A stretch of DNA of 64,000 nucleotides from NCBI GenBank assembly GCA_007449985.2, contig VIIQ02000143.1, positions 1 to 64,000 on the forward strand, written 5' to 3'. The position numbers and the translations under genes were made by a program. Source of the stretch: Desmodesmus armatus. Taxonomy: Eukaryota > Chlorophyta > Chlorophyceae > Sphaeropleales > Scenedesmaceae. The notes under the pieces are model-generated. The model was not told where the DNA came from. It made no database searches and was given only the letters and a program-made list of their open reading frames with translations. This document shows, in pieces, positions 1 to 64,000 of the stretch. The stretch's first letter is position 1. Each line of letters starts with the position of its first letter.

Positions 1-139
1 TGCTGCTGTAGTGGGACAGCAGTCTTTAGATCACATACCACTAGGGTCCTCTGTGGGTACCAGTATACGCAAACAAGTTCAAGAACTCGTTATTTCCAAG
101 ATCAAGCCCTTTCCAGTCAGTCCGATGACCCAAAGGGTG

Positions 140-350
140 CTAGCCTGTTGATTGCACAGGCCCACTGCTTGTGCTGGCATCCTCAAGCAGTGCCCTGGAG
201 TTGCTGAGATACTTCACCAGTAGGTAGGGGCCCTCGATAGCATTGACCTTGGCCAGCTTGTTTTTGGGAGGGCAGAACATCAGCACCAGACTGCCAAGTG
301 GCATAGCATCTTCTGGTGTGCAGGCACGTGCAGGTGGCGTGCCTTGAAGT
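140..350 (-). CDS. integrase C-terminal domain, out of frame with the core
   Basis: In a different frame from the core, a stretch with MPLGSLVLMF and KVNAIEGPYLLVKYL matches the small beta-barrel that closes gypsy integrases. It ends at a TAG (142-140). Further left, a GPL-type stretch suggests that coding remnants continue to the window edge. This domain is separated from the core by a frame change close to 350, consistent with decay of this copy. Confidence 0.6.
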
Positions 351-1320
351 CCTCTTTTGTTTGGCTTGTGAACGTAGTATGTTGTTCTCCAGTGTTTGGT
401 GCAGGTCAGTCTTGTGAGCGTTGCGTTGCTTGATAAGTCGCCTGGTGCCTTGGTTCAGCATTTGATCCAGCCCATCATCTTCCTCTTCCTCGTCTGTTGC
501 TGCAGGTGGGGATTGTGCCGATGTCCCAGCCGCTGCTGTGGCTGCTGTTGCTGGGGTGGTGCGGCGAGCTGCGTGGCCTACTGGAAGGCCCAGCTTGGTC
601 AGTAGTTGGGGATTGTGCCGATGTCCCAGCCGCTGCTGTGGCTGCTGTTGCTGGGGTGGTGCGGCGAGTGCGTGGCCTACTGGAAGGCCCAGCTTGGTCA
701 GTAGTGGGGCTGGAGGGCCGCGGCGTTGTGCAGGTAGGATAGGATTCCTGCCAGTGTTGACGTAGAAGGGAGAGAACCCAGTAGTAGAATGCACCGCACT
801 TCGAAGTCCTAGCAGTACCAAAGGTAGTTTTTCATCCCAAGCGTGGGGGTTGTCTCCCACTGTCTTCTGCAGGCCATGGAGAATGGTCTTGACTGCTGCT
901 TCTGCTTGTCCATTGGACTGCGGATTGTAGGCGGCTGTTTGTAGGTGCTCTACGCCAAGTTCCTTCATGAGGGTCTTGAAACCAAATTGAAACTCCTTGC
1001 CTCCATCACTGATGATGGTTTTTGGTGTGCCGTGGTTGGCGATGATTTGGTTCATAACAAAGCGGCACATAGTATCGGCATCCAGCTTAGGGACTGCTTG
1101 CGCCTCCACATACTTGCTCATGCCATCGATGCCAACACACAGGAATCGGCAGCCGTTGCGGGTGGGTGGGTAGGGGCCCATTGAATCAAGACTGACCCTT
1201 TCCCACAACTGGCTGGGGGGCAGAGGCTTGAGCTCTGGTTGGAACTTGAACAGGGTCTTGTGGCGGAGGCAGTCCACACAGTTGCGTAGGCGTTGCTTGA
1301 CTTGTTGTAGATGCCACGCC
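183..1320 (-). CDS. integrase catalytic core
   Basis: The segment begins with the second half of the zinc finger (CVDC) and continues into an rve-type integrase core. The catalytic triad is visible: Asp in SLDSMGPYP (about 1187), Asp in IISDGGKEF (about 1005) and Glu in NGQAEAAV (about 902). The enzyme joins the cDNA ends to target DNA. Downstream of the core a Gln/Ala/Pro-rich stretch contains a 100-bp tandem duplication (510-709). The frame then runs out of register before the C-terminal domain and stops at 183. Confidence 0.88.
510..709. repeat. 100-bp tandem duplication in the integrase tail
   Basis: Two copies (about 511-610 and 611-709) are nearly identical and differ by a single inserted or deleted base near 568/668. 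Because 100 is not a multiple of three, the duplication shifts the encoded frame: one copy reads LLTKLGLPVGHA followed by a Gln-rich stretch, the other the same start followed by an Ala/Thr-rich stretch. Confidence 0.9.
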
Positions 1321-2113
1321 AGTAGTAACGGGAAAGCAGGATGCTGCACAGTTTGGTGGTGCCGAGGTGTCCCAGGTCCAGATGCATTTGGTCGATCAGG
1401 GTCTCTCTTGCTGCAGGGGAGGGTACTTCTCGGTCGGTTGTGTACTTGCCCGAGGGGCGGAAGTACAGCTTGTGGTTGTCGTTGCACCAGCGGTAGTTGG
1501 CGGCTCTCTTGTCAATACGCTTCATTTCCCTGCTGAGTAATACATCGTCGTCTGGCAGAAGATCCACGTTGTACTGCTCTGTTTGCAGGTACTGCATCGT
1601 GGCTTGATCCTCCCATACCTCCAAGATGGCGCCTGTGACAGAGGCTGCTTCGTCTTGGTCTGATTCAGTGTCGGCTTCTTCAGGTGGGTCGGGGGTGTCC
1701 TGGGTTAGGCTTGGGGAATCATGAAAGCGGCTTGGGGCCTTGCCCTGGGGCTGGCTGGCTGCTGGTAACTCCTGGTGTTTGTCAGTAGCGCTTGAGGGCT
1801 GCAGGTCTGACATGCCACTTCCAGTGGGTAGGGGCAGGGTATCAGGCGCTCCTTGTAACACACACTCATCGCAGTACCAATTGCCCGATGGTACTCCCAC
1901 CAGGCCCACGCAGTAAGTGTGACACCCCTTATCACATCGGTGGCATAGTAGCAGGTTGACCCAGTCGTGGGGTGACCCACAGACGCTGCAGGGTAGGTCG
2001 GAGGGTATTTTTGTGTCGCTGGTAACTGCTTGGGCTTCTGTAGTTGCCCAGTTCTGCATGTTTTCCACTGCCAGCTTGGCCGTTCTTCGCGGGGGCCGAT
2101 CATACATATTCAT
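1118..2113 (-). CDS. PHD finger plus integrase HHCC zinc-binding domain
   Basis: The ATG at 2113 overlaps the upstream stop. Residues 42-84 form a textbook C4HC3 PHD finger (C42, C45, C57, C60, H65, C68, C81, C84). PHD fingers commonly read histone H3 tails. Residues about 230-275 start the integrase N-terminal zinc domain (HLDLGHLGTTKL). Its C-x2-C half (NCVDC) lies in the next frame, so the reading frame changes within the integrase at about 1310. Between the two is an acidic linker (about residues 130-200). A PHD next to integrase would be a plausible substitute for the chromodomain of chromoviruses, but that is inference. Confidence 0.8.
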   Translation of the reverse strand: MNMYDRPPRRTAKLAVENMQNWATTEAQAVTSDTKIPSDLPCSVCGSPHDWVNLLLCHRCDKGCHTYCVGLVGVPSGNWYCDECVLQGAPDTLPLPTGSGMSDLQPSSATDKHQELPAASQPQGKAPSRFHDSPSLTQDTPDPPEEADTESDQDEAASVTGAILEVWEDQATMQYLQTEQYNVDLLPDDDVLLSREMKRIDKRAANYRWCNDNHKLYFRPSGKYTTDREVPSPAARETLIDQMHLDLGHLGTTKLCSILLSRYYWRGIYNKSSNAYATVWTASATRPCSSSNQSSSLCPPASCGKGSVLIQWAPTHPPATAADSCVLASMA

Positions 2114-3792
2114 CTGCTCTGGGGAATCCGGGGGTGGGAGCTCTTCTCTTGGTGTGGTAGGCAGCTGGCCAGTCTGAGAGCTGGCTCCGGTCGGGTGTTG
2201 TGCTCAGGCCCCATTGGTAGGACTGAGCCATGCTCCAAAGTCATGGTGTTGGGGTTGTGCAGGCTGACGCCACAGGGTATGGTAGGGCGTAGTCTGACCA
2301 GTCTAATCCAGCTGTCCAACATGTAGGCCTCATTGGTGAAGGCTTGGGTCCAGGGAAAGGTAGTGTCGCTTTTTAGTAGGGTCTGGTTGAACCTGACCGG
2401 GTCCTGTGCTTCCATCTCTGCTGCCTTGAAGGTAGCATACTGCTCTGTGTCCACATACACAACTTCGGTGCCGTCTGTGTTCACCTGCTGTACTTGCAGG
2501 GCTGGTAGGGCTTTCTTGGGCGCCACTGCCAGCAGAACGTTTGCACCGGGCGCGCTGGAGAGCCATGGCCCCAAGGCTGCATACAAGTCCAAGGCGTGAA
2601 GATTGTTGATGCGGTGACTGGTGCTCACTGGGGAGCCAAAGCGGTGCTCGTATTGTGCTTGGAACAGTGGTGAGTAGGCAAAGGTGCCCGGGCCTCCTTG
2701 AAAGAGTATTGGAACCTCGCTGTCCTGATGGAACAGCAGGTGTGAAGGTCCACTCAGGAAGTCCAATGGTGTCAGGTCCAGCGGGGACGGGGGTGAGGGC
2801 TCCCTGGATTGGTATTCTTGGGGTGGGACATTGTGTAGTAACAGGCGGTTGCCTGAGTCGCTTGCATGGCTTGGGGGCACTCCTTCTGTGCATACCAGTA
2901 GCTGATCGGGGCACAGTCGCAATAAGTAGGGGTCGCAAGTAGTAAGTAGCTTGTCAGGTCCAAGTAGTCGCGCCAGATTGGGAAACTCAGCAATAGTGTA
3001 GGGAGCCTTGGTAGTTGACCACAGGCTGTAGTAGTTGTTGTGGCTGTTGGGTAGTTCAAAGGCCTCATGTAGTAGTTCCACAGCACGTTTGACGGCTGCA
3101 AACACCGTGTCCTCGTCTTGGTTGGCGTTGATTGTTACTGTCACTCCAGGGAACCGGTGGACTGCTGTATCATACTGGCGGTGGAGCTTCTTCAAGTAGT
3201 CCAAGGTTAGGGCGGCTTCCTCCGGGCGCTGGCGAGCTTGGGCTCTGGTAAGACAGGTCTCTGGGTCGGTTTGTAGGTAGATAAGGGTTGTTGGCAGGGC
3301 GTTGTCCAGGACTGGGTGCATATGATGCGCAGTCTGTTGAACCACCCTTTCATAGCTAGCAGGGAGGCCTTGCACAGGCAGGAACACTGCCAAGCTGCTC
3401 CAGGGACTCCGTTCCATGATGATGTAGGGAGCCGCTATGGGGTGTGGAACACGTAGGGCATATGCATTGAGCACTGCCTGCTGCTGGGCAGGGTCTGTAT
3501 CGCCAGACGTGTAGTGCTGGTCCAGAAGGTGTTGCCAGTCGGCTACGGGCTCTGGTAGTATATGCCAGTTGCTCCACCAGGGTAGTGCTTGTATCTCCTG
3601 TAGTTTTCTGAGCACTGTGCTCTTGCCGCTGCCAATGTTGCCTTCAATGGCGATACGCGCAGGGCCAGGGAGGCCTGCCATTCTGCTGGGTGAATCAAGG
3701 CTCAGTGGGAGGGTGGAGTCGTGCTCCACAGGAGGGGCTTCCTCGTGGTCAAGTGGCGGGGTCTCAGAGTGCCCTTGCTCTGTGGAGTCCAA
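2110..3792 (-). CDS. deoxynucleoside-kinase-like domain inside pol
   Basis: Residues about 45-250 look like the dNK/TK2 family of deoxyribonucleoside kinases, which phosphorylate deoxynucleosides to dNMPs. Seen: P-loop GNIGSGKST (G51 to T59, 3642-3616), an E127-R128-S129 motif in the place of the family's substrate-site ERS, and an Arg-rich lid (RAQARQRPEE, from residue 183) suited to phosphate binding. The following ~300 residues are unrecognised and may be a linker or an element-specific domain. The frame lies between RNase H and the PHD-integrase frame, and its stop overlaps the next ATG (ATGA, 2113-2110). P-loop, ERS and lid are all intact, so catalysis is possible. Substrate and function are unknown. 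An unrelated P-loop kinase is a less likely alternative. Confidence 0.75.
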   Translation of the reverse strand: MDSTEQGHSETPPLDHEEAPPVEHDSTLPLSLDSPSRMAGLPGPARIAIEGNIGSGKSTVLRKLQEIQALPWWSNWHILPEPVADWQHLLDQHYTSGDTDPAQQQAVLNAYALRVPHPIAAPYIIMERSPWSSLAVFLPVQGLPASYERVVQQTAHHMHPVLDNALPTTLIYLQTDPETCLTRAQARQRPEEAALTLDYLKKLHRQYDTAVHRFPGVTVTINANQDEDTVFAAVKRAVELLHEAFELPNSHNNYYSLWSTTKAPYTIAEFPNLARLLGPDKLLTTCDPYLLRLCPDQLLVCTEGVPPSHASDSGNRLLLHNVPPQEYQSREPSPPSPLDLTPLDFLSGPSHLLFHQDSEVPILFQGGPGTFAYSPLFQAQYEHRFGSPVSTSHRINNLHALDLYAALGPWLSSAPGANVLLAVAPKKALPALQVQQVNTDGTEVVYVDTEQYATFKAAEMEAQDPVRFNQTLLKSDTTFPWTQAFTNEAYMLDSWIRLVRLRPTIPCGVSLHNPNTMTLEHGSVLPMGPEHNTRPEPALRLASCLPHQEKSSHPRIPQSR

Positions 3793-4022
3793 GGATTGGC
3801 GTGGTCGTTGTTGCCCGCAGGCGTGGCTGGGTAGGTGTCGGTCTTGTCTTCAGAGGTGAGAAACTGCTCCAGGTTGCGGTCGTGGGTGTCGGTCTTGAAC
3901 TCAGGGGGTTCTGGGGGCAACCACTCACCAAAGGAGGGGGTTGGGCTGTTGGCCGGGTCCTCAAAGGCAGCGGTTGCTGTGTCGGGGTGGCATGGGGTGC
4001 TGATGGAGTCGAGGGTCAGCAC
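3702..4022 (-). CDS. pol: spacer between RNase H and the kinase-like domain
   Basis: A Pro/Asp/Thr-rich, low-complexity stretch of about 100 residues without a recognisable domain. It joins the RNase H frame at about 4020 and the kinase-containing frame at about 3790, each time by a one-base step back. It is probably a flexible linker in the polyprotein. Confidence 0.5.
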   Translation of the reverse strand: MLTLDSISTPCHPDTATAAFEDPANSPTPSFGEWLPPEPPEFKTDTHDRNLEQFLTSEDKTDTYPATPAGNNDHANPWTPQSKGTLRPRHLTTRKPLLWSTTPPSH

Positions 4023-4701
4023 CTCATCGAAGTGGTTGTAGTCAGTAGGGTCAGGATCGGGACAGTCATCAAGGGCTGGGGCCTTGGTGGCGCTGGTAGG
4101 TGTCTCAGGGCTTTCGTCGCTGTCATGTCGCGGGTCTCGGGAGAGGGCATCTGCGCCAGGTGGTGGATACCCTTACGATACTGGATCGTAAAGGGCATAA
4201 ACTCCTGTAGCCTCAGGCTCCACCTGGCTAACTTGCCTTGCAGGTTGGGTGATGTCAGCAGCCAACGGAGGGCGTGGTGGTCAACCACTACAGTGAAGGG
4301 GTGCTCAGCAGCCCACAGGAAGTCCCTCCACTGCTCTGTGACGGCGCTGACAACGGCATAACATTCCAGGTGGGTGATTGCCCAGTTGGCTTGTGTAGGA
4401 GTAAGCTTCTTGCTGTGGTAGGCGACGGCGTAGTGCTTGCCGTCCTCGTCGCACTGGGTCAGCACAGCGCCCACTGCCTTCTGGGAGGCATCCGTGTGGA
4501 CGTGAAACGGCTTGGTGAAGTCGGGACGTCGTAGGATAGGATAGTCCATCAGCTTGCTCTTGAGGGTGTCGAAGGCATCCTGTTGCTCAGGACCCCACTC
4601 AAACTTCTTGGTTTTGCCCATGATACGGGTGAGGGGCTCTGCAATTTCTGCAAAGCCTCTGATGAATCGCCTATAGAACGAACATAGGCCAACAAAGCTG
4701 G
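4016..4701 (-). CDS. pol: RT thumb and RNase H
   Basis: This segment starts with the RT thumb (FYRRFIRGFAEIAEPLTR) and passes into a gypsy-type RNase H. Motifs seen are HTDASQKAVGAVL (first Asp), a conserved LECYAVV (Glu) and VVVDHHALRWLL (third acidic residue). RNase H removes the RNA strand during reverse transcription. The frame ends at 4016; the next coding stretch is in the -1 frame. Confidence 0.88.
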
Positions 4702-5395
4702 CTACTGCCTTTTTGGGTTGCTTTTTGATTTGTAAGGCTCTTGGCGCAGTGCAACTGCTTCTATCAGCCGGGGGTCACAGCCTAGGCCCTTCTCTGAAAT
4801 GCAGAAGCCTAAGAAGGTGCAGTGGCTGGTGGCAAAGCGGCACTTGGTGCTGGACAGCCGCAGGTTGGCAGCACGTAGCGACTCAAACACAGCAGTCAGG
4901 TGAGCAACATGCTCATCAAGAGTGCGGCTGTAGATCACCACATCATCTAGGTACACAAACGCATAGTTGCCGACATGCTCTTGTAACACCTGATTCATCA
5001 GGCGCATGAAGAAAGATGGGCAACCTGTCAAGCCAAAGGGAGCCTTCAGGAACTGGTACAAGCGGTGCCCGAAGGGGCACGCAAACGCTGTCTTCTCAAT
5101 GCTGTTGTGCGGATCCTTACCATCCTTGCCTGCCATGGGCACTTGCAGGTACCCCGAGTGTAAATCAATTACACTGAAATACCTGGCAGGCCCTATGTTG
5201 TACAAGATATCATTCATCAGAGGTAAGGGGTAGGCGTCCTTCTTGGTGACGCTGTTGAGCTTTCGATAATCCACCACTGCACGGGTGGCACCTCCCTTCT
5301 TGGGTACTAGGTGCAAGGGGGCTGACCAAGGGGAGTTGCTGGGTTCTATGATGCCCAGTTCCAGCCATTGCTCTACATGCTTCTTCAGCTCTTCT
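4702..5395 (-). CDS. pol: reverse transcriptase
   Basis: The RT domain copies genomic RNA into cDNA. The frame open from about 5395 carries LGIIEPSNSPW, VDYRKLN, then a palm with YLDD at 4953-4942 (the catalytic aspartates) and FLGFCISEKGL in the connection region. A start at the first ATG (5316) would cut off the finger region, so this is a piece of a polyprotein. The frame is lost at about 4720 in an A-rich stretch, and the thumb/RNase H continues one base back. All core RT motifs are intact. Confidence 0.9.
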
Positions 5396-6089
5396 TGTTT
5401 TTATATGGCATCCTGTAGTAGTTTTGCTTTAGGGGTTTTGCATCTCCGGTGTCAATGGAGAGGCTCCCATAGTTGCAGGTGCCCAACTGAGTTGGGTGGA
5501 AGCAGAAAACGTCTGCATTCTGCTCCAACACACTCACGATCATGTCAAACTCTGCTGTGTCCAGGTTGGCGGCGTCTACCATACCAGACAGAGAGAGGTG
5601 CCTGTTGTCACTGAGGAGGTCATCATCAGGAAATGGGCAGAGTTCGGCTTCTGGTGGGTTGTAGAGGGCTCTGGGGAGGGCGGCTGGCTCGGGGAATTCT
5701 GGGTGTTCCTGGGGTAGGGGCTCATACATTCCCAGCCAATCTAGTGGGTGCAGGGTGTCGGGGTCTTGGTCTGGCTCGGATGTATCGCTGTCGGAGTCGC
5801 TTGCCAGGGAGGGCATGTCGCTGTCAGACAAGGGCTCTTCAAAGTAGCAGAAGGTGTCCACGGGGGAAGCTTCCATGTCGGTGGTCTCATACACAGCTGG
5901 GCTTGGAGCTGGAGTCGTAGGGGTTGTATTGGAGGAGGAGGCTGTGCTTTCAGCCCTCTTTTCTAGCGGGGTGAGGTCACTCGCTGCAATGGTCTCAGAG
6001 CAGAAGACCTCAGGTGCAGCGGGTGTTGCTTCAATCATGACGGTGTCTTCTGTGGGCTGGAGAAGGGTTGCCTGTTGGCGGCGGCGCAC
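5385..6089 (-). CDS. pol: acidic linker and N-terminal edge of reverse transcriptase
   Basis: This frame overlaps the end of the Gag-protease frame by 55 bases and lies one base back (-1). It has no ATG at its left edge, so it is a continuation rather than an independent gene. It begins acidic and Ser/Asp-rich. It ends with the conserved lead-in to gypsy reverse transcriptase, including an LEQNADVFCF stretch and IDTGDAKPLKQNYYRMPY. It then stops at 5385, just after an A-run, and the RT continues in the next -1 frame. This linker-to-RT boundary is characteristic of the family. Confidence 0.75.
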   Translation of the reverse strand: MRRRQQATLLQPTEDTVMIEATPAAPEVFCSETIAASDLTPLEKRAESTASSSNTTPTTPAPSPAVYETTDMEASPVDTFCYFEEPLSDSDMPSLASDSDSDTSEPDQDPDTLHPLDWLGMYEPLPQEHPEFPEPAALPRALYNPPEAELCPFPDDDLLSDNRHLSLSGMVDAANLDTAEFDMIVSVLEQNADVFCFHPTQLGTCNYGSLSIDTGDAKPLKQNYYRMPYKNKKS

Positions 6090-9000
6090 AGGGGGCCGCT
6101 GCGGGGGGTTGTTAATACGATGGCCGGAAGGGTTTGCTGGGTTGCGGGGCCTGGGGGGCCGGGGTGCTGGTCTCCAGAAGTCACCACTGTGTAGCGGCCA
6201 GGGCGGCCAGAAGTGAAGACGTGTGTTACGCCTGAGTCGCTGCGTTGTAGAGCTCCTCTTGTAGGCAGCTGGCGCCGATTGGGGCCTGGATTGCCTTGGG
6301 ATAGCTCTGCAGGGGCGCTGCTGCTGTTGGTCGGGTGTGTCGGGGGAGTTCCTTGTCGCTCTTCAAACACAAACATCTCTGATGGGTCTACTGTTGTTGC
6401 AGGTGCCGATGCTGGAGTGGCCAGTGGGGTGGTCAAATCTTTGGTTGGCGGCGGGGCCAAGAGTGAGGGCCACCCCTGAGGTACTGCACTCAGGTCCAAG
6501 CTGGCTATGCGTTCGGCCTCATCACGGTCATAATGTGGGTAAGCACACTCAATCAGCCATGCCACGCGCTGAAGTAGCCTGTGGCGAGTGTTGGGCTGGT
6601 TTGGCTCGCTGATCTCATAGTGTTCAGGCTCAGCCAGCGCTCTATCAAGGCTGAAAAGACTCTTGGCACTGGAAGGGACTGTAGCTCCCAAGGAGGCGGT
6701 GATCCAGGCATCAAGGGCGGAAGGCATACCACTAGGCAAAGCCACTAGGTCTGTGCTAGCCAGCTTCAGGGCTGTGACAGGCTCCATGTCATCCCCAAAC
6801 GCTGCTAGCATCAGCCCGGCCAGGTAGCTGAGCATGCGGGGGTTATCAGTCAGCAGGCTGTGGGAATCAATGCTATCCCCTGCCTCTGGCTCGTCATACA
6901 TGTAAATAAGCTCTGGTTCTGACTCGCTGCTGTCTGTTGCTGTGTGGTTGTCATCCACCAGGAGTAGGGGAGCCCTAGACAAGCCCATCTCTTCCTCAGC
7001 CCAAGATCCCAGCGCTGAATCATATCCCGCAGGTAAGTTGATAACATCAAGCTCTGCTAGGAACTGGGCTGTGTCACTCCTCAGGCCTGGAAAGGCTGAG
7101 GTGGAGAGAAGGGCCAGATGGCTGACTAGCTTTTTGTAACCCCACTCTGAGCTGTGAGGGGGTGTTTTGGGTGTAGTTGGTAGCTGCTGATCCAGGCACA
7201 GCATGCTGGCGGCTGTGGTGTCTGTTAAAGTTGTGTCCATCTCGTCAGAATCGGAGTACAGCCAGTCATTATGCAAAGCCTCAAACACAGAAGGGTAGCC
7301 TTGGGGCAGACCCGCTAAGTCTTTACCAGCTATTTCCATAGCTTTCTCAGGGGTGATTCCCATGTGGTTTGCTAGCATCAGGGAGGCAAATTGCTTTTGC
7401 AGGGCTAGGCATGAAGCCAGGCCCTCGGTGCTACTATTTTCATGGCCAGGAGCATTAGGGGGCAGCTGTAGGTTGGAGAACAATGAAGGCTCACCCCTCA
7501 GCTGTCCCTCCCTCAGGCGGCGCAGTTGGGTGGGTACCCATTCTTTTGGTGATTTTTGTGCCATATTGCAGATGGCTGGGTATATGGTGGTGCCTGAGTC
7601 GGTGTCGGCTGACCCTGAAATCTCCTCATGAGTAGCTCCCTCCCCATCACTGGCATTGTATCCCTTCCTCTCAATGTCAAACCCCAGGGAGTCAGGGAAG
7701 CCCCAAGCGGTTGCGTCAAGGGAGGCCAGCAGCTGTGCTGTGGGGCCATCGCAGTCGGGGTAAGCATCTTGCAGGACAGAAAGCACATACCTCAGGTTCT
7801 TGGGGTGAACCAGCTCGCTGTCTTCTGTTTCCATATCCTCATCGCTGAAATCATCACTGTCGCTGCTGAGCATGCAGCTGTCAAAATCACTGTTATAGCC
7901 GCCACCACTCTCGATAACCTCTCCTGCTGGTGTGGTGTTGTTGCTGTCTGCTGCTTGCCTGCTGCTGCCGTAGGTGGCTGCATTGCTAGCAGCTGTAAAG
8001 GAGCGCATACTATCATCGTACTCGGTTGCAATGGTTGGGTCAGCAGCTGTGGTGCTGGTGCCAGCCAATTCCAAGTAGAAGCTTTCAGTCACATAATCAG
8101 CTTCGTCTGTGGATGCAGTGTCGAAGCTGTGGTCCTCTGGCAGGTGAGGCTGGCTCTGGCAGTAGATACTGCCAGGCTCAGAGGGGTGGTTAGTGCTAAT
8201 GGGTAGCTCTTGGCAGGTGGTGGGGTCTATGCGCAGGATCAAGCTACCCTTTCCATAGTCGATCACCGCGTGGGCACGGGTCAGCACATCGTTGCCGATC
8301 AAGAGGTCATAATTCAAGGCGGAGGTGACTGTGGGGTTGATAAGAGTCTCAAAGTCCCCCAAAGCCAGAGCTAGGTTGGGTACCTTGCCCTTTCCAGCAG
8401 TGATGCGGCCATCCGCATTCAGGTAGCTGGACTGAGCAGGCACTATCAGGCTGTCAAGCTCCAGACGTCGCAGGCAGTCAAGGGTCACAGCAGTGGTACT
8501 AGCCCCAGTGTCCACTACTCCTTCCAGAGGCCTACCATTCAATTCTGCTACTACTCTGCAGGTCGAGACACGAGGCGTGGCTATGGGGCGTGGGCGGCTG
8601 GCTTGAAGCAGGCTGCGGACCCTCTCAGAAGGTGGTGTTGTCAGGCCCCTGGTGGGCATGCTGGACATGTTCAGCACTGTATTGCGGCTGTTGCTGCCAA
8701 GCCGAAGACTGGGCTGATATTTGCGCTGGATGTCCTTCATAACCGACTCCACCTGGGTGGCCATTTCCTGGCCAAGGCTGACTAGGCTGGGTTGCCCAGC
8801 CAAGTGCCCTGCGAGGCAGGTAAGGACTGCTTGGGGAGGCACAGTGCCTTCTGTCTGCCCATCCATCTTAATGCTGCGACATATCTCTGATGCCATCTTT
8901 TTTGCTTTTTGGTTGGCCAGGTCAGCAGCTCCTTGTGACCTGTGGGTTGAATCAGTAGGAGCCGGGGGGGCAGGAGGGGGCACAGGGCCACGAGGGCCGG

Positions 9001-10267
9001 GAACCGCAGGACCAGGTGCCCCATAGGGCCTAGCCTGCAATGGCTGTCGCTGTCTTGGCATTCGGGGAAAAGCATCAGTGCCTGCTTCAGCAGCTGCCGC
9101 TGCTGCAGGCCTACTTGTCCCTGCTGGGCTGCTTGAGGCAGGCCGGGCTGCAGCATAAGTTGGCCGTGATGGCCCATGCATGTTGGGTGCCCGGGGATCA
9201 ATGGCTGTACGTTTGGCTGGCATGCGCTTCAGGGCTGGTGCATTGCTGTCGTCAGCAGAGCGCTTGACCATGAGTGCAGCCAACAACTCAGGATCAATGT
9301 CTAACTCATCCTCTGGCAGACTCTCGCTGCTCATGAAATTGATATGAGGTGTGTCCCTCTGAGGCTGCTTTTCTAAAGCATAACGCAGGGTCCTGATTTC
9401 CCTGTCTTTGTCCTTGTTCTGCTGCAGTTGCTGATGCATGTTCAGCTCCAACTGCTGCATACGCCTGGTCAGCTCGTCCACAGCAGCAGGTGAGGAAGGC
9501 ACGGGAGCAGGCTTGGGGGGCACAGGGAAATTGTTAGGGCGAGCATTGCGGTTGCTTACATCTCTGAAGGGGGGCCTGGAGGCTGGCCTGTAGTAAGGCC
9601 CTTGCTGAGGCCTCCTAGTATCAAACTCAGGGCGTCGGGGCAGTGGGTTACCAAAGGCTGGTGGTTTGCTTGCAGCTGCCATGCCGTCCATGTTACTGCC
9701 AAAGTTGCTGCTTGCAAAGCCATCCTCCCTTCCCATGTCTGCTGCACCCAATGCCCCTAACAGGTAATTTGCGTATTCAACTACTGCGTCTATGCTGCGC
9801 AGTTGCTTCCTGACAACCTCAGTCCTGATGCTGGGCTGGAGACGCTGTATGAAGGTGTAAACAAGAGCAGCATCTTCTGTGCGACCAGAACGTTCTGCAT
9901 CCAGTCGAAATCTGTCAGCGAAGGCCCTGGGGGCCTCTCTTGGACTCTGGTAGCAGCGTTCCAGCCGTGCTATGGCTGTCTCTTGTGTTTCACCGAAACG
10001 GTGAACTAGTAGCTGTTGAAATTCAGCCCAGCTGCAGAAGCTGCGGGACTGGCCCCAACGTTGTGCATCGCCTCTTAGCTTGAGCTTTGCTACACGCAAG
10101 CAGTGTATCTCAGCCCAATTGTACAGGCCAGCTGTATCCTGAAGGTGATTGAGCCAGAGGTTGGGATCACCCTGCCCATCATAGGTGTCAATACTATTGA
10201 GGGCACCAGGTGAAGGCAGCATGGCCCCTGGGGGTGCGAACTGGAACTCCCCTTCTGTCTCAGACAT
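6035..10267 (-). CDS. Gag-protease polyprotein of the gypsy element (1410 aa)
   Basis: This uninterrupted frame starts at an ATG (10267). Residues about 20-200 resemble a retrotransposon Gag capsid (a DGQGDPNLWLNHL stretch, then helices with W, RF and Y landmarks). No CCHC zinc knuckle is visible. Residues about 265-310 are Gln/Leu-rich and may be a coiled coil. A basic patch with KRMPAKR could be a nuclear localisation signal. The aspartic protease carries D586-T-G-A-S, with a downstream LLIGNDVL that matches the family's flap/ILG region. Residues about 690-1410 are a long acidic Ser/Asp/Glu-rich linker holding five copies of a ~35-residue motif. The frame stops at 6035 and the polyprotein appears to continue in the -1 frame. 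Protease and Gag calls rest on motifs; the linker has no known function. Confidence 0.85.
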   Translation of the reverse strand: MSETEGEFQFAPPGAMLPSPGALNSIDTYDGQGDPNLWLNHLQDTAGLYNWAEIHCLRVAKLKLRGDAQRWGQSRSFCSWAEFQQLLVHRFGETQETAIARLERCYQSPREAPRAFADRFRLDAERSGRTEDAALVYTFIQRLQPSIRTEVVRKQLRSIDAVVEYANYLLGALGAADMGREDGFASSNFGSNMDGMAAASKPPAFGNPLPRRPEFDTRRPQQGPYYRPASRPPFRDVSNRNARPNNFPVPPKPAPVPSSPAAVDELTRRMQQLELNMHQQLQQNKDKDREIRTLRYALEKQPQRDTPHINFMSSESLPEDELDIDPELLAALMVKRSADDSNAPALKRMPAKRTAIDPRAPNMHGPSRPTYAAARPASSSPAGTSRPAAAAAAEAGTDAFPRMPRQRQPLQARPYGAPGPAVPGPRGPVPPPAPPAPTDSTHRSQGAADLANQKAKKMASEICRSIKMDGQTEGTVPPQAVLTCLAGHLAGQPSLVSLGQEMATQVESVMKDIQRKYQPSLRLGSNSRNTVLNMSSMPTRGLTTPPSERVRSLLQASRPRPIATPRVSTCRVVAELNGRPLEGVVDTGASTTAVTLDCLRRLELDSLIVPAQSSYLNADGRITAGKGKVPNLALALGDFETLINPTVTSALNYDLLIGNDVLTRAHAVIDYGKGSLILRIDPTTCQELPISTNHPSEPGSIYCQSQPHLPEDHSFDTASTDEADYVTESFYLELAGTSTTAADPTIATEYDDSMRSFTAASNAATYGSSRQAADSNNTTPAGEVIESGGGYNSDFDSCMLSSDSDDFSDEDMETEDSELVHPKNLRYVLSVLQDAYPDCDGPTAQLLASLDATAWGFPDSLGFDIERKGYNASDGEGATHEEISGSADTDSGTTIYPAICNMAQKSPKEWVPTQLRRLREGQLRGEPSLFSNLQLPPNAPGHENSSTEGLASCLALQKQFASLMLANHMGITPEKAMEIAGKDLAGLPQGYPSVFEALHNDWLYSDSDEMDTTLTDTTAASMLCLDQQLPTTPKTPPHSSEWGYKKLVSHLALLSTSAFPGLRSDTAQFLAELDVINLPAGYDSALGSWAEEEMGLSRAPLLLVDDNHTATDSSESEPELIYMYDEPEAGDSIDSHSLLTDNPRMLSYLAGLMLAAFGDDMEPVTALKLASTDLVALPSGMPSALDAWITASLGATVPSSAKSLFSLDRALAEPEHYEISEPNQPNTRHRLLQRVAWLIECAYPHYDRDEAERIASLDLSAVPQGWPSLLAPPPTKDLTTPLATPASAPATTVDPSEMFVFEERQGTPPTHPTNSSSAPAELSQGNPGPNRRQLPTRGALQRSDSGVTHVFTSGRPGRYTVVTSGDQHPGPPGPATQQTLPAIVLTTPRSGPLCAAANRQPFSSPQKTPS
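6450..7790 (-). repeat. five diverged ~35-residue repeats in the post-protease linker
   Basis: Five related segments begin near 7770, 7380, 7085, 6800 and 6540 (residues about 832, 962, 1060, 1155 and 1242). Shared features are an aromatic or glycine-rich opening, A..LAS.DL, then LP.G.PS.L..W; examples are ASLDLSAVPQGWPSLL and ASTDLVALPSGMPSAL. Each is separated by roughly 60-100 acidic, Ser-rich residues. I do not recognise the motif. It could be an amphipathic helix-turn binding module, but that is inference. Confidence 0.6.
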
Positions 10268-12038
10268 GTGTATGTAATGTTTTTGGGCTGTGGGAACAGC
10301 TTTTGTATGGGGCTGGACACACTTTGGTGTGCAAGCTCTGGAAGCAGTAGAGGGCAGTAGTAAGCTGGACCGAAGTCAGCTTTTGAGCAGCAGGTGTTTC
10401 GAAACCCCCTTGCTATTCGTTTACTTGTTGTTTGGAGTAGGTTACGCAGTACCAGAACTCTTGTTGAGAACGGTAGTGACGTAAACGTGCGCAGTGGAAG
10501 TCGTGATGGGCTCAGGTCACAGGTTGTCGATCCTCAACGTAGTCGTTGAAGAGAGTGTCTCAGCTGCCAAGTACGGGGGGTCGTAGTCGGTGGTTGGGGT
10601 GGTGGTAGTGCACCGCGGGTGCCAGGGGTCGAAGGGGGTACCTGCGGTGGCAGAGGGGAAAAGGGGGCACACAGACCGTCCCAGTGCCGCCCTGGTGGCA
10701 GGCCGGGCCCCTCTCACTGAACCCTGCTGGCACCGGGGTTCACAACTGCCCCTCCCTCTCACACACACGGCATGTTTCCCACGCCGTTACAGGGTAGCCG
10801 GAAGCGAGACGAGGGTGTATAGGTATCACTTTTAGTAAGGGCTGAGGGATGGCACCTCTCAGCTGATCAGACTGAAGGGTCGCAGGGACCTGGGGTAACT
10901 GTATCTGTCGACAGGGAACTCGAGTGCTCTGGGCACTTCACCTAGCAGTGAAAGAAGCCTGAAGAAACCAATTGCTGCAGCTTTTAGTGCTCAAGACAGG
11001 GAAGCCGAATCGGTGCCTGGAAAAGTCACAGAAGGATTGCCAAAGAGCTTGTTACAACGCTTAGCAGGCGAGGGGCTGGTTCACGGCTGTGGGTGTAACT
11101 CAACAATGTCACCCAGCGCACACTCGCTATTTATACCCCTGGCCGAGGTCACTCTTCTGTTACTTTGCTGCTAACTGTAGCAGCAACAACAGCGTACCTC
11201 AACCAGTGCAACATGCACTGCAAAACCAATCAAACCACACGATGTGGTGTGACTGGGCAAAGCTGTACAGGATGCATAGACACTTGCACACCCGAAGCTG
11301 CGATGCGCTGGCACGAAGATGCATACGCAAGTGACTGTGCCGATCAAACATCACAACATAACACAGGTACATACAGGCGTCAGGTCTGGGCCAGGTCCAG
11401 CCAGTACACGTACTGAGCAGTACGAGACCGGCTGCTGTCAGACATACACACACGATGCGTGGTTGCTGTCAGCTCCTGCAGGAAGCTAATCAACAAGAAG
11501 CTGACTTGCTACAACATGCAAATGGGTGGGAGTACCACCTGAGCTGCGCTGTACTGCAGCCCCACTACATAAGAAACAGCCTGTCAGTGTCCAGGCTGTA
11601 AGCCCAAAGCAAACGAAAAGCTGTCAGACCTGTGAGTAGCTCCGTCAGCTTCTGCAGGAAGTTATCCCACAGAAGCTAAGCTGACACAAAACACATGCTA
11701 GCACCGTCTGTGCTGGACGGTCTTGCAATTTCAAGACACATATGACACCTGCTCAGTGTCCAGGCCGTGAGCCTAACTCAAAGGAGAAGGCTGTCAGACA
11801 CACCTCCCCAGTCAGGCGACTGCTCCAGAATCGCAGTCAGCCAAGGACCATTCGAACACTGCTCAAGGATAGGCAGCAAGTGTTGCAACTGCCATGCCCA
11901 ACAACACACATAGTAGGTAGCAGCACATGTTGCAGCTGTACCCTAAACCCAACTTGTTCAAAACACTGCTCAGCATAATAAACAACAGGTCCCATTCTCC
12001 ATAAGATACTCAGGACTCACCCTGTAGGTACTCACTCC
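10268..12038. other. 5' untranslated/LTR region and spacer, no gene
   Basis: No convincing coding exon is visible. In element orientation it holds the Gag leader (10268 to about 11100), the TATA box and probable U3 sequence. Between 11.46 and 11.80 kb, paired sequences recur about 170-180 bases apart (a GTCAGCTYCTGCAGGAAG block at about 11468 and 11647; a CAGTGTCCAGGC block at about 11585 and 11754). They resemble the enhancer repeats often found in U3, but their role here is inferred. Confidence 0.5.
11128..11135 (-). promoter_or_regulatory. TATA box of the retrotransposon 5' LTR
   Basis: A minus-strand TATAAATA followed by AGCGAG lies about 860 bases upstream of the Gag ATG. It faces the element, so it suits the U3/R promoter. 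The LTR borders themselves could not be placed. Confidence 0.55.
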
Positions 12039-12801
12039 TTATCCATCCACACACTCGCCTTCACGCAACAGAGGGAGCTTGGTGGGAGGCTTATGGGGCT
12101 CATGCTTTGTGCATTCGCTGGGGCACACACATGTGTGGGGGCCACAGATCTCGCAGGTGCATGCATATACTGCAAGAGGCAAGTGCACAGGTGCGCAGGA
12201 ACCACACACAGGGGGGCCATGAGAAGTTCACAAGGTCCAGCTGGCAGCTGCAGTAGGTTGCTGCCTGCTGATGTCACTGACAGGTGTGTCAACACCTTGA
12301 AGGTGTTCTGAAGTGGTGCAGCTACTGGCCTGCAGCCGTGCAGTCACTGCACCAGTGGTGCACTGCACCACAGTCCGACTGAAAATCAATCAGCCCCCTC
12401 AGCAGTGCAAAGAACTGGTGCACGCAGGGCCTGCCATGCTGCTGTGCATGCTGCAGCTGCAGATCTGCAGATTCCTGCCCGGTTCAGGATGCACCCAGGA
12501 ATGGCACAGCAACCGTTGCCTGCCAGAGCTGCATTTGGTGTGCCAGGCAGGTTGCGCTTGCTTACATGAGAGCAGCTTGCGGTTGCCATTCATCGAGGTT
12601 GCCTCAGTCTCCAGCCTGAGTGGTGAAATGCAGAGCCAGCGAGCAGCCAACGTTAGCGCAATTGCGCACCCTCAAAACAAGTGCATGGGCTGACGCAATT
12701 GCAGCAGCGCAAGCGACTTACGCATTGTCGATAGGCTCAGCGGATGCCAAAGCCAGCAGAGCCAGCATCGCCAGAGCGACGAGAGCAGCAGAGCGCGCCA
12801 T
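12039..12801 (-). CDS. small secreted Cys-rich protein (family member 1, 86 aa)
   Basis: Exons 12801-12722, 12615-12566 and 12169-12039 join in consistent phase. Exon 1 encodes a signal peptide (MARSAALVALAMLALLALAS) ending near ASAEP. Exon 2 encodes the family signature LETEATSMNGNRKLLS. Exon 3 is Cys-rich with CTCEIC, CVCPSEC and TKHEP, and ends at a TAA without the Lys/His/Pro tail of its neighbours. The product is probably secreted to the cell wall or medium. It shares introns, signal peptide and promoter with the two units to its right, so it arose by tandem duplication. Function unknown; the splice model is unconfirmed. Confidence 0.7.
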
Positions 12802-12875
12802 GATGCGATAACGATAGAGCAACCTGACGAAGGGCAGAGGGGAAGCGACGATTGTAAAATGAGCCGGAGAGGGGC

Positions 12876-12913
12876 TTTAAACACCACCAATGCACGGCCA
12901 ACCGTTGGTTGTG
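12876..12913 (-). promoter_or_regulatory. promoter module of family member 1
   Basis: A 21-bp imperfect inverted repeat (12893-12913; half-sites CACGGCCAAC and GTTGGTTGTG around a central C) lies 11 bases upstream of a degenerate TATA-like TTTAAA (12881-12876). The layout matches the modules of the other two family genes. More GACCAAC half-sites lie further upstream near 12945 and 12985. Confidence 0.6.
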
Positions 12914-14793
12914 GTGATTACACGATTGCGGTACGAGGGCCGACCAACACCGGCCCTAGGCCGAGGTTACGGCACGGCACGGCGGACCAACAGTGCAAAT
13001 TGTTTTGCTGTTGTGAAGTATGACTCAAATACTCTTGATCCATTAGGTCATTCATCGGAAGCTTCGGACCACTTCCGGCCGTCGACGAGGCCAACTGCCT
13101 TGACAAGGTTCACTGCTAGGAGGGTCGCTGCGGTAAATGCTGATGTTGATGTGCTGCTGCCAGCCTGGCAGCTAATAGCATGCAGCATGTGCAGTGCAGG
13201 CCTACCCTGCACCAAACATGGTGTGAGGCAGCCTCGCACCACTGTGGTGCGGGATCACGGTGGTACTAACATCGAAAAGTGGAAGGAGTAGTTGATGTGG
13301 GTGCTGTGCTCAGTGAATCATTCATGATGCCAGCTCGGAGCGGATTGCCTGCTTGCACAGCTGGGCCCCTGACCGCGCTACTGCTTCCATTGCTACTGCC
13401 TTGAGTAGGAGGAGGGCAGGATTGGCATCAGCATCAGCAGCAGCAGCAGCAGCAGTGAACAGTGAACAGCAGCACTGTTGGATGGCTTGTGTGCTATAGC
13501 TTGTGTGCCACACATGTAGTACATGAGAAGACCTGGGATGGGGTGCAATCAGCAGCTCAGATTGTACAAATGGAGGGACCGCTGCACGTCACTGCTAGGC
13601 TAGCAGCTGGGCAAGAGTAATGGTGTACTACAGTGGCACAGCCTGCACCCAACCCAGATGGTGCACTGGGGACAGGACATCATCAACTTGCAGGTACATG
13701 TCGCACCAGCTGGAAGCTGTTTGAGTTTTTTTGATTCTGGTATACCTAGCGAACCTGCAACGTGGGTCAGTAGTTGTGCATTGCGGCTGTATGTTTGGCC
13801 GGCACGCGGTGTTGCATGCGTATTGTTGTGTGCATCTGTTGGCATCATTGCTAGCAGCGCTACCCAGCAGCGATTGCTGCACTGATAACAGTCAGTTCAG
13901 GAAGTAAGTTGACTCAACCAGGGGTGCTTTGATAAGAAATCTGTTAGTCCCTACTAGGACTGTTGGTAACAGCTATGCATTCTGGTTCGCTGCACTGTAT
14001 CTTGCGACAGGTGAAAGTTGTGGAGAATTTGCCAGGTTCATTGTCCAACTTGATTGATCATCAATGTTGAACATCATCCCAGCAACACCTACAGTAACAT
14101 CATCATCATCAAGCATTCAATGTATATCAACCAACATACCGGTGGCACCGATACTTCGAAAAGCCATCTCTGTTGGTGACAGATCGGTCGACCCGGCAAC
14201 ATGGTCACCACGGCTGCAACACCCACAATGGGCGAAGCCTTCGTGACTTCAAATGGGCGAAGTACAATAAGTTATTGTCAGCTAGTCACAACTCAGAAGA
14301 GCATGCACCTCTGTCTGCAACCGTGGCTGCCTGCACCTCAGCACACATCTGTTATGTAACATAACTTATGTTCAAGATCATCAATGCTGCTGCCGCAGCT
14401 TGGGTTTCTTCTGCTGTCACGCGACCAGGTCAGGGTTGCGGGTCCACAAACAAAAAGCACAGGATTTTGCCACTGGCATGGCAACAACCTCCTGGACAGT
14501 GCACTTGGCATCAAGACTCCTGCAGGCATACATAGGCGTTGTCTCTCAATATTGAGAGCAGCATACCATGGGCTGCTTGCCACGTTTGGGCGCCTGGCAT
14601 GACTGCACGGGCTGACCAGGACCATGCCTATTGACCGTCCGCAGTCACAGTCTGACTGGCAGTCAGCGGCGTGTGGCAAGCACCGGCTCAGGCGATGCCT
14701 AAGGTTGAGTGTGCACGCTGTGCCGCATGAAAGTCAATGGCAGCTGCCGCATCTGTAGCACACGCCCACATGTGTCACATGGCGTCACATATC
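12914..14793. other. spacer between family members 1 and 2
   Basis: No gene recognised. The part at 13.05-13.40 kb resembles 16.80-17.12 kb, the equivalent flank of family member 2, so the duplicated unit extends at least 450 bases upstream of the promoter. Short CAG repeats occur near 13.44 kb. The open frames here are not conserved between the two copies, which argues against coding. Confidence 0.5.
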
Positions 14794-14857
14794 CATGGTG
14801 TCACATGGCGTCAGAGTGCAGCTGTACAGCTGCACTCTGACGCCATGTGACACCATG
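14794..14857. repeat. 64-bp perfect palindrome
   Basis: Two 32-base arms (14794-14825 and 14826-14857) are exact reverse complements with no spacer. One arm also repeats nearby as a direct repeat (GTCACATGGCGTCA at 14773 and 14801). The palindrome starts 53 bases beyond the stop codon of family member 2, so it would fold into a long hairpin in that gene's 3' UTR. Confidence 0.95.
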
Positions 14858-14909
14858 CATGTGTGCTCACATTGTCCTGACGGTATGCCTCAAGCCCTGA
14901 GTTGTCTGC

Positions 14910-16487
14910 TTAGTGGCAGTTCTTCTCGTGAGGCTTGCACTGCAGACAGCAAGGACAGCACAACCGGGTCAGCAGCACACCAGCAGGAAAGCAGCAAAGC
15001 GTGGCCGCCACTGGCAGATACGTATCACACGTACGTATGTATCACACATGCCGCATTGGTCAATGCAGCATACTATGATTGTATGCTGTGTGGTACTGAG
15101 TGAGATACTGCATCGGCTGCGACATGACTGACAGAGCTGTTCGATGGCTGGTGCTGCCAGGGGCGACCACATGCTACCAGGCCCAAGACAAGTGTTTGCC
15201 AAGGTGACCTGGCCTTGCAGCAGCCCCCTTTGGCGAGTGCATGTCAATGAGTCGGAGTCGTGTCTGCCGGATGCTACATACCTTCTTGGTGTGCTTGGTG
15301 GGCTTTGTGTGCTTTGCAGGCTTGGGGTGCTTGTTGTGCTTTGGCTTGTACTTGGGCTTTTCCTCGTGCTCATCCTCGGTAGGGGGCTGGATGGGAGGGA
15401 GCTTGGGGGGGAGTGGGGTAGGCTCGTGCTTGGTGCAGTAGTCGGGGCACACGCAGGGCCTGACCAACTGGCAGTTGTCGCAGTTGCATGCTGCAAGGGG
15501 GCAGATGCACAAATGCGCAGAACAACCGATGTGACACAGGGACATCATCATGATGATCCGGGATGTTGCACAAGGACCAGCTGGGCGGTGCAGTCGGTTG
15601 CTGCTTGCCGATGTAACAGTGTTTTCAACACCTTGAGCTGGTGCAGCTATTGGCGCGTCTGCTGTCCTGCAGCCTGCACAATGTGCACTGCAACGGTTGC
15701 CGGACTGGACATCAATTGGTCGCAAAGGACTGGGGCAAGCATCGTACGCATGCCATGCTGGTGTCACTAACAGTGCTCAGTTGACGGTCAACACCTTGAG
15801 CTGGTGCAGCTACTGGTGCAGCTACTGTCTTGCAGCCTGCACAATGTGCAATTGCAGGATTGGACATCCTTCGGTCCGTCCGGCATATGCAAAGGACCGG
15901 TGTAAGCTTGTACTACATGCATGCGGCATGCCATGCTGCGGTGCATGCCGCAACTGCGGCAGATCGCTGCCCGGTCCAATATGCACCCAGGTATGGCAGA
16001 GCGACCGTTGCATGGCAGGCACTTGGTGCCAAGAGTTGCATACCCAGCCTGGCGAGGCCCCTGTATCATTGCACTGTTGCTCAGCAACAGTGCAGTAACG
16101 GTTACCGTAAGCAGTGCTACATGGTCCATCATGAGAGCCTCACCACCCCGTAGGGAGCCAATGCGGCTCATTACTACTAGTAAGCGAGCGACGCTGCAAT
16201 GCAGCCAAACTGGCACTGCACACACCAGCAGGCTGGCTGGTGAGCAGCTTGCGATTGCCAGCCATCGAGGTTGCCTCAGTTTCCAGCCTGAATGGTAGAA
16301 TGCAGAGCCAGAGAGAAGCAAACGTCAGCGCGGTTGGGCATCTCCGACAGGAGACCACAGTGCATGGGCTGGCGCAAGTAGTTGCCCCAGCAGCGCAAGC
16401 AACTTACGCATTGTCGATAGGCTCAGCGGCAGCTAGAGCCAGCAGAGCCAGCATCGCCAGAGCGACGAGAGCAGCAGAGCGCGCCAT
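14910..16487 (-). CDS. secreted Cys/Lys/His/Pro-rich protein (family member 2, 126 aa)
   Basis: Exons 16487-16408, 16287-16226, 15490-15282 and 14939-14910 join in phase. They encode a signal peptide almost identical to member 1, the LETEATSMAGNRKLL block, a Cys-rich head (CNCDNC, CVCPDYC, TKHEP) and a tail of Lys/His/Pro repeats (KHPKPAKHTKPTKHTKK). The last exon is only nine codons, CKPHEKNCH, then stop. The basic, Pro- and His-rich repeats resemble extracellular matrix proline-rich proteins and could bind acidic polysaccharides or metals; this is inference. Exon 2 uses a donor (GGTGTG) 12 bases further on than its paralogues. Confidence 0.72.
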
Positions 16488-16559
16488 AACGCGAGTCGTA
16501 GGAGCAACGTTGCGAGGGAAAAAGGAGACGCGATAGTGTGGGTTCAGTGGCAGAGGCGC

Positions 16560-16597
16560 TTTATATACCACCAATGCACGACCAACCGTTGGTCGTG
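16560..16597 (-). promoter_or_regulatory. promoter module of family member 2
   Basis: TATATAAA (16567-16560) lies 73 bases upstream of the ATG. Nine bases further upstream is a perfect inverted repeat, 16577-16597, with half-sites CACGACCAAC and GTTGGTCGTG around a central C. Another GACCAAC half-site occurs near 16664. Confidence 0.7.
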
Positions 16598-18774
16598 GTG
16601 ATTACACGATTGCGATATGAGGGCAGTCCAACGCCGGTACGCCCCGAGGCACGGCACGGCACGGCGGACCAACTGTTCAAAAGTCTTCTGTTTTTTTCGA
16701 ATCACGGTCTCTGTCTTTGTCGCAATTTCGCACTTTTTACCTCTCCCCCTCTTTTTCTATCCTAGATTGGGGACAGTCATATTGCAGTTCTCGAAAATAA
16801 GCGAAAGCTTCAGACAGATCCGGGCGTCGACAAGGCTAACTGCCGCGGACAAGGTTCACTGGTAGGAAGGTTGCAGTGGTAAATGCTCTTAGTGGTGTGC
16901 TGCTGCCAGTCTTGAAGCCAGTCTCGCTTACAGGACATGCAGGGCATATCCTGCACCAAGCATGGTGTGAGGCTACCACACACCATGGTGGCACCAGGCA
17001 CTGACTACAAAGAGTGGAACCAGTGGCAGATATCATTGTGCTCTGCTCAGTGGTTGAAAACGGATTGCCTGCATGCAAAGCTGTGCGTGGCTGGCCACTG
17101 ACCACTGGCATTTGGCACGTTGATGCTTCCCAACAAGTCAGTTGCTAAGTTAGCATCCGTCCTGCAATTACAGCACCCTGCATGACGCTGCTGGAACAGA
17201 GATGGGATCTTGACTATTGCAGTGCTCACGTGGGAAGCACCTATCGCCGACCTTTGGGAGGATTGCACAGTACCATAAGTGGATGGCTTGTGTGCAAAGG
17301 TAGAGAACTCTGGGGCCCACAGGGTTTGTTCAGTGTCATTGTGACATGATGACAGTGATGCGAAAATGCTTGATTATTCTTGGCATAGCCAGCTTAGCCA
17401 ATAGCAAGCCGGGCTTGTGGAGACAAGTGCAGAAGCCAGTTTGAGATCTCTAGAGGTGGATGAAGTTGACAGTGACGTCTTAGCTGGCCCTGCCAGGCCT
17501 GAATTGAATTGGCATGTCTCAGACATGGCAGTGCCACTGCATGCATATGCTGCTACAATTGCCATGCCAGTGTGGCGGCTACTTGAGTGGGGATGTGCCT
17601 GTTGTTCTTGGCAGCCTGCTAAGGGTTTGGTTGGCAACCCTGCCATGGTTGATTTTCAATCAAGTGTGCTATGGGCAGTAGTGCACTGCTGCTGCCTGGT
17701 TGTGTGGTCATCAGTCGCAGACACATTCTGCGTGCATGTTCAGTTCAACAACAGCTTTTCTGGGGATGTTGCTATGAACAGTTCGTGGGCCTTTCTGCTA
17801 TGCATGGCACGGAAATTTTTGCTATGCAATGCTGCAACATACGGTGTGCTTTGTGCTTCAAGTTGTCAACGCTGTGCAGCATACAACACGAAACAAAGCA
17901 AATGAACAACAGCAGTGTGTGCCTGTTCATGTCAGACCGCCAACATGTGTGAGCCCCTTCAAGGAAGTTCCTCCACCAAAGACCAACGTGTCAAACTCGG
18001 TCTTTGAGACCCTCATGGCGCCAACAATCGTGTTACAAGCCTTGTATGGCATGCACAATGACTCTTTCAAAGCCTTTGTCACAGCTTGTGACCGATGCGC
18101 AACTGAGCAACGTGATGGCACCATGCTCATCTTATTGGCAAGTTTTGACAACTCTTCGGCGGCAAGCAACACTTGTCTGCAACTCTCCAGCACTCATGGC
18201 GTGTGTACATCTTCGAAAACAGGGCAAGGCAATTCTTCCGGAAGAATTCCACTCGTCCGTTTTGCAAGGGCACAGGCTGCACCAACTGCTGTAGCAGCAT
18301 CAGCACTGACATGAACACAACCTTCTGGGCACGTACTCTCCTGCATGTCATGCAGAAGGTAATGACAGTACATGGTCATTCACTGAAGTGTCGCAGGTGG
18401 CATTGCTGTTGGGGCTGGGTAGCACTGAGAGTATGTGGCACATATGCTAGCCTAGCAGGCCTAGGTGGGGCCACCACAAAGGCTGCATCATTGATGGGTT
18501 GCATGATGACAGGCGGAGTGTGCCATTTGCATGTTGAGCGTCACAGAGACGCACAAGGCATGCCTTCGTGCGCCGGCGTGTACAACAAGCTGCGACATCC
18601 GATGTCCACAGTGTCGGGTGAAGGCTTCAAGAAGGCTGCTTGCAAGCATTGCTTTGCTGTAAAACACAGCTGCCAGTCCACTGCCGTGCATGGCAAGGCG
18701 ATGGGTGCTGCGCACACCGGGTGTGCTTACATTGTCTCTGCGAGTGCCTGTCGCCCTGAAGGATGATTGCCTGC
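16598..18774. other. spacer with possible gene relic
   Basis: The first ~500 bases duplicate the flank of member 1. On the minus strand at 18379-17927 two adjoining open stretches, broken by a stop and frame change near 18194, have coherent composition (GCVHVSADAATAVGAACALAKR, then LAAEELSKLANKMS). They may be the remains of a gene or transposase. No family was recognised, so nothing more specific is claimed. Confidence 0.35.
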
Positions 18775-21652
18775 TCAGTAGCAGTGCCTGTCGTGAGGAG
18801 AGCACTGCACACAGCAAAGGCAGCACAGCAAACACCGGCGGTTGGTTGGCACAACAAACAACAGGGCCGCTTTTGCTAGCATGTGCAAACTTTGCGTTGA
18901 GCAGCTTGACACTGCATCACAATCATACTCTAGCAGGTCCAGTGGCCCAGAAGGTTATGCCATCTATTCTTGGAGGTGCCACCTTCTCTGAGCCTCAGAG
19001 GCTGTTCGGAACAGCCTGACTGCTTATCACACACGTGTTTGGCCAGCCAGTGGGATTACGCCCCCCCCCCCCTGGTAAAACCAAAAATAATACACGTTGC
19101 AGAGCCTCTCATGGCATCGCTGTATGGCAATCGCGACTCTGTTAGCGGCAGTGCGCTCTCAGAGCGCCTGGGCCAGGCAAGCCTGTTGGCCACGCGCTTG
19201 GGGGACAACATGTCAATGACATGCGGTACATGACAACTGCTCGAATGTATCATTGTCCCCGATGTAGCATTGTCCCCACAGTGCTACATACCTTCTTGTG
19301 CTCCTTGACAGGCTTGTGCTCCTTCACATGCTTGTGCTCCTTCACAGGCTTGTAGTCCTTAGCAGGCTTGTGCTCAGGCTTGACATAGGGTTTGTGCTCA
19401 GGCTTGACATAGGGCTTGTGCTCGGGCTTCACATAGGGCTTGTGCTCCGGCTTGACGTAGGGCTTGTGCTCAGGTGTGTAGTGCTCAGTCTTGGCTGCAA
19501 AGGGACAGGTAGGCAGATGCACGGCAGAAAAGGGCGCAGGGTGTGCTGGGATGCCCTTTTTGGTGGCAGCAGCCTTGGGACAGTTTTTTGTTATAGTACG
19601 CGTGAATCAGCTGCCAGTCATAAGTGATGCTACTGCCCACCAGTGGTACTACCACGGTGGTCTACAGTTGTGCCATGCAGCCGACTGGCGCTATGGCTGG
19701 CCAGTGACGTCACTGCAGTCGACTGCAGCTGTAGTTACTACTACTACTACTGCTACTTTACTGGATCAGGGCCTCGCCTGATCGCCCTTTCAGGAGCCAA
19801 ACAAGGCTCATAGGGCATAAGCACTCCTCAAAGGACTCGCATGAGAGAAAAACAACAGCACCAGAATGCGCCTCAGAGGTCATCCAACAACTCATCCGGA
19901 AACATATCCGCTGCACCAGCTTGAGCTGCTTCAATGATCTCCTCTTCTTCAGAGGCAACGACACCAGCAGGCTCGGCCACAAGTTCTGGCGGTGGGTGCT
20001 GCCACCGACGCTGTGAGCACTCATACATAAAACCAGCCACTAAGTGCTGCTCTTGAGACATGAACTGCCGAAGTTACAAAGCCGCTAGAAAGCAGCTCAA
20101 ACAGACTATGTGCTGTGCACAATAAGCACGGCACTGGCGCTGGCAGCTCAGCCGCTGAGCGGCTCAGCTTGCCAACCTTGTGCATTTCATCAAGCAGTGC
20201 CATGCTGTGCCAATCCTCCACTACCCTGTCTACTCCAACGGCTTGGCAGGAGGAAATGGGGGAATCACAGAGCTGACATGCACGCAGCACACTCCCTGCA
20301 CCAACAAAGCATTCTCACATGAGAGCAGCGTGCGGCCCTTGCAGTGCTTGTCGTGAGGATGGCACTGCAGATAGAAAAGGCAGCACAGCACACAGCTGGC
20401 CCGCACACTGTTGTGGCACAACATGATTCAGGGCTGCTACAGCCAGCTTACACCAAGAGTCAACACTGCATTCCGATCATCAAGTGGTGTGCCCGAGGTG
20501 AAGAGAACATCCTGACTGCGCATCACACACGATGCAGTGGCAGCACTGCATAGTTACGGCCATTCTGATCATGAGATCGGAGCAGCCTGGCAATCTGCTG
20601 GACATGCTTTTCAAAAGGCGGCAGCACTTATGGGCAACAGAGCTGATTGATTGAAAGGCATCGTTGTCTCCAGATAATCTTTGCCACAGTGCTGCATACC
20701 TTCTTGTGCTCCTTCACAGGCTTGGGTTCCTTGATGGGGTAGGGCTTGGGGGTGTAGGGTTCCTTGATGGGGTAGTCCTTGACAGGCTTGGGGTTTTTGA
20801 TGGGGTAGGGCTTAGGGGTGTAGGGTTCCTTCACAGGGTAGTCCTTGACAGGCTTGGGGTCCTTGTTGGGGTAGGGCTTAGGGGTGTAGTGCTTGGGCTC
20901 GGGCGTGTAGTGCTCGGTCTTGGCTGCAAGGGGGCAGGCAGGAAGATGCACTTGCCAGTCAGAAAGGGTGTGCTGGGACGTCAAGGGGAATTTGTAGCTG
21001 CCTCACGTCACTGAACATATCCTAGTTGTTGTTGCGGATGCTGCCGCCCACTACTAGTCCGACTGCTGACTCTGCACGGCACTGCACTGTGCCGTACATC
21101 CAGTGACTTTTCGCTCAAGCAGACCTTGCGCTCTGCAAAACCAGCATGGCCGCTGCGTGCAAACATCTTGCCAACCTGACGCACTCCAACCGTTGGTACA
21201 CCATCATATAGTAGTTTAGATTGTGCTGCCGTGTCTTTCGAGCCACAAGCCATTGCTATATTTGCTGTACCAATCTCCACCACCCTATCTTCTCCTGCAG
21301 GTCGAATCGGGGACCAACGCGGAGCTGACACATGGCAGCTGAGTGCATGCATGCACTCAGCACAATTTCTGCACGACAAAAGCATGCTTACATGAAAGCA
21401 GCTGGCGGCCATCCATCGAGGTTGCCTCAGTCTCCAGGCTGCGTGGCAGAAAGCAGAGGCAGCGAGCAGCAAACGTCAGTGCGTTTGCGCACCCTGAAGA
21501 CACCTGAAGACAAGAGGCGATCACAGTGTATGGGCAGGTAGTATAATTGCAGCAGGCTCGCAAGCAACTTACGCGTTGCCAACAGGCTCAGCGATAGCCA
21601 CAGCCAGCAGAGCCAGCATCGCCAGCGCGACGAGTATAGTGGAGCGCTCCAT
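18775..21652 (-). CDS. fused secreted Lys/Pro/His-repeat protein (members 3+4, 209 aa)
   Basis: Exons 21652-21573 (signal peptide), 21438-21392 (LETEATSMDGRQLLS), 20923-20700 (three ~22-residue YTPKPYP repeats), 20364-20319, 19494-19292 (PEHKPYVK repeats) and 18804-18775 (CSPHDRHCY, stop) join in phase. The fourth exon is chimeric: its start (CHPHDKHC) matches the family's terminal exon and its end (GRTLLS plus donor) matches the family's exon 2. It therefore has a phase-0 acceptor and a phase-1 donor, and joins two repeat exons into one long frame. If its donor is not used, translation would stop at 20230. The protein is probably extracellular. No exon 1 or promoter was seen for the left half. 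Confidence 0.65.
19873..20061 (-). other. 62-codon open stretch in an intron, unidentified
   Basis: Starting at an ATG (20061) and ending with an acidic tail (PDELLDDL), this stretch lies inside the intron between the chimeric exon and the second repeat exon. Its composition looks coding, but I recognise no family. It may be the end of a captured gene or transposon fragment. Confidence 0.25.
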
Positions 21653-21715
21653 GATGCGAGCCATTGCGAAAGGATGAGAGAAGGCGATGGTGTAGGAACA
21701 GAGAGAGGCAGAAGC

Positions 21716-21754
21716 TTATGTATACCTCGATGCCACGACCAACAGTTGGTCGTG
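21716..21754 (-). promoter_or_regulatory. promoter module of the fused gene
   Basis: A TATA-like TATACATAA (21724-21716) is followed upstream, after nine bases, by a 21-bp perfect inverted repeat (21734-21754; CACGACCAAC, A, GTTGGTCGTG). Further half-sites of the CCGACCAAC type lie near 21788 and 21835. The order and spacing match those of the other two family promoters. Confidence 0.68.
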
Positions 21755-23914
21755 CTGCTTATCATGGCAAAATCGAGGTACGAGGGCCGACCAACATCGG
21801 TACGTCCTAGGCCGAGGTTATGGTGCCACCACGTTGACCAACAGCGTGCAGCGTTTCTGTCGGTTTGCAAGGAAGCTTTACAGCCCTGGACTGAATCGAT
21901 GATTTCGAGCCTCAGGTCCCTCCGTATCCATGTACACCAGGGTAGATTCCAATCCCCACGCCTTCGCCCTGGTGCACATGGCAGGCTTAAAGTAACAGTG
22001 CTGTCACAGTAGACAACTGCTTGATGACTCTGTGGCAGCAGATGATGGCGTGTGGGAAGGCTTTCAGACCGTCTGGAAAGGCCTTGGTGCTGATTGCTTG
22101 TGAGCTCCGCCACTGGGACTCCCGGAGTTCATGATGAACGGCCCAGGTTGATAGCCAAGCACCACGCAGACGGCTTTCCTTGCAAAACAATCCTTCCCCA
22201 GATTAGTAGTACCACTGGCCCATGTACACAGTGTCACCACAAGTGGCCATGTCCTGCGCATGCCATGCACATGCCTGGCAGGCATGTCCTGGCCTAGAAG
22301 GGCCGTGACATGCGCACATCATACGAGCAGTCACACGACTGGCCTATGCTGTTTTGATTTGCATCCACGGCTAGGCTGGATATCATGACACATTATGTGT
22401 CGTGCCGAATTAAATGTCGTTTGACCTGTCACTGACGTATAGTATAGTGCCACTGATCAATATGCATGGTGTGCACGCCACAGCCTGTTTTTGTCATATC
22501 TCCATATGTGGGCCTCCTCATGCCATATAGAGGCCGGGAATTTATGGTTGTCCTTGCAAGTGTCAATTGCGTTTGCTGCAAACTGTGACTGCCAGTGAGG
22601 CTGGGCACCGTGCGGCACTGTGACAGTCCCACAGTGGCTACACCAATGCCATCCTCCAGTGGAGGACGCCGTACTGTCACCCCATCTTGTTGAATACACC
22701 ACATGATTGTAATGCAATCTGTCTGAGAGTCGATGCTGCTGCTGTGAGCTAGCCGTGCATGCATGCATTTGTGGGTCACCTGCCTGCAGCCGTGCAAGCT
22801 CACACAATGAGCGACCACAGCCCAGCAGTCTGCCTCACCATACTTGTGCAGCGCTGGGAAACTCCGCAGAGCATTCTCTCACTAGTGGGACTGGTGGAGG
22901 TGCCCGCCTAGTATGTTGACGTTACACAGATATAGTCTGATGGCTTGTCAAAGGCTTTGAGGCTTAGTGCCACATGGACATGTGTAGTACAGCACCATGG
23001 GCTGTCAGGGGCCCTGTCACAGGCCGGATTTGGGGTTAGGATTTAGGGTTTATTGTGGGTTGGGGTCTCAGCACTCAAACCTACCCCCACACAGTGTGCG
23101 CGCGCTGCCAGGGGCCCTGTGCAGTTGCGCGACTGTGGCTGACAGCTAGTATGTGCTGCCCAGGCGTTTGCTCCGACGCCTGTTTGGCTGATGGTGAGGC
23201 TGTGGTTGGGTGGAGGCATGCTGCGTATGTCCTGTCACGTATCAGGTCACTGCTTGTTCTGTGCCTTCCCAATGCAACCTGTATGTGTGGTTTTGGGGGC
23301 CGTGCGGGGCTTTGGCCTCGGAACTCGCAAACCAACTGGTGCTAGGCAAAGTCTGCAGCAGTGGGGCAGCATCAAGGTTGAAATATTGGGTTGCATTGTA
23401 TGAAATTGTGCATTTGCAGGGTCTGTAGTCAACGATGCAGTCAACACTGTTCAACAGCTGGTCAACCAAGGGGTCAACGGCTGTTTCGTGTTTGAATTGA
23501 TGTACATGAACTTCAGCAAACCATCAGCGCATCACTTGCGCACGTCATTTGCGTTGGAACTCACACCTCCTTTCCTTCGCCTTCGCCCCTCGGAGATAAA
23601 CGAGCTTGCAAGCTAGATCACTTCCTGTTGCTGTTGTGCAAGTCAGACTTTCACAGGCGCTCACGATCATATTCCGTTTGGTTAATTCAGTTCGTTGATT
23701 GGTTTCATACCTTGATCATCAGCAAGGCTAGGAAGGCCGGATAAACAGCAGCAGCAGCAGCCCCTATGGGTTACTGCTGTCTGCAATACCCCAGCACCAA
23801 CTGTTGTGTACAGTGCTGAGGCCCAATCGCACAGCATATCATGCTCCGTACGTAGCAGCAGCCTCTTAGCAGCAAGCAGCATCAGCAGCTGCACAGGCCG
23901 TGTGCATCGCAGCC
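21755..23914. other. intergenic region
   Basis: No gene recognised. A short degenerate telomere-like stretch (GGGTTAGGATTTAGGGTTT) occurs at about 23034-23052. The 3' end contains the upstream region of the CPSF100 gene; no clear TATA box was found there. Confidence 0.5.
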
Positions 23915-26900
23915 ATGACAGTAGCCCTGCAGCTTACCCCGCTGTATGGAGCGGATGGAGGGGCGTTATGCTGCCTGCTGCAAGTCGGACCAGTCAACAT
24001 ACTGTTGGACTGCGGTTGGAACGAGCAGTTTGACCTGCAGCTGCTGGAGCCGCTGCTCAAGTAAGTATGCATGCAGCTGAGCTCCTGTTGTGTCAAGGCA
24101 AATCCTGGTGCTGTCTGTTAGCTGCCATAGCCCTACCAGGGCTAGTAGCGCTTCTGATACACTGTGCCTGTGGTGCGTGTTGCTGCTGACTGTGTCAGCC
24201 CACAGCTGGGCAGAGGCAGCGGTTGTGCAGCAGTCAGCGATGATCTGAAGCCCGCATGGCAGCAGCTAGACTGATCGCACTCTGACTACATGTTGAGACT
24301 GCTTGCTTGTCAGCAGATTGATTTGAGCCACAAAGCAGCACATGCTAGCACAGCAGGACCCTTCAAAGCACGTCTTTCTTGCATTCTGGGGTGGTTCCCA
24401 TCTTTGGACTTGGCTGCCCCCCCCCCTCTTCGCACCTGTTCACCTCGCTTCTCACACACCAGGGTGGTACCGAAACTTGACGTGGTGTTGCTGTCTCAGC
24501 CACACACGTACCCAGTTACTTCCCCTTGCTGCTTTTGACTGCCACAGGGTTGTTCCAAAGCTTGACTTGGTGCTGCTATCTCAGCCTGACCTACGGCATT
24601 TGGGGGCTCTGCCCTACTTGGTTGGCAGGGCCAGCACCAAGCTGACCGCGCCTGTGTATGCAGCGGCCCCTATTGCGAGGCTGGGGCACATCTTCTACCA
24701 TGACTGCTTCACAAGCCAGTGGGTGAGCCTTGTGTGTTAGGGAGAGGGGGTCTTTGGAGGGGGGTGTGGGGGGGGGGGGTGAGGGTGGCGCTGATTGTTT
24801 GAGGGGTTTCCAATACAGAGCATGCTGTGAAACCCGGGGGGGGGGGGGGGCAGCAGTGTACCTGTCTGGCAGGGCCAACAGCAAGCTGCCAGCGCGTGTG
24901 TATGCAGCAGCGCCTATCGCCAGGCTGGGGCACATCTTCTACCACGACTGCTTTACAAGCCAGTGGGTGAGCCTTATGTGTGTAAGATATGGGGGGTCCT
25001 TAGGGGGCGGGGCAAGGGCGGCGCTGGTTGGTTGAGGGGCATTTGCATTACACAGCATGAGTCTACAAGGGGGGGGGTGCAGCATGTGCACCTGTATGCC
25101 AGGGCCAGCAACAAGCTTGCAGCGCCTGTGTATGCAGCAGCCCCTAGCGCCAGGCTGGGGCATATATCTACCACGACTTGCAGATGACAAATAACTTGCA
25201 GATGCCACCTTCACAAATTTTTCCTGCTGCTCTGATCCTGACGTCATTCCCTTGTCTGCGCCACCCTTACCCCCCCCCTCTCCCTTTGCATGCAGTATGT
25301 TTTTGAGTTTGCCACCTTTTCTGCGGCTGACATAGATGCCGCCTTCAAGGCTGTGGCTGCTTACACCAAGCCTCTAGCTAGCACCTTGTGAAGTCCCTTC
25401 ACTGCCCCGTCAATCTCATTGCATGCAGTCTGTGTCTGAGTTTGGCACCTTTTCTGCGGACGACATTGATGCCGCATTCAAGGCTGTGAAGGGCTTGAAG
25501 CACCACCAGCTACTGGAGTTGGAGCTGTCAGGACTACGCTTCCGCCTGGTGAGTTTCAACACATCCACTTTCTTATGGCCCTTTTGGAGCTGGTGGTAAA
25601 GCAGGCGCAGGTTGGATTCCAGCACCTTCACTTCTCAGGATGTTATCTCGGCACAGACTTTCTCACCTGGGACCAGCCTCCTACCTTGCCTTTGCCCCTT
25701 TCAGAAACATGCACGTTCACGCGCATCGTAGTAGCACCACCACCTGTCGGAGCTCGCAGGACTGTGCTTCCGCCTTGTGAGTTTTGAAAACGTCCACAGT
25801 CGGACTTCAGCACATCTGCAACCAAGTACTGTTTTGCAGCACGAAAATGTACCTGGGGCTAGCCTCCCGCCTTGCCACCCCACTCTCACACACATGCACG
25901 CTCACGCCTCTCCATAGCACCATCAGATACTGGCTGGCTGTTTGCGGGCTAAGCTGCAGCCCCCTACGCCACCACCACCACATACACACACATGTGTGAA
26001 ATGTGTGACCATTCACCCACCCAAACTCGGTCAGAGGTGGAGCCTCTTCTCAACAAAGGCCCTACATATGTCACCAGGGGTGCAGTGGCTGAAGAATTTG
26101 GAGCTGACCTGACCTGATCTGACATACACTCGGCACAATGCAGACATTGGCTGCACTCATGTCATGTGTGTTGCTGTCTGTTGTGTGAGTACAGGTGGGC
26201 TACCCTGCTGGACACATGATCGGCGGCACGGTGTGGGCGATAGAGACGGGAGGGGAGGTGCTGGTGTACGGGCCTGACACCAACCACATGAAGGAGAGGT
26301 GAGCGAATGTGTTGCAATTTCATCTGGCGGGTTTTGATGGGGCTGGCATGTACCTTGCCTCATGTCAGCGGAGAAGGTGCATGTGAAGTTGCACAACAGC
26401 AGTCCCGCACGGTTAGTCAAACAGTGTTTGCAAACATCCCAGGGTGTTGCATGTGGGGTGTTCATCAGCATAGTTAATTAAATAAAATACAACATATACA
26501 AGATTATGTACAATATCATATACAATAGTGGTGCCGGCATGGAGAGCGGTGCTGGGTGCTCCCGTCAAGTGATCAGGACGTTGCTGGCAGGTAGGCGTTG
26601 CTGACCCATGCTGTGTTTTTTTTTTTGAAACGTAACACATCAAGCTCTTCCCCAGCAGAACTGTTCTGCGCCACAGACAGCAACAGCTCTCAAGGCAAGG
26701 TTATGTGTTTGTGACTGTGTGTTTTTTTGTGTATGCAGGCACCTCAGAGGGGGTCAGCTGTCCGGTGTGCCTGTGCGGCCAGCCCTGCTTGTGTCGGGAC
26801 CAGGAGTGAGCAGCAGCACAAAAGGGGGGCCCCTCTCCCGAGCAGCACGGGACCAAGCACTGCTGACTGCGTTGCGGGAGGTAAGTTGCGCCCGGTGTGG

Positions 26901-29900
26901 GCGCACAGCTTGGATACGCCACCACCTGAAATCCTGACACATCTTCTGCTGTTACGCACAGAGTGATCTGCATCGCCTCAGCAGGAACAAGCTCAGTACT
27001 CAGCTAATCACCTGCAATAAGTTGATAAAAAGTGTGTGCACGCACTGAACCACACACTTCAGTGATGACGTTGTTACATGCTGTGCTGACAGGCGGTGCC
27101 AAAAGTGCCTGACAGCGAACAAAATAATGCTAAGTGACTACAAGACTCCAGGAAACTCCCTCCCAGACTGACAAGCCAATGGATGCTGCCACTTGGCTGG
27201 TTGTTTGTCGCAGGTGTTTGCACGTGGTGGCAATGTGCTGCTGCCCGTCGACTCATCTGGTCGCATGTTGGAGGTGCTGCTGGTGCTGGACCAGCTGTGG
27301 CAACAACACAAGTGCGGGTGGGGGTGGGGAGGGGGGGGGGGTGGGGGTTGGGGGTGGATGGGGGGGGGGGCTGGAGGCTCTTACTGCTGTTCTGTTGTGA
27401 GAGCCATACTGCCAGCACACATGAGAGCATGACAGCTGCTTATCGGGTCGCATGTTGGAGGTGCTGCTGGTGTTGGACCAGCTGTGGCAACAGCACAAGT
27501 GCGTGTGGGGGTGGAAGGGGGTGGGGAGTGGGGGTGGGGGGGGGGGGCGGGGGCGCTTTTACTGCTGTTCTTCGCTGACAGCAATACTGCAAGCACACAT
27601 CAGGGCGTGGCAGCTGCCCAGAGGAGTTGCTGGGGGTGAATGCAGTGCCTTCAACTGGTGGATGTATGTGAGCTGTGTGCAAGCTGGTGTACCGCAGTGC
27701 CAAGCATGGTAGCTGCTTTTGATAGCACTGCGAGTGGCGCCTCGTACCATGTTTTTTGTACGTACAATGTATACATGTGTGTGTTGTGTGCAGGCTGGTG
27801 TACCACAGTTTCAAGTCACCACCTGCTTATGACAGCACTGCTAGTAGCGCCTCGTACCATGTTGGAGTGTACATGTGTGTGCTGTGTGCAGGCTGGTGTA
27901 CCACCTGTGACGCTGTCCTATGCACCTTGGTTGATCTGTGCTTTGAGGTTTGCCCTTTGCAGAAGGGACCTACTGGAAAAGTGTGTATTGATGCTGTGTG
28001 CTGTGTGCTGTGTGCTGTGTGCTGTGTGCTGTGTGCTGTGTGCTGTGTGCTGTGTGCAGGCTTGTGTACCACCTTGGTCTGCTGAGCTTTGTTGCTGACA
28101 GTGCTGTGCGTGCTGCTGCTGGCTGCCTGGAGTGGATGAGTGGGGAGCTGCAGCGCGAGTTCAATGCCAACAACATCAACCCACTGGCATGCAGGTAGGG
28201 GTTGGCGAAGGGGGTGGGGGTGGGTGTGTGTGTGGGGGGGGGGGGTAATGGGGGCGCAGTGGGGTTGGGATAAGGGGACTGGGATAAGGGTGGGGGTGGG
28301 GGCGGGGACGGGGGCAGTGGTGGCGGCGTGGGTGATGGGGGGGGGGGTGTTGCGGTGAGTCAGTGGTATGAGGTTTGACTCAGTCTTGCACTGCGACAAG
28401 TGTGTTGGCGACAACACATGTGCCTCCCTTCTGCCTTTCACACTTGCCACTGCGCGGGCATGTGCGTCGCTGCCACATCCTTGCCGACGTTGCTCAACAA
28501 GGTTCAACATCAGCCCATCTTGCCGAAAATTATGTGCTTCAGTCCTGCACTTTGGCCCTTACAACAAACATGCCCCCTCCTCCTGTCACCTCTCTCTGTG
28601 CAGGCATGTGCGTCGCTGCCACAACCTTGCTGATGTTGCCCGTTTGGGTGAGGGAAGCAAGGTGGTGTTGGCCACTGGCCTGAGCTTGGAGGGGGGCCTG
28701 TCGAGGGATTTGCTGGTCAAGTGGGGCGCCGACAGCCGCAATGCTGTCATATTCACACAGCAGCCTCCGGTGAGTGATGCTTGGTTTTATGGGTGCATTC
28801 GGGTTTTAGTTTTTTTCTCCTGGTTTCTTGTTCCTTGGTGGACTGTAAGTATCCGCGCGCGTGTGTGTGGGGGGGGGGGGGGGGATGCGGAAGGGGGGGG
28901 GGCGTGTAAGGCAAAGCGAGGGCGGGGGGGGGGGGGGGGCAGCAAGGTGGTGTTAGCCACTGGCCTGAGCTTGGAGGGGGGCTTGTCAAGGGATCTGCTG
29001 GTCAAGTGGGGCGCCGACAGCCGCAATGCTGTCATATTCACACAACAGCCTCCGGTGGGTACTGCTTGGTTATCTGTTGCTGTCCGCGTATGTAGGGTAG
29101 GCAATGGTGCTATTTTGTGAGTAGTGCTTGGGAGTCTGGGTGTGGAGTGGACGCAGTGATGCTAGTTTTTTGTGGCAAGCAGGAGAGTGCTTGCTGTGGG
29201 GGAAAGCTTGCGGGTGCAAAGAATGAGTGTGAGGGCAGCAAGGTGGTGGTGGTCATTGGCCCTAGCCTCTGGAGGGGGCCTGTCAAGAGACCTTTTGGTC
29301 ATGTGGGGGCTGATTCACACAGGAGCCTCCGGTGAGTAGTGCTTGTTTATCTGTTCCTTCTGGGTGTTTTGAAGGGAAGGCACTGGTGCTACATTGTTTG
29401 GGTGCTTGTCTTTTGAGGGGGGGGGGCAAGGAAGGTGAGTGTGAGGGCAGCAAGGTTGTGTTGGCCACTGGCCTGAGCCTCGAGGGAGGCCTGTCCAGGG
29501 ATCTGCTGGTCAAGTGGGGTGCCGACAGCTGCAATGCTGTCATGTTTACACAGCAACCTCCGGCAGTTGGCAACAGGATGTGAGATGTTCACTGTGATTT
29601 CAAGTTGGCCTGTTGGGCCCAAGAAGCTGGGCTGACAGGTGTCAGGACAATGTAAACGCCTTGCGCAGTAATCCTGCCCTGCACAGCTGTACATTGTGTG
29701 CAGTTGCGTCTGCACTGCTGTAGCCTGACTCACTGCATGCGAAGCATCTGCAACCCACTTAATATCCACCGCTCTTGCATGTTGCTGAATATGTGTGTGC
29801 TGCAGGCTGGCAGCCTTGGCGCGCAGCTGTTGGCGTCTGGTGCGGCCAGACCCCTCATGTTCAACCTGACGATGGGACGCAGGGAGGCACTCACAGGTAG

Positions 29901-32900
29901 GGGGTTTCGTGATTTACCCGGTGATTGACTGTTACAGTTGCTTGATGAACGCATTGTCGATGCACGACAGCAAGCATCCTTGGCCGAGGCCTTTTGTTGC
30001 CCGTCTTCGCCTTCTTATAAAGCGAATGCAGGGAAACATGTAGGCAGGCTGTCTGTCAAGGTGCCTCTCCCTTTTTCTTCTCCTCCTTGCTTTCTCTGAT
30101 GAGTAAACATACCCACACCGTATATTAGCTTTACCCAGGACCCCCCTGCACACATCACATGCCTCGAGCTAGAGGAGTATGAAGCCACACATTTCCTCTC
30201 GCACTCACTTGCACCCCCCCCCCCCTTGCACCCACCGCTGGCCCCCCCCCCCTTGCACCCCCGCTGGGCCCTCTGGTTCCTCCCACTTGCTCACACACCT
30301 CCTTTGTTCACACAATCCGTCCCTCTTTCCTCTGCACCCGCCATCACACCATGCACACACAGGCCTCGAGCTAGAGGAGTATGAAGCCAAGCGAGCAGAG
30401 GCAGCAGCAGCGGAGGAAGAGGCGGCAGCAGCAGCGGCAGCCGGTGCCGGCAGTCAGGATGTTGCTGGGGGCCTCCCCTTGCGTGAGAGCTCTGAGGCCA
30501 TTCGACAGCTGAGGAGGAATGCCACAGGGGCACTGGAACAGGTACGCACTGCTTCCCTTGGGGTGGGGGGGGGGGCTGCTGTTGGGGGTGGGTAGTCCAT
30601 CCGTGCACAGTGTGTTGAAAGGGGTTGTCATCAGAGCCGTCCTCCTTACAGCACAAGTTGGTACATGATCTGCATAAGGACTGTTGGTTTGTTGGCAGCC
30701 AAGATGTGGCTGGGGGCCTTCCCCCCGCATGAGAGCTCTGAGGCGATCCGACAGCTGAGGAGGAATGCCACAGGGGCACTGGAACAGGTGTGGATTTGTT
30801 TGGTTTTGGGGGGAGTGAGGGGCTAGTGCACTTGTGCATTGTGTGTAACGGTGGGTGCATTGCACCCTTTAACTTGACCGCAGCACATGCTGCCCGCCCC
30901 TCAGCAATGCATTCACTCACTCACTCACATGTCCAATCACTATCGCAGCTGCTAGGTGATGTTGCCAACAATGCTGGATTTGAAAAAGCTGCATTGAAAA
31001 AGCTGCATTGGAGGACGAGGGTATTCTCTTTGAGGGCTTTGGCCCACCCCCCTCACTCAGACACCCAATTTTTCGCCTACATTTGCAGGTGCTTGGCGAT
31101 GTTGCAAACCGTTTGAATGCCGGGTTTGAAGAGGCCGTCTTGGTGGACGAGGGCATTCTCATGGAGGGCTTTGGTCCGCCCCCTGGTGCCACCTACACTC
31201 ACACCGTCCGGCCCCCCATCGCTCGCTCACTCACTCATCCTCTCACCCAAACACCTGGTCGCTCGCATGTGTAGGTGCTTGGCGACGTCGCCAACAACGC
31301 CGGGTTGGGAAAGGCTGTCTTGGTTGTCAAGGGCATTCTCATGGACGCCCCCCCCCCACACACACACACACACGCGTACAAATGCGCTGCATCCCTCAAT
31401 CGCTGACGCAAAAATCACACCCTCGCGCACTTCCTTGTTTTTGCAGGTGCTTGGTGACGTTGCCAACAATGCCGGGTTTGAAGAGGCCGTCTTGGTGGAC
31501 GAGGGGATTCTATGGAGGGCTTTGGCCCACCCACCCGTCCTCCCTCCCCCCCCCCCCCTCAAAACACACACATGCACACACACTTTGCGCCCTTGGTCAC
31601 TCATTCAGTCACGCACTCCCTCCCTCACTCACTCACTCACTCACTCTCTCTTGCAGGTGCTTGGTGACGTTGCCAACAATGCCGGGTTTGAAGAAGCTGT
31701 GTTGGTTGATGAGGGGATTCTCATGGAGGGCTTTGGGCCACCCACGCGTCCTCCCTCCCCCCCCCCAAAACACACACATGCACACACACTTTGCGCCCTT
31801 GGTCACTCATTCAGTCACGCACTCCCTCACTCACTCACTCACTCTCTCTTGCAGGTGCTTGGTGACATTGCAAACAATGCTGGTTTGAAGAGGCCGTCTT
31901 GGTGGACGAGGGGATTCTATGGAGGGCTTTGGCCCACCCCCCTCACTCAAACACCCAATCTTTCGCCCACATTTGCAGGTGCTTGGCGATGTTACAAACA
32001 ATGCTGGGTTTGAAGAAGCTGTCTTGGTTCATGAAATCATTACTCATGGAGGGGTTCAGCCACCCTCCCCCTCATGCACTCAAGCGCTCATGCTTGCATT
32101 TTTGGCTTTTGCAGGTGCTTGGTGACGTTGCCAACAACGCCGGGTTTGAAGAGGCCGTCCTGGTGGACGAGGGCATTCTCATGGAGGGCTTTGGCCCGCC
32201 CCCTGGTGCCACCTACTGCATGTTTCCAGATGAGCAGGACCTGGTGATGCAGGAGTGGGAGACTGGAGGGGCGGTGATGGACACCAGTGCATTGAGGCAG
32301 GAGGAAGGTGAGGAGCGTAAGCATTTGCAGCATTCATGCTCGCTTTTAGTGGTGTCATTTAGTGGTGTCATGGTGTGAGACTTGTTGGAAAAAGACCGGC
32401 AGTCATGGACAACAGGGACGTGCGGCAGGAGGAAGGCGAGGGCGTCAGCATTTGCAGCATACATGCTCGCTTTTGGTGGTGTGAAGGTATGGGAAGTGCA
32501 GGAGTGGGAGCCTGGCGGGGCGGTGATGGACAACAGTGCCTTGAGGCAGGAGGGAGGTGAGGAGGCCTGGGACTGAGTGATCTAGCTGACAATCTCCTGT
32601 GCTTACAACAGTAGCTTCCTCATGGACTGGGTTGGTGCTCACTGATACTGCAGAATGACCTTGGGGGGGGGACCTGGAGGAGCAGGGACCCACCAGGCAT
32701 ACTCTTGTTTTGAGCTTTGATTTCCTAATGTATGTCTTCATGGCTGGACCTTTGATGGTGGTCTAGGGTCTTCTGCTACCCTCTGACCTTGTCAAGAGTT
32801 CCTCATGTGCTTGCTGAGCTTTGTACCTGTACACCCCCCCCCCCTCCCCTCCCTCACCCACACACAGCTGAGATGGAGCAGGGGGGTGTCCTTGATGGGG

Positions 32901-34911
32901 AGGATATGGACCTGGAGGAGCAGGGACCCACCAGTCACTAATTTTTTTTGCTTCGTGCTGCGCTTTCCTTTGTGTATGCCTCCTTTGCTGGAGTCCCTGA
33001 TGGTGATCCAGTGGCTTTCGGTGCTGACTGTATCCACTTGCTCATGCGCTTGCTGATTTTTGTGCGTGCACACTCCCCCCCCCCCCCCCCTACACACCCA
33101 GCTGAGATGGAGCAGGGAGGTGTCCTGGATGAGGATGATATGGACCTAGAGGAGCAGGGACCCACCAAGGTGGTGAAGGAGATGGTGAGTCAATGACGGG
33201 GGGGGGGCAAAGGGGGGGTTGTGGGTGGCTGGGTGGGGGGGGGGGGGGGCTGCATCATGGGTGGGGTAACATGGAGCAAGGACTCTTCCAAGTAGTAGGA
33301 GGCATGGTTAGCAAGGCGATGGTGCAAAGCCAGGGGCTGTAGTGTTAGTGCTGCCTGGGAGGATTCTTGAGGGCTTTACAGGCCGTAGGGCTGTGTTTCC
33401 TATTGGTAGCATGGCAAGCAGCTTGGCTTCCTTGCTGAACCTCCCCATGCCTACTCCACTCCCGCCTCACCTGCACACATGCTCAACCACCCTGTTGGTC
33501 AACTGATGTTTGTATAGCAGCACCATCGTACACGCTGTATGTCTTGGTTCATTATGTGCACGGTCTTTGAAACACATACAATATTTTGTGCATGTGCAGG
33601 TCCAGTTGCCGTTTGCAGCATCGGTGTCACTCCTTGAGGGTTTTGCAGGGCTCAGTGACCCAGCCAGCCTGGCAACCATTCTGGGCGGCATTTCCCCACG
33701 CACGCTGCTGCTGCTGGGAGGCACTGCGGCTGCAACTGCACAGCTGGCGGCGGCCTGTGCGGGCAAACTGAGCAAGGACGCAACACAGATCGTGCAACCC
33801 GGTGAGGCTGTCATTGCCCGGGGGGGGGGGGTATATGTACGGCGTCGGCGTAGGGAGTGCTCGTTTTTCAGCATGTGCCTACTATTTCTTAAGCAGGGTG
33901 GGCGCTTCATGCTGCTGTGGTGGGGAAGTGTGTGTATGGGGGGGGGGCTGCTGCTGCGACTGCACAGCTGGTGGCAGCTTGTGCGGGCATGTTAGCAAGG
34001 ATGCAACACAGATATTGCAGCCCAGTGAGTCTGTTGTTCCTTTTGGGGTTTTGTGGGGGGGGGGTTGTTTCTTGAATGTGTATGCCGTTTGCGTGGGGGT
34101 GCTGGATTGGCAGCATGTGGCTGGGTGTCTTCGAGGAGAGAGGGGGGGGGGGGCTTTCCCCACATGCTGCAGAAGGGGGGGGGAGAGTCTGCTGCAACAA
34201 AATGTACTGAACATGATCATGCCTCCTTAGTGCCACTGCTTGACAACAAGCACTCTATGCGCTGGGTTTCCGCAACATTTGTGTGCTGGGTTTCAGCAAC
34301 AATCGTATACTGGGTGCCAGCAACATTTGTGTGCTGGGGTTTAGCAACAATCGTATACTGGGTGCCAGCAACATTTGTGTGCTGGGTTTCAGCAACAATC
34401 GTATACTGGGTGCCAGCAACATTTGTGTGCTGGGTTTTAGCAACAATCGTATACTGGGTGCCAGCAACATTTGTGTGCTGGGTTTTAGCAACAATCGTAT
34501 ACTGGGTGCCAGCAACATTTGTGTGCTGGGTTTCAGCAGTGGTGCATGTTGTTGACTTTGGTCTTGATGAGCTGTCTGAAACACCTCTTCTAGGCCTAAG
34601 TCAAAAACCTGCTGCTCTGGCTGAGACCTAGCATGCTTCTTGTTGCTGGCACTTTCAGCTGCTTGAGCATATCGGGATAAGAATGGTGCTATCGGGCCAG
34701 CTTGCTGCCTTTCCACCAGCCAACCCTGTTGGACAGCCCCCCCCCCCCCCCCCCCTCTCTTTACCCTCCCTTGAACTTCTTACACTGCCTCAGTCTCTGT
34801 GCCCACACATTCCCAGGTGCACCCACACCACGCTCTCATCAATTCAGCCAGCACTCTCACTCACATTCTCGCGTCTGCCTCCCTCTTCAACGCGGCTGCT
34901 GCTGCTACTAC

Positions 34912-34943
<32 letters not shown>

Positions 34944-35182
34944 CTGTCAGGTTCAGGCCAGGACGTGCGTGTGCGGCTGGCCAGCTCGTACCGGCTGTCC
35001 ATAAGCCAGACCCTGTTGGACAGCCTGTCACGGCACAAGCTGGGCATTTACAACATTGCATGGCTGGACGGGGTCCTCGCACCAGCAGCAGCACACACAG
35101 CAGATGCTGCTGCTGCTGCTGCTGATGGTGGTGGTGCAGATGGTGGTGAAGGGGGAGGCGTTGCAGGGGCAGGGGATGATAG

Positions 35183-35226
<44 letters not shown>

Positions 35227-35726
35227 GGCGTGTGCACTGGTCGGATCAGGATAAGATGTTCATGTTGGTGCCGCCCAGCGCTACTGCTGCTGCTGCTGCT
35301 GCTGCTTGGGGTGACGAGGATGCGACAGGGCATGCTAGTTCGATGGATCTCGATATGGTGCCCTCTGTGGTGTCTGAACGGGCCGTACCCCTCTCAGCAG
35401 CAGCAGCAGCAGCAGCAGTGGGGAATGGGACCGCCGAGGGGGCGCAGCAAGAAGCAGCAACATCCTCAGCAGCGGCGGCAGCGGCGGATCATAAGGTGGG
35501 GGACCATGGTGGTATCTTCATTGGGGATGTGCAGCTGTCAGCGGTGAAAGCAGCGCTTGCAACAGCGGGGATCCCCGCAAGCTTTCAAGCTGGGCGGCTG
35601 TTGGTGCGTGGGGGTTTGGTTGTCAGCAGGGAGGGTGGCGATGGGGGGCTGATGGTGCAGGGTCCTTTGTGTGAGGACTATTTCAAAGTGAGGGACACCG
35701 TGTACAGCTTGTATAACATCTGCTGA
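23915..35726 (+). CDS. CPSF2: cleavage and polyadenylation specificity factor subunit 2 (CPSF100), 869 aa
   Basis: Fourteen exons join in phase: 23915-24060, 24548-24722, 25429-25548, 26195-26298, 26739-26880, 27214-27311, 28060-28194, 28604-28769, 29806-29896, 30363-30541, 32115-32307, 33102-33184, 33600-33801, 34951-35726. The product matches CPSF100: a metallo-beta-lactamase fold (LLDCGW, LLSQPDLRHLGALPY, PAGHMIGGTVW), beta-CASP segments (VDSSGRMLEVLLVLDQLW, KVVLATGLSLEGGLSRDLL) and the C-terminal domain (LAWLDGVL-like, ending YFKVRDTVYSLYNIC). As in other CPSF100 proteins the HxHxDH zinc motif is replaced (SQPDLRH), so it should be the non-catalytic partner of CPSF73 in pre-mRNA 3' cleavage in the nucleus. 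Ala- and Gln-rich insertions in exon 14 account for the extra length over ~780 aa. Introns hold many truncated exon copies. Confidence 0.93.
24463..25777 (+). repeat. truncated copies of CPSF2 exons 2 and 3
   Basis: Copies of exon 2 sequence lie at 24463-24510 (acceptor plus 5' part), 24858-24966 (3' two-thirds with a GTGAGC donor) and about 25100-25178 (no usable donor). Copies of exon 3 lie at 25296-25391 (5' part running into a stop) and 25735-25777 (3' end plus donor). The versions in the gene model are the only ones that keep the frame. Confidence 0.8.
27441..28057 (+). repeat. truncated copies of CPSF2 exons 6 and 7, and a heptamer microsatellite
   Basis: A second copy of the exon 6 end with its donor spans 27441-27498. 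Three decayed copies of the exon 7 start (reading LVYH or LVYR after an acceptor) begin near 27689, 27793 and 27893. A (TGTGCTG)n-type array, about eight units, fills 27990-28057 and ends in the AG of the real exon 7 acceptor. Confidence 0.8.
28456..29562 (+). repeat. copies of CPSF2 exon 8
   Basis: The exon 8 start is copied at 28456-28500. The exon 8 body (GSKVVLATGLSLEGGLSRDL) recurs after the real exon at 28940-29054 (GTGGGT donor), 29235-29331 (strongly decayed, GTGAGT donor) and 29446-29562 (donor lost). Poly-G tracts precede two of the copies. Confidence 0.88.
30161..30788 (+). repeat. truncated copies of CPSF2 exon 10
   Basis: The exon 10 start (LELEEYEA) is copied upstream at 30161-30190. 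The exon 10 end (SQDVAGGLP to ALEQ plus donor) is copied downstream at 30697-30788 with a few substitutions. Confidence 0.85.
30949..32200 (+). repeat. eight-copy array of the CPSF2 exon 11 acceptor and 5' part
   Basis: Acceptor-plus-exon starts occur at 30949, 31089, 31275, 31447, 31657, 31855, 31979 and 32115. All begin with versions of (V/L)LGDVANNAGFEEAVLVDEG. Only the last continues to a donor (32307) and is the exon in the gene model. The first seven break off after about 70-115 bases, usually at or near GGCTTTGGCCCACCC, and run into C-rich sequence. Spacing is 124-210 bases. Confidence 0.92.
32400..34023 (+). repeat. truncated copies of CPSF2 exons 11 (3' part), 12 and 13
   Basis: The exon 11 end recurs at about 32400-32440 and 32489-32556. 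Exon 12 has an earlier copy at 32878-32941 that ends in a stop (HY, TAA). Exon 13's 3' part recurs, decayed, at 33944-34023. Confidence 0.8.
34258..34545 (+). repeat. 48-bp minisatellite in CPSF2 intron 13
   Basis: Units start at about 34283, 34331, 34379, 34427, 34475 and 34523 with exact 48-base spacing and few substitutions. Each unit is itself two related halves (GCTGGGTTTCAGCAACAAT and TACTGGGTGCCAGCAACAT). Because 48 is a multiple of three the array stays open in one frame on each strand. Confidence 0.93.
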
Positions 35727-36845
35727 GGCTGCTTGTGCGTGGCAAGTCAGCAGGGTTCGGCCCTCTGTGTTCCTGCAAACAGACAGCACTGCCTCCGGTT
35801 GTGGGGGCGCCGCACAGGCGCCTTCGTGCCATTTTTTGACCTTGGTCTGTTTTGGTTGTGTCCCTTGGTCTGTTTTTGGTGGTGTCCTCATGGCTTGGGT
35901 ACCTCCTTATCGGATACATGCTGTAAACGTACCCACATGGACTCCCAGGGTGGCATGTACTTGTGCTCGTGGTTCTGTGGAGGGTGCACAGCATCGCCGC
36001 ACTACGTTCTGTAACTGGTCAGGATCATGGGAGTTGATGAGGAGTTCCTGGTAAGCAGCATGCGACGATCCTGGCTGTGGACGGATGGAGAGCCGTTTGA
36101 TCACATACTACTTGCTGGCTGGCGTTGAACGTGCGCAACAGCTCCCTAATATAGATGCTGTGGCAGCAATGGGCATCAACTAACCACTTCTCTTCGTCGA
36201 CAGACACGACAGCTTCAGCCTCTGCGATCTTACTACAACAGCAATGGGGATGTCCATTGCAGCAGAGAGCTGCTGCAGGGCTGCAGACATTGGTCAGACA
36301 TGGACATTGTGTTGTGAGTCAGCCCTACAGCAGCAGTCACAGGTCACTACAAACCTCTGGGGAACACTGAAGCTCGTCTAGCCGCGTTTGCACATGCACA
36401 TGCATCAATCAACCACTTCTTTTCGTTGACAGACACGGCAGCTTCAGCCTCACAACACTGCGATCTTATTACAACACTGCTGCAGCCAGCTGGCGAGCAG
36501 TACTGCCTACAGCTCTAGCTGACAGCACGTGTGTATGTAGGCCATACAGGCTTCGAAATCGCAGGATACAGACAAATACAGATGTATTTCTTGTGTTGTC
36601 CACAACACCCGCAGGGTTGATCTGTTTGCCACACCTCTTCGACGACAACGAAAGTTTCAGGGCCAACACATAATTCACAGGATCAAGAATTTATCAGCGA
36701 AAGCGCTCATCTCATTATTGGACACGTTGCGCAAGAGCGGCGGGGCAGTTTGGCATCCACGCCACAGCACAGCAGGCTGCCTCGGACTGCCTCCTGTTTT
36801 CCTGGAATACATTGAAAACACTCAAAGCCTCCGTTTCAATACACT
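35727..36845. other. CPSF2 3' flank and spacer
   Basis: No further gene. Two copies of a ~60-bp dispersed repeat (core GACAGACACGRCAGCTTCAGCCTC) lie at 36182-36239 and 36410-36476; a third copy is at 40539-40596. Confidence 0.6.
35932..36014 (+). terminator. candidate CPSF2 polyadenylation signals
   Basis: TGTAA, the usual polyadenylation signal in chlorophycean algae, occurs at 35932-35936 and 36010-36014, about 210 and 290 bases after the stop. Confidence 0.4.
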
Positions 36846-39040
36846 ATGAAGTCCAGGAGCAGACGCAATGCCGCACCCCAAAGCAGACGCAGCAGCAGAT
36901 CCAAGGTACGCTTTTTCAGCAACAGGCAGACCCCGGAACCCATCGAGGTCTCTGACAGCAGCGGCAGTATGATCAGTATTCATGAAGTACGCAGCATTGG
37001 CAGCAGCCCCCGCAAAGCTGCACCTGCAGATGCCTCCGACAATGCACAACCTGTCCTGGCCAGCAGCGCTGCTAGCACTGTCAAGTGCGGGATATGCTTG
37101 GACGTTATGCCTGCTGACAGCATGCTGAGGGCAGTGTTGGAGGCAGTAGGCAGCTCAGCAAGCGGAAAGAGGTGCAGGCACAAGTTCTGCATCGACTGCA
37201 TGCGGCAGTATGTCACCACACAAGTCCAGGTGAGGGTGCTGGAAACAGCTTTGATGGTTACTCTGAGGTCCTAGGGTTGTGCCCAATCTGTCTGGCCAGT
37301 ACTATTGCCAGACCTGACAAGTTCAACGATGCAACCCACCCTAGGCCAGGGCCCCAAGGAGCAAACGTCAGCCACTGTTATTGCAAGCTGTTTGTGGCAC
37401 CAGTTGTGCCGCACAACGTTGGTTAACCATGGTCCACCTTCCAGCAGTTGCCGCCCATGCCACCCCTCAAACCAGCTACACAACACAAACCAAAAGGCAT
37501 AACTCAATCCTCACACACCACCTCCTCCCCGCACCCCCCACCCCCTCCCCCCAACCCACACTCTCTTACACCCCCACCCCTACCGCTCCCTCAGGCCCGT
37601 CAGGCAGTGTCCTGTCCAGCCCCTGGCTGTGAGGTTGAGGTGCCACAGGAGGCTGTGCTGCAGCTGCTGGGGGAGCAACCACAGCTAACTGAGGTGAGCT
37701 AGCAACGTGGGATGTGCCCTGACTTTGGGGACAGCATGCATTGGGGTAATGACACTGACTGATAAGTTCCAACTTATCAGTCAGCGTCATTGCCTCGGAG
37801 GCGCCGCAGCTGCTGCAGCTTCAGTGAAGTGATGTTGTGCCACATCACAGACGGTCTGCACTGCGTGGCGCACCCTGCAGCACCTCATGTGGGGGCCAGC
37901 ACAGCCTATTAGGTCGCACCTTATGTGGCAGCTGGCATTGGACAGCCTGGCTTTGTCATGGCACCTACACTGGTAGCTATCATACAATGCAATGGGATGT
38001 TGGTTTCTGAATGCCATGGCCAGCCGCCGGCCTGTGGCACTGCCAGCTGGCCGCAGTCATACCGTCTTGAAGGGCACACCTCATCGGTTTACACCAGCGC
38101 CTGGCAGCTTTTCAAGCCTCTCAGTGTGCGTGTTACACGCAGTGCGTCTATGATCGTGTTTGCTTGCATGGATCGTTGCTCTAGCGCCACTGCACCTTGC
38201 ACTGCGCACTGACAGTGTCTTGCCAAATGGCATTCTGTGCCCGTGTGTTGTACCAGGCGTACCAGGAGGTGCAGCTGGAGTCTGCCATGCCTGCTGATCA
38301 GCGCACCTACTGCCCCTACCCTGAGTGCGGCTTCATGCTGGAGAGGCCAGCATACCCTGGGGACTATGCAGACAGACCCCTGGACTGCCCATACTGCGAC
38401 AAGCCCTTCTGCGTCACTTGCGGCATGGAGGGCGGGCACAAGGTGAGATTGGCACTGCTTGCGAAGCTGGACTCGCCACACGTTATGGCGCAGCCGCAAT
38501 ATTTGCAGGTGTCGCACCTGCAAAACTCAGTGAGACTTTGACACTATCAGGCCAAGAAAGTTGACGTTTAGCATGCTAGCCGTGACAGTGCTGCAGTGCG
38601 AGCGAGGCGCTGTGGCCGATTGAGTGGTCTGCCTTTGTCAGATGTTTGGAGCGCCAACACTGCCACTTCTGCTGTTGGTGTTGCATGAATGCGCCTTTCC
38701 CGTGCAGGGCTTGAGCTGTGCTGAGTACCAGAAGCTCACAACCCCTTGCTGCTGCTGCTGCTGCTGCTGCCATGGGCTATGCTGTTGGGGCCTTCCACAA
38801 CCCTTTTCTTTGCAGGGGTTGAGCTGTGCTGAGTACCAGAAGCTCCCTCAGAAGCTACGCTCTGCTGCCGGTGATGGCGTGTTTGACCTGGCGAAGTCAA
38901 AGAACTGGAAGCGGTGCCCAAAGTGCGGCCACATGGTGGAGAGGACTGTCGGATGCAACCACATGCAGTGCCGGTGCAAGACGCAATTTTGCTATGGCTG
39001 TGGGGGCAGGTACAAGAAGGGCAGGTGCCTTTGCCAGTAG
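36846..39040 (+). CDS. RBR (RING-IBR-RING) E3 ubiquitin ligase, 297 aa
   Basis: Exons 36846-37229, 37595-37693, 38257-38442 and 38816-39040 join in phase. The N-terminus is Arg/Ser-rich. RING1 uses C81, C84, C110, H112, C115, C118, then C135 and C140. The IBR has CPYPEC, CPYCDKPFCVTC, the His of GGH and C227. RING2 has C257PKC260, then GC270NHMQC275RC. In RBR ligases the Cys equivalent to C270 accepts ubiquitin before passing it to the substrate, so the protein should be catalytically competent. It is short for the family and has no recognisable extra domain, so substrate and pathway are unknown. The start is the first ATG of an open 128-codon exon. An unused copy of the exon 4 start lies at 38707-38745. 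Confidence 0.88.
37748..37791. repeat. 21-bp hairpin in RBR intron 2
   Basis: Arms 37748-37768 and 37771-37791 pair along 21 bases with one mismatch and a CC loop. It could be a small foldback element or a structured intron RNA. Confidence 0.85.
38707..38745 (+). repeat. unused copy of RBR exon 4 start
   Basis: A CAG acceptor followed by GLSCAEYQKL, identical in protein to the start of the real exon 4, breaks off into CTG repeats. It is the same type of truncated exon duplication as in the neighbouring genes. Confidence 0.85.
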
Positions 39041-39128
39041 GGGTGTGATCGCCTCACGAATGAGCGGAAGGGTACGATCTCCTGCAAATGATGGACGAGC
39101 TTTTGGTGAATGAGGTCATGCTTCCAAG

Positions 39129-39134
39129 AATAAA
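39129..39134 (+). terminator. candidate polyadenylation signal of the RBR gene
   Basis: AATAAA occurs 89 bases after the stop codon. TGTAA was not seen nearby. Confidence 0.35.
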
Positions 39135-42065
39135 TAACTGTTATTTATGTCAGTGACAACAGGATGAGTTGGTTTTGGTGCGTGAGGGCTTTGTTGATGT
39201 CCTTGCCATTGCATCGATTGTGCAGCGGTGTTTGCTGTTGTTTTGAAAACTGCCGGACAAGGCCAGGCCAATGTTGGCTTGCAAGCCTTGTGGGGTACTT
39301 TTCGGACAAAGCCATGGTGTCCATCTCACCCAGCAGGATGGCAGTACTATTGCCAGGCTGGCAGCCTGAAGGTCGCCTTTGGAGGCTGTCCTGCCACAAC
39401 AGTGGCAGGTGTTGTGATTTGGTGATATGTGCTGCTGTTGCATTGCCAGCGGCTGCCAGGCCGTCCCTTGCACTGTCACAGAATACAGCCAGAGTGTTGG
39501 GTACCCTGCCAGGCCTAGTGAGTGCCAGCTGACATCATAGTATGCGTATGGCGGACACATGAATGTCGTCTGTAGTCCAACTACAGGGGCCCTGGTGCTG
39601 TACCGCTCAGCTTGAAGCTGAGCTGCCTTGATTGATGCCAGTGCCAAACTGGCGATCACAGCACCATTAGATGTACTACAAAGGCTATGTATGCACATGG
39701 TCTTGCATCATGGCATTGCACTCAATAAGTAGTGTTGACACGGTGCATGGCATGAGCTGCTTGCTTTTGCCACAGGGTCAATGCGAGCACCTGTTGAGTG
39801 CAACGTTGTCCTGTATTAGAGGAGAGCGAGTGGCTGATGCTTGTGGTGTGTGCACAGTTGACTTCTTGGCTTGTTGACAAAGGCATGCTTTCTGAGGTAC
39901 CGCTGTCCTACAAATAGTTCTGCCAACATCGGATCTCTAGCTTCACTCAAGCCACTGGCATTAGGGTCGCTACTGTATAGTTTGCAAGTGCCGGTGCCAG
40001 CCCAGCGATGCTGGCACAAGAGCGAGACTCACACCACAAGGCCAACAACAACTGACACTGTGCAACTCAGCCGGCAAGATCTTCACTGCGATGACAACAC
40101 AGCCAATGGGGGGAGTGCTATGTTACATAAAAGTTTTCGCCAAACAACAATGGGCATTGTCCACCAGGGTCGAGCCAGGTGAAACCTTTGTGACCCCCCG
40201 CGTTGGTTTGCACCACCTACACCGGGTTGACCAAATAAGGCAGAACCACCATGACTGCAGCAAGTGCTAGCCATGCTAGGAACCTAGTGTGCGCAGAGGT
40301 GAAGGCGGACTACTAGACCAATGCCATGAAAACACAGCGTTGGGAGTCGGGATGTAGGTAGGGCATCAGGGGTTCTGGACCCCAAAACCGCAACCCCCAC
40401 CATCTCCACCATGAGACTTGCAGGGCTAAAGATGCCAGTAGGTGTTGAGAAGCGCCAATGAGATCACACTGACACGAAAGACAACACAGCTACCTATTAC
40501 GCTTGTGGTCAACTTGAGTAGCACACAACATAGTAGCACACCACTTCTTTCCGTTGACAGACACGGCAGCTTCAGCCTCTGCGATATACTACAACCGCAC
40601 TACATAGAGTTAAGAGTCAAAGCTTTGCCGCATGCACGCACAACATTGCCGTGCAAGGGATCAGCAGCACCAGTGACAATGCGGCCGGCGCTAGAGGGAA
40701 CATGACAGCAGTGACGACAGCAGAAGAGGGCAGAGCCAAAAGCAAACAAAGGCAGCACACACATGGCATGCTAACACAGCCACAAGAGAAGGCGAGGGGT
40801 GGCTGTGTTGAACATCAAGAATACTTGCCGCATTGGCTAGTGTGCTTGATCACAACCAAGCATAGGCAATTCACACGCACTCGAGGTAGTGACAAGGCCC
40901 CCAGCTTGAAGAGTAAATGCTGCCCTGAGTGGGCAGACGGAGGTTGTCAATATCCATACGCAACCCATCTCTGGACTGCAAACCTTGCGGTTTGGCCAAG
41001 CGCATCATGGGCTGCCGAGCGCGCACCCAGTCAATGTCAACACGCCACAGTTTGCACCCCTGTCCCACCCTAAGCCTTCTGCAGGCAGGGCCAGGCACTT
41101 TGCCTGGCATGAAAGCAACACGAGCAGCAATGCAAATAAGGTGTAGCTGTATCGTCCATGGCTGGACTTGCACACACACCCCAATTGGCCTCAGCCAATC
41201 ACACCCGCACAAGTGATATCCAACATGAGAAAGGCAGAACTTGCCTGATAGACGGCACCCAACAGAACAGGGAGGATCACTGCCCAGTACTAATCAGTAC
41301 TGCATCAGCTGCATTACACAGGAAATGTGATCACCAGCGACCCTAGACACCCCCCACCCCACCCAGACACACTGAAGGCAGGTACCCTTCACAGAGAGAG
41401 GTGCACGTGTCTGCCTGCCTGCCTCACAACATGGCAAAAGCCCGCAAACACTCAATGGCATTCAAACTGTCACAGTGCACAGTGCACTGAGCAGTACGCC
41501 GACATGTAATGGGCTGTGTGTGCAGAGCACACGCCCGTTGCTGCACTGTAGATATGTGCACAATTGTGCAACCCGCAAGCGCCCGTGTGGCAGCAGCAGC
41601 AGCAGCCATGCTGGCTGACTAATCAACAAGAGCGGCAGGGTTGTGGTGTGGAAATCAGCAACACACTGGCCATGGGTAGTTCATCACTCACAGGACCGAC
41701 ACTCATCACTCTTGGCATCACTTGCAATGGAGCAAGCACCCAGCACAACCAACAGCCCTACAGACGCACCCCCCCCCCCCCCCCCGACACACAGCCCTGA
41801 ACAAAACAGCACTGCAAGGGAGCAAGAACACGGCACAATCACACCCTCAAGCCCAGCACCATCCACACCACCCAGCAGACAACCCTCTACCAAACAGTAC
41901 TGTTCCGTACCGCAGTGCACATCAGTGTGATCAACAGTACATGTTCTGCCTCCTGGGTAGATTGCCAGCAAAACAGCACCACATGCACACCAGCCACACT
42001 GCCCTGCACTGTGTGCGGTTGACGAGTGTGTTGCAACTTGCCAAGTGCTCAGTCAGCACAATTCA
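39135..42065. other. intergenic region
   Basis: No gene recognised. It contains the third copy of the dispersed ~60-bp repeat (40539-40596), a poly-C tract near 41770 and short CAG repeats near 41595. The CYP exon-copy zone starts at its right end. Confidence 0.5.
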
Positions 42066-42150
42066 CATCCGATCTACCACCCTCAAGCTGTGCGTGGTGT
42101 GGGCAGCAGCAACATGCTCTTGTCCACCCCAACCTCCAGGAGTGCCACAG
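42066..42150 (-). repeat. copy of the last CYP exon end
   Basis: Downstream of the stop lies a second version of the exon 9 end, reading VDKSMLLLPTPRTA before a stop. It resembles the functional VDKGMWLLPTPRTVA, so the terminal exon has been duplicated too. Confidence 0.75.
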
Positions 42151-42299
42151 TGCTGACCAACCACCACACATCAACGCCCAAAGCTGCGCGGCTGCAGAAG
42201 ATCACAGGTAGCAACACTGCACTGCACTGCACAGCTTTGACGAGGCCCTATAGTGCAGCGCAGCGCGTTTCGATGCAGCACAATGCACATACGATCTCC

Positions 42300-43029
42300 T
42301 CAAGCTACTGTGCGTGGAGTGGGCAGCAGCCACATGCCCTTGTCCACCCTCAGCTCCAGAGCTGCCACTGTGCTGGCCAACACCCCCTCAGGGCCCCCCA
42401 TGCAGGGGGCCAGCTGCCACTTGAAGCTGGACAGCAGCAGCACCATCAACACCTGCAGGCGGGAACGGGGTGGGGGAGAAGGGGTGGATGGATGGGAGAG
42501 CATCACTCCATACTTGCATATCGATCTGTGCTTCAAACACCATCTTCAAGTTCCTCCTCAAAAATGCAGAACTGATTACGCGGCTATAACATAGCCGCGT
42601 AATCAGGCCAAGGAAACAAGCCATGGGACAAGTATGGGGCCCTAGCAGTTGGGGCACTCTACAAAGGTCCCACCACACAGCAGAGGACGGCATGATGCGT
42701 ACCGCAGCCACCTGCCAACCCACATTGAACTGCAGGTAAGCCAGCTGCTGTGCCACATATGCCGCGGGTCTTGCCCGTGCTGCTGCAGGTTGCATCACTG
42801 CATGGTTCTCACCAGCTGGCCCAACGGCGGCCCGTTGCTAGCAAAATTGCCACTACAGCCACCAGCACAGAGCCCCTGAAGCAAGTACTCCACCCCACCT
42901 TGAGTTGTGTGTAGGCCAGCTGCTGTGCCACACAGGCCTTGGGTCCAATGCCAAACGGTACAAAGCGGTTGGCACCTGTCGCGGGGTGCACACTGCTGCC
43001 GGGCTCCAGCCAGCGCTCAGGACGGAACT

Positions 43030-43064
<35 letters not shown>

Positions 43065-43605
43065 GCGGTGGTGGCAGGGTTATTGTCACAGCAAGGTCAA
43101 GGCGTTACCCCTGAGGGCAGCTATACTTAGCAAGGGCTGGCCCTACGTGCAAAGCAAGGTGTTCACGTTTTGGGATGCTGGTGCTGGAAGTTTGCGCACC
43201 AAACCCCCGCCCTACCCCTCTGAAGAGAGTGCACCTTCTATCCTGCCCCCCCCACCCCACACACACACACACACACACAATCCACCATCAAGGCTGGCGC
43301 ATACAAACAGCCAAACATGTTGGTGACTTTAATTCTCTGCCTCGCTTGCCCCTCTCATGCGAGCCCCGGCCCCCCTCCCATTTCGCCAGCAAGATGCCTG
43401 TACCACCAGACAGTTCTGCTGTAGCAGCACAGTATGTTACCATTGTATAACCCCCAACTTTGTACAGTAACACGTCACACGTTGCATGATTCCTTGCACG
43501 ATCACGATTCCTTGCAGATTTACCCATTACCTACCTCTGTGGGTGCATCCCAGTTTCCTGAGTACATCATGAGGCTGTAGATGCAGGGGAACACGATGTA
43601 CATCC

Positions 43606-43641
<36 letters not shown>

Positions 43642-45879
43642 GCCCCCCCCCCCCCGGGGTGACTTCCCCCCTTCCCCGTTCTCACACTTACCTCTGTGGG
43701 TGCGTCCCAGTTTCCTGAGTACATCATGAGGCTGTAGATGCAGGGGAACACGATGGTGCCTGCAGGGACCTGGTAGGGACCAACCTGGGTTGTCTGCTGA
43801 GTCATCCTGTGAGGGGGGGGGACAAGCAGCAGGTTACAAGGTGGATTAGACATCCTGTGAGGAAGGGGGGAGACAGCAGCAGAATGCTAGGTTGGAGGTG
43901 GGTGAAGCAGCAGCACAGTGGCAGCAGCCACACTCACAGACATGCCCCATCCCTCACACACACTGGCATGCACTTGTAGTGCAGTGAGGCAGCTGTTTCA
44001 CCCTCTCTCTGTCACTCACCCCCCCCTTCATATATACCTCCCATGGACCTACACAAACCCCATGTTCACCTGCTGTAGACGAAACACCATTACTGCCGTC
44101 CACCGCCTCCCTCTCAACATTCCCCCTCATGTGTCAACACCCCCCTCCTCACACCACACACACCTCTCCAAAAGTCCCCTGTCCAACCCCCACCCCCACA
44201 CACCTTGATGCTGCCATTACCCCAGCAGGGAACAGCCTCATCGCTTCCTGCAGCACCGCAGTGCAGTAGGGCAGCTGCCCCCCCCCCCTATACACACCAA
44301 CACATTCACCCCCCCCCCCATCCCCCTCCTCACTCCCCCCCCCCCCACCCCCACCCCCACCCCCACACACCTTGATGCTGCCATTACCCCAGCAGGGAAC
44401 AGCCTCATCGCTTCCTGCAGCACCGCAGTGCAGTAGGGCAGCTGCCCCCCCCCCCTATACACACCAACACATTCACCCCCCCCCCCCCCCCATCCGCCTC
44501 CTCACTCCCCCCCCCCCACACACCTTGATGCTGCCATTACCCCAGCAGGGAACAGCCTCATCGCCTCCTGCAGCACCGCAGTGCAGTAGGGCAGCTGCTT
44601 CAGCAGCTCCAGGCTCAGACCAGCAGCAGCAGCAGCGGGGTCACCATTGCAGGGCAGTCCTGCTGCTCGCAGCTCCTGCATCACTCGAGCCTCTGCATCT
44701 GGGTGCTGGATCAACAGGAACCTGGACATGTTGTGAGGGACAAAGAAGGGTAAAAGGGAGCGGCAGAAGCAATTTGGGTTGGAAGTCAGCGGTGCTTTTT
44801 CCCTCTTCCCTCTGCAAACCCTGCTGTAAGCAACTGCGAGACTGCCTCTGCCGCACCTGGTGATGATGCAACGTTTACTGTGCGTACCCACACACTTTTA
44901 CCCAACCTCTGATTGTCATAACTTTGGATGGTGGATGCATTGGCTGGATGCACTCCCTGAGTACACACACACACACATCAAGTGAGAATGCATGACCACA
45001 CATGCACTCCCTCTGCTGGAACACACAGTTGCATTGCACCACTCATGGACATCCGATGATGATGGGTGTGACACCCATCATATATTTTGATATACTCCAT
45101 CCAAATGGAGTACACTTGATATTGACTCCCTTGCATGCTACTGCCCGTTCCCTTGCCACAACCCTCCAATTCACCACACACTCACACAACACCTTCTTGC
45201 AGCCCCCCCCCCCCCTCCCTCTGCATACTCACAGTGTCCATGCCATTGTCCAGGGTATGGACTCCTGGCCCACAGTCTCAAGGAACAACTCAGCCTGAAG
45301 GGCCTGGGACATACGCAGCAAACAGAAGCAGCAGCAGCAGCAGCAGCAGCAGCAATGGTTGGGGCCTGGTGCTGATAGGGCACCAGTGAGCAGCAGCCAT
45401 CCACCGCTATCACCCGAGGCAACTGTTCTCCCCTAAGTGCCTCCATCAGCCCCGCCAGGCAGCCCACCAACCTGCCCCCCCCCCCCCCCCCGGGCTGGGC
45501 CCGCCCCCCCCCCCCCCCCCCTCTGCTGTCGCGGACCCCTTTCTCAGCCCCCTCACATTGCTGGACCCCCCCCCCCTCACCTCATGGCTGAAGAGCTCCC
45601 CAGTGTGTGGCTCCCTCAGCTTTGCCAGGCACCCCACCAGGCTGGCATCCACACCGCTGCTCACACTCACAGCAGCAACAGCATGCCCGCCACCCCCACT
45701 GCCACTGCGCCCTGCCTCGGCAGCAGCAGCAGACAGGCCGTCAGCAGCAGCAGCAGTACTGCTGCTGCTGCTGCTGCTGCTGATCTTCTTCCTGTGAGCC
45801 TCCACATGGCTTGCCAGTGTGTCTGTGAGTTGCATCAGGCGGTTGCGCTGAGCATGGAAGTCACGGGACTCCTGGGGAT

Positions 45880-45916
<37 letters not shown>

Positions 45917-47772
45917 GAGGAGGAATTTGGTGAGTGTGTCTGTGAGTTGCATCAGGCGGTTGCTTCGGGGATGGAGGGCACAGAACCCGTGTGGGGAGAG
46001 AGGGGGCGTTTGTCCAGGGTTTGGAAAGAAAGATGGTGGTGAAAACCATCACGCCACTCACAAGCACAACAGTCTGCTCGTGATCCACACCGTGTTACCC
46101 CCTCATTGACCTTACCTTCCGCTTTTGCATGCCCCCCCCCCCAAACAACCCTTCCTCCACCCTGCCACCACACGATCTTCACCAACCACATGCGCCCGCC
46201 CCCCCCAAAAAAACCACGCACCTGGCACAGTCCTGGTATGCCGAGGTACAGCCACTTCTTCCAAGGCTGTGACAGGAAGCTGTTGGTAATGGCGATCAAA
46301 CCGCTCACATCTGCTGCAGCCTGCTGGTAATCCACACTGCCCAGGGCCTCAGCCGGGATCCTCAAGAACCCCTCTGTTAGAACCCTCGTAGTCGCTGCAA
46401 AGATCTCCTCGTCGATACACACCGCGCGCCCCACTGCTGCCGCCGCTGCTGCCGCTGCTGCTGTGTCACTCGAGTGACACCCGAGTGACGTGGCGTCGAT
46501 GCTGCAGGTGCGGCTGAGGCTCTGGCGGCTGGCTTCAATGCTGCTGCGGCGGCTGGCGTCGATGCTGCTGCTGCGGCTGAGTTTGCTTGCAGCAGCAGCA
46601 GCGTCACCGGGGGATATGCTTGCGGCAGCAGCAGTAGCGTCACTCGAGAGTATGCTTGCAGCAGCAGCAGCAGCAGCAGCAGGGGGGCCTGGCGGCTCCA
46701 GCCAAGCCGTTCCGTCAGCGATGCGTTGGCAGATATGGGTGTAGCAGCGGACCAGGGTGGGAAAGTTCTCTCTGTAGCAGCAGCAGCAACAGCAACAGCA
46801 GCAGCAGCAGCAGCAGCAAGGCCTTGTTGAGGAAGCCTTCTCTTGACGGGGACCGACAGCGACACCCCCAACCCCACATCTTAGAACCACCGTCAGCTGC
46901 TAGCAATTGCTGCCCCTTGCTGAAACCTGCTGTTGCCCCTCCAGCACAATTGCCCCCCCCCCCCCTCTCGCCTGCACCCCACCCCTTCCCACTGCCCCCA
47001 CCCCGCCCCCAACACACAACAGTCCCCTACCCTGCGTGCTGCCCCCCACCTGATGGCCACCATGCTGTAAGCTGGTGCAATGCCCTTCCTGATGGTCCTC
47101 CAGCGCTCCTCATCTAGCTCAGTCATGATGGCGTGCTGCCCAGACATGCCGTGAGCCTGTGGGTGTGGACAGAGATACAGATTCACGCATGAACGCACAC
47201 ATATAGAGGGACACCCAAGGGGTGAGTTATTTGTGTGAGACTGCCACTCTGGTGTGGCCCTTGATTGCTCCCTGACTGTCCCATCACATAGTTCATCCCC
47301 AGTTTCTCAAAACAGAAACGGTAAACAAACCATTCAAGAACGGTTGTTCATCTCCCCACCGCTTCCCAGCCTGACACCCTCGGTCCCCCTTGCATGCAAC
47401 CACCTCCCAACCGCCAACCAGACCAACAGCAGCACTTACCGCATCATATGTGGCATACTCCGGTGCACGCCTGTAGCACTCGTTAGGTCCTTTCGCCAGC
47501 AGCTGAGCAGCAACCTGAGGATCTGCTACTAACACAACGTCCCTATGGAAAATCCTCAACCGCACTACAGCACCCAGTTTCTCGTGCCACTTCAGGAACT
47601 GCTGGTGGGGGTTGTACACACATAGCGACAGCTGAATGAGCTGCCCTACGTAAGGAAGGCCCCACGGAGTAGGGATTTTGAAGAGATCGAGAGTTGTCCA
47701 GCGGCGAAGGAAGCTGTAGGTGACAGCAGCACCTGCCAGCAGCAGTAGCCAGGGTGGCACCCCATAGTCCAT
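42300..47772 (-). CDS. cytochrome P450 monooxygenase, 648 aa
   Basis: Exons 47772-47440, 47156-47050, 46771-46222, 45871-45581, 45303-45233, 44721-44524, 43806-43692, 43027-42899 and 42452-42300 join in phase. The N-terminus has a membrane anchor (WLLLLAGAAVTYSF) and a Pro-rich hinge (IPTPWGLPYVG), so it is probably ER-bound. The I-helix region reads ETVGQESIPW (a variant of AGxDTT), the K-helix has EAMR (ExxR), then FRPERW (PERF motif) and the haem loop FGIGPKACVA with the Cys ligand. The usual Arg and final Gly of FxxGxRxCxG are Lys/Ala here. Ala/Ser-rich insertions in exons 3 and 4 lengthen the protein beyond the usual ~500 aa. P450 family and substrate unknown. The ATG is chosen because the open frame upstream lacks another ATG. 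Confidence 0.88.
42572..42606. repeat. 16-bp perfect hairpin in the last CYP intron
   Basis: Arms 42572-42587 and 42591-42606 are exact reverse complements around an AAC loop. It lies between the last exon and the decayed copy of the haem-binding exon. Confidence 0.92.
42683..44447 (-). repeat. truncated copies of CYP exons 6, 7 and 8
   Basis: A decayed copy of the haem exon end (VAQQLAYLQFN) lies at about 42683-42780. The exon 7 end with a GTAGGT donor is copied at about 43535-43602. The exon 6 end (LPYCTAVLQEAMRLFPAGV plus donor) is copied twice, at 44367-44447 and 44200-44277, almost unchanged. Long poly-G tracts (poly-C on the plus strand, for example 43601-43660) separate them. Confidence 0.85.
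45390..45965 (-). repeat. partial copies of CYP exon 4
   Basis: The exon 4 end is copied, diverged, at about 45390-45470 (LVGCLAGLMEALRGEQL versus LVGCLAKLREPHTGELF). A fragment of its start (RLMQLTDTL) recurs at about 45935-45965 upstream of the real exon. Confidence 0.65.
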
Positions 47773-50195
47773 GGTCTTTACTGCGATTATGAGACCTTCG
47801 ATGCCTGGTTCAATGAAGGTGTATCTGTTTGAAACGTCCACGAATAGATTTAGGCCGAAGCAGGGTCAAGAAGGGCGGTGGAATAGGAGTTGTGCGAGGG
47901 AGGGGATGTCCCTGGCAACACAAGCAACCTGGCGATAGCAAAGATAGATTTACGATCCTCATCAAGGTCATTCTCTGACAATGGGCTGTGTTCGCGTGCC
48001 TACAAATGTTTTTTGGGCAAAGTGTGACGCGACGTGTGTGGCACCCCATGCACTGCCCATGCGCACCATGTAGGCATTGCAAGACATTCGATCACTGCTC
48101 TTTATCGTATGAGACTGCAGTTGTGGCTTCTGTCTGGTGGATCGTCCGGTCAGCTGGTACTTGCAAGTGTGGTGGTCCTGTTTTTTGACACTGTGTGGAC
48201 CAGACTCAGAGAGTCCATATCGGAAGCTGAAAGTCCCTTGGCAAGACAAAACTCAAGATCAGATGTGCTGAAACACATATTTTGTAAGAGTGAGCAGACG
48301 ATGGAGCTACAGCATGAATGCCATGTACTTCCTTCATGCAGACTCTTGCCAGCCACCGCAACTGATCACAGCTTACAGGCATGCAAGTACCATATGGCTG
48401 AACACACTTCACAGCAAGGGGAAACCCCTATCTGTGTGAAAACATCAGCCACACCCAGCAAAATGAAATCCCAATTCACAAGCCACAGCAACAACGGCAC
48501 CGAGGTGAATATCCCACCCCAGCCGTTTCTGGTTGCTGCAGAAGTCGTCCTTGTGAAGCAAGGCCATGAGTGGCAGAAACGCAGCTGTGCAGTCTGAAAA
48601 CAGGCGACCGTACTGTCTCGGTGTCACGAGAAAGAGCATAGGACGACAACACACAGGCGATAGCGGCTACCCACTCACGGCACATGCGCAAAGGTGCTAC
48701 GTCCTTCACAGGACAGACAACCACTTCCTTGACATGAGCATGCAGCAGCCGGGAGCGCATGCCGCAATCCCTTTTGCCCGTATGCCATCGATCATAATGA
48801 AACACAGGGTTTAGGCCCCAACCCCTCAGCTCTCAACCCCAAATCCCTGGCACAGCTGCAGTCATCGGGTGGCCGCCACCCATAGACACAAACAGGCGAG
48901 CAACTGCTGCTTGAACGATACCCCTGCACAACCATCTGTTGCAGGGTGGTTGACGCAAACACCCTCAAGGCTTGCCGTGGACCGCAGCTCTGATTGCAAT
49001 ACCTCTCACACCCTACCTCCACTACATGTTGACCCTAGTGGCAGGTTTGTCCACCATCCAACAGCATCTGTCCAGCAAACAACAGCATCTGATAATACAG
49101 ACACCTAAGCTGCAGAGGCAGCACGGGCCGCCAAACAACCACGAGCCCACACAATCCAGGTTGGGACCGTCTCTGGCCATCTCGGGCAGCTGCAGCTGGC
49201 TTGACTGGGTGCCTGCCGGCCCGCTGCCAATGCAATTTTACCGCAACAACTTCACAAAGACACAACCAGGGTCACTGCCAGAATAGAGTGGAGGTCCCGC
49301 ACCCCTTCCACTACTACCAAATCAGCCCACACAATCCAGGTTGGGCCACCTCTGGCACTCAAGGCAGCTGGCTTGACTGGGTGCCTGCCGACCCGCTGCC
49401 AACACAATCTTGCAGCAACAAAGTCCACAAAGTCCTACTGCCAGCATGCCACAGCAGTTGACCAAGCCATCAAGTTCTGGAGAGGCCCTCTCCATACGGA
49501 TGTGATATCAGATGTGGGAAACACCACTAGACACACAAGACTTGCATACATAGCATCTTAACAGCAGGTCAGCATCAACAACGCGGATGGGCACAACTCA
49601 GCAACGGCAAGACTGGAAGTCACCAGTCAGACAGGGCCAGCATCTGTGCTTGCATGTGGTGCTGCACATGTGACGTGGTTGTGCAATCCACACAGCAGTT
49701 GGAAACAGCCAGTTCGAACCAGCACACAGGATCCTAGCTGCCAAAAGGCACTCGTTGAACCCAACCCAGCAGCATTTAGTGCCTGTGGACAAGAGATAAG
49801 TACCACTGCGCTGGCCCACAGGGTCACCAACATCCGTCACTTGAGCAAAAAGGCCTACAACCACACACACCCACAACAAGGTTTGAACCTTTGACCTACA
49901 ACCAAGGTCACCTTCGACCTACAACCTGGTCTGGTGTGAGACACAGCGCACAAACTCAGGGGTGTTGACCGCCGGGCTGCAGGCTTCCACTGGTGTGGCA
50001 CATGCATTCCCGCAGCCACATTGTGACACCATTGTGCCTTGACAAGCAACCCCCGAGAGATCCGGGGCTGGGGTGACAGGGCAGAGCAGGACAGGAATAG
50101 CCACCGCCCTGACAACAGCACCCCGATGGTACCGTACCTGGTACATCTGGCCTTCACATCAGTGACCTGTGCTGGTGATCTGCCTAAAAATCAAG

Positions 50196-50260
50196 GGTTA
50201 GGGTTAGGGTTTAGGTGGGGGTACCCTAAACCCTAACCCTAAACCCTAAAACCCTGAAAG
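50196..50260. repeat. interstitial telomere repeats, inverted
   Basis: G-rich units (GGGTTAGGGTTAGGGTTTAG) are followed, after a short GTGGGGGTA spacer, by C-rich units (CCCTAAACCCTAACCCTAAA). Unit length varies between TTAGGG, TTTAGGG and TTTTAGGG. The two arms face each other. Confidence 0.9.
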
Positions 50261-50699
50261 TATCTAGTTGTACCCCCCACCCCCCCAATATCTCACCAGT
50301 GGTGAGGAGTAGTGCCAGAAAGTAGCACAGTGGTACGTTTGCTGAGCAGCAGTGCCAGAAGGTGGCAAGAAGAACTGCGCCGGGCCCACAATTCAGGCCC
50401 ACAGGGGCATGGATACTACCACATCCACCAGTCTTGTCAAAAGACCGCAGCCGGCACAGTAGCCAAAGGACAGATCAATAGGGGGCACACCCCCAGGCTA
50501 GGTGCGCATAGGGGCTGTTCCCAAGAGCAACAGCATGTGTAATGAGCGCATTCGAGTGAGGGGACCAAGCCCCCCCCCCCACCACACCACACACGCGGGG
50601 CAGACATGGGCCGCTGAAACTGCCATGCATCTGCCGTGTATCTGCAATCAGACTGGTAGAGTTGCTCAAACAGCAGCAAAGCTCCAACAAAGCCTTCTT

Positions 50700-51080
50700 G
50701 GCTGAGCCATCAGCCAGGCTGAAAAACAGCAACAAACTGCCTACGACATGCAGCACTGCCTGTGCTCTGTACAAGCAGCGGTGCAGCAGCAGTGAAGCTC
50801 CTAGAACAAAGCCATCAGCCAGGCTGAGAAACAGCAATGCAGCACGCACAACAAACCATCTGCCTACGGCTCGCAGCACTGCCTGTGCTATGTATAAGCA
50901 GCGGTGCAGCAGCAGTGAAGCTCCTAGAACAAAGCCATCAGCCAGGCTGTAAAACAGCAATGCAGCCCCTCGCAACGAACCAACTGCCTACAAGGGCTTG
51001 TGGTACTGCCTGTGTTCTGTATCAGAAGAGATGCAGCAGCAGTGAAGCTCCTAGAACCAAGCCAGCAGACAGGCTGACCA
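50700..51080. repeat. 105-127-bp tandem repeat, about 3.5 units
   Basis: A GCCATCAGCCAGGCTG block recurs at 50706, 50811 and 50934 and, changed, at 51061. Each is preceded by GCAGCAGCAGTGAAGCTCCTAG, except the first. No coding sense is apparent. Confidence 0.85.
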
Positions 51081-51286
51081 ACATCAATGCAGCCCTCACC
51101 GTCGTCCCGCCCGCAAGCTTGCATGGTACCGCATGTACCTGGTCTGTCAACTTGTATGGCATACAGCTTGGTCAAGGAGCTGCGCTGTTTGTGTTGATTC
51201 AAGCAGGGTCGCCAACCCAACATTGAACACACCACATGCCTGTAAGCCCATGGCTGATCTCAAGCCTAGTGCCAAAAACCACAACG

Positions 51287-51440
51287 CCTCAAAACCCACT
51301 GTCCTGAGGCCTGATCCTGAGCCCTGCGCCCCAAGCCATCAAAACCCAATGTCCTAAGCCCCGATCCTGAGCTTGCACCCCAAACCACCGAACCCCACTG
51401 TCCTTGGCCGTGATCATGAGCATACACCCTAACCCACAAA
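51287..51440. repeat. 50-bp tandem repeat, three diverged units
   Basis: Blocks of the type TCAAAACCCAMTGTCCT followed by GATCCTGAG start at about 51288, 51338 and 51388. Confidence 0.75.
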
Positions 51441-52190
51441 GCATCAAAACTACCCCGCCCATGGCCACACCCACAGCGCCACCACAAACGTTGCTGCCAC
51501 CAACCATCAACATCACAGCTTGCCTGCATGCATGTGCACACTAAGGGTAGCTGATCAGCCCTACCCCCGGGCCCCTGGTTGTGCAAACCCCATCTGAGCC
51601 CCAGCTGACAATCCAAACCGCAACTGATTGCCTGCACAACCACTTACATTATATGCCTTTGCGCTCACACATACACAACCCATGTCAAGGCTGCTGCACA
51701 GGCTGCGCAGCGCAGCAACATGCTGTGCAGACATATTCACAGACAACTGCAAGTCCACCTTCTCAGCCACACATGCTCTCACATGATTGCCTGTGCGCTT
51801 CCACATGCACAACCCTGCCCGGGCTGCTTCACACCTTGCACACGCCACGGGGTGACACACAGTGCAAACTCACAACAAACCACCAGACACTCATTCGCGC
51901 GGCTGTTGGCAACAGACGCCCACAGGGGTGCCACGCGCAGCTGCAACAGCAGCAATGCGGCCCATCGACGCCCATGACGTGAGCAGCAGCCGCAACTTCC
52001 CCGATCAACCTGATGCCGCGTTTTCCAGCAGCAGCAAATGCATGCCGCACCATGCACGCTGATCGATCACCTTCGCAACCACACCACCACACACGCAGAA
52101 GTTGCCAGCGGTATCCCTCGCCTGAAACTTGCGTAACACAAACCGTCACATCCACATATGCCTGCTTCCGCACTGCGTGGCACGATGCCT

Positions 52191-55100
52191 TCACTTTGTG
52201 AGGTTTTCGCCTCCCTTGGTCAGACCCACGAGCTTGGCGAAGGTGCTGCTGGGTGTGTCCACAATCCCGATGTATGTGAGGAAGGCGTAGAGGTCGAGGA
52301 TGTTGTAGCCGGGCACGTAGCGCCTGCCCGCCATGTAGACGTTGGACAGGGTCACGTTGGGATCGCGGTACTGCTGCCCCTTGTCGTCCAGTCCTGCGCC
52401 GTACCTGCAACAACGCAACCGCATGTTTACGTGATTGAGCCCAGTGCGATTGCAGGTGTTTGCGGCACGATTGCCGGCAATCATGTTACGAAATTAACAC
52501 GACTTGCGTGGTCGAGCTGGCGCACGAACTGGCTCATACATGCTACAGCTGCCCCAGCCCAGGGCTGTAGGGCTGTAGCGACAACTGTAGGAATGACCTG
52601 CTGCGCCACCCACACACCTGACTTTGGAGAAGGCGAGGTTCTTGAAGGCGTACACGTTGTTTGCGAACCAGTAGATGTACTGCTGCACCCATGTCAGCCA
52701 GTGTATGTGGTGCCACTGGGTGTGGCTGTCACGCAGGTTGAACAGCGGGGCAAACCCAAAGGTCAGCTCCCTGCGCCCCTCCTTGCGCAGCTTGCTGATG
52801 ATGTCCTCAATCAACAGCTTCAGGGTGCCTGGGGGGGGGGGGGGACAGCACAGCACACAGCAGCAGTTGGTAATTGCGCAGCCTGCTGATGATGTCCTCG
52901 TACAGCAGCTTCAAGGTGCCTGGGGGGGATGTCGGCATGGCACAGCACACAGCACAGCACACAGCAGCGGTTGGTGGTTTGCGCAGCCTGCTGATGATGT
53001 CATCAATCAAAGCAGCGTCAAGGTGCCTTGGGGGGGGGGACATGGCACGGCACATCACACAGCACAGCAGCGGTTGGTGGTTTGTGCAGCTTGCTGATGA
53101 TGTCATCGATCAAAACAGCGTCAAGGTGCCTGGGGAGGAGATGAGAGGCGCAACAGAGAACAGAGCGGCTGCAGCCGGAGGCTCGGTGCAACTTGTGGCA
53201 AGCTGCTGCCCCCAGCAGCCCCCCACCTGACCTGTGTGTACGCTGCGCTTCACCCGCATCACTGGCATCACGTAGCCGACAAAATAATCGTGCATGCTGC
53301 CGTTCCAAGCCATCACAGTGTGCAGAAATTACCCTTTTGCAGCCTACCAGCACTGCCCGGCTTCATGCGCATGCAGACGCGACGGCACATATTGAGAGCT
53401 TGTGCACAACCCAGCCAACTAAAACCCGAGGCAGCATTGCTCACCTGTGTGTGCGCTGCGCTTCATGCGCATCATAGAAGTGACATAGCCGACCTCCACA
53501 CCGCCCTCCCACAGGGGATCCAGCAGCACAAAGCCGACCACCTCAGGACCTGTGTATGACCCCTCACGGCCCCTCTCCTGCTGCTGATCCTGCACACCAA
53601 CAACATCTGCTGCTGCCGCTGCATCTGCGGGTGGCGCTGCTGCTGCTGCTGCTGCTGCTGGCTTTGCCTCGATAAGCTTTGGGTCTGTTGCATGTGCAGA
53701 TGCTGTCACACTGACCACCACACCGCAGGCGCTTTTGGGGCTGCTGGTGTTGCTGCCTGTTGCTGTTTCCCCCGCGCCGCCGCTGCTGCTGCTGGGTGCT
53801 GCTGCTGTTGCTGCTGCTGCTGGCTTTGCAGATCCTGCCGCTGCTGAAGAACCCTGCTGAACTTGTGGCTTTGCCAGCCAGGTTTTTATGCCTGGAGGGT
53901 TTGTGAGTGAAGAGAGGTTGCTGAGGGATCCAGTGCTGCTCGCTGTGCTGAGCTGTGCAATGCTGCTCGCCCTTGACAGGGCCTGCTGACTGGCCGCACT
54001 GTTGGAACGCTTCACCCTGCATTCAGTGTGTCATGCAATCAGCACACAGATATTCAGTGCACTGGTCAGAGAAGCCAGCAGGGACTTTGCACAGCACATA
54101 AAGAAGCGCACTGGCGCGCAGCACAGCACAGCACAGCGTGGTGCAGTGCACTGCATGCACATTCTCTATCTACTGGGGAATCAGTGGCCGCGCAATCTTC
54201 CTGTCCACTGCCAACGCAGCTGTACATCATTGTGCTGCCCTTGCTGCCCCCCCCCCCCCCGGGCCTCACCGTGGTGGCTTGGGTGGCTTTGCGTTCAGTG
54301 CTGCTCCCTGCAGCACAGGGTCAACCTCCGCAGGCGGGGCACAGGAGGGGTCGAACGACTCGGCCACAAAGATGCGCACGCCGTCACGCAGTTGCATGGT
54401 GGAGTAGTCCACGTTGCGGACGTACACGCGCAGGTGGCGGTCAGCTATGGACTTATGAAGCTGCCAGTCACCTGCGCACAGCAGCGGTGCATACATAAAC
54501 GCACAGCAGCAGTATACACACGCGTAAGAAGGCGTGGTGAGAGCGCCAAGCGAACACAATCGCCCGGTGAAGCAAGTGGGGAAGAAACTTGCACGCTGCT
54601 TGTAGTCAAGCTAGGCTCAGACTCCAAGCTTGTGTTGAGAAGGCATCTGACACACCAGTCTTCATGGCAGGGCACAAAGGCAGACCGCTGACCCCAAACA
54701 AACAGCAGTGTGCTGCTACTGCTGCTGCTGCTGCTGATGTTGCTGTTGCAGCCCCCCCCCCCCCAACCCACCTGACACATCATGCTGCAGCTTGTGCCTG
54801 AGCTCGTCTGTGAGTTCCTCTGGTGCCAGCTCACGCACACGCACACCAGCGTCGCGTGCAGCACGCGCAGCAGCACGCACGGTACGCGTCTTGCCGTTGT
54901 ACGTCCAGGACTGGACCTGCAGGGTACAGGGCAGGTCGGTCATGTCACGACAAAGGAAGTGCATCCAACCGCAAGGCGAGCTAGTGGAAAAGGGAAAAAA
55001 TGTGTTAGTCGCAGCCAGAAGGATGCAAGGCCAGTCATCCGCCAGTGTTGGACCTGTGACCAGGATCAGGCACACACAACATTTGTTGCTTACGCCACGC

Positions 55101-57498
55101 ACGACACACACGCCAAACACCATGGCCCGGCACACAGTCCAAATCTACATCCACGGCACACACATGCGCGTGAGTCCTGCAGTGTCTCAGTGCGCAGACT
55201 GAGGCTCTGCGCACTGTTCCCTCTGCACGCGCTGCATATCTGTGAGTCCCCGTCTGCACATTATTTCAGCTCCCGCGCAGTTTGCATAGCGCACGTGTGC
55301 CTACTCCCGTTTCATAACTATATGTGCTCGCACTCTGCCCCTGTGTGCCCTCCCACCTGCGTACACGCCCTGTCTGTCCCTACCTGCAGCATTTTCTCTG
55401 AGCTTGCGCTGTTGATGTAGCACTCGTGTGCCCACTCCTGCTGTCTACCTCTGCGTACCAAGTACTACTCCTGCTGCCTATCTCGATGGACACTTCACCG
55501 TACATGCAGCGTTGTCCCAGAGCCCGCGCTGTTGACGTAGCGCCCTTTTGCCCACTCCTGCCGTCACATCAGATAGTATCTCTATGTACAATTAACCATA
55601 CCTACAGGGTTGTCTCAGAGCCTTAGCCCCCTCTGCTGATTGACACCCACCTGCAGCGTTGTCTCCACCTGCCACCGACGCACTGCTCGTTACTGAGGGA
55701 TTACGTCACTGTTGCTTGCCTAGCTAGTAGACAGTCTTAGTGAGCTTGCATGTACCCAAGTACTCGAGCTCCATCTGTCGACCCACCTGCAGCGTTGTCT
55801 CAGAGCCTGCGCTGTTGACGTAGTAGCCCAGGTCGTGCAGCAGGTCTGCAAACTCCTCAGTGATGTGGTGGAAGTAGGCCTCAGGGAATTCAGCCAGGAA
55901 GAGCTGCGTCAGGTGGCGCCACTGGCTGCGGTGGGCCAGGGGCTCGCCGATGCCAAACACGATTGCCCGATTGTACCTGGGGAGGGGTAACAGGATAGCG
56001 TTGCAAGGTGAGGGGTGCAGCAGTACAAGGGTACAATATGTGTGACATGGGGGTAAAGGCAGGGGGGAAGGTGGCGCCACTGGCTGTGGTGGTCGAGAGG
56101 CTCGCCGATGCCGAACACGATTGCCCGGTTGTACCTAAGGAGTGCGGTACAGCATTGCGTCATGAAGGTGCGGTCAAGTGAGGTACAGTACAGTGCAGTA
56201 CCTGGGTGTCCCATTATGCCACAGTAGCACGGGTGCAGAGGGGGAAGGCACAAAGGCAACAAAACCATGCGCGTGACCCAGCTCTTATTCTTTTTGGAGA
56301 GATAATAGGAAAATACTTCTCCAGTAGCTAATTAGGGTATTGCATTGTATGGAGTGCATCCAGATTTGTTGATTGTTGCTAGTTTGTTGTAGTAGCTAGT
56401 GAGAACTAGCATGACCATTCAGTGACACAACATGGGGAAAGGGGGGGGTGCAGGTGCACCCGTACCTCCATTGTCAACCCCTACCCCACCCCTCCAAGGC
56501 GAACACTGCTGCACGCAACAGTCCCCCCCCCCCCCCGCCCAATTGACTAATCTGGTGTGTACTCACAGCTCGATCATGACGTATGGCAGTGAGCCCACCC
56601 CTGGCAGGAAGAAGTGGATGAACTCAGGGTTGAACAGCTGGCTGTTGGCAATGGCGTGGCGGCCGTACTGCTTCATGTAGGGGCCAACCAGCTTCCACGC
56701 ATCAGAGTCATGGCCTGGCAGCAGCAGCAGCATGAAGAAATGATAGTGTCAGCGTCAGCTGGTGCAAATGTGCTGCGTGGTGCTTGACATGGAGGGGGGG
56801 GAGGGGGGGGGGGGGGGGGGGGGTGCTGTTCATGGCCCAACTTCCCCTGTGGAAGGGATGCAGGGCATGTACTTGAAGGACTGGAAGAAAGACGGAATTA
56901 ACACATATCAGAGATGCTGACTGCTGCAGCATGACATGACTGGAACTTCCTGGTGCTGTGGAAGTTGCATCACACATAATGCAACTGCGCAGTTGCATGC
57001 ATGGGGACCTTCACCCTGCATGCAGCAGCATGAAATCGAGGTTCCGGGGGTGGTGTTGCTGATGGTACCTAGCTTTCAAACTAATACAATATCAACAAGA
57101 CAGAAAAAGCTGCTGCTCATGCACAGCAGCTACTCACCAAGCTCGGGTTGGGGGAACACATGCACTGGCCTGACAGGCCCGCTGCTGCCAGAGCCATCCT
57201 CTCCTGCTGGCTGCTGCTGCTTCTGCGGAGTACGCTGTCGCAACGAGTCCTGTTGCTGCTGCAGCAGCTGTACTGGTTGATCAGTCTCATCTGCTGTCAG
57301 CTCCAGACCACTCAATGCTGTCTGTCCCTGAGCAACCTGCCTCGCCTGCTGCACCTTCACCAGCGCCGGAGGATCGCCAAACAAACGACCAAACCCAGCT
57401 ATGAATGTTTGAAGCCAAACGAGCAGCGTGAAGAAGCCTGCTACGGATATCTGCACAGCTTTGAACAGCGCTCGTTGCAGCAACACCATGGTGTTCAT
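52191..57498 (-). CDS. MprF-like C-terminal (DUF2156/LPG synthase) protein A, 680 aa
   Basis: Exons 57498-57138, 56714-56567, 55976-55787, 54916-54772, 54471-54270, 54016-53445, 52828-52618 and 52404-52191 join in phase. After an N-terminal hydrophobic segment (about residues 4-40) the protein follows the pattern of bacterial MprF C-terminal domains: YGRHAIANSQLFNP, YNRAIVFGIGEP, LGYYVNSAGSETTLQV, a KTRTVRAAAR segment, GFVLLDPLWEGGVEVGYVTSMMRMKRSAHTG, LTFGFAPLFNL and YAFKNLAFSKVRYGAG. That domain moves an amino acid from tRNA to phosphatidylglycerol. Whether this protein does so is unknown. Exon 6 carries a long Ala/Ser-rich insertion. An open, ATG-less extension upstream of 57498 could mean a further 5' exon. 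Membrane attachment is inferred. Confidence 0.72.
52865..53290 (-). repeat. copies of exon 7 start and exon 6 end in gene A
   Basis: Three truncated versions of the exon 7 acceptor and start (LKLLIEDIISKLRK-like) lie at about 52865-52923, 52976-53025 and 53085-53134. One version of the exon 6 end (VKRSVHTG plus a following GT) lies at about 53228-53290. All are in the intron between the real exons 6 and 7. Confidence 0.85.
55385..56137 (-). repeat. copies of exon 3 of gene A
   Basis: The exon 3 start (YNRAIVFGIGEPL to SQWRHL) is copied at about 56071-56137. Its last ~35 bases plus donor are repeated, decayed, at about 55505-55540 and 55385-55420, with shorter remnants near 55600 and 55655. 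Confidence 0.7.
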
Positions 57499-60400
57499 GC
57501 TGAGCAGACCTATGAAAGATTGCGCGATATGTGTCAGAAGATCGTGCCAATGAGCTACCCACGCCTCATAGATGGGCCGCGATTTCACAGTCTGACACTT
57601 GGTTGGTCCTCAGACTGATCTGCGGTGTCAAATCATTCAGTCAACAAACCATGCAAGAAACATATATCTTGGGGGCCCACTCGCACATCGCGCGGCAGCG
57701 AGAGTGGGGAATTTGACTGGTCAAGCTTCCGGAGCCACTGGTGATAGCGAGCTTTGGCGGTTCTATCCTCAGAGGACCAAAAGCATTAATCCCGTTTGAG
57801 GAACCTTGCAACGACCCCTCTTTGATGCTCCAAAAACTTTGCCCAACGAGACCTGGGTGCCTGAAAAATGCGATCTGTGAGACAGTGCCCGGAACCGGGT
57901 AAAAATGCGATCTGTCAGCAGAGACGATGCCAAAGATCATTCACGAGATATTTCGCATTATGTTTCATCCTGCCCACCAGCCAACATGCCGAAATTCACA
58001 GATATGCCAGCTGCTGTTGGACGGGTTTTACAGTTCAGGTGTAGTTCACACAACACATGTCTTTAGGGGGTCTATCACTCGCAAGGCTGCTGGAGAACCC
58101 GCTTCAAAAGGGCTTTGGATTACTGAAGAGGCGGTGCAGACACTGCAAGCTCGCAGCAGCAGCAGCCCCGCCCCTCTCAGCACTCACTACTGGGCCAGCC
58201 TGCTCAGGGACTCCACCCACTGTCTGGTGACCATATCCCTGACAAGAGACCGCAACAAAGTACAAGGCACTCCATCAGTGGTATTGAGCGCTTCAACCCC
58301 TGAGGGAGCAGGGTCGACAACGACCCTCAAACCCTCAAACCCCAACCCCTTCCACACGCAGTGCATGTGACACCTGCGGCCGCTACGGCACAACCGCAGG
58401 GTCCAGCACCTGGGGTACCCCAAAGATCGCCTCAAGCACACAAAGCATGCATGTGCCCCCCCCCCCCTTGTCAGCTTGCCACCGCCACCGCCAGTTCACT
58501 TGCTGCAGCCTGCACATGGGCAAGCCCCATGCCAAAGCGGTAGTCCTGCCATTACATCTGCACAGGCTCAAGTGTACATTGCAATCCTTCCGTTCCACTA
58601 GCCCAGCAACACCCCATGCGATAACAATCAAGCGGCGCTGTGTCCACTATCCCTCAACGCACCTCCCCACTCGCCAGCACACAACACGCCTGCTCTGGAA
58701 CATTACCAGCCCAACTTGGTTGAAGACTACCACACTTCCATCAAACGCGTCCCCACCAAATGCCATCCTGCTCCGTTCATGTGGGATGCGGTACCACCCA
58801 TGAGTGCAAAGTGTCCGACTCTCTGTCCTGACTTCAGCACCCCCATAGTCACAGCAACAGAAGGTGGAAGTTGTGGTCAGTCTGGGCTGGACTTACCCCT
58901 GCAGCAATCCCAGGAGCACCCGACCCCACTCAATGCCTGTCCAGCACGCTGACATGCACCGTACACACCATGCGATATCAGTGCTGAGCAGCTGCAAGTC
59001 CAGCATGCTGTGCGTACCCCATGATCAAGCTGCAGTGGCAACAACCCACCCCGCTTGTCATACATCTTCCGCGCTTGTCGTACACGCAGACCCTTGAAAG
59101 AAGAAAAGACAATACACACAGCAACTCAGCAAGTCAAAGAAGCGCGCTGCAAATGCAGCAAAATCCCCGGTCTTCAAGACACCAACGCCAAAACCGACGT
59201 TGAGCATCCACAACGCGCGGCAACGCCTGTTGATGCCAGCTGCCGCTGTCATTCCCACACTCCCACCACCCCACCATGGCAACAACGAAATGTACCGGAC
59301 AAGTCACACAACAAAGCGCACATTGTCTGCAGAGTCACAGCCACGACCAGTACAGACACAGAGGCACTTTGAGGATGCAACAGCCAGACCAAGTACCCAC
59401 GATGAAATGCAGAGTCACTTCCACGACCGATGCACTGCGAGGAGGTCCACAGCGAGGGCAAGGGGCCCACAGATGCTTGGGAGGAGACCCAACCACACCA
59501 CCAGATGTACACTGTACGGCTGACGCTGCTGCACGCAAGGCCAACAGAAAGCACTCACACCCAGCGCCAGTAGTGCAGGCAGTGTGTTGTCCAAGGCGGG
59601 GGGGGGGGCAGTCCAGTCAACTTTGGACACTAGGCTGGACTTTGACTTGGTACTTTCACAATAGATTTATAGCATTATAAATAACATATGGTAAGAAATT
59701 GACAGCAATCTGAGCAGGTTGAAAACAGGGGGGTGGGTGGGTGGGTCAAGCTGGGTTTACAGTAACTTCCTGGCATGCTGTCAGCTTCTTGTAGGAGCAT
59801 CGGATGAAGCTGAGAAGTAGCGCATTCGAAAGCTATCGAAAAACTGAGTTGATATAAGCATGTTCTGACCATCTTTAGTTACCATTTACCCCTGAGGCTG
59901 CCCATGCCAGTACTATAGCCGTGGCACGGTGCCCGGCACCAAGTCAGCCCCCATGATGCCAGTACCCAGACATGCGTCACAAGAGTGCACAGACCAGCAC
60001 CAAGTCAGCCCCCAGCACCAACGGTCCCTGCAAATGTGCCCTGTGTGACCGTGACCCACCAGCTGTGGTTTGGAAGTACCACATGCTGTCTCACTGGCAG
60101 CAGATGCACCCAGACCACCACAGCCGACAACAGAGGTGCAACAGGATTGGTGTGTCCTGCTACAGACTCTGAGCAGGTTTGAGGGCACATGTAATTGAAC
60201 AGGCATGCTGGTTGGTTGTACCAACTGTGTTGTTTCATGTGTGTTTCTAGGGCTGCACAGCAGTGCTTTGATCACGTCGCTGACCGCCGCTGCCGTGCTC
60301 CACAGGTCTCTTGACTGATAGAACACAACAACACCCTTGTGGCCATCAGAGTACCTCAGGAAACATGTATAAATATATGATAACACTTTAGGCCTTGCTT

Positions 60401-61306
60401 AGGCCAGTTACAAGACGTTCAGAGGATATTAAGGGGTGGGTGGGGGGTGGGTGGGTGGGCGGGGGGTCCCAGTTTCAACTTCTTAGCCTAGTGTCCGACA
60501 ACACCCTTAGCGCCCCCCCCCCTGTCCAAGGGGTCATTTACTGCACAATCATTGAACACAGAAGCAGCAGCTGCTGCACTGCACAGGCCACGAGGCGCAA
60601 AGTAGAAAGACAAAATCGTCGACGCTGCCGATACCCACACACAAAATTGCCAACAATCAAAGGGCTGCACACAGGTGTCTGCACAACCAACAACCCTGCC
60701 TGTCTGGCTGTATTGTACTGTACTGTGTTGCACTGTACTGAACTGTCACGTTGTTAGTGCCCAGTCGCTGTGTTGCGCTGTACAAAGAAAAGAAGGGCAG
60801 CAGCGCTGCACACAGATAAGGTTGTAAGCTGCCCGCACCGGCAGGGTCGCAACACTGCAAATCACCCCCCACAAACAACTCACAGTCACTCTTGTCACCC
60901 TGCATGTGCACTGGTAAGCCGTCAACATGGCGGCAGTACTACCGTATGTATGTACGTATGTAAACAAACAAGCCTGCACATCATACAAGACCTGCAGGCC
61001 GGCAACTCATTCAAGTGTGAAAATCCACACCAACCGCATGCTTGTGCAAGATGACAACAGAGACCGAGAACACAAGCGCCAAGCACACCGAGGGTCCCCA
61101 CCAGCAGCCGTGGTCATGCAGTGCATCCGTCAGACAGTGAGCACACAGCAGCCAGCCATGCATGCTTTGAAGCAGCCAGCCTGTGCATAGCACAGCATAC
61201 GCTGCGACACACGAGTATCAGTACCCCTTCCCTCCACAACCACCCGCCGCTGTCCCACCGCACATCCGTGCCTGCATACCGCGCCTGCCCTGGTGGCAGG
61301 GCCTTT
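57499..61306. other. intergenic region between the two MprF-like genes
   Basis: No gene recognised in either strand. It includes the gene A upstream region, a poly-G tract near 59600, a G-rich stretch at about 60432-60466 that could form a G-quadruplex, and possible 3' sequence of gene B at its right end. Confidence 0.5.
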
Positions 61307-63884
61307 CTACTCCAAGTTCTCTCCACCCTTCTTGAGCCCATCAGCTTGAGAAACACACTGATGGGGTTGTCGATGATGCCCACAAACTTGAAGAAGCCGT
61401 ACAGCTCCAGGATGCTCCAGCCCGGGGTGTAGTGCTTTGCGGCCATGTAGACGTACGTCAGGGTCACGTTGGGGTCGTTGAAGGCCGTGCCAGTCTTGTT
61501 CAGTCCAGCGCCGTAGCGGACCTTGGAGTAGGCAAGGTTCTTGAAGGCGTACCTGCAGGACAGACAGCAGGCCAGCACACACCACGTTCATGCAGGAGGA
61601 TTGATTTACAACCCTGTGACAGCCAACATCTCATGAGCGCTATCACCAAGCCGATTCGAAACTTCGGAGGCCACCTAGCTCACACATGTTGAGCAATGTC
61701 ATCCCTACAACACACACTTCTGTAAACCCAGCAGCAACCGGCACCGCTGACTTACACATTGTTTGCACAGTGGAAGAGGTACTCAGCCACCCAGCGCATC
61801 CAGTGCAGGTAGCGCCGCCCAGAGCTGTCATTCATGTTGAACAGCGGGGCAAACCCAAAGGTGAACTCCTTCTTGCCCTCCTTGCGCAGCTTGCTGATGA
61901 TGTCCTCAATCAATAGCTTCAAGGTGCCTGGGGGGGGGGTGCACAGCACAGCACGGCGCAGCACACAGCAGCGGTTGGTGGCGTGCGCAGGTTGTAGCGG
62001 CAGCAGCTGCAGAATGAAGCCTGCCACTACCCCGTTTGTGTGCGCAAAGTCCTGCAAAGTTCTGCCTCCGTGCAGTAGGCGGGGTGCCCAGGACGAGTTT
62101 CCTTGCCTCACTTGTGATCAGCACAGCTTGCCGATATCTCTACATGCCCCACCTTGTATGTGTGCGCTGCGCTTCATACACATCATGAACGTGACGCAGC
62201 TGCCAAATAGTTGTGCCGGGAACCTGTCCAAAACGCCGTCTTGGTGTTCAGTACCCAGCCTCCTGCAGCCCCCAGCAGCCCCCCACCCCACCTGTGTGTG
62301 CGCTGTGCTTCATGCGCATCATGGTCGTGACGCCACTCGTCATGCAATGCTCCTCATAAAAACTAGAGCACAACCAAGCAACCTGCAGCCCCCTGCAGCA
62401 CCCCACCGCACCTGTATGTGCGCTGCGCTTCACGCGCATCATGGTCGTGACGCCACTCGTCATGCAATGCTCCTCCTAAACACCTAAGCACAACCAAGGG
62501 AACTGCAGCCCCCAGTAGCACCCCACCGCACCTGTATGTGCGCTGCGCTTCATGCGCATGACTGACGCAACGTAGCCAACCTCCTGCCCCTGCTCCCACA
62601 AGGGATCCAGCAGCACAAAGCCCACAAGCTCTGGCCCCAGCACGGCCCCAGTTTCCTTGCTGCACGCATCTGGCAAGGCAGCAGCATCGCTTTGCTGCTG
62701 CACGCCTACAGCGACCACTGCCTCTGCACCCTCGTACACAGCCTCCTCCTCCTGCTGCTGCTGCTGTCCAAACTTGATGGCTTTGCTGTCTGTGGTCAGG
62801 TTTGGCACCAGGAGGGGGCCCACGTGCGCAAGGCAGTCTGGGCTCACGGGGCGTGTGGAGGGGCTAGCACTGCCTGTAGGGCTGCTCAAAGGGCTGCCTT
62901 CACAGCTGGAAGGCTGTCCGAGGTGCAGGCTTCCCGGCCTTGCCATGCTGCTTCTGTTCGCGCTGCTGCTGCTGGTGTCTGCTGGGGGCTCAGAGTTGCT
63001 CGGAGCAAGCACGTCTCTGCTCAGTGGACCGCTGCCACTGTTGCGCTGCGGACTCTTGCTGCCGCTGCCAATGCCACTGCTGGCAGTGACGTTCCAGCCT
63101 GCTAGGACGCGAGTGGAACTCGTGCTGGCCAGGCTGCCGGTGCTGTTGCAGGGGTGGAAGGATGACTGGGGGGCCGACTGTGTGGGGACGAGGCTGGAGC
63201 CCTGGCTGCGGCTGCGCCTGCAGGGTACACACATATACACGGCAGCGCAAGCGAAGATGACTATCACAACATTGGCTGCAGCTGCGCCTGCAGGGTGTTT
63301 TCATGGCAGCAGAAGAGGCGTTCAGTATTCATCACACAAAACAATTGGCTGCGGCAGTACGTCAGCCACAGGCTGCACTTGCAGAGAGCACTCACGGCGA
63401 CACGGGCCAAGAAACACGTCAAGTATCACACCCGGCACTTGGCCATTGTCACCAACAGATACTACACCGTGAAATTAGTCATAAAGTGTTTAGACACTTG
63501 TGCCAACAGTACCAACCAACACAAGGGGGCTTTGTGACACGAATGAGGGCAGAGGCTATACCCAGAATCATCCAGCAGACATGTACCAGTGACCCCTGAC
63601 ACTACACGAAGGGGCAGCTTAGTCTGAATCAACAACACGTGAACAGCGTCACAGCAGTAGTTGCGCTCGCTCTTTCTCTCACCGTGGTGGCTTGGGTGGC
63701 TTTGCGTTCAGCGCCGCGCCCTGCAGTACAGGGTCAACCTCCGCAGGCGGGGCACAGGAGGGGTCGAACGACTCGGCAACAAAGATGCGCACGCCGTCAC
63801 GCAGCTCAATGTTGTCAAAGTCAACGTGGCGCACAAACACGCGCAGCTCGCGGTCAGCGATCGCCTTCTGTTGCTTCCAGCACC
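61307..63884 (-). CDS. MprF-like C-terminal protein B, partial, frame shifted at its end
   Basis: Four 3' exons are in the window: 63884-63683, 63217-62532, 61927-61756 and 61552-61307. Earlier exons lie beyond position 64000. The sequence parallels gene A exon by exon: IADRELRVFVRHVDFDNIELRDGV, a Ser-rich insertion unlike that of A, GFVLLDPLWEQGQEVGYVASVMRMKRSAHTG, FTFGFAPLFNM, then YAFKNLAYSKVRYGAG. A one-base loss near 61337 puts the final ten residues (GLKKGGENLE then stop in the expected frame, 61309-61307) out of frame. Read as assembled, translation would run on to 61114. Introns differ from A: here one splits NNV|YAF, whereas A has one after SKVR. Function as for A: uncertain. Confidence 0.7.
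62152..62465 (-). repeat. three copies of the exon 6 end of gene B
   Basis: Segments at about 62152-62200, 62291-62345 and 62411-62465 repeat the last ~50 bases of the exon ending MRMKRSAHTG together with its donor. The two right-hand copies are nearly identical to each other, including flanking sequence (period about 120). Confidence 0.85.
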
Positions 63885-64000
63885 CTGTGGTAATGACAGT
63901 CAACACAGGCACACCAGCGTGGCAAGAGGTCAAGCTGCCCGCGTGCGCTGCTAACACACGACCAGCAACCCTGGAACACAGCAGGGCACCACTCAGTCCA

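Follow-up and report, generated by a model that had tools for sequence, protein, structure and literature searches.

A deoxynucleoside kinase domain retained in the pol region of a Ty3/Gypsy-type retrotransposon lineage from Desmodesmus armatus

Main finding

A Ty3/Gypsy-type lineage in the genome of Desmodesmus armatus carries a deoxynucleoside kinase (dNK) domain inside pol, after RNase H and before a PHD-finger integrase, and keeps it there across copies and divergent relatives. That a dNK-like domain occupies this position had been claimed in a first-pass annotation of the DNA, and profile matches falling in that order confirm it. We consider it likely that the lineage captured the kinase once, kept it in pol, and makes and packages it for the supply of deoxynucleoside monophosphates (dNMPs).

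Structure of the element

The window, i.e., the whole 64,000-nucleotide stretch that was analyzed (positions 1-64000 of contig C139 in a 115.8 Mb genome), contains a Ty3/Gypsy-type LTR retrotransposon, truncated and on the minus strand, spanning positions 12070 down to 1. Read along that strand, the order is LTR, candidate primer site, Gag-like/protease region, reverse transcriptase (RT), RNase H, a 560-aa ORF, PHD finger, and integrase with its H2C2 and rve domains (Table 1). Protease, RT, and RNase H thus precede integrase as in Ty3/Gypsy elements, and when the polyprotein profile was compared with the PDB, Ty3 Gag-Pol scored best (E 3.1e-135), the RT type being assigned from this profile match. 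Retrotrans_gag scored under its cut-off in the 1410-aa ORF (E 3.9e-4). Only the 5' LTR is present because the contig starts inside the element, shortly past the integrase, and the copy is decayed, with its parts spread over several frames. A tandem duplication of about 100 bp, absent from the Tandem Repeats Finder output, lies past the integrase core at window positions 504-709.

Table 1. Features of the retrotransposon copy in the window
Feature	Position	Strand	Remarks
5' LTR	10570..12070	-	1.5 kb, starts TGTTGCG; 99.2% identity to the C616 LTR
Candidate primer binding site TGGCAGCTGAGACACTC	10553..10569	-	adjoins 5' LTR; begins TGGCAGC
Gag-like + aspartic protease ORF, 1410 aa	6038..10267	-	gag-asp_proteas E 6.7e-11, aa 574-664
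Reverse transcriptase	4705..5316	-	RVT_1 E 2.7e-29
RNase H	4019..4621	-	RT_RNaseH E 5e-35
Deoxynucleoside kinase domain	3103..3654	-	ORF residues 47-230
Conserved accessory domain	2269..2772	-	ORF residues 341-508; AlphaFold2 mean pLDDT 91.6
PHD finger	1862..1990	-	PF00628 E 2.8e-6
Integrase H2C2 zinc-binding domain	1301..1417	-	PF17921 E 3.5e-7
Integrase core (rve)	921..1169	-	PF00665 E 5.4e-9

The accessory domain that follows the kinase matched no Pfam family and no confident PDB fold, and its structural matches in BFVD were weak, uncharacterized giant-virus and phage proteins being among them. It is conserved in the polyproteins, with 31 invariant columns among eight sequences, and may act together with the kinase. 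The PHD finger, for which the polyprotein profile matched structures of PHF10, KDM5, and MLL-type proteins, stands before the integrase zinc domain, which suggests a histone-reading role in targeting.

Identity and conservation of the kinase

Both the Pfam search and the structure prediction that had been proposed as checks came out in favor of a dNK: the domain matched PF01712 at 91.3 bits, far over the cut-off of 27, and it has the dNK fold. Fold and catalytic motifs are common to the element kinase and to human dCK, dGK, and Drosophila dNK (TK2 is a further member of this family). These enzymes are stand-alone cellular proteins, whereas the element kinases form a clade of their own.

The P-loop, the substrate glutamate, the ERS motif, and the LID arginines, the catalytic motifs of dNKs, are kept in nearly every row of a 21-row kinase alignment. 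P-loop residues G51, N52, G54, G56, and K57 as well as E81, Y94, Q104, and S133 are present in all 20 rows that have letters there, R128 in 21/21, E127 in 20/21, and R183, R187, R189, and E192 in 19/19. The C403 copy, which is outside this alignment, has Q at P82. The motifs had initially been described as all intact; their conservation held, but the kinase in the window is short of four residues. The same four are missing from the C100 copy (L002) and are present in the nine other copies compared. The element kinase would probably phosphorylate deoxynucleosides, and the conserved fold and residues are compatible with another substrate as well.

Copies within the genome

The genome has 49 matches to pieces of chlorophyll a/b-binding proteins and one to PF12499 (DUF3707, the pherophorin domain of volvocine algae), in keeping with a photosynthetic eukaryote that is probably a green alga. 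A protein search gave 32 matches in the genome itself. Pieces with 97-100% protein identity are found on ten contigs (C139, which holds the window, C100, C72, C112, C684, C685, C140, C616, C633, and C683). At the DNA level, C147 is 99.8% identical to the C112 copy over an aligned 7.0 kb and C677 99.4% over 2.2 kb; as proteins, they score lower (75% and 73-87%, respectively) because of frame breaks. Divergent lineages on C403, C548, and C141 also have the kinase after RNase H, with the order unchanged. C85 holds a fragment, and the matches on C90, C715, and C364 are short and weak.

The pol frame of the C100 copy is open for 2936 codons from protease through integrase and is, by arithmetic, -1 relative to the preceding 530-codon frame. 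A frame break between the accessory domain and the PHD finger occurs in the C72, C112, C616, and window copies, and this interval is uninterrupted in the relatives P0001 and P0005. Some divergent copies contain stops, one of which lies inside the kinase of C548. The C616 copy has paired LTRs (1.5 kb each) that are 99.67% identical over 1501 columns, and this near-identity suggests a recent insertion.

The kinase accompanies a particular group of RTs. When the genome was searched with the RT, 96 of 222 candidates were scored, and 20 rows on 15 contigs had at least 49% identity; all 15 of these contigs also have a dNK match. Among the remaining 76 scored rows (43% or less), no contig was found among the dNK matches. 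A second Gypsy-type family (C613, C28, C44, and others) has an RT 39-40% identical to that of the element and comprises 26 rows of near-equal score, of which 17 lie within an open frame of 1442 codons; its contigs have no kinase match.

Relatives in public collections

Two protein searches of the collections jgi, lgn, and ena found at least 6 and at least 13 relatives, both counts being lower bounds, with the candidates sharing most words scored. In all 15 homologues that hold both domains (P0002, P0004, and P0007-P0019), the dNK comes after RNase H. RT, RNase H, dNK, PHD, H2C2, and rve follow one another in a single frame in P0007, P0009, P0010, P0012, P0014, P0015, and P0017, the PHD of P0010 being slightly under its cut-off (22.2 vs 24 bits). 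Several of the other homologues end early, and P0001, P0003, and P0005 are without a recognized RNase H or without the kinase start. The check for further copies thus places the kinase as a resident of the whole lineage and contradicts capture by a single copy.

A search with the kinase only returned 77 proteins, of which P0020-P0023 were 56-59% identical and all others 34% or less. One protein of 606 aa, P0006, combines a Ser/Thr protein kinase domain with a C-terminal dNK, with no retroelement context seen.

Selection and shared history

Among six long polyproteins, mean pairwise identity is 54.1% for the dNK, 56.7% for RT, 64.7% for RNase H, and 56.2% for the protease. It is 50.2% for the PHD finger, 43.0% for the integrase core (rve), 42.3% for the accessory-domain stretch, and 20-31% for three linkers. 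Across 15 elements the dNK is less conserved (mean identity, 56.9%) than RT-RNase H (64.7%). The kinase is nonetheless under constraint at the protein level: between four lineages in the genome, pS is 0.78-0.85 vs a pN of 0.20-0.37 (142-200 codons per pair), and no dN/dS value is given for the dNK because synonymous sites are saturated.

The kinase has diverged in step with the RT. Distances for RT-RNase H and dNK across 15 elements correlate with an r of 0.86, a value reached in none of 10000 permutations, and the main groups of the two trees agree, with C403/P0018 placed differently. In a kinase tree of 80 of 94 rows, from which 14 near-identical database rows had been dropped and the truncated P0001, P0004, P0005, P0019, and P0023 left out, 20 element kinases form one long-stemmed clade (support 100/99). 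Taken together, the shared clade, the correlated distances, and the dNK matches on every contig with a close RT are most simply explained by a kinase that was acquired once and is a fixed part of the lineage.

Proposed role and alternatives

In the mechanism that we favor, a kinase captured once and retained between RNase H and the PHD-finger integrase would be translated within Gag-Pol. The element protease would probably release it by cutting at the linkers, which are poorly conserved, and it would travel in the particle together with RT. There it would turn deoxynucleosides, probably pyrimidines with thymidine tolerated, into dNMPs. Host kinases would raise these to dNTPs, so that cDNA could be made more easily at times of low host pools. 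The product of a dNK is monophosphates only, which weighs against self-supply. The host has a dNK-like gene of its own, split by introns and seen as three matches at C561:49781-50995, and a need for the element kinase is therefore not a given. Evenly poised in our judgment is the wider proposal of an old, probably algal Gypsy clade that provisions itself with dNMPs in or beside the particle, combines a dNK with an unfamiliar domain and a PHD finger, and is the first retroelement found to encode a dNK.

An active kinase might instead work outside the particle, altering host nucleotide pools or countering a host defense that starves reverse transcription. The sequence evidence would be identical in that case, and the location in the particle is itself our deduction, but a fixed position in pol beside RNase H fits co-packaging with RT better, and we regard an extra-particle role as unlikely. 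Slightly less probable still is that the kinase fold is retained for something other than catalysis, e.g., dimerization, template or tRNA binding, or spacing of RNase H and integrase. A precedent comes from a lentiviral gene related to dUTPase, reported to be important even though the protein it encodes is without dUTPase activity (available part of PMC4261571); against this, the P-loop, the substrate acid, the ERS arginine, and the LID arginines are nearly always kept in kinases that have diverged by about 40-50% on average.

Supply of dNMPs by a packaged dNK also has to be weighed against a nucleoside monophosphate kinase of the dTMP kinase type, acting one step later. Pfam Thymidylate_kin does match over its cut-off (33.1 vs 27 bits), the NCBIfam dTMP kinase model gives an E of 2.2e-10, and some source names are thymidylate kinase, others being deoxyadenosine/deoxycytidine kinase. 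The score for dNK is far above these, however, the NCBIfam model (TIGR00041) reaches only 40.6 bits against a cut-off of 83.25, and the LID stretch aligns with dCK, which makes a dTMP kinase improbable. A chance capture in one decaying element, or an assembly chimera, could be imagined from a frame-broken copy at a contig end; the repetition of the order in further copies and in lineages from other assemblies contradicts it, and we give it almost no credence.

Comparison with known elements

Retroelements are usually taken to rely on host dNTP pools, and to our knowledge dUTPase is the nucleotide enzyme that they bring; we know of no earlier retroelement that encodes a deoxynucleoside kinase. 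The first-pass annotation likewise knew of no gypsy element with such a module, and the literature searched, which covered few subscription journals and preprints, yielded no report of a nucleoside kinase in an LTR element. The word “kinase” is absent from the main texts of PMC6338049, PMC9289625, PMC5408684, and PMC6431247, and in the available part of PMC8226300, on Chlamydomonas genomes, Gypsy is mentioned once and the kinases are only protein kinases.

The parallel to dUTPase that had been suggested is apt because both enzymes lie in the same part of pol, past RNase H and ahead of integrase: where a lentiviral dUTPase is expressed, it is described as sitting at this place and as advantageous in non-dividing cells (available part of PMC4261571). 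Lentiviruses and other retroviruses with dUTPase therefore also have an enzyme of nucleotide metabolism inside pol, but theirs removes dUTP, whereas the enzyme here is a P-loop dNK in a photosynthetic host. The bdelloid rotifer elements Juno, Vesta, and TelKA and basidiomycete LTR retrotransposons carry a dUTPase domain, so that a nucleotide enzyme is resident in these LTR elements too; in the rotifer elements it lies between protease and RT, unlike the dNK (accessible sections of PMC5408684). In orchids, Ty3/Gypsy elements carry a domain resembling an m6A demethylase and described as recent. They are likewise a Gypsy lineage with a captured enzyme, but that enzyme is an additional ORF resembling an RNA demethylase, whereas the kinase is inside pol and across diverged lineages (accessible sections of PMC9289625).

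Captured enzymes in LTR elements are thus already known, and what is new is that the enzyme is a dNK, that diverged lineages share it, and that it is conserved. The fact that strongly diverged elements keep it beside RNase H suggests that reverse transcription can be limited by salvage, a question that one small enzyme makes testable. The succession of RNase H, dNK, accessory domain, PHD, and integrase provides a lineage marker for this group of elements, of which no description was found in the literature searched, with its few subscription journals and preprints.

Insertion ends

The C616 copy is the sole one with both flanks seen; AAGAG recurs there, as a candidate target site duplication, only when the element is taken to run five bases past its 3' LTR. 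GCCACA follows the 3' LTR and does not follow the 5' LTR at L031 (C616), L034 (C100), L038 (C112), and L044 (C140). Past GCCAC, the C616 sequence is the same as its 5' flank (AAGAG). The 5' and 3' LTRs may have different ends.
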